This document shows positions 1 through 46,490 of a stretch of 46,490 nt of DNA, one piece after another (within the stretch, counting starts at the first letter, position 1; every line of letters starts with the position of its first letter). The notes beneath the pieces were generated by a model that made no database searches, was not told the DNA's origin, and was given only the letters and a program-made list of their open reading frames with translations. Where the stretch lies: the NCBI GenBank assembly GCA_016930635.1, contig JAFGGI010000060.1, positions 1 to 46,490 of the forward strand, given 5' to 3'. The DNA comes from Sedimentisphaerales bacterium (lineage in GTDB: Bacteria; Planctomycetota; Phycisphaerae; Sedimentisphaerales; UBA12454). Position numbers and translations under genes: made by a program.

Positions 1-64
1 GAGTTTTCAGCCGTATTAAGATTGATGTGCCGCCGGCAAGGTGAGCACGAATAGGAGTTTGGGC

Positions 65-139
65 AGTCAGCCTGTTAGAATCCTGCCGCATTTTTGTCCT
101 CGACGCCTGTTATTGTGAAGGCGTCTGCGGGAAAAATGC
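65..139 (+). promoter_or_regulatory. Structured leader, possibly the 3' end of a riboswitch
   Basis: AGTCAG at 65-70 and CCTGCC at 82-87 weakly resemble the B12 box of cobalamin riboswitches, but the spacing between them is longer than the family consensus. A two-tier hairpin follows: GCATTTTT (88-95) pairs with AAAAATGC (132-139), and inside it GACGCC (102-107) pairs with GGCGTC (120-125). A good Shine-Dalgarno sequence and a start codon lie just downstream, as expected for an expression platform. The 5' part of any aptamer would lie outside or at the edge of the window. The hairpin is seen directly; the riboswitch identity is a weak inference. Confidence 0.25.
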
Positions 140-172
140 TCGAAAGTTAAGTTTTGGGCGAAAGGAAAAAGT

Positions 173-199
173 ATGAATAAAAAAGAAAAAGTCCCTTGA
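173..199 (+). pseudogene. Eight-codon frame after a strong RBS, possible gene remnant
   Basis: AAAGGA at about 161-166 is followed by ATG at 173 and a frame reading MNKKEKVP, then TGA at 197-199. The initiation signals are as good as those of real genes here, yet translation stops at once and interspersed-repeat sequence begins (CACAGAGAACACAGAG near 222). The simplest reading is a gene whose body was lost or displaced by repeat DNA, leaving its leader behind. It could instead be a short leader peptide. No function can be assigned. Confidence 0.3.
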
Positions 200-360
200 C
201 CGGCTCCGGTTCATAGGAGTTCACAGAGAACACAGAGATAATTTTTTCACCACAGGGAACATCCACTGTCGCCGGAGGCTTCCATCTTCGCCAAGGCTAC
301 GACGGGATAAAATGGCGGGACAAGCAAAGAGACACAAAGAAAAAAATATATAATTAAAAA

Positions 361-387
361 CTTGGTGTTTTCGTGTCTTAGTGGCTA
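361..387 (+). repeat. Left inverted repeat flanking ridA
   Basis: Positions 361-387 are inversely repeated at 781-807 with roughly 80% identity over 27 bp. Reverse-complemented, this copy contains TAGCCACTAAGACAC; the right copy contains TAGCCACTAAGGCAC. The pair encloses only the ridA gene. The 200-360 stretch upstream holds further related repeat text (CACAGAGAACACAGAG, GACACAAAGAAA) and no gene. Confidence 0.7.
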
Positions 388-399
388 AATTGTAAAAAT

Positions 400-783
400 A
401 TGGATGAGATTAAGAAAATAAGTACCAAAGATGCGCCGGCTGCAATAGGCCCTTATTCACAGGCAATTGTCGCAGGCGATACTATTTACCTGTCAGGCCA
501 AATCGGTCTTGACCCTAAAAGCGGACAATTAGTCGAAGGCGGAATCGCAGCTGAGACCAAACAGGTACTTGAGAATCTAAAAGCTGTCCTCCAAGCTGGC
601 GGCAGTGATATTAGTAAAGTTGTATCAACAAATGTGTACCTTGCAGATATGAATGACTTTGCAGCAATGAACGAAGTTTATGCCGGCTTTTTTAAAGAAC
701 CGTTCCCTGCAAGGGCGACAGTTGCAGTAAAACAATTGCCTAAAAATGTAAAATTAGAAATTTCCGCAATAGCGATGACGTAG
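400..783 (+). CDS. ridA: RidA family reactive-intermediate (enamine/imine) deaminase
   Basis: The 127-residue product matches the full length of the RidA/YjgF/YER057c family, which hydrolyses reactive enamine/imine intermediates released by PLP enzymes such as threonine dehydratase, giving 2-oxoacids and ammonia. Family features visible are the N-terminal APAAIGPYSQA, YLSGQIGLDP, QVLENLKAVL, and near the C-terminus FPARATVAV, which carries the Arg used for substrate binding, followed by the KLEISAIA end. It is cytosolic, probably a homotrimer. No Shine-Dalgarno precedes the ATG. The gene stands alone between inverted repeats (361-387 and 781-807), and its TAG stop is formed by the first three bases of the right repeat. 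RidA protects branched-chain amino acid synthesis in other bacteria, but this gene is distant from the leu operon here. Confidence 0.93.
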   Translation: MDEIKKISTKDAPAAIGPYSQAIVAGDTIYLSGQIGLDPKSGQLVEGGIAAETKQVLENLKAVLQAGGSDISKVVSTNVYLADMNDFAAMNEVYAGFFKEPFPARATVAVKQLPKNVKLEISAIAMT

Positions 784-807
784 CCACTAAGGCACAAAGG
801 CACAAAG
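781..807 (+). repeat. Right inverted repeat flanking ridA
   Basis: This is the partner of 361-387. It starts with the ridA stop codon (TAG of TAGCCACTAAGG) and continues with GGCACAAAGGCACAAAG, followed by a T-rich run at 808-815. Overlap of the repeat with the stop codon shows that gene and repeat form one unit. Confidence 0.7.
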
Positions 808-857
808 TTTTTTTTAAATTACGGAAAAACGCAAAGAACATAGCAGAGGAAAATAAG

Positions 858-1466
858 ATGCCTACTGACGAATCGAAGGCCGGGTCTTTGGGCCAAATCC
901 AGATGATCGCTAAATCTTTGATTACTCTTTGCGGCATTTATGTCTCTGTTAAGTTTTTGGGTCATTTTATAGTCCTACTACCGACAACTTTCGAACCATA
1001 TAGAGTATCCGCACTAAGAAGATTATTTTATACAGTTATCTGGATTCTTCCTGTAATTGCTATTATGTTTCTTATGGTGTTTAATAATAACTGGCTGGTG
1101 AAAAAAATACTACCTGCCGAAGAACCGCTGCCGACAAGACATCAGAAGCTCTGGCTTTGTACTTCTTTGCGCATCGGGCTTATATTCTACGGTCTTATTC
1201 TTCTGGCCGGCTCAAGCAGAGAAATAATTTATGTAATCACATCAATAATAACTTTCCCGCAATATGGCAGAGAATTAATTTCTAATATTTTCTGTACGTG
1301 CGGTCTACTTGACAGTATAGATTGGCTGAAAGTAATTCGACAAGGATTCGACTTTTTAAAAATAATTTTAGCTATATATCTGATAGCAGGGGCGCCGCAA
1401 TTTGTTGCCTGGCAGATGAAACGAACCTTTAAAATACCAAAATCAGAGGGTTATAAAAATGAATAA
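858..1466 (+). CDS. Hypothetical membrane protein, four TM segments
   Basis: The 202-residue protein has no family I recognise. Hydrophobic segments are visible at about residues 18-42, 55-75, 97-115 and 165-185, so it is a polytopic inner-membrane protein. Near its C-terminus it carries LIAGAPQFVAWQMKRTF, a motif that recurs as LICGAPHFVRWQVKKTL in the next gene, so the two are paralogues. GAGGA at about 846-850 is a good ribosome binding site for the ATG at 858. The stop overlaps the next start by 8 nt, implying a translationally coupled two-gene unit. Possible roles such as a paired transporter or sensor subunit are not supported by any catalytic motif. Confidence 0.75.
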   Translation: MPTDESKAGSLGQIQMIAKSLITLCGIYVSVKFLGHFIVLLPTTFEPYRVSALRRLFYTVIWILPVIAIMFLMVFNNNWLVKKILPAEEPLPTRHQKLWLCTSLRIGLIFYGLILLAGSSREIIYVITSIITFPQYGRELISNIFCTCGLLDSIDWLKVIRQGFDFLKIILAIYLIAGAPQFVAWQMKRTFKIPKSEGYKNE

Positions 1467-2010
1467 GATGCATACGCTTGCAAAAGTTTTAATTACGATA
1501 ATAGGCATGTACTGGCTGATAACGGGCGGAATTTACGCCCTGCAATCGTGGTATATTATTAATTCTATGCGGCAAATGGACAAAGCTGATGTAACAGTTG
1601 TGATGATGATAGTTTCGTTATTAGTCCAGATTATAATTTTGATTCTGATAATTACAATTTTATATAAGCGAGGCAAAATAGCTGAAAAAATTGTCGGTGA
1701 AACTGAGAACTCCCCGCCTGGATCACAGTTAGACTGGATACCTTTCGCATATCGATTAATGTCGGTTATTGCGGGGTTGTCTTGTTTCAGGCACATAATG
1801 TACTACATCACACAGATCGCAAGCAGATTGGTGTTCAGAATGCAAACAGATACTCAATATATTATTCAAAACTCCATGCTTCCATCCTGCATTTCGTTAT
1901 TGATGTTATTGGCCGCGGGGATTTATCTTATTTGCGGTGCGCCGCATTTTGTCAGATGGCAGGTCAAAAAAACACTTGAGATGTGTGCTGATTCAGAGAA
2001 GAAAAATTAA
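1459..2010 (+). CDS. Hypothetical membrane protein, paralogue of the preceding gene
   Basis: The 183-residue polytopic membrane protein has hydrophobic stretches at about residues 8-32, 47-67, 95-115 and 145-167 and a cytosolic Lys-rich tail. The C-terminal segment LICGAPHFVRWQVKKTL aligns with the end of the upstream gene, and the overall arrangement of segments is the same, which points to a local duplication. AGAGGG lies upstream of the ATG, which overlaps the previous stop codon. Function is unknown. An AT-rich repeat stretch (AAATATTAAAAATTAAAA and similar, about 2008-2055) follows the stop. Confidence 0.75.
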   Translation: MNKMHTLAKVLITIIGMYWLITGGIYALQSWYIINSMRQMDKADVTVVMMIVSLLVQIIILILIITILYKRGKIAEKIVGETENSPPGSQLDWIPFAYRLMSVIAGLSCFRHIMYYITQIASRLVFRMQTDTQYIIQNSMLPSCISLLMLLAAGIYLICGAPHFVRWQVKKTLEMCADSEKKN

Positions 2011-2097
2011 ATATTAAAAATTAAAATTAAAAACCACAGATTAAAATTTAAAACTGAGCGGCAAATGATAAGTATTGTTATTAATTGAAAGGAATTG

Positions 2098-2673
2098 ATG
2101 TCTAACAGCTATAGAACCCGCAGTAAAAATATTATTGCGAGAACACGAATGCCTCGTGATAAAAATGGACGAATTATTTTTCCCAGAATTGTAGTTCGAA
2201 AGCCAAAGCGTGGTGATAAACACCCACTTAATCGAAAACTAATTACTGTGAGTTACAATAAACTTCCATTAGAATATTTCTATGGTCTTAAGGAAATTGA
2301 GCTGAGAGCCCGTTCAAGTGATGTTGGCGACCCCTTTGGTAAATACAGTCCCAGTGCAAAAAAGATAATTCTATACTCTGTTCCTAAAAAACAATGGAAT
2401 ATGTCAAATCCGCCAAAAAGTTTTATTGCTTCTCTCCGACGTTATCATGCAAAAATAACTAATACCAAAGATGGGATCATTGTAGAATGGGAATCTGATA
2501 TTGTGTTAATTATGTTCTTTATAAGCATTTTATTTCATGAGTTAGGACACCATTATATGCATCAATATAAGTGCAAACGAAAGCCTGCTATGGGTGTTTA
2601 TCTGAACGAATGGCACGCTGATGCACAGATGATCAAATTACAGAAGCATGTATTTAAGACAAGAATAGATTAA
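2098..2673 (+). CDS. Hypothetical zincin-like metallopeptidase domain protein
   Basis: The 191-residue protein is very basic in its first 60 residues and has no signal peptide. The C-terminal third contains FHELGHHYMHQY followed about 20 residues later by NEWHADAQMI. An HExxH motif with a downstream Glu in an E-x-x-A-D context is the gluzincin layout seen in ImmA/IrrE-type peptidases, so a zinc-dependent protease or a derived protein is likely. The segment before it (IVLIMFFISILF) is the hydrophobic helix that usually carries HExxH. ATG at 2098 is preferred over TTG at 2095 because AAAGGA at about 2088-2093 is better spaced from it. I cannot name the family, and no helix-turn-helix partner lies beside it. 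Confidence 0.6.
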   Translation: MSNSYRTRSKNIIARTRMPRDKNGRIIFPRIVVRKPKRGDKHPLNRKLITVSYNKLPLEYFYGLKEIELRARSSDVGDPFGKYSPSAKKIILYSVPKKQWNMSNPPKSFIASLRRYHAKITNTKDGIIVEWESDIVLIMFFISILFHELGHHYMHQYKCKRKPAMGVYLNEWHADAQMIKLQKHVFKTRID

Positions 2674-2706
2674 CAATACATTTCCACTTCATCATTAAGT
2701 TGAGAC

Positions 2707-2736
2707 GAGATTCTTCGGTTTCACCTCAGAATGACA
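2707..2736 (-). repeat. Interspersed repeat, family A
   Basis: Read on the minus strand this 30-mer starts TGTCATTCTGAGG and ends CCGAAGAATCTC. An identical 30-mer is at 46278-46307 on the plus strand, and a variant of the same length is at 46355-46384. It has no coding potential. Confidence 0.8.
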
Positions 2737-2807
2737 TAACTCCCCGGCACCAATCCTTCGTCAAGACTACGGAGGGCAGGCAGGTGGCGGGGCTAAACAA
2801 AAACAAA

Positions 2808-2864
2808 CCCCCGGTAAAACCGGGGGCTAAATATATAAAAGCAACCCCACGACACGTCGTGGGG
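2808..2864. repeat. Two GC-rich palindromic repeat units
   Basis: Hairpin 1 (2808-2826) is CCCCCGG, loop TAAAA, CCGGGGG. Hairpin 2 (2845-2864) is CCCCACGAC, loop AC, GTCGTGGGG. Each is followed by GGGGCTAAA, as is a degenerate copy near 2788. Units with the same outline lie at 45048-45070 and 45108-45128. They resemble REP-type elements. The 2674-2880 interval holds only such repeats; the short open frame across them is not a gene. Confidence 0.65.
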
Positions 2865-2880
2865 CTAAACAATTGTATTT

Positions 2881-3585
2881 TTACTCGAGGTGAATAACTC
2901 CTCGTTTGGAATCGGCGGCGATGCTTTCTTTCTTAATAATATCATAAAGCTGTTTTGACTTGTGTACCTTTTTGAACCTGAATTCCGGGTCGGTCTTGTC
3001 GGTAGTAATCAGCGTTACCGTTCCTATGCCGACGATACAATCGAGAAAACTGCGGCGAAGGTTCAGATCTATCACACGGAACATATCGATATTATCTATC
3101 TGCCTGTCGAAAATTCCGCGAGACCATTCGACCCTGTCGGGCGTTATGCGATAACTGATGTATTTTATTTTAACCATCCTGTAAACGAGAATGAGTACAG
3201 ACATAACCATCAGCAAAAGCCCGACTAAAACCCTGTACTTTTCGATGATGTATATAGCGGAGTTGGAAAGGTCAAAGTCGTTAAGTATATTTTTTATCGG
3301 CCAAAAGGCTAAAAATGCCAGGAATACAATCACTACAGCTGTTTTAATAAATTGAGGCGTAATCAGCCACATCGAAGGCGATGCCTCGAAAAGAATTTCG
3401 TTTTTCTTTTCCTCGGGCTGCTTCAGCGGCGGCGGAGCAGAAGGGGCTCTTAATTCAGGATAATCTTCCGGCACTCTGAGCGCACGGTTCAAAAACTCGC
3501 CGCAGTAACGACACTTAATGGCCGCTGCCAGTATCGTCTCAGCACAGTATGGACATTGTTTTGTTTCCTGGGGTGTTTCCATCAT
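2881..3585 (-). CDS. Zinc-ribbon and bacterial PH (bPH2-like) domain membrane protein
   Basis: The product is about 234 residues. The N-terminus carries a double-cysteine zinc ribbon, CPYC followed by CRYCGEFL. A Pro/Glu-rich linker leads to two membrane helices (VVIVFLAFLAFWPI and YRVLVGLLLMVMSVLILVY). The C-terminal domain, containing ISYRITPDRVEWSRGIFDRQIDNIDMFRVIDLNLRRS, is typical of the bacterial PH/YdbS-YdbT family (PF03703), where such domains follow TM pairs. The exact job is unknown; related proteins are tied to envelope homeostasis. The frame extends to a TTG at 3612, but the double ATG at 3585/3582 starts right before the conserved part. It lies downstream of ftsK on the same strand, separated by an AT-rich hairpin. 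Confidence 0.7.
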   Translation of the reverse strand: MMETPQETKQCPYCAETILAAAIKCRYCGEFLNRALRVPEDYPELRAPSAPPPLKQPEEKKNEILFEASPSMWLITPQFIKTAVVIVFLAFLAFWPIKNILNDFDLSNSAIYIIEKYRVLVGLLLMVMSVLILVYRMVKIKYISYRITPDRVEWSRGIFDRQIDNIDMFRVIDLNLRRSFLDCIVGIGTVTLITTDKTDPEFRFKKVHKSKQLYDIIKKESIAADSKRGVIHLE

Positions 3586-3610
3586 AAAAAATACCCAATA
3601 ATCAATTTCC

Positions 3611-3641
3611 AATTATCAATTAGACTTGATCATTGATAATT
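3611..3641. repeat. AT-rich 10-bp inverted repeat downstream of ftsK
   Basis: AATTATCAAT (3611-3620) and ATTGATAATT (3632-3641) are perfect inverted copies around an 11-nt loop, between the ftsK stop and the next minus-strand start. An all-AT stem would be a weak terminator; it may instead belong to the AT-rich interspersed repeats of this genome. Confidence 0.45.
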
Positions 3642-3645
3642 TACC

Positions 3646-6111
3646 TTAGGAATTTATAATTTCCTGTTCTTCATCGGCAGAGGAGTATTGGTCATATTCA
3701 ATTTCTGTAACGGGTGTTTCGTCGAAATCTGCTTCATCCGGTTCGTCCAGGTCGTGTTCGTCTTCTGGCTCATCATCCTGCATATCGGTAAAGCCTGCCT
3801 GTTTGTCCCTTTCCATCTGCTCTTTTGCCCGTTCATATTCTTCGATCGTCATCATAACTTCACGGGCCTGGCTGCCTTTGTATTCGCCGAGTATCCCGGA
3901 TGCGCCCATTGCTTCGATTATCCTGCTGGCGCGGGCGTAGCCTATACTGAGTTTTCTCTGCAGCAGGGATACACTGCCTCGCTGAGATTCGAGCACGATC
4001 CGGACGGCATCGTCGAACAGATCATCGGCATCCGCTCCGCTTGTATCTATACGGTTAAGCTGCATCAGTTCGGGATGGAACTGAGGGGCAGCTTGTTCGG
4101 ATAAGTATTTGACGACTTTGCGAACCTCTACGTCATCGACAAATGCGCCCTGGGCACGGATGAGGTCGCTTGTGCCGGGCTTTAAGAAGAGCATATCGCC
4201 CTGGCCGAGCAGTGTCTCGGCGCCGTTCTGGTCGAGTACTATTCGGCTGTCCATACGCGAAGCAACGCGGAAGCTGATTCGCGAAGGCAGATTGGATTTT
4301 ATAAGGCCTGTTACAACCGTTGCCTGCGGGCGTTGGGTCGCAAGGACAATATGAATACCGACTGCCCGGCTCTTTTGAGCGATGCGGACGATGAAACTTT
4401 CGATTTCCTTGGAAGAAGTCATCATCAAATCAGCAAGCTCATCAACTATAATTATAAAGTAAGGCAGTTTCTTGGGGATTCTGACTTCCTCTTCAAGGCA
4501 TTGAGGGTTGAATCTGCGTATTATCTCTTCGGCGCCGAGAGCATTGTAACCTTTGATATTTTTTACACCAGCCTCGGCAAAGAGGGCATAACGTTCATCC
4601 ATTTTTACAGTAGCCCATTCGAATATTTGTTCAGCCCTGCTGATCTCAGTAACTATCGGAGCCATCAGGTGAGGGATCTTCGCAAAGGCTGTCATTTCCA
4701 CCATCTTCGGGTCAACAAGGACAAGCTTTACTTCGTCAGGTCGCTGGGTCAGCATAATACTCATAATTATACTGTTAATGAAAACGCTTTTACCTGAGCC
4801 TGTTGTGCCGGCGATAAGCAGATGAGGCATATCGGCCAAGTCTGAAATGATTGCCTGGCCGGAAGAATCCTTGCCCAGGAATAAAGGCACTTCCATTTTT
4901 ATATATTTCTGGCCTGCCCGGACAATAAGGTCTTTTACTCTTACCGTTTCTTTCTGACTGTTTGGCACTTCGATGCCGATTGTATGCCTGCCGGGCAGAG
5001 GGGCAACTACACGAACGGCGGCGGCTCCTAATGCACGTGCGATATCATTGGAAAGATTCGATATCTGGCTTACCTTGACGCCCGGTGCAAGGGCAAGTTC
5101 GAACATTGTTATCGTCGGGCCCGGCTCGGAGCCGACAACGTTAGCATCTATCCCAAACTCATTGAGTACCTGCTCGAGAGCAGCGGACTTGGCCTTGATT
5201 ATCTTTTCCTGCACAGAACCGAAGCTGTATTCAGGCTCGGTCAAAAGCTCAAGCGGAGGAAATTGGTAGTTATCGAAACTCTCGGGCTGATAAATCGGTG
5301 TCGGAGGCTTTGGTGTAGTCTTTGGAACAAGAGTAATTTTTTTCTCCAGATGATCTTCTATTTCTTCATCGGTTTCTACGGAGTGAATATGCGGCGAGGG
5401 CAGAGGCCTGGGCTCGGCGTCTATCTGGTCCTGAGCCTGTGCTTCTTCGGCAATCAATTCTGCAACTGTAGGCTGGGGCTTTTTTTCGCTGAGCCTGGTC
5501 CATATCTTGCCAAGTTTTTCGGAATGCTGTCTTGCGGCATACCAGGCAGGAAGGAATATTCCGAATATACGCATCATTAAATAGCCGCACAAATGCAGAA
5601 GCTGCATTACAACTGTATCGGCAAGCAAAAGCAGGCCTACCACAAAAGTACTTGCGATAATAATAACCGAACCTAATAGAGAAAAGTTTTTTCTAAGGAA
5701 TAACGTTATTCCGCTCCCGAGTACACCGCCGCTGCCGATAGGAAAAGAATCTGTGCCGAATGGACGGAACATATAAACTATCGATGAAACCGCGACGGTT
5801 GTAAGAATCATTCCGGCAGAACGAAAAGCTGTTTGATTTATCTGTCTGCCCATAAGGTGCCAAACAATAGTAACAGAGGCGGCAGCCAATAAAACAAAGA
5901 TGCCGGGGCCGATGTAATAAATCAGATAAAACGCGCAAAAGGCTCCTGCTGTACCGCACCAGTTGGCGGCAGGATGATTGTTCGGCCAGACGTACCTGTT
6001 GGGGAAATCGCCCGCATCGAAACTGACGCAGCTAAAGAACAAAAATATTATTGCGGCAAGTGATAAAACCAACAGGGCAACCCTGCTTAATTTGCTCTTT
6101 TTTTTCTTCAA
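3646..6111 (-). CDS. ftsK: DNA translocase FtsK/SpoIIIE
   Basis: The 821-residue product is an ATP-driven DNA pump that acts at the division septum to resolve and segregate chromosome termini. The N-terminus holds about four membrane helices (residues 10-190), followed by a short charged linker. The motor core has Walker A GTTGSGKS near residue 432 and Walker B FIIIVDELADLM near 550, with the ATQRPQATVVTG segment after it. The C-terminal gamma winged-helix module (SLLQRKLSIGYARASRIIEAM), which reads KOPS-type polarity sequences, is present. A very acidic tail of about 50 residues follows, longer than usual. The start is TTG, supported by TGAGGT about 7 nt upstream. Membrane and motor parts are complete, so this is the division FtsK rather than a plasmid-type transfer ATPase. 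Confidence 0.95.
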   Translation of the reverse strand: MKKKKSKLSRVALLVLSLAAIIFLFFSCVSFDAGDFPNRYVWPNNHPAANWCGTAGAFCAFYLIYYIGPGIFVLLAAASVTIVWHLMGRQINQTAFRSAGMILTTVAVSSIVYMFRPFGTDSFPIGSGGVLGSGITLFLRKNFSLLGSVIIIASTFVVGLLLLADTVVMQLLHLCGYLMMRIFGIFLPAWYAARQHSEKLGKIWTRLSEKKPQPTVAELIAEEAQAQDQIDAEPRPLPSPHIHSVETDEEIEDHLEKKITLVPKTTPKPPTPIYQPESFDNYQFPPLELLTEPEYSFGSVQEKIIKAKSAALEQVLNEFGIDANVVGSEPGPTITMFELALAPGVKVSQISNLSNDIARALGAAAVRVVAPLPGRHTIGIEVPNSQKETVRVKDLIVRAGQKYIKMEVPLFLGKDSSGQAIISDLADMPHLLIAGTTGSGKSVFINSIIMSIMLTQRPDEVKLVLVDPKMVEMTAFAKIPHLMAPIVTEISRAEQIFEWATVKMDERYALFAEAGVKNIKGYNALGAEEIIRRFNPQCLEEEVRIPKKLPYFIIIVDELADLMMTSSKEIESFIVRIAQKSRAVGIHIVLATQRPQATVVTGLIKSNLPSRISFRVASRMDSRIVLDQNGAETLLGQGDMLFLKPGTSDLIRAQGAFVDDVEVRKVVKYLSEQAAPQFHPELMQLNRIDTSGADADDLFDDAVRIVLESQRGSVSLLQRKLSIGYARASRIIEAMGASGILGEYKGSQAREVMMTIEEYERAKEQMERDKQAGFTDMQDDEPEDEHDLDEPDEADFDETPVTEIEYDQYSSADEEQEIINS

Positions 6112-6235
6112 AATATTACCTCATGAAATGTTTTCAAAAAGTCCTATAAAAAAATCGATTTCAACCTTATAAGCGCAAAATACAAGCGCAGAGGCTATAT
6201 GTTTTTATCGGCAAAAGAAAGCGGTTTTCTGTAAT

Positions 6236-6892
6236 CTAAACGGGCTTCGAACTGCGGCGCAGAGTAGTGATTAAAGCAGATACTACAAGCAATAATCCGG
6301 TCGAGGGCTCAGGTGTAGAATTAACGGATAAAGTTTCTATAGAGCTTTCTGTATCGATATGAAAGTCAAGTCTTACGCCTTTAAAAACTCCGGTACTACC
6401 ATATACAAGATCGCAGACCTTGACCTGCCACATACCACAGCTCTGCTGGCCATAAAAATCACTCAAGCTGCCTGAGCCGTTGGGGCGATAAAGACCGCAA
6501 AAAGGGCTTTGGCCGTCATTAATGCTGACAGTGCTTTCATCGTCAAAAACCGTCCAGTAGAAGTCGGGTATTTTTGTGCCGATCTTATGATTACTCCAAT
6601 CGTAGCTGAAAAGGCACCTATATTCGCCGGCAGGACTTCGAAGGTAAATCTGAAGATCACAAATACATGTATGGTCAATATCTAACGCCAGGTCCACATC
6701 TATAATTGTACCTTCTACCGGTATAAAAATATCCTCAGTTAATACAACATCCCTGAGGTATTCTTCGCCAAATGATTTGTTAACAGATCTGCCGAAAGAA
6801 TAATATTCTCCAGCCGGAGCCGAATACTGAAATATGCAGATACATATTCCCACCGCCACCCAGAGGCGCAAATTTGTGCTGTGACAATCCAT
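6236..6892 (-). CDS. PEP-CTERM secreted protein with P-domain-like fold
   Basis: The 218-residue protein has an N-terminal hydrophobic segment (LWVAVGICICIFQYSAPA) typical of a signal peptide. Residues 45-180 resemble the proprotein-convertase P domain (PF01483): VEGTIIDVDLALDIDHTCICDLQIYL with later GMWQVKVCDL, a beta-sandwich often attached to secreted proteases. The C-terminus reads TPEPSTGLLLVVSALITTL followed by RRSSKP, the Pro-Glu-Pro motif, helix and basic tail of PEP-CTERM proteins, which are processed by exosortase and exported to the surface or matrix. No protease catalytic domain is attached, so it is probably a structural or adhesive surface protein. No Shine-Dalgarno is visible before the ATG. 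Confidence 0.8.
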   Translation of the reverse strand: MDCHSTNLRLWVAVGICICIFQYSAPAGEYYSFGRSVNKSFGEEYLRDVVLTEDIFIPVEGTIIDVDLALDIDHTCICDLQIYLRSPAGEYRCLFSYDWSNHKIGTKIPDFYWTVFDDESTVSINDGQSPFCGLYRPNGSGSLSDFYGQQSCGMWQVKVCDLVYGSTGVFKGVRLDFHIDTESSIETLSVNSTPEPSTGLLLVVSALITTLRRSSKPV

Positions 6893-7022
6893 TGCAGAAA
6901 GAATTATAAAGGCCCTTAAAAATTATGCAACAGGAGTTTCAATAAATTTTCGGCCTGGAGTGACAAAAAAAATAAGAAGATAACGGCACTATGGGTCGGA
7001 TGATATTATTTGCCGATAAGTT

Positions 7023-8993
7023 TTACGGCCTTTTCACGGCATATTCATTATAATTAAGCATCCCCTCACCACCTCTGTAAACATGAAAAAGATGATACTT
7101 TCTAACCTGTGTATTCAGCCGTTCTTCAAAACCATTTATTTTCAGTGGAGGAAAAACCCCTTCGAGCTGCTGCTGTTTTGTGTTATCAGCTAATACCGGA
7201 CGTTCCTGCATAGGAAGCTGCAGGCCGCTGATATCAAACAGAATAATATATCTTGGAGAGCCAAAATCCTCCGGTTCAATTTTTTTTATCCGGCCGGGGC
7301 AATTAGCCGCAAGCATTTTAAATAATGGGTTATTCGTATAGCCGTCTTTGCCCAAGTATAAGAAGTAGCGGAGAGGACAATCATCAGAAATTATACCTGT
7401 AAGATATTGGTATAATTGCTTAAGTGTATAATCATTGTTAATTGTATACGTCAAATAATCTATTAGACATTCATCCCATAAGAAGCTTTGTGAAAAACGG
7501 GGGTTATCAGGATCCGGCTGTCTGCTCTTTGTGATATCTGTTCCTTTAAGTGTCCAGCACTGCCGCTGCAGTAAAAATTCCGTATTGACAGCAAATTGCG
7601 GCGGCAAACTACACAGTAAAGCCGCATCTGCCGGAAGTCCTTCAGGACCGATAGCCTGCAAAAGAGTATTTTCCGGCGAACGATAGTAACCCCTTAAATG
7701 ATTTTTGACAAAATTTTGTACCTGTGAAGCAATTAAAAACAGTAAAACAGCTATGATTAAAACCTTATGCCATCGCGAATGGTCTTTTTTCATTAACAGC
7801 TTTAACATACATGCAACAACACAGCCGAGGGCTATAACCAGCAATGGCAGAAACTGGTTTACTATATGAGGATGCTTAATAGAATGTCCGGGCATGAGAA
7901 CAAGCCATCCCATCGGTGCAACAATAGCACCAAGAAGCGCTGCGTAGAATCGTCTTTGCGAAACAACATCTTTTTGCTTTTTAAGCACCGGCACTAAAAC
8001 TGCGAAGATTACCAGCGAAATGCACGAGATATTGTAATAATAAAGTGACCGCCTGACGATATTCTGCGGCATTACCCACATATATCGTAATCGACCGGCG
8101 CTTAAACCTCCCTGCCAAAAACCGAAACCAAGATTGTCCTCCAATGCAGCGGAAAAACCGATGGCCCAGCAATTTTGGAGGAAATGAAGTGCAACTCCGA
8201 CTACAGGAGCCGTTGCCAGAAATATTAATACGTACCATCGCCTGCGCAGATTCCCACTAACGAGCAGAAAAGTCCAGCCAAATAGCTGTGTATATATTAT
8301 ATATTCATAACTTGACAGAGAGCTCAGCATCAAAGCCAGCCAGCACAGCAGCCATTGTTTTTTTGCCGGTTGCTCTTTTTCGATCGTACGCAGAAATATC
8401 AGCAGAAAAATCCCAAAAAACAAAAGGTCATAACTGTGATGGTGAATACTCAGGGCTAAACGTACAAAATATTGTGTCATGAAGAGAAATGTCATTCCGC
8501 ATAATGTAACAAAATGGCCGGCGACATGGGACAAGGCTTTGTAGATACATGCCATACCCGCGATTAAAAATAAGCCGCAAATGATCCTCATCGGCATCAA
8601 ACCTGTTATGCCCAGAGATTGTGCTACCCCGCTTATTATATTAGGCAGGGGAGGATAATGCAGATAATATCGCGGCGCATCACCCATAGGACCGACGAAA
8701 TGTACAGGCAGGAAACGTAATTTAACAAATCCATGCTTTGCAAAATTTGTACCTGAAATATAGGCAACCATATCATCGAAAGCATAGGGTGTGCCAAAAA
8801 TATCACTTGTGCTCATCAGGCATATCAACAGAAACATGGCCGTCAGGAGAATTGCCATGCCTATATTACACCGGCGGCGGAGTCTCAAATCATCGGAATC
8901 TAAAAGCGGCGGGTCACTGCAAAGATGTGTGTCTTTGTGATTATGATCTGACACGTATTTATCCTTTACTTCATCTATCTTTACTTCTCCCAC
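7023..8993 (-). CDS. ArnT/PMT-like (GT39/GT-C) membrane glycosyltransferase
   Basis: The 656-residue protein has a short hydrophilic N-terminus, then about ten membrane helices to residue 450 and a C-terminal periplasmic-type domain. The first large loop contains YAFDDMVAYISGTNFAKHG followed by YYLHYPPLPNIISG. An Asp pair after TM1 and a YHYPPL-like motif are typical of GT-C enzymes of the ArnT/PMT family, which move sugars from polyprenyl phosphate to lipid or protein on the outer face of the membrane. The start is GTG at 8993. The GT2 gene directly upstream on the same strand could provide the polyprenyl-phosphate sugar donor. The acceptor is unknown. Confidence 0.75.
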   Translation of the reverse strand: MGEVKIDEVKDKYVSDHNHKDTHLCSDPPLLDSDDLRLRRRCNIGMAILLTAMFLLICLMSTSDIFGTPYAFDDMVAYISGTNFAKHGFVKLRFLPVHFVGPMGDAPRYYLHYPPLPNIISGVAQSLGITGLMPMRIICGLFLIAGMACIYKALSHVAGHFVTLCGMTFLFMTQYFVRLALSIHHHSYDLLFFGIFLLIFLRTIEKEQPAKKQWLLCWLALMLSSLSSYEYIIYTQLFGWTFLLVSGNLRRRWYVLIFLATAPVVGVALHFLQNCWAIGFSAALEDNLGFGFWQGGLSAGRLRYMWVMPQNIVRRSLYYYNISCISLVIFAVLVPVLKKQKDVVSQRRFYAALLGAIVAPMGWLVLMPGHSIKHPHIVNQFLPLLVIALGCVVACMLKLLMKKDHSRWHKVLIIAVLLFLIASQVQNFVKNHLRGYYRSPENTLLQAIGPEGLPADAALLCSLPPQFAVNTEFLLQRQCWTLKGTDITKSRQPDPDNPRFSQSFLWDECLIDYLTYTINNDYTLKQLYQYLTGIISDDCPLRYFLYLGKDGYTNNPLFKMLAANCPGRIKKIEPEDFGSPRYIILFDISGLQLPMQERPVLADNTKQQQLEGVFPPLKINGFEERLNTQVRKYHLFHVYRGGEGMLNYNEYAVKRP

Positions 8994-9029
8994 TGGCTTC
9001 TCTCTACAATACTGTAGCTGTCGGCGGGC

Positions 9030-9707
9030 TTAGAAAAGATTTTTAATTATTGAATAAATATACCTGAACCATACTTTTCTGAGACGAATAGAAGATTCAC
9101 CAAACTTTCTTTCATACTCATGGCTGGGCACTTCGCTAATTCTGTATCCTTTTTTAATGACTTTGATAGTCATTTCCTGTTCTATGGTAGTTATCTTTTC
9201 TTTTAAATCCAATGTTCTGGCCATTTTTGCTCTCAGTGCCCTGAAACCATTTTGGGCATCTGTCAGATTTTGTTTCCATCGTAAATTAATTATTCCTCCT
9301 ATTATAGCGCTTCCGATAGATCGCAGACACCGGTCTACATTTCCATGCAGTTCATCACTGCCGCCGCTGATTCGTGAACCGATAACCATATCGGCGGTAT
9401 CGTTTATAATAGGATTGATAAGTTTTGGAATATCATCTGCATCATGGGAACCATCACCATCAATGAATACTATAATGTCTCCTTCGCTTTTTTCTATACC
9501 CATCCTGATGGCTCCGCCTTTTCCCTTGTCCGGCTGCATAAATATTTTTACGCCTTCTTCCTCTGCGATTTTTACAGTGTCATCCGTAGAATTCCCATCG
9601 ATAACAATAACCTCAGTAGCATACTTTTTTACGCCCTTTATTATTTCCCGCAGAGTGGGCGCCTCGTTCTTGGTAGGTATAACAACTGATATTTTTATAT
9701 TATCCAT
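9030..9707 (-). CDS. Family 2 glycosyltransferase, dolichyl-phosphate mannose synthase-like
   Basis: The protein of about 225 residues begins ISVVIPTKNEAPTL, the nucleotide-binding start of GT2 enzymes. EVIVIDGNSTDDT and GDIIVFIDGDGSHD supply the acidic metal and nucleotide sites, and later come GSRISGG, TDAQNGFRA and EQEMTIKVIKKGYRISEVP, a pattern of DPM1-like and polyprenyl-phosphate hexose synthases. No C-terminal membrane helices follow, so it is a soluble or peripheral enzyme. The frame extends to GTG at 9758, but the ATG at 9707 directly precedes the conserved strand and is preferred. It sits upstream of the GT39-like gene and probably makes its lipid-linked donor sugar. Confidence 0.85.
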   Translation of the reverse strand: MDNIKISVVIPTKNEAPTLREIIKGVKKYATEVIVIDGNSTDDTVKIAEEEGVKIFMQPDKGKGGAIRMGIEKSEGDIIVFIDGDGSHDADDIPKLINPIINDTADMVIGSRISGGSDELHGNVDRCLRSIGSAIIGGIINLRWKQNLTDAQNGFRALRAKMARTLDLKEKITTIEQEMTIKVIKKGYRISEVPSHEYERKFGESSIRLRKVWFRYIYSIIKNLF

Positions 9708-9887
9708 AACGAGCAATTCACTTTCTTGCCTTTTGTTGTCACATTGCCCTGATAACACTATACTGTCTCTACAAATTATCGGTTATTCCGTGCAAGGCCT
9801 TAAGCCTCTTTTGCGGCTGTATGTTATTATTTTTATTGAACTTGGGGGAAACCTTCACAGCTAATTAAAACCATCCCTCCGTTTATA

Positions 9888-10937
9888 TCAAAAGCCAAAG
9901 ACCCCCCGACAGAGGGTCTTTGGCAAAAGCTTACGAGCAAGCCGGATTATAACAAAACATATCAAAAGAGTCATCAGAATAATTACAATCTGGCCTAACG
10001 GCCCAGAAAGGCTGTTTTCAGTGATTATTCGCTTAATCATGCCTATTCCGCGAAGAACTATCATATGAATAAGAAAAATCCCGAAGGAGTAATTTCCGAT
10101 AATAACCAAAAATTTAGGCCAGTTTTTCACACGCTCTCTAAGCAGCATAAATCCAAACACTACAAATATAGAATAAAAGAAAGAAGAAAATTTTAAGGGA
10201 TAATTTGCCATTCGCCAATTATTGTTATAGGACATTATCATTGCCGCTTCCAATATCGAAAGCAATATACAAAGCAATATGGCCGGCCATATAATAGACC
10301 GTATATTTCGCTCGAGAGGTTTTTGGTCGTAATGACTTCTCATCCATAAACCAGCCTGATAGAACATAGCGAATGAGAAGATTGGAAGATGAAATTCAAT
10401 AAACCAGTTATCTGCCGTGATGCCGTGTAAACATAAGGGGTATTGAATTGAAAGATATATCATATTTAACAAGAACACTAATGCCAGGCCATAGTGTTTG
10501 CGATTAAGATACTGAAAAACAGGTGTGCAGATATAAAATTGAATAATTAATACGATAAACCAAAACGGGGTGGCTCCCCCGGTAAGTAAATGAAGAAAAA
10601 CATCTTTATAAATATTAATCTTACCTGCTCTGAGGACATCATATCCGCTATAAATAGCCGACCAGAATAAGTATGGAACCATGACTCGTGACAGTCTTTT
10701 GGTCAAAAAGTTTTTATAGTCTTCAAGTGAATTAATCGGCCAATCTGCCGCCCAGTAGCCGGAGATAAAAACAAATGCCGGCACAGCAAAGTTAAGCAGC
10801 TGGCGATATGAAATAAAAGGAAAATTTTTATAGGCCTGTATCGGCGCTGCATGCATGGCAACTATGGCAATTATTGCTATCCCTCGTAAAGCCTCAAAGG
10901 AAGTGTCCCTGTTTCCTGAATGATTAGATGTATTCAT
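9888..10937 (-). CDS. Acyltransferase 3 family membrane protein (OafA-like)
   Basis: The protein of 349 residues has about ten membrane helices and starts with the family signature DTSFEALRGIAIIAIVAMHA, where the Arg and the His (R and H of LRG and MHA) belong to the active site of acyltransferase-3 enzymes (PF01757). FVFISGYW and the multi-helix arrangement agree. Such enzymes O-acetylate or O-succinylate surface polysaccharides and lipids from cytosolic acyl-CoA. There is no SGNH domain at the C-terminus. ATG at 10937 is chosen because GGGGAG lies upstream at about 10948-10953; the frame also continues to a TTG at 10970. It lies in the glycan cluster with GT2, GT39-like and GT4 genes. Confidence 0.85.
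   Translation of the reverse strand: MNTSNHSGNRDTSFEALRGIAIIAIVAMHAAPIQAYKNFPFISYRQLLNFAVPAFVFISGYWAADWPINSLEDYKNFLTKRLSRVMVPYLFWSAIYSGYDVLRAGKINIYKDVFLHLLTGGATPFWFIVLIIQFYICTPVFQYLNRKHYGLALVFLLNMIYLSIQYPLCLHGITADNWFIEFHLPIFSFAMFYQAGLWMRSHYDQKPLERNIRSIIWPAILLCILLSILEAAMIMSYNNNWRMANYPLKFSSFFYSIFVVFGFMLLRERVKNWPKFLVIIGNYSFGIFLIHMIVLRGIGMIKRIITENSLSGPLGQIVIILMTLLICFVIIRLARKLLPKTLCRGVFGF
9894..9924 (-). terminator. Strong hairpin overlapping the acyltransferase 3' end
   Basis: GCCAAAGACCC (9894-9904) and GGGTCTTTGGC (9914-9924) form a perfect 11-bp stem with a 9-nt loop. The hairpin lies inside the last codons of the minus-strand acyltransferase gene, just before its TGA at 9888-9890. No U-run follows, so it may pause polymerase or protect the mRNA end rather than act as a classical terminator. 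Confidence 0.4.
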
Positions 10938-11120
10938 CGACAAGATTACTCCCCGATAATCCCGGCCCAAAAGTGAAATATAACACTATGATTGCCCATA
11001 ACGAAAGCAGATTATAATGTTATTTCAAAGGTTATGCAATAGAGGTTTTGATAAATATTTGACTTTTGCCTAAGACTTCTTAACCTAATGCCTGCTGAAT
11101 TCAAAGACAGAGGATTTTTT

Positions 11121-11795
11121 ATGAAAAAGACAAATTTTAGCGGCGATAAAAAGGCCCCAATGAAGACATTGTTGGCCGGATATGAAAGAAGACTTATAGA
11201 CAGCAACGTTTCGAAATTTCCGACATGGATCCAAGGTTATCATCTGACACTTATGACGATTTTATGGTCGGCTGGACTTGTGATATTCGGATACCTGGCA
11301 CAAAATAATCTGCATTGGCTCTGGCTTTCCTCAGTGATGCTTTTTCTGCAATGGTTTACCGATTGTTTCGACGGCGCACTGGGCAGGCATCGAGATACCG
11401 GTATACCTAAATGGGGGTTCTTCATGGACCATCTGCTGGACTTTGTCTTTATGGCCTGCGTGTTTGTCGGTTACTCTTTTTTGCTGACTGGTATCAACAA
11501 AGACATAGTGCTATTATTGATTCCTGTTTTCGGAACTTTTATGGTGAGCTCATTTCTATCGTTTGGTGCAACGGGCGAGTTTAAGATAACATACCTTGCT
11601 ACCGGTCCTACTGAAATCCGTATATGGTTTATTGTTCTCAATACGCTGCTTATCTTTTTCGGCACCGCATGGATCGAAAAAATACTGGTTTATATCCTTA
11701 TAATATCAATAGTCTTTTTGTGTATAGTGATTTTCCGTACACAGAAACACATCTGGAAAATTGATATGCAGGACAAGGCAAATAGAACCGGCTGA
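11121..11795 (+). CDS. CDP-alcohol phosphatidyltransferase family membrane enzyme
   Basis: The 224-residue polytopic protein has the CDP-alcohol phosphotransferase signature, DCFDGALGRHRD followed by GFFMDHLLD, that is D-x2-D-G-x2-G-R-x8-9-G-x3-D-x3-D, with all metal-binding Asp residues present. Enzymes of this family join CDP-diacylglycerol or CDP-inositol to an alcohol acceptor to make phospholipid head groups. Six membrane helices are visible. The specific acceptor cannot be read from the sequence. ATG at 11121 is preferred over ATG at 11088 because AGAGGA lies 6 nt upstream. It is transcribed away from the acyltransferase gene. Confidence 0.85.
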   Translation: MKKTNFSGDKKAPMKTLLAGYERRLIDSNVSKFPTWIQGYHLTLMTILWSAGLVIFGYLAQNNLHWLWLSSVMLFLQWFTDCFDGALGRHRDTGIPKWGFFMDHLLDFVFMACVFVGYSFLLTGINKDIVLLLIPVFGTFMVSSFLSFGATGEFKITYLATGPTEIRIWFIVLNTLLIFFGTAWIEKILVYILIISIVFLCIVIFRTQKHIWKIDMQDKANRTG

Positions 11796-11797
11796 GT

Positions 11798-12214
11798 TTA
11801 TTCCCCTATAATTTTTACCAACAGGCGTTTTTTCCTTTTGCCGTCAAATTCATAGTAGAAAATATGTTCCCATGGCCCCAAATGAAGCTTACCGTCTGTA
11901 ATTGCGACTACAACCTCGCGACCCATTATTTGCCGTTTCATATGAGCATCTGCATTATTCTCGGCGCCGTTATGGCGATATTGTGAATAAGGTTTTTCAG
12001 GAGCAAGCTTTTCCAGCCAGGTTTCGTAATCATGATGCAAGCCTGATTCATTGTCGTTGATAAATACCGATGCTGTTATATGCATTGCATTAATCAGTAC
12101 TATGCCGTCTTGGACACCGGATTCTCTAACAAGCTGCTCAACTTCATTATGAATAGAAATGATAGCTCTGCGTTGGGGCACATTCATCCAGATTTCCTTT
12201 GTCAGCGTTTTCAT
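11798..12214 (-). CDS. YjbQ/UPF0047 family protein
   Basis: The 138-residue protein matches PF01894 over its full length. [36 protein letters not shown] and [30 protein letters not shown] are its hallmarks, with conserved His residues around a presumed metal or phosphate site. Family members show weak thiamine-phosphate synthase activity in vitro, but the in vivo role is unsettled. ATG at 12214 has AGGAG about 10 nt upstream; a longer frame to 12271 lacks such support. The gene converges with the CDP-alcohol phosphotransferase gene, only 2 nt separating their stop codons. Confidence 0.85.
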
Positions 12215-12412
12215 AAAGCAAATCTCCTGTATAAATATAAGAATTATATGCTCTTTGTGAAAACAAAGCAAATAGTTATGAAAACTGTCATTTCTTATAA
12301 TTACAAAATCATTGGAAGTTTAGGATTGCAGGTATAAAAACATTTTGATATTATTGTGAAATTAAACAATTTGATTGCATGGTTGAATACTTGATAAGAG
12401 GAATTGGGTAGT

Positions 12413-13018
12413 ATGAAAAAACCGATGAGTTTTTGGGTTTTTCTTGTTTCAGGCATATCTGTATTAGTGTGCATTCCTTTGATACTTATTTCTGAAAAGT
12501 TGGGTTTTCCTGACGACCCTTATCATTTCATCCAAATGATTCTGGTTCCTGTCTGTTTGGTTTCTGGTGTATGGTATTCTACCAGGCGTAAAGCAGAAAA
12601 AGGGCGTTTCGAAAAATACCTTGTGGGAATTGGGATTGTTTTGTGCGGCCTTTTCATGCTTCTCGTAGGATATTTGATTTTTGGCCCAATAGTTACAGAT
12701 TATTATCATCGGGAACGGTTTGATGCGGAACTCTGGCGAAGTGAAGAAGGTTTTAATTATGAGGGCATGTGGCCACATCGTCTTTGCATGGTTGACAACC
12801 TCATGTCGAGCGGGAAACTGGATGGTCTAACTAGAAACCAGGTGGTCGAACTTCTCGGCCTTCCGCATAGCAAGGAATTCCCGCATGGAGCAGTGGACTG
12901 CGACATTCACTATTATCTAGGTCCGGAGAGGGGTTTTATTGGGATTGATTCAGAATGGCTGTTTATCAAATTCGACAATAATGGGCGAGTCGTGAAATAC
13001 TGGATATACACAGACTAA
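12413..13018 (+). CDS. Hypothetical membrane protein with SmpA/BamE-like C-terminal domain
   Basis: The 201-residue protein has two membrane helices at about residues 8-28 and 63-85 and then a soluble domain. That domain reads LDGLTRNQVVELLGLPHS, followed by a short strand region and EWLFIKFDNNGRVVKYWIY. The pattern 'L-x-G-[LM]-T-x-x-Q-V-x-x-L-L-G-x-P' ending in a beta strand with a 'D-x-x-G-x-V' turn is that of the SmpA/OmlA (BamE) fold. It lacks a lipobox, so it is not BamE itself. AGAGGA precedes the ATG; a TTG at 12404 is possible but worse. Function is unknown. Confidence 0.65.
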   Translation: MKKPMSFWVFLVSGISVLVCIPLILISEKLGFPDDPYHFIQMILVPVCLVSGVWYSTRRKAEKGRFEKYLVGIGIVLCGLFMLLVGYLIFGPIVTDYYHRERFDAELWRSEEGFNYEGMWPHRLCMVDNLMSSGKLDGLTRNQVVELLGLPHSKEFPHGAVDCDIHYYLGPERGFIGIDSEWLFIKFDNNGRVVKYWIYTD

Positions 13019-13029
13019 CTTATGGCTTT

Positions 13030-14193
13030 TCATAATAACTCCTTATAGACTTGTTCAATTGCATCTACCATAGTCTTGGGTGCGAATTGTTCTTTAACAA
13101 AATTCCTGCCTGCCAAACCAAGTCTGTTTCTTAAGCTTTCATCCGCTATCAGCTCGCCGCACGCATCGGTTAGCCGCTCAATATTTTCAGGTTCAATGAG
13201 TCTGCCTGTATCAGGATTTACAACTTCATACGCACCATCAATATCAAAACTTATCGCAGGTTTTCCACAAAGCATAGCCTGCGGCAAAACCCTGGCCAGT
13301 CCCTCACGAAGCGAACAGTGAACTAAAATATTCGAAGACTGAATTACCAAAGGCATCTTTTCAACAGGTAATAGACCTGTAAACCTGAATCTGTCCGACA
13401 AGCCATAATCTGAAATTTGTTTTTGCAGAAGCTCCTTTAAGATCCCATCGCCAACGAACAGCCAGATACAATTCTCAAACCTGCCTGCAAGTTTTCTGGC
13501 AGATTCAATAATATATTTATGACCTTTAAGATGAAATAGTCTTGCTATTGTTACAAGAACGATTGCATCAGTTGGAATATCATATTTTTTACGAAAGTCG
13601 CTGATTTCCTGCTGAGGTATAGGATTTAAAAAAGCATCTTCTTCAATTGCCGAATAGGCCGTTGTATATTGCTCAACTTTGCCAATCGATACATCAAGAG
13701 ATTTTTTTGTCATCGCATCGGCCACACAGATAAATGCATCAGTCTTCTTGCCGGCTGCTCGTTCAATAGTAATATAAAGTTTGTTCAGCAGCTCGCTTTG
13801 ATATTTATGAAACGAAAGACCGTGAACGCCATGGATAATTTTTAATTTTGGATTTTTAATTTTTAATTTAGCAGCAGCGAAACGCCCTAATATCCCTGCT
13901 TTAGCTGAGTGTGTATGTACTATATCTGGCTTTATCTCAGCAAGCAGCTTCTTTAATTTCAAATAGGCGGGAATATCATAAATCGGATTTATCGCTCTTC
14001 GCATAGAATCGATAACAACGGTTTTGAATTTTTGGTTTTTCGTGTGCTCGAAAAGTGCACCTTCAGGCCCAAGGGCTGGGCCGGTAATTAGAGTTACATC
14101 ATGCCCCCGCGCAGCAAGCTCCTTGCAGGTAATTATCGTATTTTCCTGAGCCCCGCCAAGAATCAAACGGGTTATAATATGTATTATCTTCAA
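13030..14193 (-). CDS. Family 4 glycosyltransferase
   Basis: The 387-residue GT-B fold enzyme starts MKIIHIITRLILGGAQENTI, the usual GT4 N-terminus with the glycine-rich loop. The C-terminal domain has VTIARLFHLKGHKYIIESA and CSLREGLARVLPQAMLCGKPAISFDIDG, where the Glu of the EGLARVLPQAM block binds the nucleotide sugar. It is a retaining transferase likely to act on surface glycans. The start codon is TTG at 14193 and lies inside a 29-bp direct repeat of the truA 3' end. About residues 108-120 (KLKIKNPKLKII) are encoded by an AT-rich stretch at 13835-13870 that looks like an intergenic repeat inserted in frame at the edge of a conserved beta strand. Confidence 0.88.
   Translation of the reverse strand: MKIIHIITRLILGGAQENTIITCKELAARGHDVTLITGPALGPEGALFEHTKNQKFKTVVIDSMRRAINPIYDIPAYLKLKKLLAEIKPDIVHTHSAKAGILGRFAAAKLKIKNPKLKIIHGVHGLSFHKYQSELLNKLYITIERAAGKKTDAFICVADAMTKKSLDVSIGKVEQYTTAYSAIEEDAFLNPIPQQEISDFRKKYDIPTDAIVLVTIARLFHLKGHKYIIESARKLAGRFENCIWLFVGDGILKELLQKQISDYGLSDRFRFTGLLPVEKMPLVIQSSNILVHCSLREGLARVLPQAMLCGKPAISFDIDGAYEVVNPDTGRLIEPENIERLTDACGELIADESLRNRLGLAGRNFVKEQFAPKTMVDAIEQVYKELL
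13835..13870 (-). repeat. AT-rich interspersed repeat inside the GT4 coding sequence
   Basis: The stretch consists of ATTTTTAAT-type words (TAATTTTTAATTTTGG, ATTTTTAATTTTTAATTT). The same words fill intergenic spaces at 2008-2055 and 26288-26321. Here they are translated as Lys/Ile/Leu-rich residues in a position where GT4 homologues usually have a short loop. Confidence 0.55.
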
Positions 14194-14220
14194 TATTTAA
14201 TCCACATTAAGCATAATCCT
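14192..14220. repeat. Direct repeat copy of the truA 3' end (left)
   Basis: These 29 bp match 15009-15037 with one mismatch. The right copy encodes the truA C-terminus and stop; this copy contains the last codons of the CPBP gene in another frame and runs into the GT4 start codon. The repeats therefore bracket the CPBP gene. Confidence 0.8.
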
Positions 14221-15004
14221 TTATTGGCCAGTGTTCGACAATATATTTTGTAAGCACTGCTCCAATGATAAAAGCGACCCAGAGAAACGAATATAAAAGT
14301 GCTGTCGCGAGAATTTTATCCGCCCCCGGCGCATTTTGAACCAATAGCACAAAAATGTCGTGTAAATAGTGAAAGACAATGGCCGGCAGAAGAGAGCCGC
14401 TTTTGAGTATAATATAAATAAAGAGTAATCCCATAAAGAAAAGACTGACTGTATCGACTATCATTTCCGGGTTTAAGGCCATTGGATTCAGGTGCACCAC
14501 GGCAAACAAAAACGACGAAAGAAGCACCGCTCTGCGCTGTCGATATAACCTCATAAACATCGCCAGAATAATCCCGCGAAAGAAAACCTCTTCCCATATG
14601 CCGCGAGTCAGACCTTTTAGCCAACGTAATGCCGGCACAGTACTCCAATCGAGTACAAAGTGTTTCGTCAGCAACGAGGCTAATAATATACTGGATAATG
14701 TAAGTGTTGCCATCAACAAGCCAAGCAGAATATTTCGCCACAGAGGTCTCATAGGCAACAATCTAATGTCCAGACAATAATCGCCAAGCGACTTGCGACC
14801 ATTAGGTAATCCTACGACATAGGGCATAAGATACAAAGCTAAAATACCCAATGCCAAAAAGTACAACAAGGGCGGAATAACTTTCCCCGGCAACGTCTCT
14901 ATGAAGCCCAGCAGCACATAGGTAACGGCTGTTAGTGCAATTGCCGGCTTGGGGTAGCGTGCCAGCCTGGAATTGTATGGAATTTGTTGGCTGATATCAG
15001 TCAT
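14207..15004 (-). CDS. CPBP family intramembrane metalloprotease (Abi/Rce1-like)
   Basis: The 265-residue polytopic membrane protein carries the CPBP motifs: WEEVFFRGIIL (motif 1, the EExxxR glutamates), SSFLFAVVHLNP (motif 2, F-x-x-x-H) and a later HYLHDIF (motif 3 His and Asp). These residues form the active site of Rce1-type intramembrane proteases; bacterial members process or protect against peptides, and many are uncharacterised. Eight helices are visible. The gene starts 2 nt after the truA stop and is enclosed by the direct repeat 14192-14220/15009-15037, which suggests that it was inserted between truA and the GT4 gene. Confidence 0.85.
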   Translation of the reverse strand: MTDISQQIPYNSRLARYPKPAIALTAVTYVLLGFIETLPGKVIPPLLYFLALGILALYLMPYVVGLPNGRKSLGDYCLDIRLLPMRPLWRNILLGLLMATLTLSSILLASLLTKHFVLDWSTVPALRWLKGLTRGIWEEVFFRGIILAMFMRLYRQRRAVLLSSFLFAVVHLNPMALNPEMIVDTVSLFFMGLLFIYIILKSGSLLPAIVFHYLHDIFVLLVQNAPGADKILATALLYSFLWVAFIIGAVLTKYIVEHWPIKDYA

Positions 15005-15006
15005 TA

Positions 15007-15750
15007 TTAATATTTAATCCACATTAAACATAATCCTACAGCAGGGGCAATGGGGCCGGCGGCACTACGGTTCTTAGCTTCGAGAATTTCTTCGATTTTT
15101 CCCGCCTGCCAATGGCCTCTGCCTATCTCTACTAATGTACCAACAATATTACGAACCATATTATATAAAAAACCATCAGCTTCAACATCAATATATATCC
15201 ACTCGTTATCCTTGCTTGTTTCACAACGCAAAATTGTTCGTACAGAACTCGTCCGTTTATCAGCGGCAGCGGCGAACGATTTGAAATCTTTTTTGCCGAC
15301 GAGTTTCCGACCTGCTTTATTCATCGCTTCGATATCGAGCCTGCCCGGCCTGTGCCAGCAGTGATTAACCTGCATTACAGGACGGCTCTTGCCTGTGTAA
15401 ATAGAATAGCGGTACATCTTACTTTTCGTATCTTTTATCGCGTCAAATTCGTCAGGCACATCAACCGCTTCGGTAACAACAATTTCGGGCGGGAGATATT
15501 GGCTTAATGCTTTGGCAAATCTTTCGGTAGGAATCGGTGTATCAAGCCTGACATTTGCAACCTGTCCCAGCGCACTTACGCCGGCATCGGTTCGGCTCGA
15601 GCCGTTAAGTTCGACACTTTCGCAACCGGTAAGATTTTCGATGGCACTGATGACTTCGGCTTCAATTGTTTTAACGCCGGGCTGTTTCTGCCAGCCGGAG
15701 TATCCGCTGCCATCGTATTGAATGACAAGTTTTATATTGCGTTTGCCCAT
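15007..15750 (-). CDS. truA: tRNA pseudouridine(38-40) synthase TruA
   Basis: The 247-residue protein converts uridines 38, 39 and 40 of the tRNA anticodon stem-loop to pseudouridine. It starts KLVIQYDGSGYSGWQKQPGVKTIE, and the catalytic Asp lies in GSSRTDAGVSALGQ. Most TruA enzymes read RTDAGVHA; the His is Ser here. DFKSFAA, FLYNMVRNIVGTLVEIGRG and the C-terminal LCLMWIKY are also family features. The ATG at 15750 starts the conserved domain; the open frame extends to 15801 but crosses a terminator-like hairpin. It is followed with 2-nt spacing by the CPBP gene and then GT4, probably one transcript. Confidence 0.92.
   Translation of the reverse strand: MGKRNIKLVIQYDGSGYSGWQKQPGVKTIEAEVISAIENLTGCESVELNGSSRTDAGVSALGQVANVRLDTPIPTERFAKALSQYLPPEIVVTEAVDVPDEFDAIKDTKSKMYRYSIYTGKSRPVMQVNHCWHRPGRLDIEAMNKAGRKLVGKKDFKSFAAAADKRTSSVRTILRCETSKDNEWIYIDVEADGFLYNMVRNIVGTLVEIGRGHWQAGKIEEILEAKNRSAAGPIAPAVGLCLMWIKY
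15009..15037. repeat. Direct repeat copy at the truA 3' end (right)
   Basis: Minus-strand bases here encode the final truA residues, LCLMWIKY, plus the stop and a few bases beyond. This is presumably the original copy; 14192-14220 is the duplicate (28 of 29 identical). Confidence 0.8.
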
Positions 15751-15758
15751 AAATAAAA

Positions 15759-15781
15759 AGGCCCTGAAAAATTCAAGGCCT
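15759..15781 (-). promoter_or_regulatory. Terminator-like hairpin abutting the truA start codon
   Basis: On the minus strand AGGCC-t-TGAA-ttt-TTCA-g-GGCCT is followed by TTTTATTT and then the truA ATG. The stem is 5 + 4 bp with an opposed single-base mismatch, and the T-rich tail suits an intrinsic terminator. The AGGG of the 3' arm is also the only Shine-Dalgarno-like sequence, so the hairpin could limit both read-through from the upstream lyase gene and truA translation. Confidence 0.5.
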
Positions 15782-15948
15782 ATTGTAATCTTAATACGCA
15801 AAAATGTAAACCTTCACTCCTGAATACAAGTGTCAGAATTTTTTGAATTATACCGGTGGAATTACCAGATAACCGAGCGTCAAGTTTGACTCGACGCCCG
15901 GCAGGACTTATTTATCTATTTTCACTTCTCAAAAAAGATGATTCACAG

Positions 15949-15986
15949 AATAATTCCGGCTGTTCTTTCAAACAGCCGGAATTATT
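15949..15986 (-). terminator. Strong terminator-type hairpin after the PL9 lyase gene
   Basis: AATAATTCCGGCTGTT (15949-15964) and its exact complement (15971-15986) form a 16-bp perfect stem with a 6-nt loop, 12 nt beyond the lyase stop codon. On the minus strand a T6 run follows 12 nt later (15931-15936), so the U-tract is offset, but stem strength and position favour a transcription terminator. Confidence 0.65.
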
Positions 15987-15998
15987 AAAAAGTATTAA

Positions 15999-18900
15999 CT
16001 AATGTTCAATTGCCCCTAAATCAGGCCGTGATCCATTGTAACTGATACCTGAGTATGTAACTCCTGCATCAATAAACGAACTTCCGGATGCCAGATTCAG
16101 GAATCCGTTTGAAGTTGGATCGCTATTCGGCCCGGGATTTAATGTTACAAAATCAGAAGATGATGTGACATACTCCCAGTTGAAATCTGTATCATCAAGA
16201 GCATTACAGTTAGTCGGAGCATCTCCAACAATTCTGTCAGTATGGTTACCCTGGTATGTAACACAGTTTCTGAATGTATGTGATGCACCGTCTCTTACAT
16301 GATAATTATAATCACCGTTGTCATAAGCTGTCAGGTTGATAAACTTAATATTTCCGATGTTACCATTATCTGTAAATCCGTGTTTTCCGTTACTAAACGC
16401 AATACAGCGGTACAGTTCATGGTTGATTGTGTGTGCTGAAGAACCAAGTTTGAAACCATTTTTGTCGCCGCTTCCTGATGTTGAACCGTCTGTTAATGTA
16501 CCATTATTGTGCGCAATACAATTGTAAAACTTAACAACACCTATCGCACCGGTATCAGATTTTGTATATAAATCCCAACCGTCATCAATATTATGGTGAG
16601 CTACGCATCCTTCAAAAACATTTCCTGTACCACAAGTGAGTTTAGCTGCAAAACCATCTGCATCTTCTGTATCTGAATCTGCATTATTGTATGCTTCACA
16701 ATTCAGAATATAGTTGTTTGACGGCCATTCGCTGATTGAATCAGCATCTGTATTGTAGCGTGACAACTGCAGGCCAGAGTCTCTGTTTGCTGTGAAAATA
16801 CAGTTTTCGATAATATTATCGTTTCCGGAAAGGAGCATACCGTTATCACCGGCTTCACGAATAGTAATACCGTAAATATGCCAGTAGTTACCATCAAGAA
16901 CAAATCCGCGTGCAGAACTATCATCAGCACTGGCGTTCCAGTCAAGAACCGGGGTGCCGCTTGCTGCCCTGATAGATTTTCTGGAAGACGAAGTTCCTGA
17001 ATTATTTTCTGCAACCAAAATTGTTCCGGAAATATTATATGTTCCACTATTCAACCAGATGGTTCGTCCTGCAGATATTGAGTTAATTGCTGCCTGAATA
17101 TCATCACCTGGGCTTAGAGTAATATCTCCTGTTACTGGTGTAGGTGTAGGTGTAGGAGTACCTGTTGGCGTTGGAGTAGGTGTCGGTGAACCTGTCGGAG
17201 TAGGTGTAGGAGTAGGAGTAGGTCCGCCACTACCTGATAAGCTCATGTAGAAAAGATACGCTACATTGTCCTTACTTAATGTATGGTCGCCTGATCCAAG
17301 TTCTATAGTAAGTATTCCACCTGAGACACTTTGGCTTACTCCATCAACTCTAAAACCGCCGCTCCAGCCTTCGTTGAATACACATGTTAATGTTCCTGAT
17401 CCGTTGAAAGTAATTGAAGTACTGGATTCAATCTTCAAGCATTGTGTCAATGTCAATCCTGCATAGAATACAGTGCCGTATGAGGTAGAAAGGTTGCCGG
17501 ATATGTTAAAGAAAGAACTTGATAGACCATCTGTTGTAAAGTTGTGAACTATATCATCGCCTGGCGTTGGTGTCGGAGTTGGTGTTGACGTAGGAGTCGG
17601 AGTAGGTGTCGCTGTAGGTGTTGGAGTCGGTGTCGGTGTTGCAGTCGGTGTTGGTGTTGGTGTTGCCGAGCAGCTTGCAACCTGAATGTTAGGACCATCT
17701 ATCTGCATATAGTCGACATTAGGCAATCCCGCGCTGTTCGTAGCCTGAAGACGCATATCCTTTAATCCTGCGCTCAAATATACACTGGTTGATTCAGTAG
17801 TCCAGCTTGTCCAGCCGCCTGTACCTGCGAAGCTGAACGAACATGCTGTTGAACCGTTTACGATCAAGTTTGCCGAACGGGCACTTGAGCCGTTGGCATA
17901 TCTGACGGTAACGGTATACGTACCTGCTGTAACTACATTTGTCATATAGTCGATGCCGGTTCCGCTGGCATTGTCTGTATTTGCATAACCTGAACCTGTA
18001 TATCCGCTATGGTCAGATTGAACTGCACCATCTACATCACAGAATCCTGTCTGGTTTTCCTGTATGACAATACCACCGCCTGGCGTAGGGGTAGGTGTCG
18101 GCGTTGGCGTAGGAGTAGGTGTCGGCGTTGGCGTAGGAGTAGGTGTCGGCGTTGGCGTAGGAGTAGGAGTCGGCGTTGGCGTAGGAGTAGGAGTCGGCGT
18201 AGGTGTAGGCGTTGGTGTCGGGGTTGGCGTAGGTCCGCCACCTCCAGAGATAGTCCCGGCAGATGCTGTTAAAATGACCTTATCCAATATGCTGCCATCT
18301 TCTCTTCTACATACCCTCAAAGTGTGTGAACCTGATGATAAGCTGTTAAAAGTAGCTACAGAAAGTACTGAATATCCGCTTGTTTGCGTATTGTTTTGAG
18401 TACTCCATGAGCCTGAATCCATTTTGTAATGGAATGAGTCATTGGAGCCATTAGAGAAATTTACCTGAATCTGGAACTGTACATTTGCACTCTGCGACAG
18501 TGTAAACGATATCAGTACCTGACCATCTGCAGAATCTGATGGTGAGCTTAAAATATCGTTGCTGTTATCCGGCCATACTATTGCCTGTCCGCCGGATGCA
18601 GATCCATCACTGATTACCGTAAGCGGTGCAAACTGGCTCTGGCCTGAGAGACTTTCAAGCTCTACTTCCAGTGTGCTGCCGCCTGGCGTAGGTGTTGGTG
18701 TCGGAGTAGGAGTCGGCGTAGGTGTAGATGTCGGTGTCGGCGTTGGTGTTGCAGAACAGCTTGCTGCCTGAACATCAGGGCCGGTTATCTCTATGTAATC
18801 GACATTAGGCAGACCGCTGCTGTTTGTAGCTTCAATAGCTATATCACTTATCCCTGCCGACAAATATACACTGACTGATTCGGTATCCCAGGTTGTCCAT

Positions 18901-19220
18901 GTACCGGTGCCGGCAAAGCTGAATGCCTCTATTGTTAAACCGTTTACGATCAAATCTGCCGAACGAGAGCTTGAACCGTTGGCGAATCTGACTGTAACGG
19001 TATATGTACCCGCTGTTCCTACATTCGCCTTATAGTCAATACCATTTCCACTGGCATTGTCCGTATTTGCATAACCTGAACCTGTATAGCCTGAATGCTC
19101 AGATTCAATATCACCATCTACATTGCAGAAGCCGGTCTCATTTTCCTGTATGACAACGGCCAATGCAACGGATGGCATGAGAATAAGTACTATAAGAATT
19201 AGTTTCATTAACTTTAACAT
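15999..19220 (-). CDS. Secreted multi-modular PL9-type pectate lyase with carbohydrate-binding modules
   Basis: The 1073-residue protein has a signal peptide (residues 1-21). A CBM6/35-like module (about 22-155) is repeated nearly identically at about 384-511; different beta-sandwich modules lie at about 180-323 and 554-663; Thr-Pro linkers join them, the longest at about 328-382. Residues 700-1073 form a right-handed beta-helix. DADGFAAK (Asp855), DDGWD (Asp879, Asp880, Asp883) and NGFKLG (Lys924) match the spacing of the calcium-binding aspartates and the catalytic lysine of polysaccharide lyase family 9, so it probably cleaves polygalacturonate or a related uronan by beta-elimination outside the cell. 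AAAAGGAGG precedes the ATG. No dockerin or PEP-CTERM is present. Substrate within PL9 (pectate, rhamnogalacturonan) cannot be told by eye. Confidence 0.88.
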   Translation of the reverse strand: MLKLMKLILIVLILMPSVALAVVIQENETGFCNVDGDIESEHSGYTGSGYANTDNASGNGIDYKANVGTAGTYTVTVRFANGSSSRSADLIVNGLTIEAFSFAGTGTWTTWDTESVSVYLSAGISDIAIEATNSSGLPNVDYIEITGPDVQAASCSATPTPTPTSTPTPTPTPTPTPTPGGSTLEVELESLSGQSQFAPLTVISDGSASGGQAIVWPDNSNDILSSPSDSADGQVLISFTLSQSANVQFQIQVNFSNGSNDSFHYKMDSGSWSTQNNTQTSGYSVLSVATFNSLSSGSHTLRVCRREDGSILDKVILTASAGTISGGGGPTPTPTPTPTPTPTPTPTPTPTPTPTPTPTPTPTPTPTPTPTPTPTPTPTPGGGIVIQENQTGFCDVDGAVQSDHSGYTGSGYANTDNASGTGIDYMTNVVTAGTYTVTVRYANGSSARSANLIVNGSTACSFSFAGTGGWTSWTTESTSVYLSAGLKDMRLQATNSAGLPNVDYMQIDGPNIQVASCSATPTPTPTATPTPTPTPTATPTPTPTSTPTPTPTPGDDIVHNFTTDGLSSSFFNISGNLSTSYGTVFYAGLTLTQCLKIESSTSITFNGSGTLTCVFNEGWSGGFRVDGVSQSVSGGILTIELGSGDHTLSKDNVAYLFYMSLSGSGGPTPTPTPTPTGSPTPTPTPTGTPTPTPTPVTGDITLSPGDDIQAAINSISAGRTIWLNSGTYNISGTILVAENNSGTSSSRKSIRAASGTPVLDWNASADDSSARGFVLDGNYWHIYGITIREAGDNGMLLSGNDNIIENCIFTANRDSGLQLSRYNTDADSISEWPSNNYILNCEAYNNADSDTEDADGFAAKLTCGTGNVFEGCVAHHNIDDGWDLYTKSDTGAIGVVKFYNCIAHNNGTLTDGSTSGSGDKNGFKLGSSAHTINHELYRCIAFSNGKHGFTDNGNIGNIKFINLTAYDNGDYNYHVRDGASHTFRNCVTYQGNHTDRIVGDAPTNCNALDDTDFNWEYVTSSSDFVTLNPGPNSDPTSNGFLNLASGSSFIDAGVTYSGISYNGSRPDLGAIEH
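18082..18231 (-). repeat. 24-bp minisatellite encoding the longest Thr-Pro linker
   Basis: About six copies of a 24-bp unit (GGCGTAGGAGTAGG plus TGTCGGCGTT on the plus strand) lie head to tail, the central ones almost identical. Read on the minus strand they give TPTPTPTP. Such an array can expand or contract in 8-residue steps without shifting the frame. Shorter, more diverged arrays encode the other linkers (about 17140-17220, 17560-17665, 18684-18752). Confidence 0.8.
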
Positions 19221-19611
19221 AAATCAAGCCTCCTTTTCATATAAAACTTTTTAAAACAATTTGCCTGATGTAAGCATGATCGCAACAGTTGTATATATAC
19301 AAAGATACTGATGAGAAATGTTTGTCCGTTACACCTCCTTTCTATCCATGCATATAAGCGCAATGGTTCTTCTTCTTTTTCATCCCTGTTTACCCATTGC
19401 TTGTCTTAGCGATAATCCCCATGTACCGTATGCGCAAGTTTTTGCTTAAACTGTGAGATCGATCCTTGTTCCTATAATAATGCTGAATATGACAAAAATT
19501 CAACTTTTTAGTTAGTGTATATAATAAGGATATTATGATGATAAGATGATGAGAAATTGATGAGAAATATTAAATTGAAGCTACTTTTTTACATGAGGAA
19601 ATATAAAAACA
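19221..19611 (-). promoter_or_regulatory. Long upstream region of the PL9 gene with structured leader
   Basis: No gene is visible in these bases. On the minus strand GCAATGG (about 19390) can pair with CCATTGC (about 19358) around a loop. Inside the loop region starts a 13-codon frame (ATG near 19383, MKKKKNHCAYMHG), and AGAAAGGAGGTG near 19337 is a near-perfect Shine-Dalgarno not followed by an ATG. These suggest a long 5' UTR with regulatory structure, or decayed leader genes. I cannot assign a known riboswitch class, and no clear promoter was found. Confidence 0.3.
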
Positions 19612-19619
19612 GATAAACT

Positions 19620-19698
19620 GGCTCGACAGCTAAGAAATCTTGCAAATAATCATGGCGCAACGTTAGCGCTGTTCGATTTTTGAGGGATTTTTCGAGCC
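19620..19698. other. 79-bp element bounded by a 7-bp inverted repeat
   Basis: GGCTCGA (19620-19626) and TCGAGCC (19692-19698) are perfect inverted copies. Inside lies the near-palindrome GCGCAACGTTAGCGC (about 19655-19669). On the minus strand TTTTTATA follows within 20 nt, so it may terminate asd transcription. The size and end pairing recall a tRNA, but D, anticodon and T arms do not fold and no CCA end is present. Confidence 0.35.
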
Positions 19699-19711
19699 TT
19701 GTACTCCGGTT

Positions 19712-20713
19712 TTACAGTAATTTTTCAGCTATCTGCACCGCGTTCAATGCTGCACCTTTTCGAATCTGGTCGCCGCAGACCCAGAGGTTAATAGCCTTGT
19801 TGTCCGGCACAGATTCATCCTGACGTATCCTGCCGACATAGACATCATCTCTATCCGTCCCGTCTATAGGCATCGGGAAGCGGTTATTCTCAGTATCATC
19901 TATCAGTGACACGCCCGGTGCGTGCTCAAGGAGCTTACGAACCTCGTCAGGCGTAATCGAATCCTTGAATTCGAGGTTGATGCTCTCGCAATGACACCTC
20001 ATAACCGGAATTCTGATACAGGTACAGGTAATTGCTATTTCAGGACAACTGAAAATTTTCCTGGTCTCGTGAACCATCTTCATTTCTTCAGTGTTGTAGC
20101 CGTTAGGCCCGATGTCAGAGTCGTGGCTGAAGATATTGAAAGCTATCTGATATTTAAACTTGTTACAGGTCGGCTCTTTGTCGGCGAGGATTTCCTTTGT
20201 CTGCTCGGCAAGCTCGGTCATACCGGCCTGGCCCGCACCGCTGACTGCCTGATAGGTGCTGACAATCATCCTTTTAACAGGATTAGCCTTATGCAGCGGC
20301 CAGACAGGAACATTTGCGATTATCGTCGAGCAGTTCGGGTTAGCGATAATACCTTTATGCTCCTTTATGGCCTCGGGGTTAATTTCAGGGATAACCAGTG
20401 GAACATCGGGGTCCATCCTGAATGCACTTGAATTATCAACTACCACCGCACCTGCCTTTACCGCGGCCGGGGCAAACTGCTTGCTGCGGGAACCGCCTGC
20501 GCTGAAAAGAGCTATCTCGATGCCGTCGAAGCTGTTTTCTGTCAGCTCTTCGACCGGGTATTCTGTGTCTTTGAATGTAACCTTCTTGCCGAGAGAACGG
20601 GCTGATGCCAACATTTTCATAGATTTTGCCGGGAAGTCGCGCTGCTCAAGAATTTTTAGAAATTCCTGACCTACCGCTCCGGTCACACCTGCGACAGCTA
20701 CAGTTTTTGCCAT
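19712..20713 (-). CDS. asd: Aspartate-semialdehyde dehydrogenase
   Basis: The 333-residue enzyme reduces aspartyl phosphate to aspartate semialdehyde with NADPH, the branch point to lysine/diaminopimelate, methionine and threonine. The Rossmann start is VAVAGVTGAVGQEFL, the catalytic cysteine sits in IANPNCSTI, and the substrate-binding VSTYQAVSGAGQAG and the CTCIRIPVMRCH stretch follow. GGAG is 8-12 nt before the ATG. It is divergent from the leu operon, sharing a 350-bp intergenic region. Length and motifs are normal for the bacterial ASADH family. Confidence 0.95.
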   Translation of the reverse strand: MAKTVAVAGVTGAVGQEFLKILEQRDFPAKSMKMLASARSLGKKVTFKDTEYPVEELTENSFDGIEIALFSAGGSRSKQFAPAAVKAGAVVVDNSSAFRMDPDVPLVIPEINPEAIKEHKGIIANPNCSTIIANVPVWPLHKANPVKRMIVSTYQAVSGAGQAGMTELAEQTKEILADKEPTCNKFKYQIAFNIFSHDSDIGPNGYNTEEMKMVHETRKIFSCPEIAITCTCIRIPVMRCHCESINLEFKDSITPDEVRKLLEHAPGVSLIDDTENNRFPMPIDGTDRDDVYVGRIRQDESVPDNKAINLWVCGDQIRKGAALNAVQIAEKLL

Positions 20714-20769
20714 TTCTTTTGCTCCTTTTTTGATTTCTTATATTACTTAACTCGTTTTAAAGCCGGAAC

Positions 20770-20798
20770 ATACTAATAATTCATACTGAAAAAGTCAA
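20770..20798 (-). promoter_or_regulatory. Candidate asd promoter
   Basis: On the minus strand TTGACT (20793-20798), a 17-nt spacer and TAGTAT (20770-20775) form a plausible sigma-70 promoter about 57 nt upstream of the asd ATG. Confidence 0.5.
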
Positions 20799-20863
20799 GG
20801 TTAAGATAGAAAAGTAAGCAAAAAAGCAGTTTTTTGTTTGATTTTTGCCAAAAGTTTTTATAT

Positions 20864-20869
20864 TATAAT
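20864..20869 (+). promoter_or_regulatory. -10 box of the leu operon promoter
   Basis: A consensus TATAAT at 20864-20869 lies in an AT-rich stretch; no good -35 sits at 17 nt (TTGATT at 20838 is 20 nt away). The predicted start, 6-8 nt downstream, falls on the A of the leader-peptide ATG at 20875, so the transcript would be leaderless. Confidence 0.6.
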
Positions 20870-20874
20870 GGGCT

Positions 20875-20949
20875 ATGGCTAATAAGACAAAAAATGTCGG
20901 CTTCAATCCAGCAGCAACCATCCTGCTCAGCCTCCTGTTGCGCCGCTAA
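20875..20949 (+). CDS. leu operon leader peptide (attenuation)
   Basis: A 24-codon frame, ATG at 20875 to TAA at 20947-20949, begins MANKTKNVGFNPAAT and ends ILLSLLLRR. Five of the last eight residues are leucine (CTG CTC AGC CTC CTG TTG, then two Arg), directly upstream of the leucine biosynthetic operon. This is the composition expected of a leader whose translation senses charged tRNA-Leu. The stop codon lies in the loop of a 6-bp GC-rich stem (20939-20955), and alternative pairings AGCAG/CTGCT and GCAAC/GTTGC occur within the Leu codon region. The ATG is only 6 nt from TATAAT, so no Shine-Dalgarno can precede it. The peptide itself is probably discarded. It would be missed by gene callers because of its size. 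Confidence 0.75.
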   Translation: MANKTKNVGFNPAATILLSLLLRR

Positions 20950-21033
20950 GGCGCATACTTCCTTTTCACACATATACCCTATATTGTTTTTGTTTAATTG
21001 TAGAAATTACGCTGCATTTGTTGCATAATTTCT
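20939..21033 (+). promoter_or_regulatory. Attenuator hairpins of the leu leader
   Basis: TGCGCC (20939-20944) pairs with GGCGCA (20950-20955) around the leader-peptide stop. Further on, AGAAATTA (21002-21009) pairs with TAATTTCT (21026-21033), with inner TGCA/TGCA (21013-21016, 21022-21025). A U-rich stretch lies at 20987-20999. The second hairpin ends 17 nt before the leuA Shine-Dalgarno (GGAG, 21051). There is no classical U-run after the second stem, so the mechanism could be transcriptional or translational. Confidence 0.5.
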
Positions 21034-21061
21034 GTTTCGAGATAATAAAAGGAGACAAATT

Positions 21062-22633
21062 ATGTCTGCTGGAAAAAATTTGATCGTTTTTGATACGACC
21101 CTAAGGGATGGCGAACAGGCTGCCGGCACCAGGCTCGGCGTCCGTGAAAAGCTCGAACTGGCGATGCAGCTGGCTCGGCTCGGCGTTGATATTATTGAGG
21201 CCGGCTTTCCGATCTCTTCGCCACAGGACTTCGAAGCGGTACAGCTTATCGCTGAACAGATAAAGGGCCCGACTATCTGCGGCCTTTCCAGGGCGATATA
21301 TGCCGATATCGATGCTGCAGGCAAGGCTCTGAAAAATGCCAAAAAATCCCGGATACATACAGGTCTTGGAATCAGCGATATCCATATCGCAAGCAAGTTC
21401 AAGGATCCTAAGTACGGCAGGACGCTGAAGGACAAAAAGGCAAATGCGATAGATATGGGAATCAAAGCTGTCAAACGTGCCAAGAGGTATACCGATGATA
21501 TCGAGTTCTACTGCGAAGATTCCGGCAGAGCGGACAAGGAATATCTGTACCAGATGGTCGAAGCAGTCATCGATGCCGGCGCTACTACGGTAAATATTCC
21601 CGATACGACAGGCTACGCGATTCCGGAACAGTTCGGCCGGTTAATAGCCGGCATCATCGCAGAAGTGCCCAACGCTAAAAAAGCCGTCATTAGTGTACAC
21701 TGCCACGATGATTTAGGGATGTCGGTAGCTAATACACTGGCCGGTGTGAAAAACGGCGCCAGGCAGATAGAAGGTACGGTTAATGGTGTCGGCGAGCGGG
21801 CAGGAAACGCCTCGCTTGAAGAAGCCATAATGGCAATAAAGACTCGCAAGGACTTTTTCTCAATAGATACGAAAATAAAAACACAGGAGTTCTATAAGAC
21901 GAGCAAAATGGTTTCGGAAATGCTCGGAATCGCTGTTCCGCCGAACAAAGCTGTTGTCGGCGCTAATGCTTTTGCGCACAGCAGCGGGATACATGTTGAC
22001 GGCGTTCTGAAAAATACGCTTACTTATGAAATAATGCGGCCTGAAGATGTCGGTTCACCGGAGACCTCAGTTGTGCTTACCGCAAGGACAGGAAGGCACG
22101 GCCTTAAACACAGGCTGAATGCGCTTGGCTATAAAATGTCGGAAGCAGAGCTTGACCAGATATACCAGAGATTTCTCGAGGTGGCCGACAGGAAGACAGA
22201 AGTTTTCGATGAAGATATCGCAGCACTTGTCAGTACTGAGATGAGAACTGTTGAGCATACTTTTGATCTTCAGTATTTGCATGTGGCCTGCGGGACGGGA
22301 ACACTGCCGACAGCAAGTGTAAGAATAAAGATAAAAGACAAAGATGAACCAGCAACCGCGGCAGCTTGCGGAGATGGACCCATCGATGCCGCTTATGAAG
22401 CGATAAGAATCGCTACCGGCCAATCGCCCAAGCTGGACCTCTATTCGATAAAGGCGGTCACCGGCGGCAAAGACGCTCTCGGCGAGGCAACAGTGAAAGT
22501 GATAAATGAAAAAGGTATAAGATTTACAGGCAGAGGCGTCTCGACTGATATTATCGAGGCCTCCGCAAAAGCATACGTCGATGCGATCAACAGGATGGTC
22601 GCAACTGTAAAAGAGAAAAAAACAAAAAAATAA
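21062..22633 (+). CDS. leuA: 2-isopropylmalate synthase
   Basis: The 523-residue enzyme condenses acetyl-CoA with 2-ketoisovalerate in the first committed step of leucine synthesis. The HMGL-like barrel starts [17 protein letters not shown], and the metal ligands are in that Asp and in [16 protein letters not shown]-type sequence (HCHDD); [13 protein letters not shown] follows. The C-terminal third (about residues 390-515) is the LeuA regulatory dimer domain that binds leucine, with [15 protein letters not shown] and [22 protein letters not shown]. Length is normal for the bacterial long form. AAAAGGAG precedes the ATG. It is the first structural gene after the Leu-rich leader, so it is likely controlled both by attenuation and by leucine feedback. 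Confidence 0.95.
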
Positions 22634-22645
22634 CAGGGCAATACA

Positions 22646-23908
22646 ATGTCAATGACAATAACGGAAAAGATACTTGCCGCTGCGGCAGGTAAAAAGAAAG
22701 TTGAGCCCGGCGATGTAATCGACGCGAAGATCGACTGCATTATGTGTCACGATGTGACGACTCCGCCGGCAATTTCCATGCTCAGGGAAAAAGGTATCGA
22801 TAAGGTCTTCGATGCCGACAAGATCGTTGTCACGCCGGACCATTTCCAGCCGGCCAAAGATATTAAAAGCGCCGAGCTGCATAAAAGGCTCGATACCTGG
22901 GCAAGAGAAAAGAAAATAAAAAATTACTATCCGGTCGGTAAAGCAGGTGTCTGTCACGCGCTGCTGCCTGAGCAGGGTCATATCAGGCCGGGCGAAGTTA
23001 TCGTCGGCGGAGACAGCCATACCTGTACCTATGGAGCACTTGCGGCTTTTTCAACCGGTATCGGCTCAACCGATCTGGCTGCCGCTATAGCTACAGGAAA
23101 ACTGTGGTTCAAAGTTCCTGCATCGATAAAGTTCGTACTCAACGGCAAACTTTCAAAAGGTGTTTACAGCAAAGATGTGATCCTGGCCTGTATAGCAAAG
23201 ATCGGCACAGATGGTGCGCTCTATAAAGCGATGGAATTTGTCGGCCCGGCCCTGAAAGATATGTCGGCAGAAGCTCGGATGACCATTACGAATATGGCTA
23301 TCGAGGCAGGCGGCAAGAACGGCATTATCGGCTTCGATGACGTAACAAAAAAATATCTCGATGAGCACCTCAAGGATAAAAAAGAATATACCGTTTACGA
23401 ATCGGACCCGGATGCAGTCTATGAACAGACGATAGAAATTAACTGTTCCAGGCTTGAGCCGATAGTTGCCTTTCCGCATCTTCCAAGCTGCGGAAAACCT
23501 ATAAGCAAATGTGCCGGAGTTGCAATGGACCAGGCCTACATCGGAAGCTGCACCAACGGCAGAATGGAAGACCTGAGAATCGCCGCTCAGATACTCAAAG
23601 GCAAAAAAGTTGCGATAAGGACTATCATCGTGCCTGCCACTCCTGAAATCTGGAGACAGGCGATGGATGAAGGTCTGTTCGATATCTTTTACGATGCAGG
23701 CTGTGTAATTTCTGCGCCGACCTGCGGTGCGTGCCTTGGCGGGTTTATGGGAATCTTAGCTGAAGGCGAAAAATGCGTAAGTACAACAAACAGAAACTTT
23801 GTCGGCAGGATGGGACATCCGAAAAGTGAAGTCTATCTGGCCAGCCCTGCAACTGCAGCGGCAAGCGCAGTTGAAGGCAAGCTTGCCGACCCAAGAAAAT
23901 ATATTTAA
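22646..23908 (+). CDS. leuC: 3-isopropylmalate dehydratase large subunit
   Basis: The 420-residue aconitase-family protein isomerises 2- to 3-isopropylmalate together with LeuD. Cluster cysteines are visible in [13 protein letters not shown] and in [13 protein letters not shown] (Cys-x-x-Cys), and [23 protein letters not shown] is the substrate-binding block. The length is that of the archaeal/HACN-like short form. AGGG lies before the ATG, and the gene follows leuA by 12 nt. A 490-bp cassette with a four-helix-bundle gene separates it from leuD, an unusual break between two subunits of one enzyme. Confidence 0.95.
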
Positions 23909-23911
23909 TGG

Positions 23912-23922
23912 AAACTCTAAAT
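23912..23922 (+). repeat. Left inverted repeat of the four-helix cassette in the leu operon
   Basis: AAACTCTAAAT here is inverted as ATTTAGAGTTT at 24353-24363. Adjacent AATCCTAATATCTAAATCC on this side and AATTAGGATTTTGATATT on the other are also mutually inverted words, so the two flanks are extended, diverged inverted repeats. Confidence 0.65.
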
Positions 23923-23951
23923 CCTAATATCTAAATCCTAAATAAATACAA

Positions 23952-24317
23952 ATGACAAAAACTCAAAATCCAAAACAATATGACCTTGAAGACAGGACAC
24001 TGAAGTTTGCAAAACGGACGAGAGAATTTATCAGAAGAATCGATAGAACTCTGGCAAACATAGAAGATAGCAAACAGCTTATCAGGTCGTCAGGGTCTAT
24101 TGGTGCAAACTATATTGAGGCTAATGAAGCTTTGAGCAAAAAAGACTTTGCTATGCGTGTTAAAATATGTCGTAAGGAAGCTAAAGAAAGTAGATACTGG
24201 CTACAACTGGTGAATACAGACGGCAAAAACGACTTGGAGCAGGAAAAGCATGCTTTGCAGGAAGAAGCCCGTGAACTTACGCATATTTTTGGTTCCATCG
24301 TAACCAAAAGTACCTAG
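23952..24317 (+). CDS. Four helix bundle protein (23S rRNA-intervening-sequence family)
   Basis: The 121-residue protein matches PF05635/TIGR02436: FAKRTREFIRRI, SKQLIRSSGSIGANYIEANEALSKKDFAMRVKICRKEAKESRYWLQLV, then a last helix with EEARELTHIFGSIVTK. The LxRSxxSIGANYxEA block is diagnostic. Relatives are encoded in intervening sequences of 23S rRNA genes, and the fold resembles Avd of diversity-generating retroelements; no molecular role is established. No Shine-Dalgarno precedes the ATG, and the first codons are themselves built from the flanking repeat words. The gene with its inverted flanks is wedged between leuC and leuD on the operon strand. A related gene lies at 40546-40893. Confidence 0.85.
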   Translation: MTKTQNPKQYDLEDRTLKFAKRTREFIRRIDRTLANIEDSKQLIRSSGSIGANYIEANEALSKKDFAMRVKICRKEAKESRYWLQLVNTDGKNDLEQEKHALQEEARELTHIFGSIVTKST

Positions 24318-24352
24318 TAGTTTGGAGCATTTGTAATTAGGATTTTGATATT

Positions 24353-24363
24353 ATTTAGAGTTT
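24353..24363 (+). repeat. Right inverted repeat of the four-helix cassette in the leu operon
   Basis: ATTTAGAGTTT is the exact inverse of 23912-23922. It is followed by AGAAATTAGAAATTAGG and then the leuD ribosome binding site (AAGG near 24392), so the cassette ends about 15 nt before the leuD initiation signals. Confidence 0.65.
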
Positions 24364-24400
24364 AGAAATTAGAAATTAGGATTTTAACAACAAGGTAATA

Positions 24401-24883
24401 ATGATGTCTATAGCACATGTATACAAAAGAGACCATATAAATACGGACGAGATTATACCTGCAAGATATCTCAATACCGATGACATGGCAGAACTTGCCA
24501 CGCATTGTATGGAAGATCTGGATACTGAGTTCGTAAAGAAATGTCAGCCTGGCGATTGTATAGTTGCCGATGAGGATTTCGGCTGCGGCTCGAGCAGGGA
24601 ACACGCTGTCTGGGCGCTTCAGGGCGCTAAAGTCGGTGCCGTTATCGCTAAAACCTTTGCGAGGATATTCTATCGCAATTGTATCAATTGCGGGTTCTAT
24701 CCTATTGAACTTGACGGCGCAACGGATAAAATAAGCAACGGCGACGAAATCGAAGTCGATTACGAAAAGGGTGTAATTAATAACAAGACCCGGAATAAAG
24801 AGATAAAGTTTAAGCCGCTGCCTGATTTTGCTATTGAAATAATAAAAGATGGCGGATTACTCAACCATATAAAGAAAGGTTAA
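24401..24883 (+). CDS. leuD: 3-isopropylmalate dehydratase small subunit
   Basis: The 160-residue swivel-domain subunit partners Leu[14 protein letters not shown], the catalytic loop [30 protein letters not shown] and the [11 protein letters not shown] turn all match LeuD of the short type. It has its own AAGG ribosome binding site just after the inverted repeat of the inserted cassette. With leuC it forms a heterodimer, so any polarity caused by the cassette would unbalance the enzyme. The start is ATG at 24401 or the next codon. Confidence 0.94.
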
Positions 24884-24991
24884 CCACGAATGAACACAAA
24901 TATGCACAAGTTTAAAAAACTTTTTTAAACAGTGTTAGTCCGTGTCTAAAAAACAGTGTAAATCAGTGTTTATAATTGAAGAAAGGAACAG
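24884..24991 (+). repeat. Repeat-type spacer between leuD and leuB
   Basis: The spacer starts ACCACGAATGAACAC and contains AGTTTAAAAAACTT and GTGTTAGTCCGTGTC. Its vocabulary is that of the interspersed repeats around ridA (CACTAAGACACGAAAACAC and similar). No gene or terminator is visible; AAAGGAA near its end is the leuB ribosome binding site. Confidence 0.5.
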
Positions 24992-26077
24992 ATGAAGACG
25001 TACAAGATTGCTGTAATGGGCGGCGACGGGACCGGGCCGGAAGTAACGGTTGAGGCTGTAAAGGTTATGAAAGCTGCTGAGGCCAGGTTCGGATTCAAAA
25101 CCGAGCTTACAGATTTCGACTTCGGCGGAGAAAGATATAAAAGGACAGGTGAGACTCTGCCGGACAGCGCAATCGAAGAGTTCAAAAAGTTCGATTCGAT
25201 ACTGCTCGGTGCTATCGGCCATCCTGATGTAAAGCCAGGCATCTTAGAAAAGGGTATTTTGCTCAAGGCCCGCTTTGCGCTCGACCAGTATATTAATCTT
25301 CGGCCAGTAAGATTATATCCCGGCGTACCCTGTCCGCTGAAGGACAAAGGGCCTGATGAGGTCGATTACGTCGTCGTGCGCGAAAACACCGGTGATGCTT
25401 ATACAGGAGCAGGCGGATTTACTTTAAAAGATACGCCGAATGAAGTTGCGGTGCAATCGGCTGTTTATAACAGATTTCAGGTTGATAGGTGTCTTAAGTA
25501 CGCCTTCGAATACGCTAAAAAACACGGCAAAAAGGCTCGCGGTAAAGGAAAAGAAAATACACTTGGTCTTGTTGGCAAGACAAACGTACTCACATATATT
25601 TACGACCTATGGGAAAGAGCATTCCACGAGATGGGCAAAAAAGAATATCCGGATATCCGCAGGGATTATTACCACGTTGATGCAACCTGTATGTGGATGG
25701 TCAAGAGCCCGGAATGGTTCGATGTGCTTGTAACCGGCAACCTGTTCGGCGACATCATTACCGACCTCGGCGCTATAACACAGGGCGGAATGGGCATCGC
25801 GGCAGGCGGAAATATTAATCCGCAAGGCGTCTCGATGTTCGAACCTATCGGCGGAAGCGCACCAAAGTACACCGGCCAGGGAGTTATCAATCCGCTGGCG
25901 GCAATATGTGCAATGCAAATGATGCTGGAAACGCTCGGCGAAGATAAAGCAGCCAAAAAAATCGAAGATGCCGTCAAATTCGTTACGGCTAACAAGATGA
26001 AGGGTATGGCAGCCGGAAAAATGGGCTACTCAACCAGCGAAGTCGGCGACCTTGTAGCAACTGAAGTCGCAAACTGA
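24992..26077 (+). CDS. leuB: 3-isopropylmalate dehydrogenase
   Basis: The 361-residue enzyme oxidises and decarboxylates 3-isopropylmalate to 2-ketoisocaproate using NAD. It opens IAVMGGDGTGPEVTVEAVKV, has the substrate loop INLRPVRLYPGV, VVRENTGDAYTG, the metal-binding aspartates in NLFGDIITDLGA and the nucleotide loop FEPIGGSAPKYTGQG. The ITQGGMGIAAGGNINP stretch is closer to the archaeal/tartrate-dehydrogenase-like branch of the beta-decarboxylating dehydrogenases than to E. coli LeuB, but the position in a leu operon makes the assignment firm. AAAGGAA precedes the ATG. It is the last gene of the operon. Confidence 0.93.
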   Translation: MKTYKIAVMGGDGTGPEVTVEAVKVMKAAEARFGFKTELTDFDFGGERYKRTGETLPDSAIEEFKKFDSILLGAIGHPDVKPGILEKGILLKARFALDQYINLRPVRLYPGVPCPLKDKGPDEVDYVVVRENTGDAYTGAGGFTLKDTPNEVAVQSAVYNRFQVDRCLKYAFEYAKKHGKKARGKGKENTLGLVGKTNVLTYIYDLWERAFHEMGKKEYPDIRRDYYHVDATCMWMVKSPEWFDVLVTGNLFGDIITDLGAITQGGMGIAAGGNINPQGVSMFEPIGGSAPKYTGQGVINPLAAICAMQMMLETLGEDKAAKKIEDAVKFVTANKMKGMAAGKMGYSTSEVGDLVATEVAN

Positions 26078-26120
26078 AATATAAAAACTTAAAATACTCT
26101 GTAGAAAAGATGTTTAATTG

Positions 26121-26201
26121 TGTCATTGCGAGCGCAGCGAAGCAATCTCAGGACTCAGAAACAAGATTGCCGCAGTCACCTTCGGCTCCTTCGCAATGAC
26201 A
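26121..26201. repeat. Interspersed inverted repeat, family B
   Basis: TGTCATTGCGAGCGCAGCG continuing to GAAGCAATCT (26121-26148) is followed by its diverged inverse ending CCTTCGCAATGACA (26164-26201). A single half-unit with the same outline is at 46435-46462. It is noncoding. Confidence 0.75.
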
Positions 26202-26248
26202 ATAGTAATGTCTTCTACAAAGTAAACTTAAAACTAAAAATTGTGGAA

Positions 26249-26279
26249 TCCCGCATCTGTCCAATCCAGATGCGGGATG
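26249..26279 (+). terminator. 12-bp perfect hairpin downstream of leuB
   Basis: ATCCCGCATCTG (26249-26260) and CAGATGCGGGAT (26268-26279) pair perfectly around a 7-nt loop, in the 250-nt gap after leuB that otherwise holds only repeats. It may end the leu transcript, although only scattered Ts follow; it may also be another interspersed palindrome. Confidence 0.4.
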
Positions 26280-26327
26280 ACTTCCTTAATTTTGATTTTT
26301 AAATTTTAACTTTTAATTTTATTTGCC

Positions 26328-27314
26328 GTGCCTGCTAATCTAACACCAGAATACCACAAAGCGGAACAGTGGTTCAGACAGGCCTCTACCACTGAGGAGA
26401 AAATTCTTGCACTTGAAGAGATGATGCGGGTCATCCCTAAGCACAAGGGCACCGACCACATGCGGGCGGATTTGCGGAAAAAGTACAGCGCCCTAAAAGA
26501 AGATGCTGAAAAGAAGAAAAAAAAGGCCGGCGGTGTAGACCCATTCCATATTCCAAAAAGCGGAGCAGGCCAGGTAGTTTTATTAGGACTTCCCAACAGC
26601 GGTAAAAGCGCTATCGTTTCATCTGTTACCCACGCCAAAACCCATGTTGCTGATTTTCCCTTCACAACGCCTATGCCGATACCGGGAATGGCGCAATTCG
26701 AGGATATACAAATCGAAATCGTTGACATGCCTCCGATAACAGCCGACTTTGTTATGCCGGGTATGATTAATGCCTTGCGAAACTGCGACCTGATTGCAGT
26801 TGTTATAGATTTGGCCGGCGACATCGAAGAACAGGCCGGGGCTTGCTTTGATTTTCTTGAGTCAAAAAGACTCCTGCTCGATCCGGACAATCCTATTATA
26901 GACGAAAGCGGTAAATCGCTGGCGAGAAAATGTTTTATCCTCGCAACAAAAAAAGATTTGGCACCGCAAAACGCGATAGATAATTTGAAGGCTAAGCTGA
27001 CAAGACCAATTGAAATTGTCGAAATCTCGACAGAAGATAATACAAGTCTCGATGTAATGATCGCAGATATTTTCAGGCTGCTTGATATTGTCAGGGTCTA
27101 TGCAAAAAAGCCGGGGCAACACGCAGATATGACCGAGCCGTTCGTTCTGCCCAGAGGCTCGACAGTAATGGACCTGGCCCAGTCGATACACAGAGAGCTT
27201 GCGGAAAAATTAAGAACCGCTCGATGCTGGGGAAGCGGTGTTCATGACGGCCAGAATGTACACAGAACTCATGAATTGTGCGATAAAGATATTATAGAAT
27301 TGCATTTTTCATAA
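26328..27314 (+). CDS. TGS-domain GTP-binding protein (DRG/Obg-related)
   Basis: The 328-residue P-loop GTPase has an N-terminal helical region (PANLTPEYHKAEQWFR, VIPKHKGTDHMRADLRKKY), a G1 motif GLPNSGKS near residue 86, a switch region with FPFTTPMPIPGM, G3-like DMPPI in place of DxxG, and a C-terminal TGS domain (about 262-328, FVLPRGSTVMDLAQSIH to CDKDIIELHFS). This layout matches DRG-like GTPases of Planctomycetota and archaea, which are linked to ribosome function; the precise role is unknown. The start is GTG at 26328, supported by the conserved first residues; no Shine-Dalgarno is visible because AT-rich repeat sequence abuts the start. The missing Gly of G3 is noteworthy. Confidence 0.85.
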   Translation: MPANLTPEYHKAEQWFRQASTTEEKILALEEMMRVIPKHKGTDHMRADLRKKYSALKEDAEKKKKKAGGVDPFHIPKSGAGQVVLLGLPNSGKSAIVSSVTHAKTHVADFPFTTPMPIPGMAQFEDIQIEIVDMPPITADFVMPGMINALRNCDLIAVVIDLAGDIEEQAGACFDFLESKRLLLDPDNPIIDESGKSLARKCFILATKKDLAPQNAIDNLKAKLTRPIEIVEISTEDNTSLDVMIADIFRLLDIVRVYAKKPGQHADMTEPFVLPRGSTVMDLAQSIHRELAEKLRTARCWGSGVHDGQNVHRTHELCDKDIIELHFS

Positions 27315-27359
27315 AAAAGTTTATCCTGTATTTTCAATAGTTTATTCAAGGAGTTAAAA

Positions 27360-27551
27360 ATGGAATGTAAGAAGCAGGAAAATCTCGCATTTTGTAAGTG
27401 CACATATCCGTGCTCCAAAAGAGGTATCTGCTGTGAGTGTATCCAGCAGCATTTGGCATCAAAAGAACTTCCCGGCTGCTGTTTCCCGCCTGATGTGGAA
27501 AAGACCTATGACCGCAGCTTCAGAGCATTTGCAAAAGCGTGGAAATTATAA
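27360..27551 (+). CDS. Small cysteine-rich protein, DUF6485-like
   Basis: The 63-residue protein has nine cysteines, arranged [18 protein letters not shown], then [11 protein letters not shown] and later GCCFP. The order and the [18 protein letters not shown] end agree with the DUF6485 family of anaerobes, which presumably bind metal or an Fe-S cluster. AAGGAG lies before the ATG, so it is actively translated. It lies 45 nt after the TGS GTPase and 50 nt before the sigma-like gene on the same strand. Function is unknown. Confidence 0.75.
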
Positions 27552-27601
27552 GAATATTCAAATTGCTTTAACTCAACTATAAATTCGGGCCGGTCAAAAA
27601 T

Positions 27602-29971
27602 ATGGCTAAAGCCGAGGCAGAAAATGTTCGTGACCCACTTGTAAGCCGTGCTGCTTCAGACAGTGCTGCTTTCGAACTGCTTTACGACATATATTATGAA
27701 AAAATATTCAGCTACTGCATAGGCAGGATTCGTTTCAGGCAAACCGCCGAAGATATAACAAGCACCGCATTTTTGTCTGCAGCCAGAGATATTTCCAGAT
27801 TTAAGGGAACAACCAGGGCAGATTTTGTTAACTGGCTATACACAATAGCTACCGTAAAAATAGATTCTTATCTTAAAACACAACATATACCCCAAACTTC
27901 AGATTCAAAATCAGATACAATTACCTGGCCGTTACTGCACAGTGCCATCTTAAAGCTCGGGCTAAAAGATCAGGCTGTTATAGTAATGAGATTTTTTGAA
28001 AATATAGCCATTTCCAGAATAGCTGATATTATTAACTCAAGATCTGACCTTATTCGTATCAGAATTGCAGAAGTAATTGATGAACTCAAAAAAATTATTC
28101 TTCTGCAAACTAAAGATATAGAATTGCCTGAGACAGAAAAACAGTTTGAAAATCTCGTAAAAACACTTGATATAGACAATACGCCGGATGCCGGCCACAA
28201 AGCAAGGCTGCGAGCAAAAATACCTTCTGTTTTTGGTCGCCGGCAGGCAAGAGAATACCCGTCAATCTTATACCTGGCTGCAGGTGCAGCGCTATTATTG
28301 GTACTAATAATTATTTTATGGTCCTATCCCGCAAATAAGACTTCGATCACTCAACAAAATATTTCCAAACAACCCGAAACAGCAGTTGAGGCAGACCTTC
28401 CGCCAAACCAGGAAGAAATATCAAGACTTGAAAAAATCAAAAAGCTTGCTTCTGAAAAGAATATCCCCCAGCTCCTGGAAATACTCAAAAGCGATGACAT
28501 CGCTTCGAGACTCCTGGCTGCAAAATTCCTGGCGGAACTTACTGATTCCAATCTTGCCGAGGTAATAAAAATTGCCCTGCCGACAGAAGAAATTAATTCT
28601 GACAATCGTACTGAACAAATGCCGCCTGAGATAAAAACACTGTTAATATCTACGATCGACAAAAAAATAGACCAGCCTCTGCCGTCTGTAAATCTGGAAA
28701 TTCTATTCGATAAATGGGTAAAACCACTTCAGGTCCTGACTGACGAACAGGGTCAATACCAGTTTACATTGCCGCAACAAAAATTTAACTGGTTCAGAAT
28801 AAGTGCTGCTAAAGAAGGTTACGCAAGCATGGTCGTTAAGCAGCAGGATTTGAAACTTTCCGAATTGTTTACTCTTGAAACAATCTTTTTCAGAATGCCC
28901 GAGGTAATTACAATAGGAGGGATAGTTCAGGATGAAGACTTTGAGCCGATAGAAAATGCAGAGGTACGTGTAATTGCTGACTTCGACGATGACGAGATTG
29001 ACGAGATGCCAAAAATAGATATAAGCGGAGTATTCAAAACTGATGTTAACGGTTTCTGGAAATGTGACACTTTTCCCGAAGACAGCCTAAAAGCTGCTAT
29101 AAAAGCATCGCATCCGAATTATGTATCACAGGAAACTTACCTGCCTGCAACTATTGAACAACTTAAAAATTTAATGTATATCACAATTCTCGAACAGGGT
29201 ATAACCGTAATTGGCAGAGCAACCGATTACACAGAGGGTCCCTTGTCAGCAACCATTACCAGAGGACTTTATTATAACCAGGATGAGAAAAGCGTACGTT
29301 GTGACAAAGACGGCTGGTTCCAATTTAATAATGTCCCTCTTGGTAACGAAGTTTTTTTTGCACAATGCCAGGGAGGAGCACCACGAATACAGCAGGTTGA
29401 TGTTCAACCGGATATGCCACCGATAATTTTCGTGCTTGAACCTGCAAAGACTATTCGCGCAAAAGTCGTAGACATCGAAGGGGTACCTGTAGAAAATGCT
29501 GTTGTAGAAGTGTCGTCGTGGCATGGTTTCGATCTGCTTAATTTTGAGACGACAACAGATGCAAACGGTTTCTTTGTCTGGAAAGATGCCCCGCAAGATG
29601 AGGTTTTATTCGATATTTCCAAACCAGGTTATCTCAGTATCCGCAGCTTCGGCATGCAAAGCGAAAACGATTATGTATTAACACTTCTTGAGCCGTTCGA
29701 AATATCCGGCCAGGTTCTAAGCGACAACCCCGATCAGCCGGTAAAAACATTTAAAATAATCGTCAGCTATTATCAGGATGACACCGGTGAAATATTGATG
29801 GAAAGGACAAATCCAACAACATTTTCCGGCAGCGAGTACAACCTGGTCATTACAGAGCCTTTCGATTTTCAACTGGTACTGCAGGCTAATGGTTTTGTGC
29901 CGGCCAAGTCACCTGTCTTCTCTGCCGAACAAAACGTTTCAGAATATGATTTTATCCTTACGCCAAGGTAA
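27602..29971 (+). CDS. ECF sigma-like domain fused to a TM segment and carboxypeptidase-regulatory-like domains
   Basis: The 789-residue protein combines four parts. Residues 15-85 resemble sigma-70 region 2 (FELLYDIYYEKIFSYC, QTAEDITSTAFLSAARD, FVNWLYTIATVKIDSYL). Residues 105-165 resemble region 4 (LGLKDQAVIVMRFFENIAISRIADIINS), although the recognition helix is degenerate. A membrane helix lies at about 220-243 (ILYLAAGAALLLVLIIILW), then a short HEAT-like helical region at 265-325. Residues 340-789 hold four to five beta-sandwich repeats of the carboxypeptidase regulatory type (TDANGFFVWKDAPQDEVLF and similar). A cytoplasmic sigma-like head tethered to an exported sensor is the natural topology. 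It may work like ECF sigma factors with built-in anti-sigma function, but no target promoter is known. Confidence 0.75.
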   Translation: MAKAEAENVRDPLVSRAASDSAAFELLYDIYYEKIFSYCIGRIRFRQTAEDITSTAFLSAARDISRFKGTTRADFVNWLYTIATVKIDSYLKTQHIPQTSDSKSDTITWPLLHSAILKLGLKDQAVIVMRFFENIAISRIADIINSRSDLIRIRIAEVIDELKKIILLQTKDIELPETEKQFENLVKTLDIDNTPDAGHKARLRAKIPSVFGRRQAREYPSILYLAAGAALLLVLIIILWSYPANKTSITQQNISKQPETAVEADLPPNQEEISRLEKIKKLASEKNIPQLLEILKSDDIASRLLAAKFLAELTDSNLAEVIKIALPTEEINSDNRTEQMPPEIKTLLISTIDKKIDQPLPSVNLEILFDKWVKPLQVLTDEQGQYQFTLPQQKFNWFRISAAKEGYASMVVKQQDLKLSELFTLETIFFRMPEVITIGGIVQDEDFEPIENAEVRVIADFDDDEIDEMPKIDISGVFKTDVNGFWKCDTFPEDSLKAAIKASHPNYVSQETYLPATIEQLKNLMYITILEQGITVIGRATDYTEGPLSATITRGLYYNQDEKSVRCDKDGWFQFNNVPLGNEVFFAQCQGGAPRIQQVDVQPDMPPIIFVLEPAKTIRAKVVDIEGVPVENAVVEVSSWHGFDLLNFETTTDANGFFVWKDAPQDEVLFDISKPGYLSIRSFGMQSENDYVLTLLEPFEISGQVLSDNPDQPVKTFKIIVSYYQDDTGEILMERTNPTTFSGSEYNLVITEPFDFQLVLQANGFVPAKSPVFSAEQNVSEYDFILTPR

Positions 29972-30153
29972 AAAATTTCCCAAAATAATTGCCAAATATC
30001 TGTACCCTGCCACTCCAGAATATAAACTGTTGAAAGATAGTCCGAGAATATCACCTTTTAAAATAAGTTATCCCTAAAAAATAAAGACTTATTATATCTT
30101 TTTTGATTTTTTGCTAAATCCCTTATCTTGTACCCATAAAACAGCGAATTATC

Positions 30154-30181
30154 TTGACAATTTTACCTATTTTGCTAAAAT
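30154..30181 (+). promoter_or_regulatory. Promoter of the 30293 gene
   Basis: TTGACA (30154-30159), a 16-nt spacer and TAAAAT (30176-30181) form a good sigma-70 promoter. The gap 29972-30153 holds no gene. Confidence 0.65.
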
Positions 30182-30192
30182 TAACAGTATGT

Positions 30193-30212
30193 GTACCACT
30201 CTATTTTGGTAC
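30193..30212 (+). promoter_or_regulatory. Inverted repeat at the predicted transcription start
   Basis: GTACCA (30193-30198) and TGGTAC (30207-30212) are perfect inverted copies 8 nt apart, just after the predicted start point. It could be a repressor operator or a 5' UTR hairpin. Confidence 0.4.
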
Positions 30213-30292
30213 TAAATTAAAGTCGCACATCCATGGAGGGGGTGTTTCCAGGGCTTTTTTTGCCGGGAGGAGACTTTATAAAAAGCAATAAA

Positions 30293-31633
30293 ATGAAAGA
30301 TGTGTCCACAATAAAAGAGATAGTCTGGTTGCAGCCCGATTTATGGCTACGGCTTATGTTGGCGGTAGTGGTTACTCTGCCCGTCGGGCAGATAGCTTAT
30401 GCCGAGCAGCAATATCAGCTTGCCAAACAGCAACACCAGCTTGCCCAGCAGAAAACCGAGTATTTCAAGCTTGTTTCCACTGTTGAATACATGGCGAAGC
30501 GCGGAAGTGAAGAAAAGCGATATCGTCATCAGCTCGAACCATGGTTTATAGTTACCTCCGCTCCGCAAAATCCGGACCAGACACATTACAATCTTATAAC
30601 CACAGATTTTCAGCTTCGTGACCCGAGCTCTTATGAATTGTACAGGGGCATCGACGAGATAAACTACGGGCTGATCGGGAAACGATACATTTCGAATGTC
30701 GACGATGACCTGCTGCATTTGCGGACGATGAATAATGAGTGTGTAAAGGTTCTTGCTGACGAATCCCCAAAAGAAGTCGGTGATACGTGGACATGCAGAT
30801 TTAATCTCGGGCTGTTCAACCATTACTCACTTCCTGACGAATTGAGATTTACCGTAACATCAATCACCGTTCCGACTGATGAGCTCGGCGATCTTGTCGC
30901 TGTTCGTGCGATATCTGATCCGTTTATGGTAAAAGCTCTTCGGCAGATCGAAGGTTACGGCTATGTCAAGTGTAAGATCGCCGCGGTTTACCTCTTCGAC
31001 CCATATGTATATGAAACCGATGCAGAAGATATATATGTAAGCGCAATGGTCTTTTTGGCTTCTACAAATATGGACAGTATGGACCAGCAATACCGTTACG
31101 AATTCGGCACATATAAAACAGAGCCGAACACCGCGCCGGTCGATATGGAAGGTCTCGGCTTTGAGCTTGAAGATTTTGTCAGGGAAATCGAACTGATACC
31201 GGAGCCGATGGAAGTAGACCCGAATGAAACCGCAGGCCTGCCGTCCTGGGCACAATCGGAAGTGGCAAATGCCGCACAAATAGCTTCAGCCTGTGCAGCG
31301 GTTGCCTGTGAACAGAATGTGGTAAATCCCGTCGCAAGCATCTATCTTGCTGCAGCAAGAACCTATCAGCTTCAGAAAGATATGTGCGTGCTTATCCCGG
31401 AACCATGTCCGAGAAGTGTTTGCCAGGCTCTTAGATATGATGTAGAAGAAATTTATCCTATGGAGATTTGCGGCGGAAGACCTCTGCCTCTCTGGCCGCT
31501 TGGTTTCATACCTCTTGCATTCGTCAGCCATGGTGGCGGCGGCGGTGGAGGCGGCGACGACAAAAGTCCTTATAAACCGACATGTGCACCACCCGCATCT
31601 CCTACGCCTACTCCAACTCCATCCGGCGGTTAA
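30293..31633 (+). CDS. Secreted or membrane-anchored protein of unknown function
   Basis: I do not recognise this protein of about 446 residues. A hydrophobic segment near residues 17-37 (RLMLAVVVTLPVGQIAYA) looks like a signal peptide; a Gln-rich helix (YQLAKQQHQLAQQKTEYF) follows. The middle is a mixed alpha/beta domain rich in acidic residues, and the C-terminus has eight consecutive Gly, four Cys-containing turns and a short SPTPTPTPSGG tail like the linkers of the PL9 lyase. The start is uncertain: ATG at 30233 has no ribosome binding site, ATG at 30293 is 20 nt from a strong GGAGGAG (30266-30272), and an in-frame ATA at 30278 lies at the ideal distance. A good promoter is upstream. Confidence 0.6.
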   Translation: MKDVSTIKEIVWLQPDLWLRLMLAVVVTLPVGQIAYAEQQYQLAKQQHQLAQQKTEYFKLVSTVEYMAKRGSEEKRYRHQLEPWFIVTSAPQNPDQTHYNLITTDFQLRDPSSYELYRGIDEINYGLIGKRYISNVDDDLLHLRTMNNECVKVLADESPKEVGDTWTCRFNLGLFNHYSLPDELRFTVTSITVPTDELGDLVAVRAISDPFMVKALRQIEGYGYVKCKIAAVYLFDPYVYETDAEDIYVSAMVFLASTNMDSMDQQYRYEFGTYKTEPNTAPVDMEGLGFELEDFVREIELIPEPMEVDPNETAGLPSWAQSEVANAAQIASACAAVACEQNVVNPVASIYLAAARTYQLQKDMCVLIPEPCPRSVCQALRYDVEEIYPMEICGGRPLPLWPLGFIPLAFVSHGGGGGGGGDDKSPYKPTCAPPASPTPTPTPSGG

Positions 31634-31639
31634 AAAGAC

Positions 31640-32641
31640 TTACAGCTTCAGATACTTCTTGTAAACTCCAAAGCATAACACTATAAGCAATATCACTGCG
31701 CTGATATGTTCGAGCGGCGATATCCCCATCTTATGGTAATGATTCTGGATTTGGCCGCCCAAACCGCTGAACATCCCATCGATAATCAACCCGCTTGCTA
31801 AAGCACAGACTATAACGGTGAGAAGATATATTATTGCCGTCCGCCTGCCAAGAACCTTCCAGAGAATGGCAAAAGCTGCTGCGTTTGTCGCAGGGCCTGT
31901 CATAAGAAAAACAAGCGCAGCTCCCGGGCTAAGTCCTTTTGCTATCAGCGCAACTGCAACCGGCACAGAAGCCGTCGCACAAACATATACAGGAATACCT
32001 AAAAACATCATTAATATCATAGCGCCAATACCTGTGCCGATTTTCTCAGCGAAAAAATCATCAGGTACAGCGACCGAAATAACCGCTGCTGCTAAAAGGC
32101 CTATTAGCATAGCAAGACCTATATCGCGGGGCAGAACAACAAAGGCATGCTTAAAACCTGTCATAAATTTACTTCTATTCTCTAAAGAATCCTGATCCTC
32201 CCGGGTTTCCGATGTAACAGATTCTTTGCCGCCGAACAGATTTACTGCAATCCCGCCGATGATGCCCGTGATAAGTGCTGCGACAGGACGAAATACCATA
32301 AACACAGGACCTAATAAACTCAGCGTAACGAAAATACTGTCAACACCTGTCTGCGGCGTACTCAAGAGAAACGCAACCGTTGCACCTTTGCCCGCGCCGC
32401 GTTTATGCAGTGACATCGAAACAGGTATCACACCACAACTGCATAAAGGAAGCGGCACGCCGAAAAGAGAAGATTTTATTATCGGCCAAATTCCTTTCCC
32501 GCCAAGGTGCCGCTGTACAAAACTTGTCGGAATTATAACCTTTAATATCCCCGCAACAACAAAACCCAATAACAGATACGGACTCATCTGGCCGATAGTG
32601 GCCCAGAAATCCGTCAGGACTGATTGCAAAAAATTAATCAC
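31640..32641 (-). CDS. Permease, SO_0444/ArsP_1 (PF03773) family
   Basis: The 333-residue polytopic membrane protein has about eight to ten helices. LLLGFVVAGILKVIIP and the signature PLPLCSCGVIPVSMSLHKRGAGKGATVAFLLSTPQTG are typical of this permease family, where paired cysteines near the pore are conserved; members have been linked to copper/zinc or organo-arsenical efflux. The substrate here is not decided by the sequence. The start is GTG at 32641, with AAGGA upstream, only 6 nt after the ferredoxin gene. It is the last gene of the hcp operon. Confidence 0.8.
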   Translation of the reverse strand: MINFLQSVLTDFWATIGQMSPYLLLGFVVAGILKVIIPTSFVQRHLGGKGIWPIIKSSLFGVPLPLCSCGVIPVSMSLHKRGAGKGATVAFLLSTPQTGVDSIFVTLSLLGPVFMVFRPVAALITGIIGGIAVNLFGGKESVTSETREDQDSLENRSKFMTGFKHAFVVLPRDIGLAMLIGLLAAAVISVAVPDDFFAEKIGTGIGAMILMMFLGIPVYVCATASVPVAVALIAKGLSPGAALVFLMTGPATNAAAFAILWKVLGRRTAIIYLLTVIVCALASGLIIDGMFSGLGGQIQNHYHKMGISPLEHISAVILLIVLCFGVYKKYLKL

Positions 32642-32647
32642 AGGTTT

Positions 32648-33364
32648 TCATCCTTTGACAGTTTCTATTTTCCTGACCTGTCCATCGAGACCTATTGTTA
32701 TGTCCTCGAACTCTAATGCCTTTTTGCTTTTCTCTATCGCCTGAGCAATAATTCTTGTAAGACCAAAACAGCATGGCGCCTCCATATGCACTATGGCAAG
32801 ACTTTTAAGCTTATTTGCTTTAAATATCTCACTAAGCTTATCAACATAATATGTATTATCATCCAGCTTCGGACAGGCTATAACGAGACTCTTGTCTTTG
32901 AGCATTTTGCTGTGAAAATCACCCATAGCAAACGGAACGCAATCTGCCGCCAGGAGCAAGTCAGACCCCTGCAAAAAAGGCGCATTTACTGAAACGAGCT
33001 TGAGCTGTATAGGCCAATGAGTCAATTGCGAACCGACATCGCCTTGCTCAGCGGTTTTAAGGGCGAACTGTTTAGCTGCCAAACCGTGACAGACAAAGCC
33101 TTTATTGTCGCAGGCAGGCTTTTCTTCCTGCAGATGTTGTTGTACCGCCTTTTCATCAAACTCGGCGCATTCTCTTTGCTCGACAGTTATCGCATCCTGA
33201 GGACAATGGCCTATACATGCACCAAGACCGTCACAGTATGTTTCACTTATCAGTTTTGCTTTTCCATTGATAAGCTTGATCGCTCCTTCTGCGCAGGCAT
33301 CGACACATTGGCCGCAACCATTGCATTTGTCCTCATCAATTTTTACAATATTTCGAACAACCAT
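32648..33364 (-). CDS. 4Fe-4S dicluster ferredoxin-type protein
   Basis: The 238-residue protein opens with two 4Fe-4S motifs: CNGCGQCVDAC and CDGLGACIGHCP, the second a variant spacing. The following 150 residues contain further cysteines (ACPKLDD, EAPCCFGLTRII) and resemble the C-terminal part of MinD-linked or iron-only hydrogenase-accessory ferredoxins. It likely passes electrons, and within this operon a role as redox partner of the hybrid cluster protein is plausible. The ATG is 1 nt after the cupin stop, indicating coupling. AAGGG lies upstream. Confidence 0.85.
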   Translation of the reverse strand: MVVRNIVKIDEDKCNGCGQCVDACAEGAIKLINGKAKLISETYCDGLGACIGHCPQDAITVEQRECAEFDEKAVQQHLQEEKPACDNKGFVCHGLAAKQFALKTAEQGDVGSQLTHWPIQLKLVSVNAPFLQGSDLLLAADCVPFAMGDFHSKMLKDKSLVIACPKLDDNTYYVDKLSEIFKANKLKSLAIVHMEAPCCFGLTRIIAQAIEKSKKALEFEDITIGLDGQVRKIETVKG

Positions 33365-33365
33365 T

Positions 33366-33713
33366 TTATGCCCTTATCATTACTAAAAGCATCTTAAATT
33401 TCTCTTTAGCCTGGACACTATGAGGCTTATTGGCCGGCATTATCACAATTTCCCCTGCCTTAGCTGCAACTTCCTTGCCGTCAATTGTAAGCACTCCTGC
33501 CCCTTCAACTATTTGAACAAATGCATCGTAAGGAGCCTGATGTTCGCTCAATCCCTGCCCTACATCGAATGCGAACAGAGTAATCGTTCCGACGGGCTTG
33601 TCGATTATAGTTTTGCTTACCACTGAATCTCCAGCGTATTCAATAAGCCCTGCCAGATTAACCGATTTTGCCAGGCAACTTTCAATAACCGTATTTCTAT
33701 CCGCATTTGCCAT
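33366..33713 (-). CDS. Cupin domain protein
   Basis: The 115-residue single cupin has motif 1 in VGQGLSEHQAPYDAFVQIVEG and motif 2 in AGEIVIMPANKPHSVQA; the metal-binding His and Glu set is partial, so it may bind another ligand. AAAGGA precedes the ATG. It is translated in the middle of the hcp operon and could act as a small-molecule sensor or stress protein. Many hcp-containing anaerobes have a cupin of this type beside hcp. Confidence 0.85.
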   Translation of the reverse strand: MANADRNTVIESCLAKSVNLAGLIEYAGDSVVSKTIIDKPVGTITLFAFDVGQGLSEHQAPYDAFVQIVEGAGVLTIDGKEVAAKAGEIVIMPANKPHSVQAKEKFKMLLVMIRA

Positions 33714-33729
33714 ATTTCAATCCTTTCAA

Positions 33730-35343
33730 TCAGCCAAGCATATCAGCCATATCTTTTTCAGGTTCACCGATTGGTTTTATATCATACTTTTCGACCAGAA
33801 CTTTCAAAACGTTCGGACTCACAAACGCCGGCAGTGAAGGCCCAAGTCTGATATTTTTTACGCCGAGATAAAGCAGCGCCAGCAGTACTGCAACTGCTTT
33901 TTGTTCATACCAAGCAATGTTATAAATGATCGGCAATTCATTAATATTATCCAGCCCGAATACTTCTTTGAGTTTCAAAGCGATAATTGCCAGCGAATAG
34001 CTGTCATTACACTGCCCCGCATCAAGAACGCGCGGGATTCCGCCGATCGTTCCAAGATTTAGTTTGTTATATCTGTACTTAGCACACCCGGCCGTAAGAA
34101 TAATAGTATCTTTAGGCAGTAACTCAGCAAACCTCGTATAGTAACTTCTGCCTTTCTGCCGGCCATCACAGCCTGCCATAACCACGAATTTTTTAACAGC
34201 ACCGCTTTTAACGGCTTCTATTACTTTGTCTGCAAGTGCAAGTACCTGCTGATGCGCAAAACCGCCGACTATCTTACCAGTTTCGATTTCGGTAGGCGGT
34301 TGACAGGTCTTAGCCATTTCGACTATCTCTGAAAAGTCTTTTGGCCCGTTATCCTTTCTGTCTGCGATATGCTTAACACCCGGAAATGCCACGTTGCCGG
34401 TCGTGAAAACCCTGTGTTTATAAGAATCTTTCGGAGGAATAAGACAGTTCGTAGTCATCAAAATCGCCCCGTTAAACGACTCAAACTCCTTGTCCTGAAG
34501 CCACCACGAATTTCCATAATTGCCGATAAAGTGTTTATATTTCTTAAAGGCAGGATAGTAATTTGCCGGCAGCATCTCGCCGTGTGTATATACATCAACA
34601 CCAGTGCCCTGGGTTTGCTTAAGCAGTTCTTCCATATCTTTCAGGTCATGGCCGGAAATCAAAATCCCCGGGTTTAAACCTGCGCCGATATTTACTTCAG
34701 ATATTTCAGGATTGCCGTAAGTTTCGGTGTTTGCCTTATCGAGTATGGCCATGGCTTTCACCGCGATTTCCCCGGCTTTCATCACTTTAGCAACCATCTC
34801 TTCCATACTGAGTTCTTTTGTAGTCGAGGCCATCCCCTCTACGAGATAATCGAAAACCGCCTGATCTTCAAAGCCGAGAACGGATGCATGGTCAGCATAA
34901 GCGGCTACACCTTTCAGGCCATAGATAAGAAGTTCACGCAACGAGCGAACATCCGCATTTTCCTCAGCAAGAACACCAACTGTCTGAGCTTTTGTAAGAA
35001 AATCCCCTTTTGTATCGGCGTTCCAAACGGCGCTGTCATGCAGATCGCCTGTAATGGCATATTTTTCTTTGATTTTATCGCGAACAGATAAACCCTGTTT
35101 GATAACATCAATGATTCGGTCTTCATCGAAATTCACATTCGTGATTGTTGTAAAAAGCGCCCTTGCAATGTAATGGCCTGTGTCTTTATCAACCTTTCCG
35201 GCTTTCTCAGCCATCACAGCAATGCCCTTTACAACATAAATCAGCAAGTCCTGCAGATTTGCGGTATCTGCTTTCTTTCCGCATATTCCATTGATTTTAC
35301 AACCTTCGTTTTTGAGTGTCTCCTGACATTGATAACAAAACAT
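33730..35343 (-). CDS. hcp: Hydroxylamine reductase / hybrid cluster protein
   Basis: The 537-residue prismane protein begins [15 protein letters not shown], the Cys-x2-Cys-x8-Cys spacing that binds a [4Fe-4S] cluster in the anaerobe-type enzyme. Hybrid-cluster ligands are visible in ISGHDLKDM (His), THGEMLPA (Glu), [25 protein letters not shown] and the C-terminal GQCND region. Hcp reduces hydroxylamine in vitro and acts as a high-affinity NO reductase in vivo in several bacteria. AAGGGG precedes the ATG. It is third in the rrf2 operon, a context that matches NsrR-type regulation elsewhere. Confidence 0.95.
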
Positions 35344-35372
35344 ATCAATCCCCTTTCAAATAACAAATTAGT

Positions 35373-35882
35373 TTATTTTCCAATATATACCTGACGAGCA
35401 ATTTGCCTGCCTCGGTCCGTCTTAAAAGTTTTATCTATTATTTTAGTTAATTTGTCTTTATCAAAACGACTATCGCTTTCAGCCAGATTGACTAGCCAGT
35501 CAGCATCCCAGATAATCCTGAATTCAGTTGTATCTATATCCTTGGCGCTGTGATGATTGGCTATAATCCTGCATATATGTTCGATCCTTGGCTTATCTAT
35601 ATCATATTTTTCAAGAATCCTTCTGGCAATCGGCGGCCCTTCTATTTCCTGATATTGTCCTGCGGCACTGTTATATTTTCTTTCTGCTTCATGTATTCCT
35701 ATATCATGTAAAATAGCAGCAGCCTTAACAGCCAGGATATCGCCGCTTTCCTTTTGAGATATCTGTTCAGCGTATTGAAGAACTGTTAGGGCATGCTCGA
35801 TTCGTCTGCTGTCATTACCAAAGACTTCTTTCATTTCATCGATTAATTTCACACAAATGTTCTGACTTTTATCTGTTATCAT
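35373..35882 (-). CDS. HD domain phosphohydrolase
   Basis: The 169-residue protein shows the HD signature: HALTVLQYAEQI, then AAAILHDIGIHEAE (His-Asp), ICRIIANHHSAKD and RIIWDADWLVNLAE (distal Asp). These metal ligands suggest hydrolysis of a nucleotide or phosphate ester; the substrate is unknown. The ATG at 35882 with AAGGA upstream is preferred over the TTG at 35903 that would overlap rrf2. It is located between the regulator and hcp. Confidence 0.85.
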   Translation of the reverse strand: MITDKSQNICVKLIDEMKEVFGNDSRRIEHALTVLQYAEQISQKESGDILAVKAAAILHDIGIHEAERKYNSAAGQYQEIEGPPIARRILEKYDIDKPRIEHICRIIANHHSAKDIDTTEFRIIWDADWLVNLAESDSRFDKDKLTKIIDKTFKTDRGRQIARQVYIGK

Positions 35883-35895
35883 GACAGAAACATCC

Positions 35896-36297
35896 TTATG
35901 CAAGCAATTGTTCCAAAGTTATATCTTTTAAATAATCTTCAATATATTTCTGAAGCGAAACAAGCTTTCTGCTCACCACACATCTCGGCCTTCTCGGACA
36001 GCTTTTGGCATCAGGAATACAGCGGTTAAGACAAATGCCGCCCTGGATCGCTTCTATCACCTGATATAGATTTATCCTCTCAGCTTTTTTTGCAAGTTCA
36101 AAACCGCCATTGGCTCCCATCCTGCTTTTGATAAGCTTCGCCGAACTGAGTTTTTGGAGCATTTTACAGGCCAGTTCATAAGGCACATCACTGTTTTTGG
36201 CGAGCTGCCTTGCAGAAACGGGCCCAGTTTCAAGGTTTTCAACAAGATTAACAATTAGTCTTAATGCATAATCAGTATTTCGCCGTATCACATCCAT
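35896..36297 (-). CDS. Rrf2 family transcriptional regulator
   Basis: The 133-residue protein has the Rrf2 winged helix (VIRRNTDYALRLIVNLVE, VSARQLAKNSDVPYELACKMLQKLSSAKLIKSRMGANGGFELAK) and the cluster-binding loop with four cysteines, CLNRCIPDAKSCPRRPRC. NsrR and IscR keep three Cys in this loop and sense NO or Fe-S status; the extra Cys and RRPRC spacing are close to the NsrR/RsrR type. It is the first gene of the hcp operon, with an 8-3-8 palindrome over its own promoter, so autoregulation is likely. AAAGGT precedes the ATG. Confidence 0.9.
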   Translation of the reverse strand: MDVIRRNTDYALRLIVNLVENLETGPVSARQLAKNSDVPYELACKMLQKLSSAKLIKSRMGANGGFELAKKAERINLYQVIEAIQGGICLNRCIPDAKSCPRRPRCVVSRKLVSLQKYIEDYLKDITLEQLLA

Positions 36298-36330
36298 TTT
36301 TAAACCTTTAACCTTTGCTTCATATTAAAG

Positions 36331-36366
36331 TAAGACTATTTTAGTCTTATTTTAAATACTCGTCAA
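36331..36366 (-). promoter_or_regulatory. Promoter of the rrf2-hcp operon with overlapping Rrf2 operator
   Basis: On the minus strand TTGACG (36361-36366), a 17-nt spacer and TAAAAT (36338-36343) form the promoter. The perfect 8-3-8 inverted repeat TAAGACTATTTTAGTCTTA (36331-36349) covers the -10 and the start point. It sits 34 nt upstream of the rrf2 ATG. The length and AT-rich centre suit an Rrf2 dimer site. Confidence 0.75.
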
Positions 36367-36394
36367 CTACTATTTTTGTTTTCTAAAAAAATTT

Positions 36395-37216
36395 TTACAG
36401 GGGATGCCTTACATAATTACAGGCGACAAGGAATAAATGAGCTGCATTTTCGGGCTTTTCAGGATAGAACAAAATATCACCTATTGTCTTTGTCTGCACC
36501 TGGCTTGTTCCTAAAGGCGCCGGAACAAGCAGCACAAATTGCCCCGGCTCAAGACGGGCGCTAAACGATGCCGAATCGGCAACAAATTCATAGCCTTCCT
36601 GATGACCGGCATCTTTCTTTTTTGTTTTCTGTACGGTAACAACTTTATAAACTGGAACAATCTGAAGATTGCAAGCCTGGCGTAAGCCAATAAGAGAGGT
36701 TGCCTTTAAACGCAGAACGCCCTGGCCTGCATCAAGGCCTATTCCCGCTGTTTCAGAACCAACGGTATAATAAGAAAACGAACTGGCAGGTAAAGAGTCC
36801 AGGACAACAGTATCCTCATTTATACCTTCTGTAACCATTGCCCGGATTTGTTTTATTGTCACAGCTTTTGATTGTTCAAGCAATTGTCCGATCTGCTGCC
36901 AGGTTTCCTGGCCGCCTTTGAAGCCTAAAAAACCATTCGCCATAAAAGTATTCATATCTTTATAATCTAAACCCTGCTCAGAGGCATGGGTAATCACATC
37001 CTGAATCTCCTCAAGCTTGTCCGGCAAAATACGGAACACATATATACTCAACCCGGCAGTCATAACCTCATTTTGTCGAATATGCTGACGGCCGATCAAT
37101 TCTGTCGCCTTGATGTCTTGCCAGATATCTTCAGACCATTTATTTGAACGGTTGCACCCTGTCGAAAACGATATCAGACAAAGAACTGTTAATGAATACA
37201 AAAAAGACTTCTTCAT
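36395..37216 (-). CDS. Hypothetical lipoprotein
   Basis: The 273-residue protein starts MKKSFLYSLTVLCLISFSTGCNRS, a signal peptide with the lipobox FSTGC, so it should be lipid-anchored. The rest is a mixed alpha/beta protein with a run of strands near residues 150-250 (LRLKATSLIGLRQACNLQIVPVYKVVTVQKTKKK, LEPGQFVLLVPAPLG). I do not recognise a family. It follows the PilZ gene by 26 nt on the same strand and is probably cotranscribed with it. No Shine-Dalgarno is evident. Confidence 0.6.
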   Translation of the reverse strand: MKKSFLYSLTVLCLISFSTGCNRSNKWSEDIWQDIKATELIGRQHIRQNEVMTAGLSIYVFRILPDKLEEIQDVITHASEQGLDYKDMNTFMANGFLGFKGGQETWQQIGQLLEQSKAVTIKQIRAMVTEGINEDTVVLDSLPASSFSYYTVGSETAGIGLDAGQGVLRLKATSLIGLRQACNLQIVPVYKVVTVQKTKKKDAGHQEGYEFVADSASFSARLEPGQFVLLVPAPLGTSQVQTKTIGDILFYPEKPENAAHLFLVACNYVRHPL

Positions 37217-37242
37217 AAAGATTGATGGTAGTTTAAGAAATG

Positions 37243-37584
37243 CTAAATGTCAAACTGCGGTCTGGTACAAAACTGAAAGGCTATCTGTTTCGGACCGCTA
37301 TGCTCACCAGGATCAAAAATTCTTATAACCCGGGCATATGCCGAAACTCTGCCGTTTAACTGGTCAGTGCTGTCTATGTCCGGTATCTCCAGCTCAATGG
37401 TAAAAAGCTCTTCCAAATCAGCAGTAATATCCTGGCTGCTTTGGACTAATAGCCCGTCAGGACAAATGTTGATTGTTTTGCCGATAAAGGACTGTGAATG
37501 CAGCGAGTCGATTTTTTTGCAGACAACCCCTATCCTGGCATCCAGGCGCTTATGCCTCCTCCGCTCTGTTTCCCCGTTTATCAC
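37243..37584 (-). CDS. PilZ domain protein (c-di-GMP binding)
   Basis: The 113-residue protein begins ERRRHKRLDARIGV, an RxxxR-type motif, and continues with TINICPDGLLVQSS, the D/N-x-S-x-x-G equivalent of PilZ domains, and a closing set of strands. PilZ proteins bind cyclic di-GMP and regulate surface behaviour. The first strand motif deviates (ICPDGLLV), so binding should be tested. The start is GTG at 37584 with AGGGTG about 6 nt upstream. A sigma-54-type promoter is 50 nt upstream, and a lipoprotein gene follows. Confidence 0.75.
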   Translation of the reverse strand: MINGETERRRHKRLDARIGVVCKKIDSLHSQSFIGKTINICPDGLLVQSSQDITADLEELFTIELEIPDIDSTDQLNGRVSAYARVIRIFDPGEHSGPKQIAFQFCTRPQFDI

Positions 37585-37634
37585 TTTTACACCCTAAAAT
37601 AGAGGAATATCACTCATATATTTTATAGGACTAT

Positions 37635-37650
37635 TGCAAATAATGTACCA
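37635..37650 (-). promoter_or_regulatory. Sigma-54-type (-24/-12) promoter of the PilZ operon
   Basis: Read on the minus strand TGGTACATTATTTGCA contains the GG-N10-GC core of RpoN promoters (consensus TGGCAC-N5-TTGCA, one mismatch). The start point would lie near 37624, 40 nt before the PilZ start codon. An NtrC-like activator gene lies 1.5 kb away. Confidence 0.6.
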
Positions 37651-37723
37651 ATGATGCAACCCTGCAAATTCCCTATTTTAACTCGCCTAACTACTTTTCC
37701 TGTAAAAGGTTACATTCACAACG

Positions 37724-37761
37724 TTGCTAATTTTAAACCTGGCCTGTTGTAAAGTTAGCAA
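37724..37761. promoter_or_regulatory. Inverted repeat, possible enhancer site upstream of the sigma-54 promoter
   Basis: TTGCTAA (37724-37730) and TTAGCAA (37755-37761) are perfect inverted copies about 75-125 bp upstream of the -24/-12 element, the usual distance for activator sites. CAACGTTG beside it is palindromic. The remaining 37651-37952 stretch holds no gene. Confidence 0.35.
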
Positions 37762-37927
37762 GTTTCGTTTAAAAGCAGCAACAAAAGCTGTATTTTTATA
37801 AGTTTAGGCCGCAGTAGAAATATCGGATAAAACCCTCATATCTATGCAAAGAAACATAACATATTGTTTAAAAATGTCTTATGTACGAACAGGCAGACAG
37901 TGAGAAAAGATACTTTTGGAACAATAT

Positions 37928-37945
37928 TGTTGCTTTTTTGCAACA
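37928..37945. promoter_or_regulatory. Inverted repeat just upstream of the histidine kinase promoter
   Basis: TGTTGC-TTTTTT-GCAACA is a perfect 6-6-6 inverted repeat that ends 7 nt before the -35 box at 37953. It could be an operator, or a hairpin terminating upstream transcription. Confidence 0.45.
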
Positions 37946-37952
37946 TAGATGC

Positions 37953-37982
37953 TTGACAGAGGCCATCAACGGTTTATATAAT
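37953..37982 (+). promoter_or_regulatory. Promoter of the NtrB/NtrC-like genes, probably leaderless
   Basis: TTGACA (37953-37958), an 18-nt spacer and TATAAT (37977-37982) are both consensus hexamers. The kinase ATG at 37991 is 8 nt after the -10 box, so the mRNA should start at or within 3 nt of the start codon. Confidence 0.75.
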
Positions 37983-37990
37983 AAAGTGTT

Positions 37991-39091
37991 ATGTCGAATA
38001 CAAGTAAGCAGGAAATCTTGCCCAAAGAGCCCGGTACCCCTAAATGTGCCGCTTTAGACCATTTCGTTTTACAGTCGTTGCCTCTGGCAGCTGTCATATT
38101 TGACCGCGACCTTAAAATAATAAGTGCAAATTCATCCGCCCTGGAGCTTATAGAGATAGGAAAAACTGCCGATGCCACACTCTCGGCAGGAACAAATGAA
38201 AAAATATGGGGCAATTGGCAAAGTACTCTGCTCGAGGTAATCGAAAAAGGCAAAATCTGCAGGTTTGATAATGTTGCTTTTACTGTTGCCGGGGGCCAGG
38301 CAATTTTAGAGATAACATGTGCACCATTAAGGGAATCATCAACCAGCGATATAAAAGGCGGCCTCCTCCTGTTGGAAGATATAACCCAAAGAGCAAATAT
38401 CAAAAAGCAGCTCGAACATACCGAAAGACTCGCCGCTCTCGGCAAGCTTGCCAGTAAAGTGGCACACGAACTCAATAATCCCATAGACGGTATAATGCGG
38501 TACATCAACCTGGCAAAAAGAGCCATCAGCGAAAAGGGCTTGGCAAAGCCGGTCGAATATCTTGAACACGCCGGGGCGGGACTCGAAAGAATGGTACAGA
38601 TAATTACAGAGCTGCTCGAGTTCTCACGTAATAAATACTCGCCTCTCGAAGATATGCCCCTTGATAAAATGATCGATGACAGCATCCGCTTTATGGCACC
38701 GGCAGCAAGAGCCGCAGAAATCGAGATCGAAAAACAATACAGCCTGCCGCTGCCGAAAATGAAAGTGGGAAATCTCTTCCAGGTATTCTGCAATCTGCTC
38801 AAAAATGCGATCGAAGCAATGCCTGACGGCGGGAAAGTAACGATAAGCTGTAATGTTTCCGAAGACAATATCGCAATAATAAAGTTTCAGGATACCGGCC
38901 AGGGTTTCGAGCCGCAAAACAGTGAAGCAATTTTCGAACCGTTCTTCACAACCAAAACAGGAGGTAAAGGAACCGGACTCGGACTTGCTATCTGCAGAGA
39001 TATAATGGAGAAGGCCGGTGGAAAAGTTATCGCTCAAAACGCGCCCGACCAAGGAAGTATCTTTACCGTGTATCTGCCTGTAACCGAATAG
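37991..39091 (+). CDS. NtrB-like PAS sensor histidine kinase
   Basis: The 366-residue cytosolic kinase has a PAS domain at about 20-130 (SLPLAAVIFDRDLKIISANSSALELI), then a coiled dimerisation helix with the H-box LASKVAHELNNPIDGI, and a HATPase domain with N-box VFCNLLKNAIEAMPDGG, IIKFQDTGQGF (G1) and GGKGTGLGLAICRDIM (G2). No membrane helix is present, so it senses an internal signal. Its mRNA appears leaderless: no Shine-Dalgarno exists and the -10 box ends 8 nt before the ATG. The response regulator follows after 27 nt and is its obvious partner. Confidence 0.9.
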   Translation: MSNTSKQEILPKEPGTPKCAALDHFVLQSLPLAAVIFDRDLKIISANSSALELIEIGKTADATLSAGTNEKIWGNWQSTLLEVIEKGKICRFDNVAFTVAGGQAILEITCAPLRESSTSDIKGGLLLLEDITQRANIKKQLEHTERLAALGKLASKVAHELNNPIDGIMRYINLAKRAISEKGLAKPVEYLEHAGAGLERMVQIITELLEFSRNKYSPLEDMPLDKMIDDSIRFMAPAARAAEIEIEKQYSLPLPKMKVGNLFQVFCNLLKNAIEAMPDGGKVTISCNVSEDNIAIIKFQDTGQGFEPQNSEAIFEPFFTTKTGGKGTGLGLAICRDIMEKAGGKVIAQNAPDQGSIFTVYLPVTE

Positions 39092-39118
39092 CAAATATAA
39101 TAAGGAATAAAAGCTGAT

Positions 39119-40507
39119 ATGAAACGAAGCAGTATATTAATCGTTGATGATGACAGGATAATACTTGACTCACTGTGCGAGTTCTTAAAGCTCGAAGGTT
39201 ACATTGCCCTCGGCGCCGAATCATATAAACAGGCAATCAGCTTAATACAAAAACAAAAATTTTCTCTCATTATCACAGATGTCAATCTGCCGGACGGCAA
39301 CGGCCTGGAACTGCTTAACCTTATCAGAACAAATCATCCGCAAACTGTAGTGGTCGTAATCACCGGCTACGGCACAATTGAAAGCGCGGTAGAAGCGATC
39401 AAAATAGGAGCATATGATTATCTTACTAAACCGATCGTTGACGATGAACTGAGACTGACTATCGAAAGAGCTTTAAAGCAACAATCGCTCATCAGCGAAA
39501 ATGAAACCCTCAAAAGCCAGCTCGAACGCAAGTACAGCCTCGAAAATATTATCAGCCAGGATTATAAAATGGCTCGGATCTTCGACCTCGTCGAAGCCGT
39601 TGCCGACAGCAAAAGCACAATTCTTATGACAGGAGCCAGCGGCACCGGAAAAACAATGCTCGCAAGAGCGATCCATTACCGCTCCGGCAGGAAAACCAAA
39701 CCTTTTGTCGAAGTAAGCTGCGGTGCTCTGCCCGAAACACTGCTTGAAAGCGAACTGTTCGGCCATGTAAAAGGCTCATTTACCGGTGCTATCAGCGACA
39801 AAGAAGGAAAATTCCTCGCTGCTGACGGCGGAACCATTTTTCTCGATGAGATTTCCAGCGCTTCGCCCGCTCTTCAGGTAAAACTTTTGAGAATAATCCA
39901 GGAAAGACAGTTCGAACCGGTCGGCAGCAATAAAACCATAACCGTTGACACCCGCGTAATCGTCGCTTCCAATAAAAACGTAGAACAGGAAGTAAAACTC
40001 GGAAACTTCAGAGAAGATTTATACTACCGCCTCAATGTAATAACTATAGACCTGCCCTCGCTCAACGAAAGACCGGCCGATATACCGCTGCTGGCTGACT
40101 ATTTTATGAAAAACTTCTGCATATCGCACAATCGAATAAAACAATCAATCACTGATAAGGCAATGACATCCCTGCAGAGATATAACTGGAAGGGCAATAT
40201 CCGCGAACTCGAAAATGTTATGGAAAGAGCAGTCCTTCTGAGCAAGACCGATTACATTACACTCGAAGACCTGCCCGTTAAAATAATTTCACACATGCCG
40301 CAGGATGGACCTGAGGAGTATAATAGAGCCAGCCTTAAAGATGCGATGAGTGAGCCGGAAAGAAGAATTATCCGCGCTGCCCTTGAAGCGAACAAATGGA
40401 ACAGACAGCTCACCGCAAAGGCCCTGGAGATCAACAGAACCACACTCTACAAAAAAATGAAAAAATACGGCCTTGAAGCAGAAGCCGAAAGACTCGGTAT
40501 AAGATAA
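39119..40507 (+). CDS. NtrC family sigma-54-dependent response regulator
   Basis: The 462-residue protein has a receiver domain (phospho-acceptor Asp in [21 protein letters not shown] later), a central AAA+ domain with Walker [11 protein letters not shown], the sigma-54 contact loop GSFTGA (variant of GAFTGA), GGTIFLDEI (Walker B) and an arginine-finger region, and a C-terminal Fis-type helix-turn-helix ([22 protein letters not shown]). Phosphorylated forms bind enhancers and activate RpoN polymerase. The adjacent -24/-12 element at 37635 is a natural target. AAGGAA lies upstream of the ATG at 39119. Confidence 0.93.
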
Positions 40508-40524
40508 AAGTGAAAAACTAAAAG

Positions 40525-40539
40525 TGAATAGTGAAGAGT
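40525..40539 (+). repeat. Left inverted repeat of the second four-helix cassette
   Basis: GAATAGTGAAGAGTT is inverted exactly as AACTCTTCACTATTC at 40959-40973. AAAAGTGAAAAACTAAAAGTG next to it is matched on the other side by related AAAGTGAA words. Confidence 0.75.
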
Positions 40540-40545
40540 TTGAAT

Positions 40546-40893
40546 TTACTTTTTGCTCGTTTTTACAGTCGATATCAACATAGCAATTATTTCTCCGCAG
40601 TCAGCTTGCATACTTTCAAACAATTTGATATTGATAAATTCTGTGTCCTTTAATAACAAAAGCCAATAATTGGCTTCATTTGCTTCTTTTAGAGCAATAC
40701 TCATTTTATGTGCAAAATCTGCCTTGCTCTGTCCGAATTCGGCTTCTCTAATCAAAGCACCAATTGCTGTGCCACTCCGCAAGAACTGTTTGCTTAAAAC
40801 AAATTCTTTTTTCTTGGCTTGTAAATGTTGAGACAACTTCACCACACGAATAGCGAACTTATAACTCTTCTCTTTTAATATGGACTCTTTCAT
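40546..40893 (-). CDS. Four helix bundle protein (23S rRNA-intervening-sequence family), second copy
   Basis: The 115-residue protein has FAIRVVKLSQHL, then SKQFLRSGTAIGALIREAEFGQSKADFAHKMSIALKEANEANYWLLLL, the helix II-III block of PF05635, and a final amphipathic helix. The usual LxRSxxSIGANYxEA reads LRSGTAIGALIREA here. It is clearly related to, but distinct from, the gene at 23952-24317. It stands alone between the 15-bp inverted repeats 40525-40539 and 40959-40973 and is convergent with the NtrC-like gene. No Shine-Dalgarno is visible. Function unknown. Confidence 0.85.
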   Translation of the reverse strand: MKESILKEKSYKFAIRVVKLSQHLQAKKKEFVLSKQFLRSGTAIGALIREAEFGQSKADFAHKMSIALKEANEANYWLLLLKDTEFINIKLFESMQADCGEIIAMLISTVKTSKK

Positions 40894-40958
40894 AACTAAA
40901 AATCAAATCCTTAATTTTTCACTTTTCACTATCTATCCCCGCCGCAAGGCGGCTCCTC

Positions 40959-40973
40959 AACTCTTCACTATTC
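40959..40973 (+). repeat. Right inverted repeat of the second four-helix cassette
   Basis: This is the exact inverse of 40525-40539. The small palindrome CCGCCGCAAGGCGGC (40938-40952) lies within the right flank. The cassette ends about 15 nt before the purQ stop codon. Confidence 0.75.
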
Positions 40974-40988
40974 GTTATTCACTTTTCA

Positions 40989-41774
40989 CTAAATAAAGTT
41001 TTCTTTCACATATTTGACAGCATTATTAAATATTGTCATACCATCTGCTCTTGACTTATCCTCTAATCTCGTCCAGTGCGGATGCTGAACAAATCTTACA
41101 AATCTTTCCGGATGCGGCATAAGACCTAACACACGACCGGTCGAATCACACAAACCCGCGATAGAATCCGTCGAACCATTCGGGTTTACAGGAAATGGGC
41201 CGAAGCTGCCATCCTCATCGACATATCTGAACGCAACCCGGTCATCTGTTTTGAGCCTCTCAAGTACGCCGTCGTTTTCAAATACAACTTTCCCTTCACC
41301 GTGAGCTATCGGCAGATATATTCTCTGGCCGGGCTCAATGAAAATACACTTTTTACTCGAAGGTTCCAGGTAAACCCACCTGTCCTCGAATTTTCCGCTG
41401 TCATTATAAGTGATCGTTATCTGCTGTTCATCGCTGCCGTTGAGTTTACCGAGGATGCCGGTCTTTACGAGAACCTGAAAACCGTTGCAGATACCTAAAA
41501 CTATTTTGCCTGCCTCTATAAACTCGTTCAGCCTGTCATAAAGATGATAAATGAGCTGGTTGGCAAGAATTTTCCCCGCCGCAACATCGTCGCCGTAGCT
41601 AAAGCCCCCGGGTATCACCATTATTTGGAACAAATCAAGCATAGCAGGATTTTCAATTATCCTGTTCACATGAACTCTCTGCGCCTCGGCGCCAGCAAGC
41701 TGGAGCGCATACTGCGTCTCTACATCACAATTTATCCCTGCCGCCCTTAATACTAACGCTCTTACCTGTTCCAT
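40989..41774 (-). CDS. purQ: Phosphoribosylformylglycinamidine synthase, glutaminase subunit
   Basis: The 261-residue class I glutamine amidotransferase releases ammonia for the FGAM synthase reaction of purine synthesis. The nucleophile is the Cys in IVLGICNGFQVLVK, the oxyanion region is GGFSYGDDVAAG, and the His/Glu pair lies in MPHPERFV near the C-terminus. Its length of about 260 is longer than B. subtilis PurQ (about 227), as in fused-type or archaeal forms. It begins 7 nt after the purL stop and forms a complex with that subunit. Confidence 0.94.
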   Translation of the reverse strand: MEQVRALVLRAAGINCDVETQYALQLAGAEAQRVHVNRIIENPAMLDLFQIMVIPGGFSYGDDVAAGKILANQLIYHLYDRLNEFIEAGKIVLGICNGFQVLVKTGILGKLNGSDEQQITITYNDSGKFEDRWVYLEPSSKKCIFIEPGQRIYLPIAHGEGKVVFENDGVLERLKTDDRVAFRYVDEDGSFGPFPVNPNGSTDSIAGLCDSTGRVLGLMPHPERFVRFVQHPHWTRLEDKSRADGMTIFNNAVKYVKENFI

Positions 41775-41781
41775 ATTTTTA

Positions 41782-44661
41782 TCACCATCTCAACAGTTTC
41801 TGCCAGGCTTCTTTCAAACTATCAATAGAAACATCTACAATTTTCCTGCCCAGGCCGCTTTTAATAACAAGATTTTTATCTTTAGTTACTTTTCCGATTT
41901 GACCGAAAGGCACGCCCAGCATCAGCTTTGCAAAATCATTGAATCTGTCAGGCTCAACTTCAATAATATATCTCGAGCACGATTCACTGAACAACTGTGC
42001 GCCTAAATTTGCGCAATCGTCGCTTTTCGGCAATCCTTTCAAATCAGCTTCTATTCCGAACCCGCCCGCAAAAGCCATCTCTGCCATCGCTACCGCAAGA
42101 CCGCCTTCACTGCAGTCGTGACAGCTTGCGACGAGTCCTGAATCAATCGCTTTATAGATTTTCTCCGCAATTACCTTTGCCTTTTTTAGATCTGTTTTCG
42201 GAACATTAGCACCGAGCTGATCTTTAATTTTGTAATAGTGCGAGCCGCCTAACTCATTTTTTGTGATACCGACTATGAATAGTAAGTTGCCCGCAGCTTT
42301 CAAATCTATCGTTACACATTTATTAACATCGTCAACAATACCCATCGCGCTTATTAAAAGTGTCGCAGGTATGGATATCTCGGTACCGTCATCACAGATA
42401 AAATTATTATTCAGCGAATCTTTGCCTGAGATAAAAGGCGTCCCGAACGCAATCGCACCGTCAAAACATCCCTGTGCCGCGCGAACCAGCGAACCCAAAG
42501 TTTCTTCCTTTTTACAGTCCGCCCAGCAGAAGTTATCCAGTATCGCTATCCTGTCAGGCCTTGCCCCGACACAGACAACATTTCTTACTGCCTCATCTAT
42601 CCCTGCAAGCGTCATCCAGTACGGGTCAATATCGCCATAAAAAGGATTTATCCCGCAGCCGATAGCAATACCTTTGTTGGAATTAAATTTCGGCTGAACC
42701 ACCGCTGCATCATTAGGCCCGTCATTCGTAACCCCGCCCAACGGCTTAACGACCGAGCCGCCCTGGACTTCATGGTCATACTGACGTATCACCCATTCCT
42801 TGCTTGCGACATTATATGTTGAAAGAATACTTAAAAGTTCTTCGTTATAGTTTTCCTTTTCTTCTAACCTGGGCTCTGCCAGATTTTTCGACTGCCATAC
42901 AGCCTTCCTCGAATACTTAGGCAAACCATCATGCAGAAAATCCATATCGAGCTGACAGACCTGCGTGCCTTTATATTTTAAGGTAAGCTTTTTGTCGTCG
43001 GTGAATTTACCTATTATTGTCGCCTCAACATTTTCATCAGCGAATATCCTGCTTATCTTTTCGAGATTTTCAGGCTTTACCGCAACAACCATTCTCTCCT
43101 GTGCTTCGCTTATCCATATCTCTGTATATGAAAGGCCTGCATATTTCAAAGGCACCTTTTCAAGTTCGACTTGGGCACCCAATTGCGCCCCCATTTCGCC
43201 GACCGCACTGCTCAGACCTCCGGCACCGCAATCGGTAATGGCGGTATATAATCCCTTTTGCCTTGCCTGCAGAATAGTATCGAGCATCTTCTTTTCCGTA
43301 ATCGCATTTCCGATCTGTACAGCGTGCGAGAAAACTGTTTCATGTTCATCGGTCAGTGCTCCGCTTGAAAACGTCGCACCGTGTATCCCGTCTCTGCCTG
43401 TTCTGCCACCGATGACCATAACAAGATCGCCCGTCCGTGCCTTGCCGAAACATTTGTCCCTCGGCATTATCCCGATGTTGCCGCAAAAAACTAATGGATT
43501 ACCCAGATAACGATCATCAAAAAATATCGCACCGTTAACAGTCGGTATTCCCATCCTGTTTCCGTAATCTCTTACACCTGCAACTACGCCCTGAGCAATT
43601 CGCTTTGGATGCAAAATACCTTTCGGTATTTCATCGAAACTTTTGTCAGGCTCAGCAAAGCAGAAAATATCCGTATTAGCTATCGGCTTTGCTCCCAATC
43701 CCGTCCCCATCGGGTCGCGCAAAACTCCGCCGATACCCGTAGCCGCTCCGCCATAAGGATCAAGAGCGGAAGGATGATTATGAGTTTCAACCTTAAAGCA
43801 TACCGCATCAGTCTCATCGAACTCTATTACACCTGCGTTATCTTCAAAAACACTTATGCACCAGTCTTTGTTCAATTCTTTCGTCGCCCTGAAAACGGTA
43901 TCTTTCATAAGATTATCGAAATGAATTTTTTCACCATCGCAGTCAAAATCGATACTGCTCTTGAGAGTCTTGTGAACACAGTGCTCGCTCCACGTCTGCG
44001 CAAGTGATTCAAGTTCGACATCCGTCGGTTCTCTGCCGATCGACTTGAAATAATCCTGAATGGTCTTCATCTCAACAGCATTGAGGAACAGATCCATCTT
44101 TTTGCTCACTTCTTCAAGCTGAGATTCATTCAGCTTTGTTATATCGATAGTTTTAAGCTCCAGTTCATACGGCGCAAGATGCGGGCTCGGCGGCTCGGCA
44201 TCACTGCCGATAACAACTACTTCAATACAATCGTTCGAAAGTCTGCGGATAATCTTTTTGAGCTGCTTGTCATTAATTTCACCGAAGAGAATATATTTCC
44301 TCGCGGTCCTGACCGTCTGGCAGTCTTTACCCATATCACTGATAGCCGTCATCACCGACTGGGCAACCGGGTCTGTCACACCGCTTTTGAGATGAATTTC
44401 TATTATAGTAGCTTTCGCAAGACCGGCCGGGGCAGCACTTCGGCCGATATGAAAATCCTCACAAACTCTATCTGCCAATAACTCACCGGCAATCCGCTTT
44501 GCAAAGGCCTCGTCGAAATCACCTTCTATAAGAAAAACTCTTGCCGACTGGATCTCCTGGACGGTATAAACGCCGAGCTCTTTTATTTCGTCGCCGACAT
44601 CACTGCCGCCTGTGCCTGAGGTACCGGGCTTACTGAAAACCTCAAAACGCCATTGTTTCAC
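41782..44661 (-). CDS. purL: Phosphoribosylformylglycinamidine synthase with fused PurS-like modules (PurSL)
   Basis: The 959-residue protein is the ATP-dependent synthetase subunit making FGAM from FGAR. Residues 1-75 and about 80-155 each resemble a PurS monomer (EVFSKPGTSGTGGSDVGDEIKELGV; IIEIHLKSGVTDPVAQSVMTAISDMG), so the N-terminus mimics the PurS dimer of three-subunit systems. The PurL core has TWSEHCVHKTLKS, FKVETHNHPSALDPYGGAATGIGG and TDCGAGGLSSAVGEMG, and a second half with SCHDCSEGGLAVAMAEMAF. The start is GTG at 44661, with AAGGAA upstream. No glutaminase domain is fused, so it needs the downstream PurQ. Confidence 0.93.
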   Translation of the reverse strand: MKQWRFEVFSKPGTSGTGGSDVGDEIKELGVYTVQEIQSARVFLIEGDFDEAFAKRIAGELLADRVCEDFHIGRSAAPAGLAKATIIEIHLKSGVTDPVAQSVMTAISDMGKDCQTVRTARKYILFGEINDKQLKKIIRRLSNDCIEVVVIGSDAEPPSPHLAPYELELKTIDITKLNESQLEEVSKKMDLFLNAVEMKTIQDYFKSIGREPTDVELESLAQTWSEHCVHKTLKSSIDFDCDGEKIHFDNLMKDTVFRATKELNKDWCISVFEDNAGVIEFDETDAVCFKVETHNHPSALDPYGGAATGIGGVLRDPMGTGLGAKPIANTDIFCFAEPDKSFDEIPKGILHPKRIAQGVVAGVRDYGNRMGIPTVNGAIFFDDRYLGNPLVFCGNIGIMPRDKCFGKARTGDLVMVIGGRTGRDGIHGATFSSGALTDEHETVFSHAVQIGNAITEKKMLDTILQARQKGLYTAITDCGAGGLSSAVGEMGAQLGAQVELEKVPLKYAGLSYTEIWISEAQERMVVAVKPENLEKISRIFADENVEATIIGKFTDDKKLTLKYKGTQVCQLDMDFLHDGLPKYSRKAVWQSKNLAEPRLEEKENYNEELLSILSTYNVASKEWVIRQYDHEVQGGSVVKPLGGVTNDGPNDAAVVQPKFNSNKGIAIGCGINPFYGDIDPYWMTLAGIDEAVRNVVCVGARPDRIAILDNFCWADCKKEETLGSLVRAAQGCFDGAIAFGTPFISGKDSLNNNFICDDGTEISIPATLLISAMGIVDDVNKCVTIDLKAAGNLLFIVGITKNELGGSHYYKIKDQLGANVPKTDLKKAKVIAEKIYKAIDSGLVASCHDCSEGGLAVAMAEMAFAGGFGIEADLKGLPKSDDCANLGAQLFSESCSRYIIEVEPDRFNDFAKLMLGVPFGQIGKVTKDKNLVIKSGLGRKIVDVSIDSLKEAWQKLLRW

Positions 44662-44848
44662 ATCAGTTCCTTCTTCGATTTAAGTTAGTTCTATCCATCC
44701 GCACGGGCTGTTTTTACACCAAAATTGTTACCGCTTTCAACCCTTGCAATAAAGGATGTCAAATGCCCGGATTTTCCGCTGTAACTTTATATAACTTCTT
44801 TAAAATAAACCTTTTACATAAAAACCGCCCATCTAACCGGACACCTAA

Positions 44849-44877
44849 AAAGTACCGTCGAACAGGCCCAATGTCAA
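44849..44877 (-). promoter_or_regulatory. Candidate purL promoter
   Basis: On the minus strand TTGACA (44872-44877), a 17-nt spacer and TACTTT (44849-44854) could serve purL, but the -10 is weak and the leader would be about 180 nt. No purine riboswitch was recognised. Confidence 0.3.
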
Positions 44878-45047
44878 TTTTTTTCTTTATTCAAAGGCCC
44901 AAAATTGCTATTATATCTACCCGTTGACATAAATCAGATCAGAAAATAGTTGTTCAAATCGGAGCCTCCTGTCTCCTTATCGGCTCAGCAGCGAGCGGAT
45001 GGGAGCGGAGTTTTTTTCATATATATAGAAATAGGAAAAAATAGTTA

Positions 45048-45097
45048 GCCCCCGGACCTGTGCCGGGGGGTGTTTAGCCGCGAATGTAAGTAAGCGG
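45048..45097 (+). repeat. Compound palindromic repeat, unit 1
   Basis: A GCCCCCGG hairpin (45048-45070) is followed by CCGCGAATGTAAGTAAGCGG (45078-45097). The second part folds as CCGC / GCGG with an internal purine mismatch pair, AT/GT, and a GTAA tetraloop. The GCGGTAAT end is shared with unit 2. Confidence 0.7.
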
Positions 45098-45107
45098 TAA
45101 TCCAAAA

Positions 45108-45156
45108 GCCCCCAACTTTAGTTGGGGGTTACAGAGCCGCGACCGTAAGGGAGCGG
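45108..45156 (+). repeat. Compound palindromic repeat, unit 2
   Basis: A GCCCCCAAC/GTTGGGGG hairpin (45108-45128) is followed by CCGCGACCGTAAGGGAGCGG (45137-45156). It folds like unit 1, with CC/GG replacing AT/GT next to the same GTAA tetraloop, so the pairing is conserved while the bases differ. Confidence 0.7.
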
Positions 45157-45189
45157 TAATAGACATTTAATTAAATTCAGTAAGTTTTG

Positions 45190-46269
45190 ATGGCAGAAAC
45201 ACAAACAAAAGAAACAAAGGACTACCTCGCTTTTGAGGAAGCGATAGTCGATATCGACCGCCAGATTGCCGAGCTTAAAAAGCTAAGTTCGGCCAAGGGT
45301 ATCGACTACTCAGCCGAGCTGCGCAAACTCCAGCGCGAACAGGTCTCCCGTTTTAAACACATATACGCCAATCTTACCGCCTGGCAGACCGTCCAGGTCG
45401 CAAGACACCCCAAAAGACCCCTGCTTTCTGACTATATATCTTTAATGGTAAAGGATTTTCGCCAGCTCCACGGCGACCGAACCTTCGGCGACGATGCCGC
45501 CATAGTCTGCGGCCTCGGCCACATCGGCAGAGAAAAGGTAATGCTCGTCGGCCAGAACAAAGGCCGGGACACAAAAGAAAAGATAAAATGCAACTTCGGC
45601 TGCCCAAATCCGGAAGGCTACCGCAAGGCCCTTGCCAAGATGAAACTGGCCGAAAAATTCAATATCCCTATCGTAACCCTCATCGATACCCCCGGCGCAT
45701 ACCCCGGCATCGGCGCAGAAGAAAGGGGCCAAGCCCAGGCAATCGCAGTAAATCTCATGGAAATGTCCCGCCTGCAAGTACCTATTATATGTATCGTCAT
45801 AGGTGAAGGCGGCTCAGGCGGAGCTTTAGGTATCGGCGTTGGCGACAAATTCGCAATACTCGAATATGCTTACTATTCAGTCATTTCACCTGAAGGCTGT
45901 GCCGCAATCCTCTGGCGCGACGGCAGTCAGGCCGAACAGGCCGCCGAGGCACTAAAACTTACCAGCAAGGAACTGGCCCGGCTCGGTCTCGCCGATGCAA
46001 TAATCGCAGAGCCGTTAGGCGGAGCCCACAGAAACATTCACGATACTGTTTATAATGTCGAGCAGTATATTGTCAAAACTCTTCGCGAGCTCAAAAGGAC
46101 CAAACTCGAGAATCTGCTCGAGAACCGATATAAAAAGCTTCGCAACATAGGCTCAGCCGCGACAAAGCTGCAAAAGACTCGCGCCCCGAAGACGGAAGTG
46201 GAAAAAGCCGCAGAAAAATTCCTCAAAGCCGGCAAAATAAAACCACCACAAGTCACTGTAAAAGTCTAA
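45190..46269 (+). CDS. accA: Acetyl-CoA carboxylase carboxyltransferase subunit alpha
   Basis: The 359-residue protein is the alpha half of the carboxyltransferase that makes malonyl-CoA for fatty acid synthesis. It opens with the coiled helix YLAFEEAIVDIDRQIAELKKL, then RHPKRPLLSDYI, DFRQLHGDRTFGDD, the GxG active-site region TLIDTPGAYPGIGAEERGQA and EGGSGGALGIGVGD, and SPEGCAAILWRDGS. The E. coli protein has 319 residues; here about 35 extra residues form a basic, Lys-rich C-terminal tail. accD is not in the window. ATG at 45190 follows a TTG at 45187; no clear Shine-Dalgarno is seen. Confidence 0.95.
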   Translation: MAETQTKETKDYLAFEEAIVDIDRQIAELKKLSSAKGIDYSAELRKLQREQVSRFKHIYANLTAWQTVQVARHPKRPLLSDYISLMVKDFRQLHGDRTFGDDAAIVCGLGHIGREKVMLVGQNKGRDTKEKIKCNFGCPNPEGYRKALAKMKLAEKFNIPIVTLIDTPGAYPGIGAEERGQAQAIAVNLMEMSRLQVPIICIVIGEGGSGGALGIGVGDKFAILEYAYYSVISPEGCAAILWRDGSQAEQAAEALKLTSKELARLGLADAIIAEPLGGAHRNIHDTVYNVEQYIVKTLRELKRTKLENLLENRYKKLRNIGSAATKLQKTRAPKTEVEKAAEKFLKAGKIKPPQVTVKV

Positions 46270-46277
46270 ACTCACTT

Positions 46278-46307
46278 TGTCATTCTGAGGTGAAACCGAA
46301 GAATCTC
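46278..46307 (+). repeat. Interspersed repeat, family A (identical to 2707-2736)
   Basis: This 30-mer equals the reverse complement of 2707-2736 without a mismatch, 44 kb away. It lies just after the accA stop codon. Confidence 0.8.
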
Positions 46308-46354
46308 ATCCTGATAACCTGATTCCCTTTCACACTTTTCCCACCTTTATACCT

Positions 46355-46384
46355 TGTCATTCTGAGGCAACGCCGAAGAATCTC
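46355..46384 (+). repeat. Interspersed repeat, family A variant
   Basis: Same length and outer sequence as the copy at 46278, but the centre reads GAGGCAACGCCGAAG. It runs into CCCCCGGACCT, a half copy of the palindromic family at 45048. Confidence 0.7.
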
Positions 46385-46434
46385 GTTTAACCCCCGGACC
46401 TATCAACATTTTGCATGAAAATTTATTTATGCAA

Positions 46435-46462
46435 TGTCATTGCGAACGAAGTGAAGCAATCT
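46435..46462 (+). repeat. Interspersed repeat, family B half unit
   Basis: TGTCATTGCGAACGAAG followed by TGAAGCAATCT matches the left half of 26121-26201 with a few changes. A small hairpin, TTGCAT/ATGCAA (46411-46434), precedes it. Confidence 0.65.
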
Positions 46463-46490
46463 AAAACATTTATGATTTTTAGTGCCCTGA

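Follow-up and report, generated by a model that had tools for sequence, protein, structure and literature searches.

An S23 gene between inverted arrays separates leuC from leuD

The window, that is, the whole stretch of 46,490 nt analysed here (Sedimentisphaerales bacterium, GCA_016930635.1, contig JAFGGI010000060.1, positions 1 to 46,490 of the forward strand), carries leuA, leuC, leuD, and leuB consecutively and in this order on the plus strand. The leuC stop lies at 23908 and the leuD start at 24401, and the space between them is occupied by a 121-aa S23 ORF and the repeated words that flank it:

22646..23908 (+), leuC, 3-isopropylmalate dehydratase large subunit, host gene and left neighbour (PRK00402 626 bits, TIGR02083 614 bits over cut-off)
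23912..23939 (+), left (upstream) array of four heptads, AAACTCT AAATCCT AATATCT AAATCCT, with X = T (four units are the mode in 106 copies; sequence information ends just outside)
23940..23974 (+), inner part of the left arm, AAATAAATACAAATG..., extending into the first S23 codons (AAAYAAATNCAAATG pattern conserved across copies)
23952..24317 (+), S23 / PF05635 four-helix-bundle gene, 121 aa, DRT-type subfamily (PF05635 and TIGR02436 profiles, AlphaFold2, dN/dS)
24303..24305 (+), codon of residue 118 (Thr), which co-varies with X (mutual information across copies, held-out G/T copies)
24318..24356 (+), inner part of the right arm (sequence; copies compared)
24357..24384 (-), right (downstream) array, inverted, four heptads on the minus strand, AAATCCT AATTTCT AATTTCT AAACTCT, with X = T
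24401..24883 (+), leuD, 3-isopropylmalate dehydratase small subunit, host gene and right neighbour (LEUD_arch TIGR02087, 190 bits over cut-off)

The predicted protein scores 47.2 bits against PF05635 (cut-off 33.8) and 69.3 bits against TIGR02436 (cut-off 24), confirming the PF05635 gene (ORF 23952-24317) that an earlier sequence-only reading of the stretch had placed between leuC and leuD. Its AlphaFold2 model (pLDDT 92.4) has the four-helix-bundle fold, with structural matches to the S23 proteins 2rld (Foldseek E 8.7e-5) and 2gsc (TM up to 0.75) and to Avd, a protein of diversity-generating retroelements (DGRs; 8ub7 and 4dwl), although identity to the Avd chains is only 12-13%. The last helix of the model spans residues 93-120, and positions 107, 110, 111, 114, 118, and 121 are spaced as residues on a single face of this helix would be. 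Intact orthologues at the leuC-leuD site evolve under purifying selection, with dN/dS about 0.1 (0.11 in the closest pair). The cassette itself contains no gene for a transposase, a recombinase, or a reverse transcriptase.

The inverted words AAACTCTAAAT (23912-23922) and ATTTAGAGTTT (24353-24363) match at 11 of 11 positions, and longer partial arms of up to 53 nt at 72% surround the gene. The right-hand limit first ascribed to these flanks, 24363, falls short of the end of the last heptad at 24384. Elsewhere in the window, the ORF list shows, on the minus strand at 15999-19220, an ORF of 1073 aa whose domains have very long Thr-Pro repeats between them.

Most copies carry four heptads per end and one constant letter

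Inverted repeats of the kind noted in that first reading are present around S23 genes well above chance: comparison of the upstream flank with the reverse-complemented downstream flank gives a score of at least 17 for 65% of 136 S23 genes of the order versus 10% of control genes, most of the top-scoring controls being S23 or GxxExxY genes left unexcluded. Among 134 S23 genes of the order, the own inverted downstream flank reaches a median score of 20 against 11 for the flanks of other copies, and it ranks best of 134 in 47 cases. The genome itself carries nine PF05635 genes, nearly all with repeated words in their flanks that differ from copy to copy. Most S23 copies have words of 7 nt, some have words of 8 nt, and copies whose proteins are over 50-60% identical have a common word type, even across arms and loci.

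In the subfamily of the leuC-leuD gene, the repeated unit is AA-NNN-C-X, i.e. CXAA followed by a free 3-nt spacer, and the heptads are found in one orientation. Four heptads are the mode in both arms (71/106 copies on the left, 81/106 on the right), and no chain of four units occurred in any of 6,520 shuffled arms. The same four-plus-four design is found in relatives from many bacterial phyla and one archaeon. Directly outside the arrays the information drops to about 0.1 bit, which gives the element sharp outer ends, so that the arrays delimit it as inverted ends delimit an insertion sequence or MITE. Within a copy, X is constant (purity 0.92), with similar agreement in the left (0.93) and right (0.96) arms, and 71 of the 76 copies with units in both arms have the same X on both sides (null mean 33, maximum 48 in 10,000 shuffles).

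Residue 118 of the protein predicts whether X is G or T

The letter X co-varies with residue 118, which lies in the C-terminal helix. Across 105 copies, X = G goes with R, K, H, N, Q, or I and X = T with E, T, S, V, G, or F, with zero overlap. The split was complete in the first 75 copies (X = G: 30 R, 5 H, 3 K, and one each of Q, N, and I; X = T: 18 E, 14 T, and one each of V and G), where residue 118 carried 0.994 of 0.994 bit of mutual information and the best column over 300 label shuffles only 0.38 bit. The peptide patterns used to scan for relatives (GANY[IR]EAN and E[AS]L[SG]KKDF) exclude this residue. A rule that assigns {R,H,K,Q,N} to G and {E,T,D,S,V,G,A} to T was fixed before new copies were fetched from Planctomycetota and from the phyla of a Moranbacteria and an Omnitrophota genome. 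It was correct in all 34 held-out copies that had X = G or T and a residue for which it predicts a letter; it failed on 13 further held-out copies, with X = C (10) or A (3), and was silent on four more because of their residue or a gap, while 39 copies with too few units and 12 mixed ones lay outside the test. In the pooled 106 G/T copies, residue 118 carries 0.998 bit. Among the 127 copies pooled, those with X = C (12) or A (9) form a separate class of 21 outside the rule, marked instead, as judged from few copies, by residues 110 and 114.

A tree from which the C-terminal helix was left out requires X to change about 22 times, with at least 7 of these changes forced by well-supported branches, so that the match between residue and letter does not reflect one shared ancestry. 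Arg118 is encoded by all six Arg codons. The GC content of the surroundings was considered as a cause of X and rejected (AUC 0.60). At the leuC-leuD site itself, the seven Thr118 copies have X = T and both intact Arg118 copies X = G.

These results bear on a purely mutational origin of the arrays, in which slippage and template switching would homogenise repeats near any hairpin without recognition of any kind. All S23 subfamilies have repetitive words that are specific to their locus, as would fit such a process, which nevertheless predicts homogeneity at all seven positions, whereas only CXAA is homogeneous and NNN is free; neither can it link X to a protein residue, and the held-out copies contradict it. 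We regard it as extremely improbable. A more serious alternative, which we still judge unlikely, is that the S23 protein binds the arrays only to control its own expression and that the cassette spreads passively by horizontal transfer. An operator of this kind would produce the same residue code, the left arm does cover the S23 start codon, and the gene is under purifying selection. Yet the array located after the stop codon keeps X just as well (0.96 vs 0.93), inverted and with an equal number of units, for which an operator at an upstream promoter has no need; moreover, since the S23 gene is flanked by leuC and leuD and has their orientation, its transcription from the leu promoter is likely.

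The arms do not behave as a selected RNA stem

S23 genes are known from intervening sequences (IVSs) of 23S rRNA genes, such as that of Coxiella, whose ends form a stem cut by RNase III (PMC4990558). The flanks at leuC-leuD had been compared with such processed stems, and a relocated IVS, with arms pairing in the mRNA and cut by RNase III, would account for the shared protein family. The window copy can indeed fold (z = -3.26; none of 100 shuffled sequences was as stable), but it does so because both arms carry the same letters, and the shared CXAA letters alone account for the complementarity. Changes of the G.U type are not commoner than those of the A.C type (199 vs 183 in 93 copies; 185 vs 196 in 74 copies), and the spacers of paired units are no more similar within a copy (0.471) than between copies (0.509). 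The absence of a G.U excess together with unpaired spacers leaves the RNA-stem reading without support: the ends do not appear to be held as a base-paired stem like those of a 23S rRNA IVS, even though the window copy can fold in this way. The site is also between leuC and leuD rather than inside a 23S rRNA gene, and we consider a relocated IVS very unlikely. A comparison of own with swapped arms by RNAduplex (mean -42.7 vs -30.0) looked favourable to pairing and was discarded, as it is explained by the shared letters. The assembly contains no 23S gene in which an IVS of this genome could be sought, and Rfam gave no match in the window.

Relatives occur in many phyla and the leuC-leuD junction varies

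A scan of genome contigs yielded 527 confirmed relatives. The best 80 of these 527 are 57-78% identical to the window protein, with one at 52%, and belong to Planctomycetota, Omnitrophota, Patescibacteria, Desulfobacterota, Chloroflexota, Nitrospirota, KSB1, and others, including one Methanophagales archaeon; nearly all of them have arms of the same make. No relative was confirmed by alignment in viral_contigs that would point to a viral vehicle; there was one partial phage match, and plasmid relatives occurred only under 60% identity.

Comparison of the leuC-leuD junction among relatives revealed empty, occupied, decayed, and alternative states. Five relatives (L011, L018, L022, L037, and L038) have empty junctions, with gaps of 4, 4, 9, 12, and 14 nt, and in others the junction contains a member of the same S23 subfamily, a GxxExxY gene, or arrays with no gene. 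The S23 subfamily occupies this place in about 11 of the relatives examined, in four families, where some copies are broken, frameshifted, or deleted; in one genome (G056, L211) the gene is lost and the arms are left, with mixed letters in the left arm. Its presence in several families rejects a recent unique insertion, and the gene cannot be regarded as peculiar to this genome. The occupied and empty sites compared for a target-site duplication belong to diverged species. The same subfamily also adjoins unrelated genes elsewhere. Other copies likewise have flanks that match. The sequence-only reading had considered that conservation of the gene at this place in all relatives, or flanks unlike those of other copies, would speak against a cassette. 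Neither was observed, and its proposal of a mobile-like cassette outside 23S rRNA genes and without a transposase of its own gains support from the relatives in distant phyla, the empty junctions, and the matching flanks of other copies. We give very little credence to the hypothesis that S23 has long resided in the leu operon and contributes to leucine synthesis. Its occurrence at this junction across four families and the purifying selection would agree with it. In most relatives, however, the junction lacks the gene, has a decayed or frameshifted copy, or carries another cassette instead, and elsewhere its subfamily stands beside unrelated genes.

The window S23 protein is 79% identical to copies of another family and 71% to a copy of the same family, whereas LeuD shows the reverse. 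When clean vertical descent was considered, the identities of the two proteins across the leuC-leuD loci showed no correlation (rho 0.04), and the S23 tree had poor resolution. Judging from these sequence identities, the mismatch suggests transfer but does not prove it, and ancient presence with losses may also account for it.

The window contains a second S23 cassette, with its gene at 40546-40893 (-) and arms at about 40507-40538 and 40905-40988 (AGTGAATAGTGAA / TTCACTATTCAC), between a response regulator gene (39119-40507) and a gene (40989-41774) that, from its sequence, resembles purQ. In another genome (G006, L065) this second cassette is inverted in place, with collinear neighbours. At two leuC-leuD loci (L020 in G005 and L217 in G008), the S23 gene is separated from the right arm by a further small ORF, which looks like cargo of the cassette. 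The inversion in G006 and the second gene within the arms in G005 fit a moving or recombining unit.

Inverted arrays also accompany other genes. GxxExxY genes of the order (PF13366, PDDEXK_3; L069-L098) are arranged in the same way, between inverted arrays whose words measure 9-10 nt and differ in type by protein subgroup (CACGAAGGA, CATGAAGCA, CACAGAGGC, CACAGATTT). A gene-less array of the GxxExxY type (CCACGAATGAACAC... / ...AGTCCGTGT...CAGTGTAAATCAGTGTTT) lies in the leuD-leuB gap of the window (24884-24991), and one relative (G004, L011) has a similar gene-less array at the same place. In another (L024, G036), gene-less inverted arrays of the CACGGATTT type lie on both sides of leuD.

A ring protein that may read the ends of its own cassette

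Comparison of the copies shows how the arrays are built, that they end sharply on the outside, that X is constant in both arms, and that it co-varies with residue 118. On this basis, we consider it probable that the unit is a mobile DNA cassette consisting of one S23 gene and an inverted four-heptad CXAA-NNN array at each end, and that its protein recognises these ends; that the protein binds them, that catalysis takes place, and that the cassette moves are all inferences. With an inverted array on either side, DNA would be the natural target. The S23 protein of Xanthomonas is cited as a pentameric toroid (in PMC4990558), and the window protein, which probably forms a pentameric ring as its solved relatives do, would bind both arrays in DNA with one subunit per heptad, residue 118 reading X and the 3-nt spacers remaining unread. 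Four read and three free letters per unit would fit a ring with one unit per subunit. Such binding would mark or pair the cassette ends and might in turn serve movement or maintenance of the cassette. Because the S23 protein has no known catalytic domain, cutting and joining would have to be borrowed, possibly from a host or neighbouring enzyme. The leu operon would simply tolerate the cassette as a passenger, which sits after the leuC stop codon and before the leuD ribosome binding site.

That one amino acid predicts one letter of a protein's own words in many phyla suggests that the protein reads its own cassette ends, and points to a simple repeat-reading code in a four-helix ring. A residue that predicts a flanking letter, confirmed on held-out copies, provides a specific binding hypothesis and a mutation expected to change binding. 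It would also explain the repeated-word flanks of hundreds of genes annotated as 'four helix bundle protein' and mark the ends of a widespread element in uncultured phyla. Somewhat doubtfully, we propose that S23 cassettes form their own class of mobile DNA, defined by a ring protein without a catalytic domain, a residue-to-base code, heptads at both ends with one subunit per heptad, and borrowed enzymes, with GxxExxY cassettes and their 9-10-nt units as a second class on the same principle.

Comparison with known systems

We know of no function assigned to S23/IVS proteins since their discovery in rRNA genes, and we found neither the inverted arrays nor the residue code described in the open-access literature. 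In the REP/RAYT system, a gene lies between inverted short repeats that its own protein recognises, RAYTs being Y1 HUH transposases. The S23 gene is likewise flanked by inverted short repeats for which recognition by its own protein is proposed, but S23 has no known catalytic domain and its flanks are heptad arrays, not REP hairpins; the protein encoded in the cassette is S23 rather than a Y1 HUH enzyme, and the only Y1_Tnp match in the genome is on another contig. Avd of DGRs (PDB 4dwl, 8ub7), a homologue of S23, has the same four-helix-bundle fold and resembles PF05635 (PMC10053308). Unlike in a DGR, there is no reverse transcriptase in the window genome (no RVT_1 match in the 96%-complete assembly), and, as given above, identity to Avd is low.

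The TAACTGA repeats of marine Beggiatoaceae resemble the S23 arrays in being intergenic heptads, repeated directly and interspersed with related 7-mers, for which binding by an unknown protein has been proposed (MacGregor 2015, PMC4679880). They differ in that most are described as one direct set ahead of a gene. That paper (PMC4679880) mentions neither 'S23' nor 'four helix', and a link of these repeats to S23 is offered as a suggestion only.

Another close system is the 23S rRNA IVS with an S23p ORF, as in Coxiella burnetii, which likewise measures a few hundred bases, has inverted ends, and contains a single ORF, for a homologous protein. In Coxiella, the S23p ORF lies behind tandem heptamers (GACAGAT), and it has been suggested that the protein is not made in vivo, the RNA being treated as the relevant part (PMC4990558). 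By contrast, the window cassette lies in a protein operon, has four inverted heptads at both ends, and bears no sign of selection for RNA pairing, whereas a residue of its protein co-varies with the heptads.

Follow-up and report, generated by a model that had tools for sequence, protein, structure and literature searches.

A reading frame from the order Sedimentisphaerales represents an ECF sigma factor fused in frame to its operon-partner membrane protein. Sigma activity has probably been largely given up in the fusion, leaving a membrane-bound module of sigma region 2 (sigma2) and partner, a reading held with moderate confidence from comparative sequence analysis. The frame lies in a window of 46,490 nucleotides, i.e. 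the whole stretch of DNA that was analysed, belonging to a 2.45-Mb draft genome of 64 contigs (G000); the relatives named below are Phycisphaerae and Planctomycetes metagenome assemblies.

Architecture of the fused gene

The gene is a single unbroken ATG open reading frame, comprising, in this order, an ECF sigma2, a degenerate sigma region 4 (sigma4), one transmembrane (TM) helix, a small domain of helices and CarboxypepD_reg repeats that are exported. The features are as follows.

27602..29971, + strand: whole open reading frame, sigma/membrane-partner fusion, 789 aa
27632..27880, + strand: sigma region 2, residues 11-93 (Pfam at 27-93, AlphaFold2/Foldseek, column analysis, dN/dS)
27854..27856, + strand: V85 codon (column analysis against two-gene sigma factors; role of N88 from PMC6411747)
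27929..28105, + strand: degenerate sigma region 4, residues 110-168 (deleted in 9/11 orthologous fusions)
28127..28249, + strand: pre-TM partner motif, residues 176-216, including EKQFENLVKTLDIDNTPDAGHKARLRAKIPSVF (homology to the N-terminus of the separate partner; candidate anti-sigma element)
28262..28318, + strand: single TM helix, residues 221-239 (hydropathy)
28427..28591, + strand: short helical HEAT-like element just beyond the membrane, residues 276-330 (weak alphaRep/HEAT matches)
28631..29968, + strand: exported CarboxypepD_reg beta-sandwich repeats, residues 344-789 (Pfam; orthologues)
30233..31633, + strand: neighbour protein (adjoins the fusion in G004; at a contig end beside the fusion in G007)

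The initial annotation had placed a sigma-factor-like head, a membrane helix and exported repeats in one chain, and this layout was confirmed as one open reading frame and is conserved in the orthologues. The TM segment is the only strong hydrophobic stretch (Kyte-Doolittle mean 2.8) and its N-terminal flank is the richer in basic residues. The exported part comprises ~550 residues, of which the beta-sandwich repeats account for ~445, with the CarboxypepD_reg family matched by Pfam in four stretches (E 1.5e-23). A segment similar to the HEAT-like element is also present in the unfused partner of G005.

Origin from a two-gene operon

Between sigma4 and the TM helix, the window protein carries a motif with a consensus of about FExxxxxLxIDDxPDxxHRxxLRxKxL, missed in the initial annotation, which is homologous to the N-terminus of a membrane protein encoded separately in the two-gene relatives. 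A profile built from the first 85 residues of the partner, of which the window and G004 are themselves rows, scored 72 bits (E 3e-21) in the window and 71 bits in G004. Of 35 distinct loci, 34 have the partner motif in the gene following the sigma factor; most of these gene pairs overlap or lie a few bases apart. The count is partly circular and becomes 25/26 once the nine loci contributing to the profile are set aside. Elsewhere in the order, the sigma subfamily of the window likewise has its best matches in two-gene pairs. The window protein thus has what defines this Phycisphaerae ECF-operon partner, namely the N-terminal motif with one TM helix and homology to the sigma-adjacent gene, and no second copy of the full motif was seen in its genome. 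The separate partner of G033 (L018) also matches the CarboxypepD_reg part of the window protein. For the partner motif, no anti-sigma domain of the ZAS, FecR or RsbN type was matched above chance in Pfam, NCBIfam or PDB; from its gene position, its membrane anchor and precedent, the partner is a candidate anti-sigma factor.

A match was present in each of the family's 13 genomes, and in 11 of them a single open reading frame holds sigma2, the TM helix and the repeats. Orthologues with the same fusion, whose absence had been set as a refuting observation, are therefore present in 11 of the 13 species, and an assembly, sequencing or frameshift artefact is ruled out by these independent copies. 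In G003 and G005, a sigma factor gene is followed by a separate membrane gene, and in the rpoB tree G003, then G005, branch outside all fused species, the fused group having a support of 97/96. The gene rpsB adjoins the pair in G005 and the fusion in G001, G004, G006, G008, G009, G010 and G012, and these loci mostly also contain tsf, pyrH and frr. The shared position of the G005 pair and the seven fusions beside rpsB indicates that the fusion arose in place. Phylogeny and gene order together show that the fusion arose once, inside one family, from a two-gene ancestral layout.

No stop-free copy from outside the family was found among the matches listed for 161 genomes of the order, and a search with a sigma4-less head across 298 genomes of the class, at a strict threshold of E 1e-24, gave stop-free fusions only in this family. 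A search of plasmids returned only ordinary ECF sigma matches. Further candidate fusions in G115, G129, G084, G132, G123, G108, G073 and G072 were rejected as upstream extensions, the sigma part being C-terminal in the frame.

Retention of sigma region 2

The Pfam family Sigma70_r2 matched residues 27-93 (E 9e-6, 25.8 bits against a cut-off of 24), and an NCBIfam model for ECF/BldN-type sigma factors spanned both regions (residues 17-165) at E 1.6e-18, a score far under the model's own cut-off. The best solved relative is BldN (E 2e-11). A structural comparison with ECF sigma factors, the check proposed in the initial annotation, supported the assignment of sigma2: AlphaFold2 modelling of residues 1-260 gave this region with confidence (pLDDT about 77-92 across residues 11-90), and Foldseek searches with the model returned sigma factors at probability 1.0, with every E-value at or above 0.001. 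The best of these matches were ECF sigma factors, among them region 2 of E. coli SigmaE on its -10 element (4lup; rmsd 2.6 A over 90 columns).

Sigma2 is conserved throughout the 11 fusions. The acidic pair E50-D51 facing beta' (TAED, region 2.2) is kept in the window, with E50 retained in 10/11 and D51 in all 11 fusions, and R72 of the specificity loop is strongly conserved. The most constrained blocks are LLYDIYYEK (region 2.1), E50-D51-T53-F57 (region 2.2) and F67-G69-TR72-F75-W78. In a fusion that lacks sigma4, AlphaFold2 gave a pLDDT of 88-96 per block of sigma2. Between pairs of sigma4-less fusions, sigma2 was 59-77% identical, with a dN/dS of about 0.11-0.29, these values being rough given a high dS near saturation. 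Wherever such a pair allowed both values to be calculated, the dN/dS of sigma2 was below that of the TM helix; often it was also below that of the pre-TM segment. These ratios indicate that the sigma2 remaining in the sigma4-less fusions is evolving under purifying selection.

A possible explanation is that sigma2 acts only as a structural cap, needed for the folding of the partner motif or the correct anchoring of the protein, with the exported domain doing the work, e.g. in adhesion or envelope maintenance, and no role in transcription. This would account for the joint retention of partner motif and sigma2, for a constraint on the exported fourth repeat about equal to that on sigma2 by dN/dS, and for G011, in which the conserved glutamate is lost and sigma2 drops below Pfam detection. 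However, the helices of sigma2 that should lie towards RNA polymerase or an anti-sigma factor (2.1 and 2.2) are among its most constrained blocks, and a purely structural role is considered very unlikely.

Degeneration and deletion of sigma region 4

The initial annotation had described region 4 as degenerate, and this was borne out, as the window's sigma4 (~110-168) gave no Pfam match even at E 1, unlike the nearest orthologue (32 bits) and an unfused orthologue (54 bits). AlphaFold2 gave this region a pLDDT of 35-51 on a shallow alignment. The near-invariant sigma4 residues K120, P121, T128, T150, R157 and R163 are all altered in the window, R157, within the recognition helix region, having become E. 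An altered promoter preference, which had been suggested on the strength of this degeneracy, does not follow from these changes, which resemble loss rather than retuning. Between G000 and G004, sigma2 is 69% identical and sigma4 42-49%, as against 60% and 57%, i.e. alike, in sigma factors outside the family. In the same two genomes the dN/dS of sigma4 is 0.23 and that of sigma2 0.11, so that sigma4 is still constrained, but less so than sigma2.

In the window and G004 the start of the TM helix falls at about residues 221-229, and in the nine other fusions at about residues 133-143. By alignment, these nine are without the segment running from just after '..YLK' to just ahead of the partner motif, which takes in sigma4 together with its linkers. 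Loss of sigma4 in one event was not separated from loss in two by either the rpoB tree or the fusion tree. As sigma4 is deleted in nine fusions, whatever function is common to all 11 cannot need it.

Proteins of sigma2 type can work without a sigma4 of their own, as RsoA/SigO of B. subtilis and T4 gp55 do with known helpers, these being soluble and, unlike the window fusion, not membrane-tethered. The nine sister species resemble these systems in having sigma2 without its own sigma4, and it could be supposed that their fusions, perhaps also that of the window, still read the -10 element while another protein supplies the upstream contact. The strong purifying selection on sigma2 after sigma4 loss, the conservation of R72 and of the -10 pocket, and the existence of split sigma factors (SigO/RsoA) would fit such an arrangement. 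Against it, no sigma4-only helper gene common to the nine sigma4-less genomes was found, which weakens the split-sigma model; the short sigma4 reading frames in G008, G009 and G011 each adjoin their own sigma2 match, like broken or cut ECF genes. The fusions have further lost the wedge asparagine and basic patch described below. Continued reading of the -10 element by a lone sigma2 is thus regarded as very unlikely.

Loss of the -10 wedge and profile drift

Columns of the sigma alignment were compared with 34 two-gene sigma factors, namely 32 from outside the family together with those of G003 and G005. Position 85 holds Asn in each of the 32 outside sequences and in G005, Arg in the G003 sigma factor, and one of V, A, E and D in each of the 11 fusions (V85 in the window). 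It aligns with N88 of M. tuberculosis SigH and, by our own count, is presumably equivalent to N80 of E. coli SigmaE. In SigH, N88 wedges the -11/-10 step and the N88A variant is defective, and other ECF sigma factors carry His or Arg at this position (PMC6411747). The basic RR that follows the sigma2 helix is also gone from the fusions, and the -10 pocket (F67, W78 and I82) is largely kept. On paper, binding of single-stranded DNA by the fused sigma2 is therefore weakened, but it could persist since the pocket largely remains.

With region-specific profiles, the window scored below the sigma factors from outside the family by 3.2 sd for sigma2 and by 4.7 sd for sigma4. The two-gene sigma factor of G003 was 4.8 sd under them in both regions, as low as the fusions, which argues that part of the drift predates the fusion or is independent of it. 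Sigma function appears to erode after fusion, with the low score and Arg85 of G003 placing the probable start of the divergence before it. The head had been taken in the initial annotation for a working, promoter-specific sigma factor, which is difficult to reconcile with the loss of the wedge Asn in 11/11 fusions, the degeneration of sigma4 in the window and its deletion in 9/11.

Comparison with known systems and proposed function

The closest precedents for the window fusion are IutY of Pseudomonas putida and ECF52. IutY (ECF243) is a sigma factor fused to its own anti-sigma factor, which is cleaved by Prc and RseP to release the active sigma factor (PMC5411451, PMC8999054). Like it, the window protein combines an ECF sigma domain, a single TM helix and a regulatory periplasmic part within one polypeptide, which arises from a fused gene pair. 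It differs in that the exported part consists of a helical element and CarboxypepD_reg repeats with no Pfam FecR match, in that the cytoplasmic sigma module of the family is degenerate, most relatives being without sigma4, and in that proteolysis is here only predicted. ECF52 (SCO4117 of Streptomyces coelicolor), ECF48 and ECF53 have a C-terminal extension with TM helices, to which ECF52 adds an exported carbohydrate-binding domain (PMC8999054). These groups resemble the window fusion in the TM-bearing C-terminal extension, but they carry a zinc-finger anti-sigma domain, whereas the window has no zinc-finger match and no Cys in residues 165-221. In two-gene operons of the same order, the sigma factor and partner are homologous to the two halves of the window protein; those outside the family differ in keeping separate genes, the wedge Asn and a full sigma4.

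The precedent of IutY raises the prospect of a working hybrid in the window, in which an envelope cue would lead a site-1 protease and an RseP-like protease to cleave at the TM helix and free residues 1-~175 as an active ECF sigma factor whose promoter preference has changed; the sister proteins without sigma4 would then be derived losses. The architecture matches that of IutY (PMC5411451, PMC8999054), an RseP-like M50 site-2 protease encoded in the window's genome makes proteolytic release possible, the sigma4 of the window and G004 is under some constraint, pocket residues F67, W78 and I82 are kept, and the sigma-family model spans both regions. However, the wedge Asn and near-invariant sigma4 residues, including R157, are lost, sigma4 is invisible to Pfam, and the conserved function of the family cannot depend on a region that nine orthologues do without. 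A working hybrid of this kind is rather unlikely. Of the earlier proposal of a membrane-held sigma factor released by a cue, the tether stands, the sigma head and TM helix being in one chain, and release of a sigma factor is possible only in the window and one relative, at best a minority of the family.

In the favoured reading of a membrane-bound module of sigma2 and partner, we infer that the fused protein has largely abandoned promoter-specific sigma activity and has kept the sigma2 fold with the helices facing RNA polymerase or the anti-sigma factor (2.1/2.2), the partner motif, the TM helix and the exported domain; the window and G004 may retain part of their sigma activity. In the resting state, the partner motif would hold sigma2 in cis, and the exported domain of the candidate anti-sigma part would serve as a sensing or binding domain anchored via the one TM helix. 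Sigma2 would then be exposed, or a fragment containing it freed, by a signal at the envelope or by cleavage at the TM helix. The freed sigma2 could bind the beta' coiled coil and so compete weakly or modulate, while not directing promoters of its own. The target of the module would be RNA polymerase, or else it would function as a lock in cis. A more specific version, in which a domesticated sigma2-only membrane module docks on RNA polymerase or other regulators without promoter recognition and an envelope signal tunes transcription by sigma competition, is a tentative suggestion and seems fairly unlikely.

Genomic surroundings and other fusions

A polysaccharide cue had been proposed on account of a secreted lyase nearby. 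This Pel9A-like lyase with CBMs (15999-19220) is encoded ~8 kb away on the opposite strand, separated from the fusion by several genes. Its neighbourhood is not shared by the relatives examined, whose fusions stand beside rpsB-tsf-pyrH-frr or an ArsP/prismane cluster, so that distance and synteny speak against a cue tied to it. The protein encoded at 30233-31633 is a conserved neighbour of the fusion in G000, G004 and probably G007, and is found elsewhere in the genome in G005, G006 and G008. Just upstream of the fusion gene there is a small Cys-rich reading frame of about 63 aa (window positions 27361-27552). Aconitase is represented in the window by two open reading frames (22646-23908 and 24401-24883), with one of the 23S_rRNA_IVP family between them (23952-24317), and the two parts may be the normal large and small subunits.

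Several other fused or unusual frames were observed in related genomes. An independent fusion of ECF sigma factor, TM helix and CarboxypepD_reg (1383 aa) is encoded in G015 (L053:717-4868, - strand), and a second, unrelated class of ECF, TM and exported-domain fusions of about 440-665 aa is present in G005, G010, G002 and G009 (L144, L145, L148 and L149, respectively), and probably in G012. The G015 fusion and the class seen in G002, G005, G009 and G010 share with the window protein a sigma head, a TM helix and an exported C-terminal part; unlike it, they belong to another sigma subfamily, show no partner motif and have sigma2 and sigma4 detectable by Pfam.

On contig C50 of the window's own genome (L146:1705-2826, - strand), a GH130 glycoside phosphorylase (Pfam E 4e-52) is in frame with an orphan ECF sigma4 (E 7e-12), without sigma2 and followed by a gene resembling a zinc-finger-type anti-sigma factor. 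The GH130 and sigma parts match separately in the 39 relatives searched, which points to a private deletion or an assembly join. In G004, an ECF sigma factor with regions 2 and 4 shares one open reading frame with a type II/IV secretion (PilT-like) ATPase (L147:398-2047). The rpoB frames of G009 (L119) and G006 (L128) are about 200-230 residues longer than those of relatives, the G006 match being split in two parts, as an intein would give.

Implications

A conserved motif emerges from the analysis that marks a probable anti-sigma family and has no name in the libraries used. Fusions of sigma and anti-sigma factors are known from few cases, such as IutY, and what follows upon fusion is less clear. 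If a sigma2-only membrane module has indeed been domesticated in the way tentatively suggested above, this family would show the intermediate stages: two genes, the full fusion (the window and G004), deletion of sigma4 (nine species) and a decaying sigma2 (G011). One family displays such steps next to each other, ending in proteins whose membrane-bound sigma2 is under selection without sigma4, which bears on how sigma factors may be converted into other regulators.
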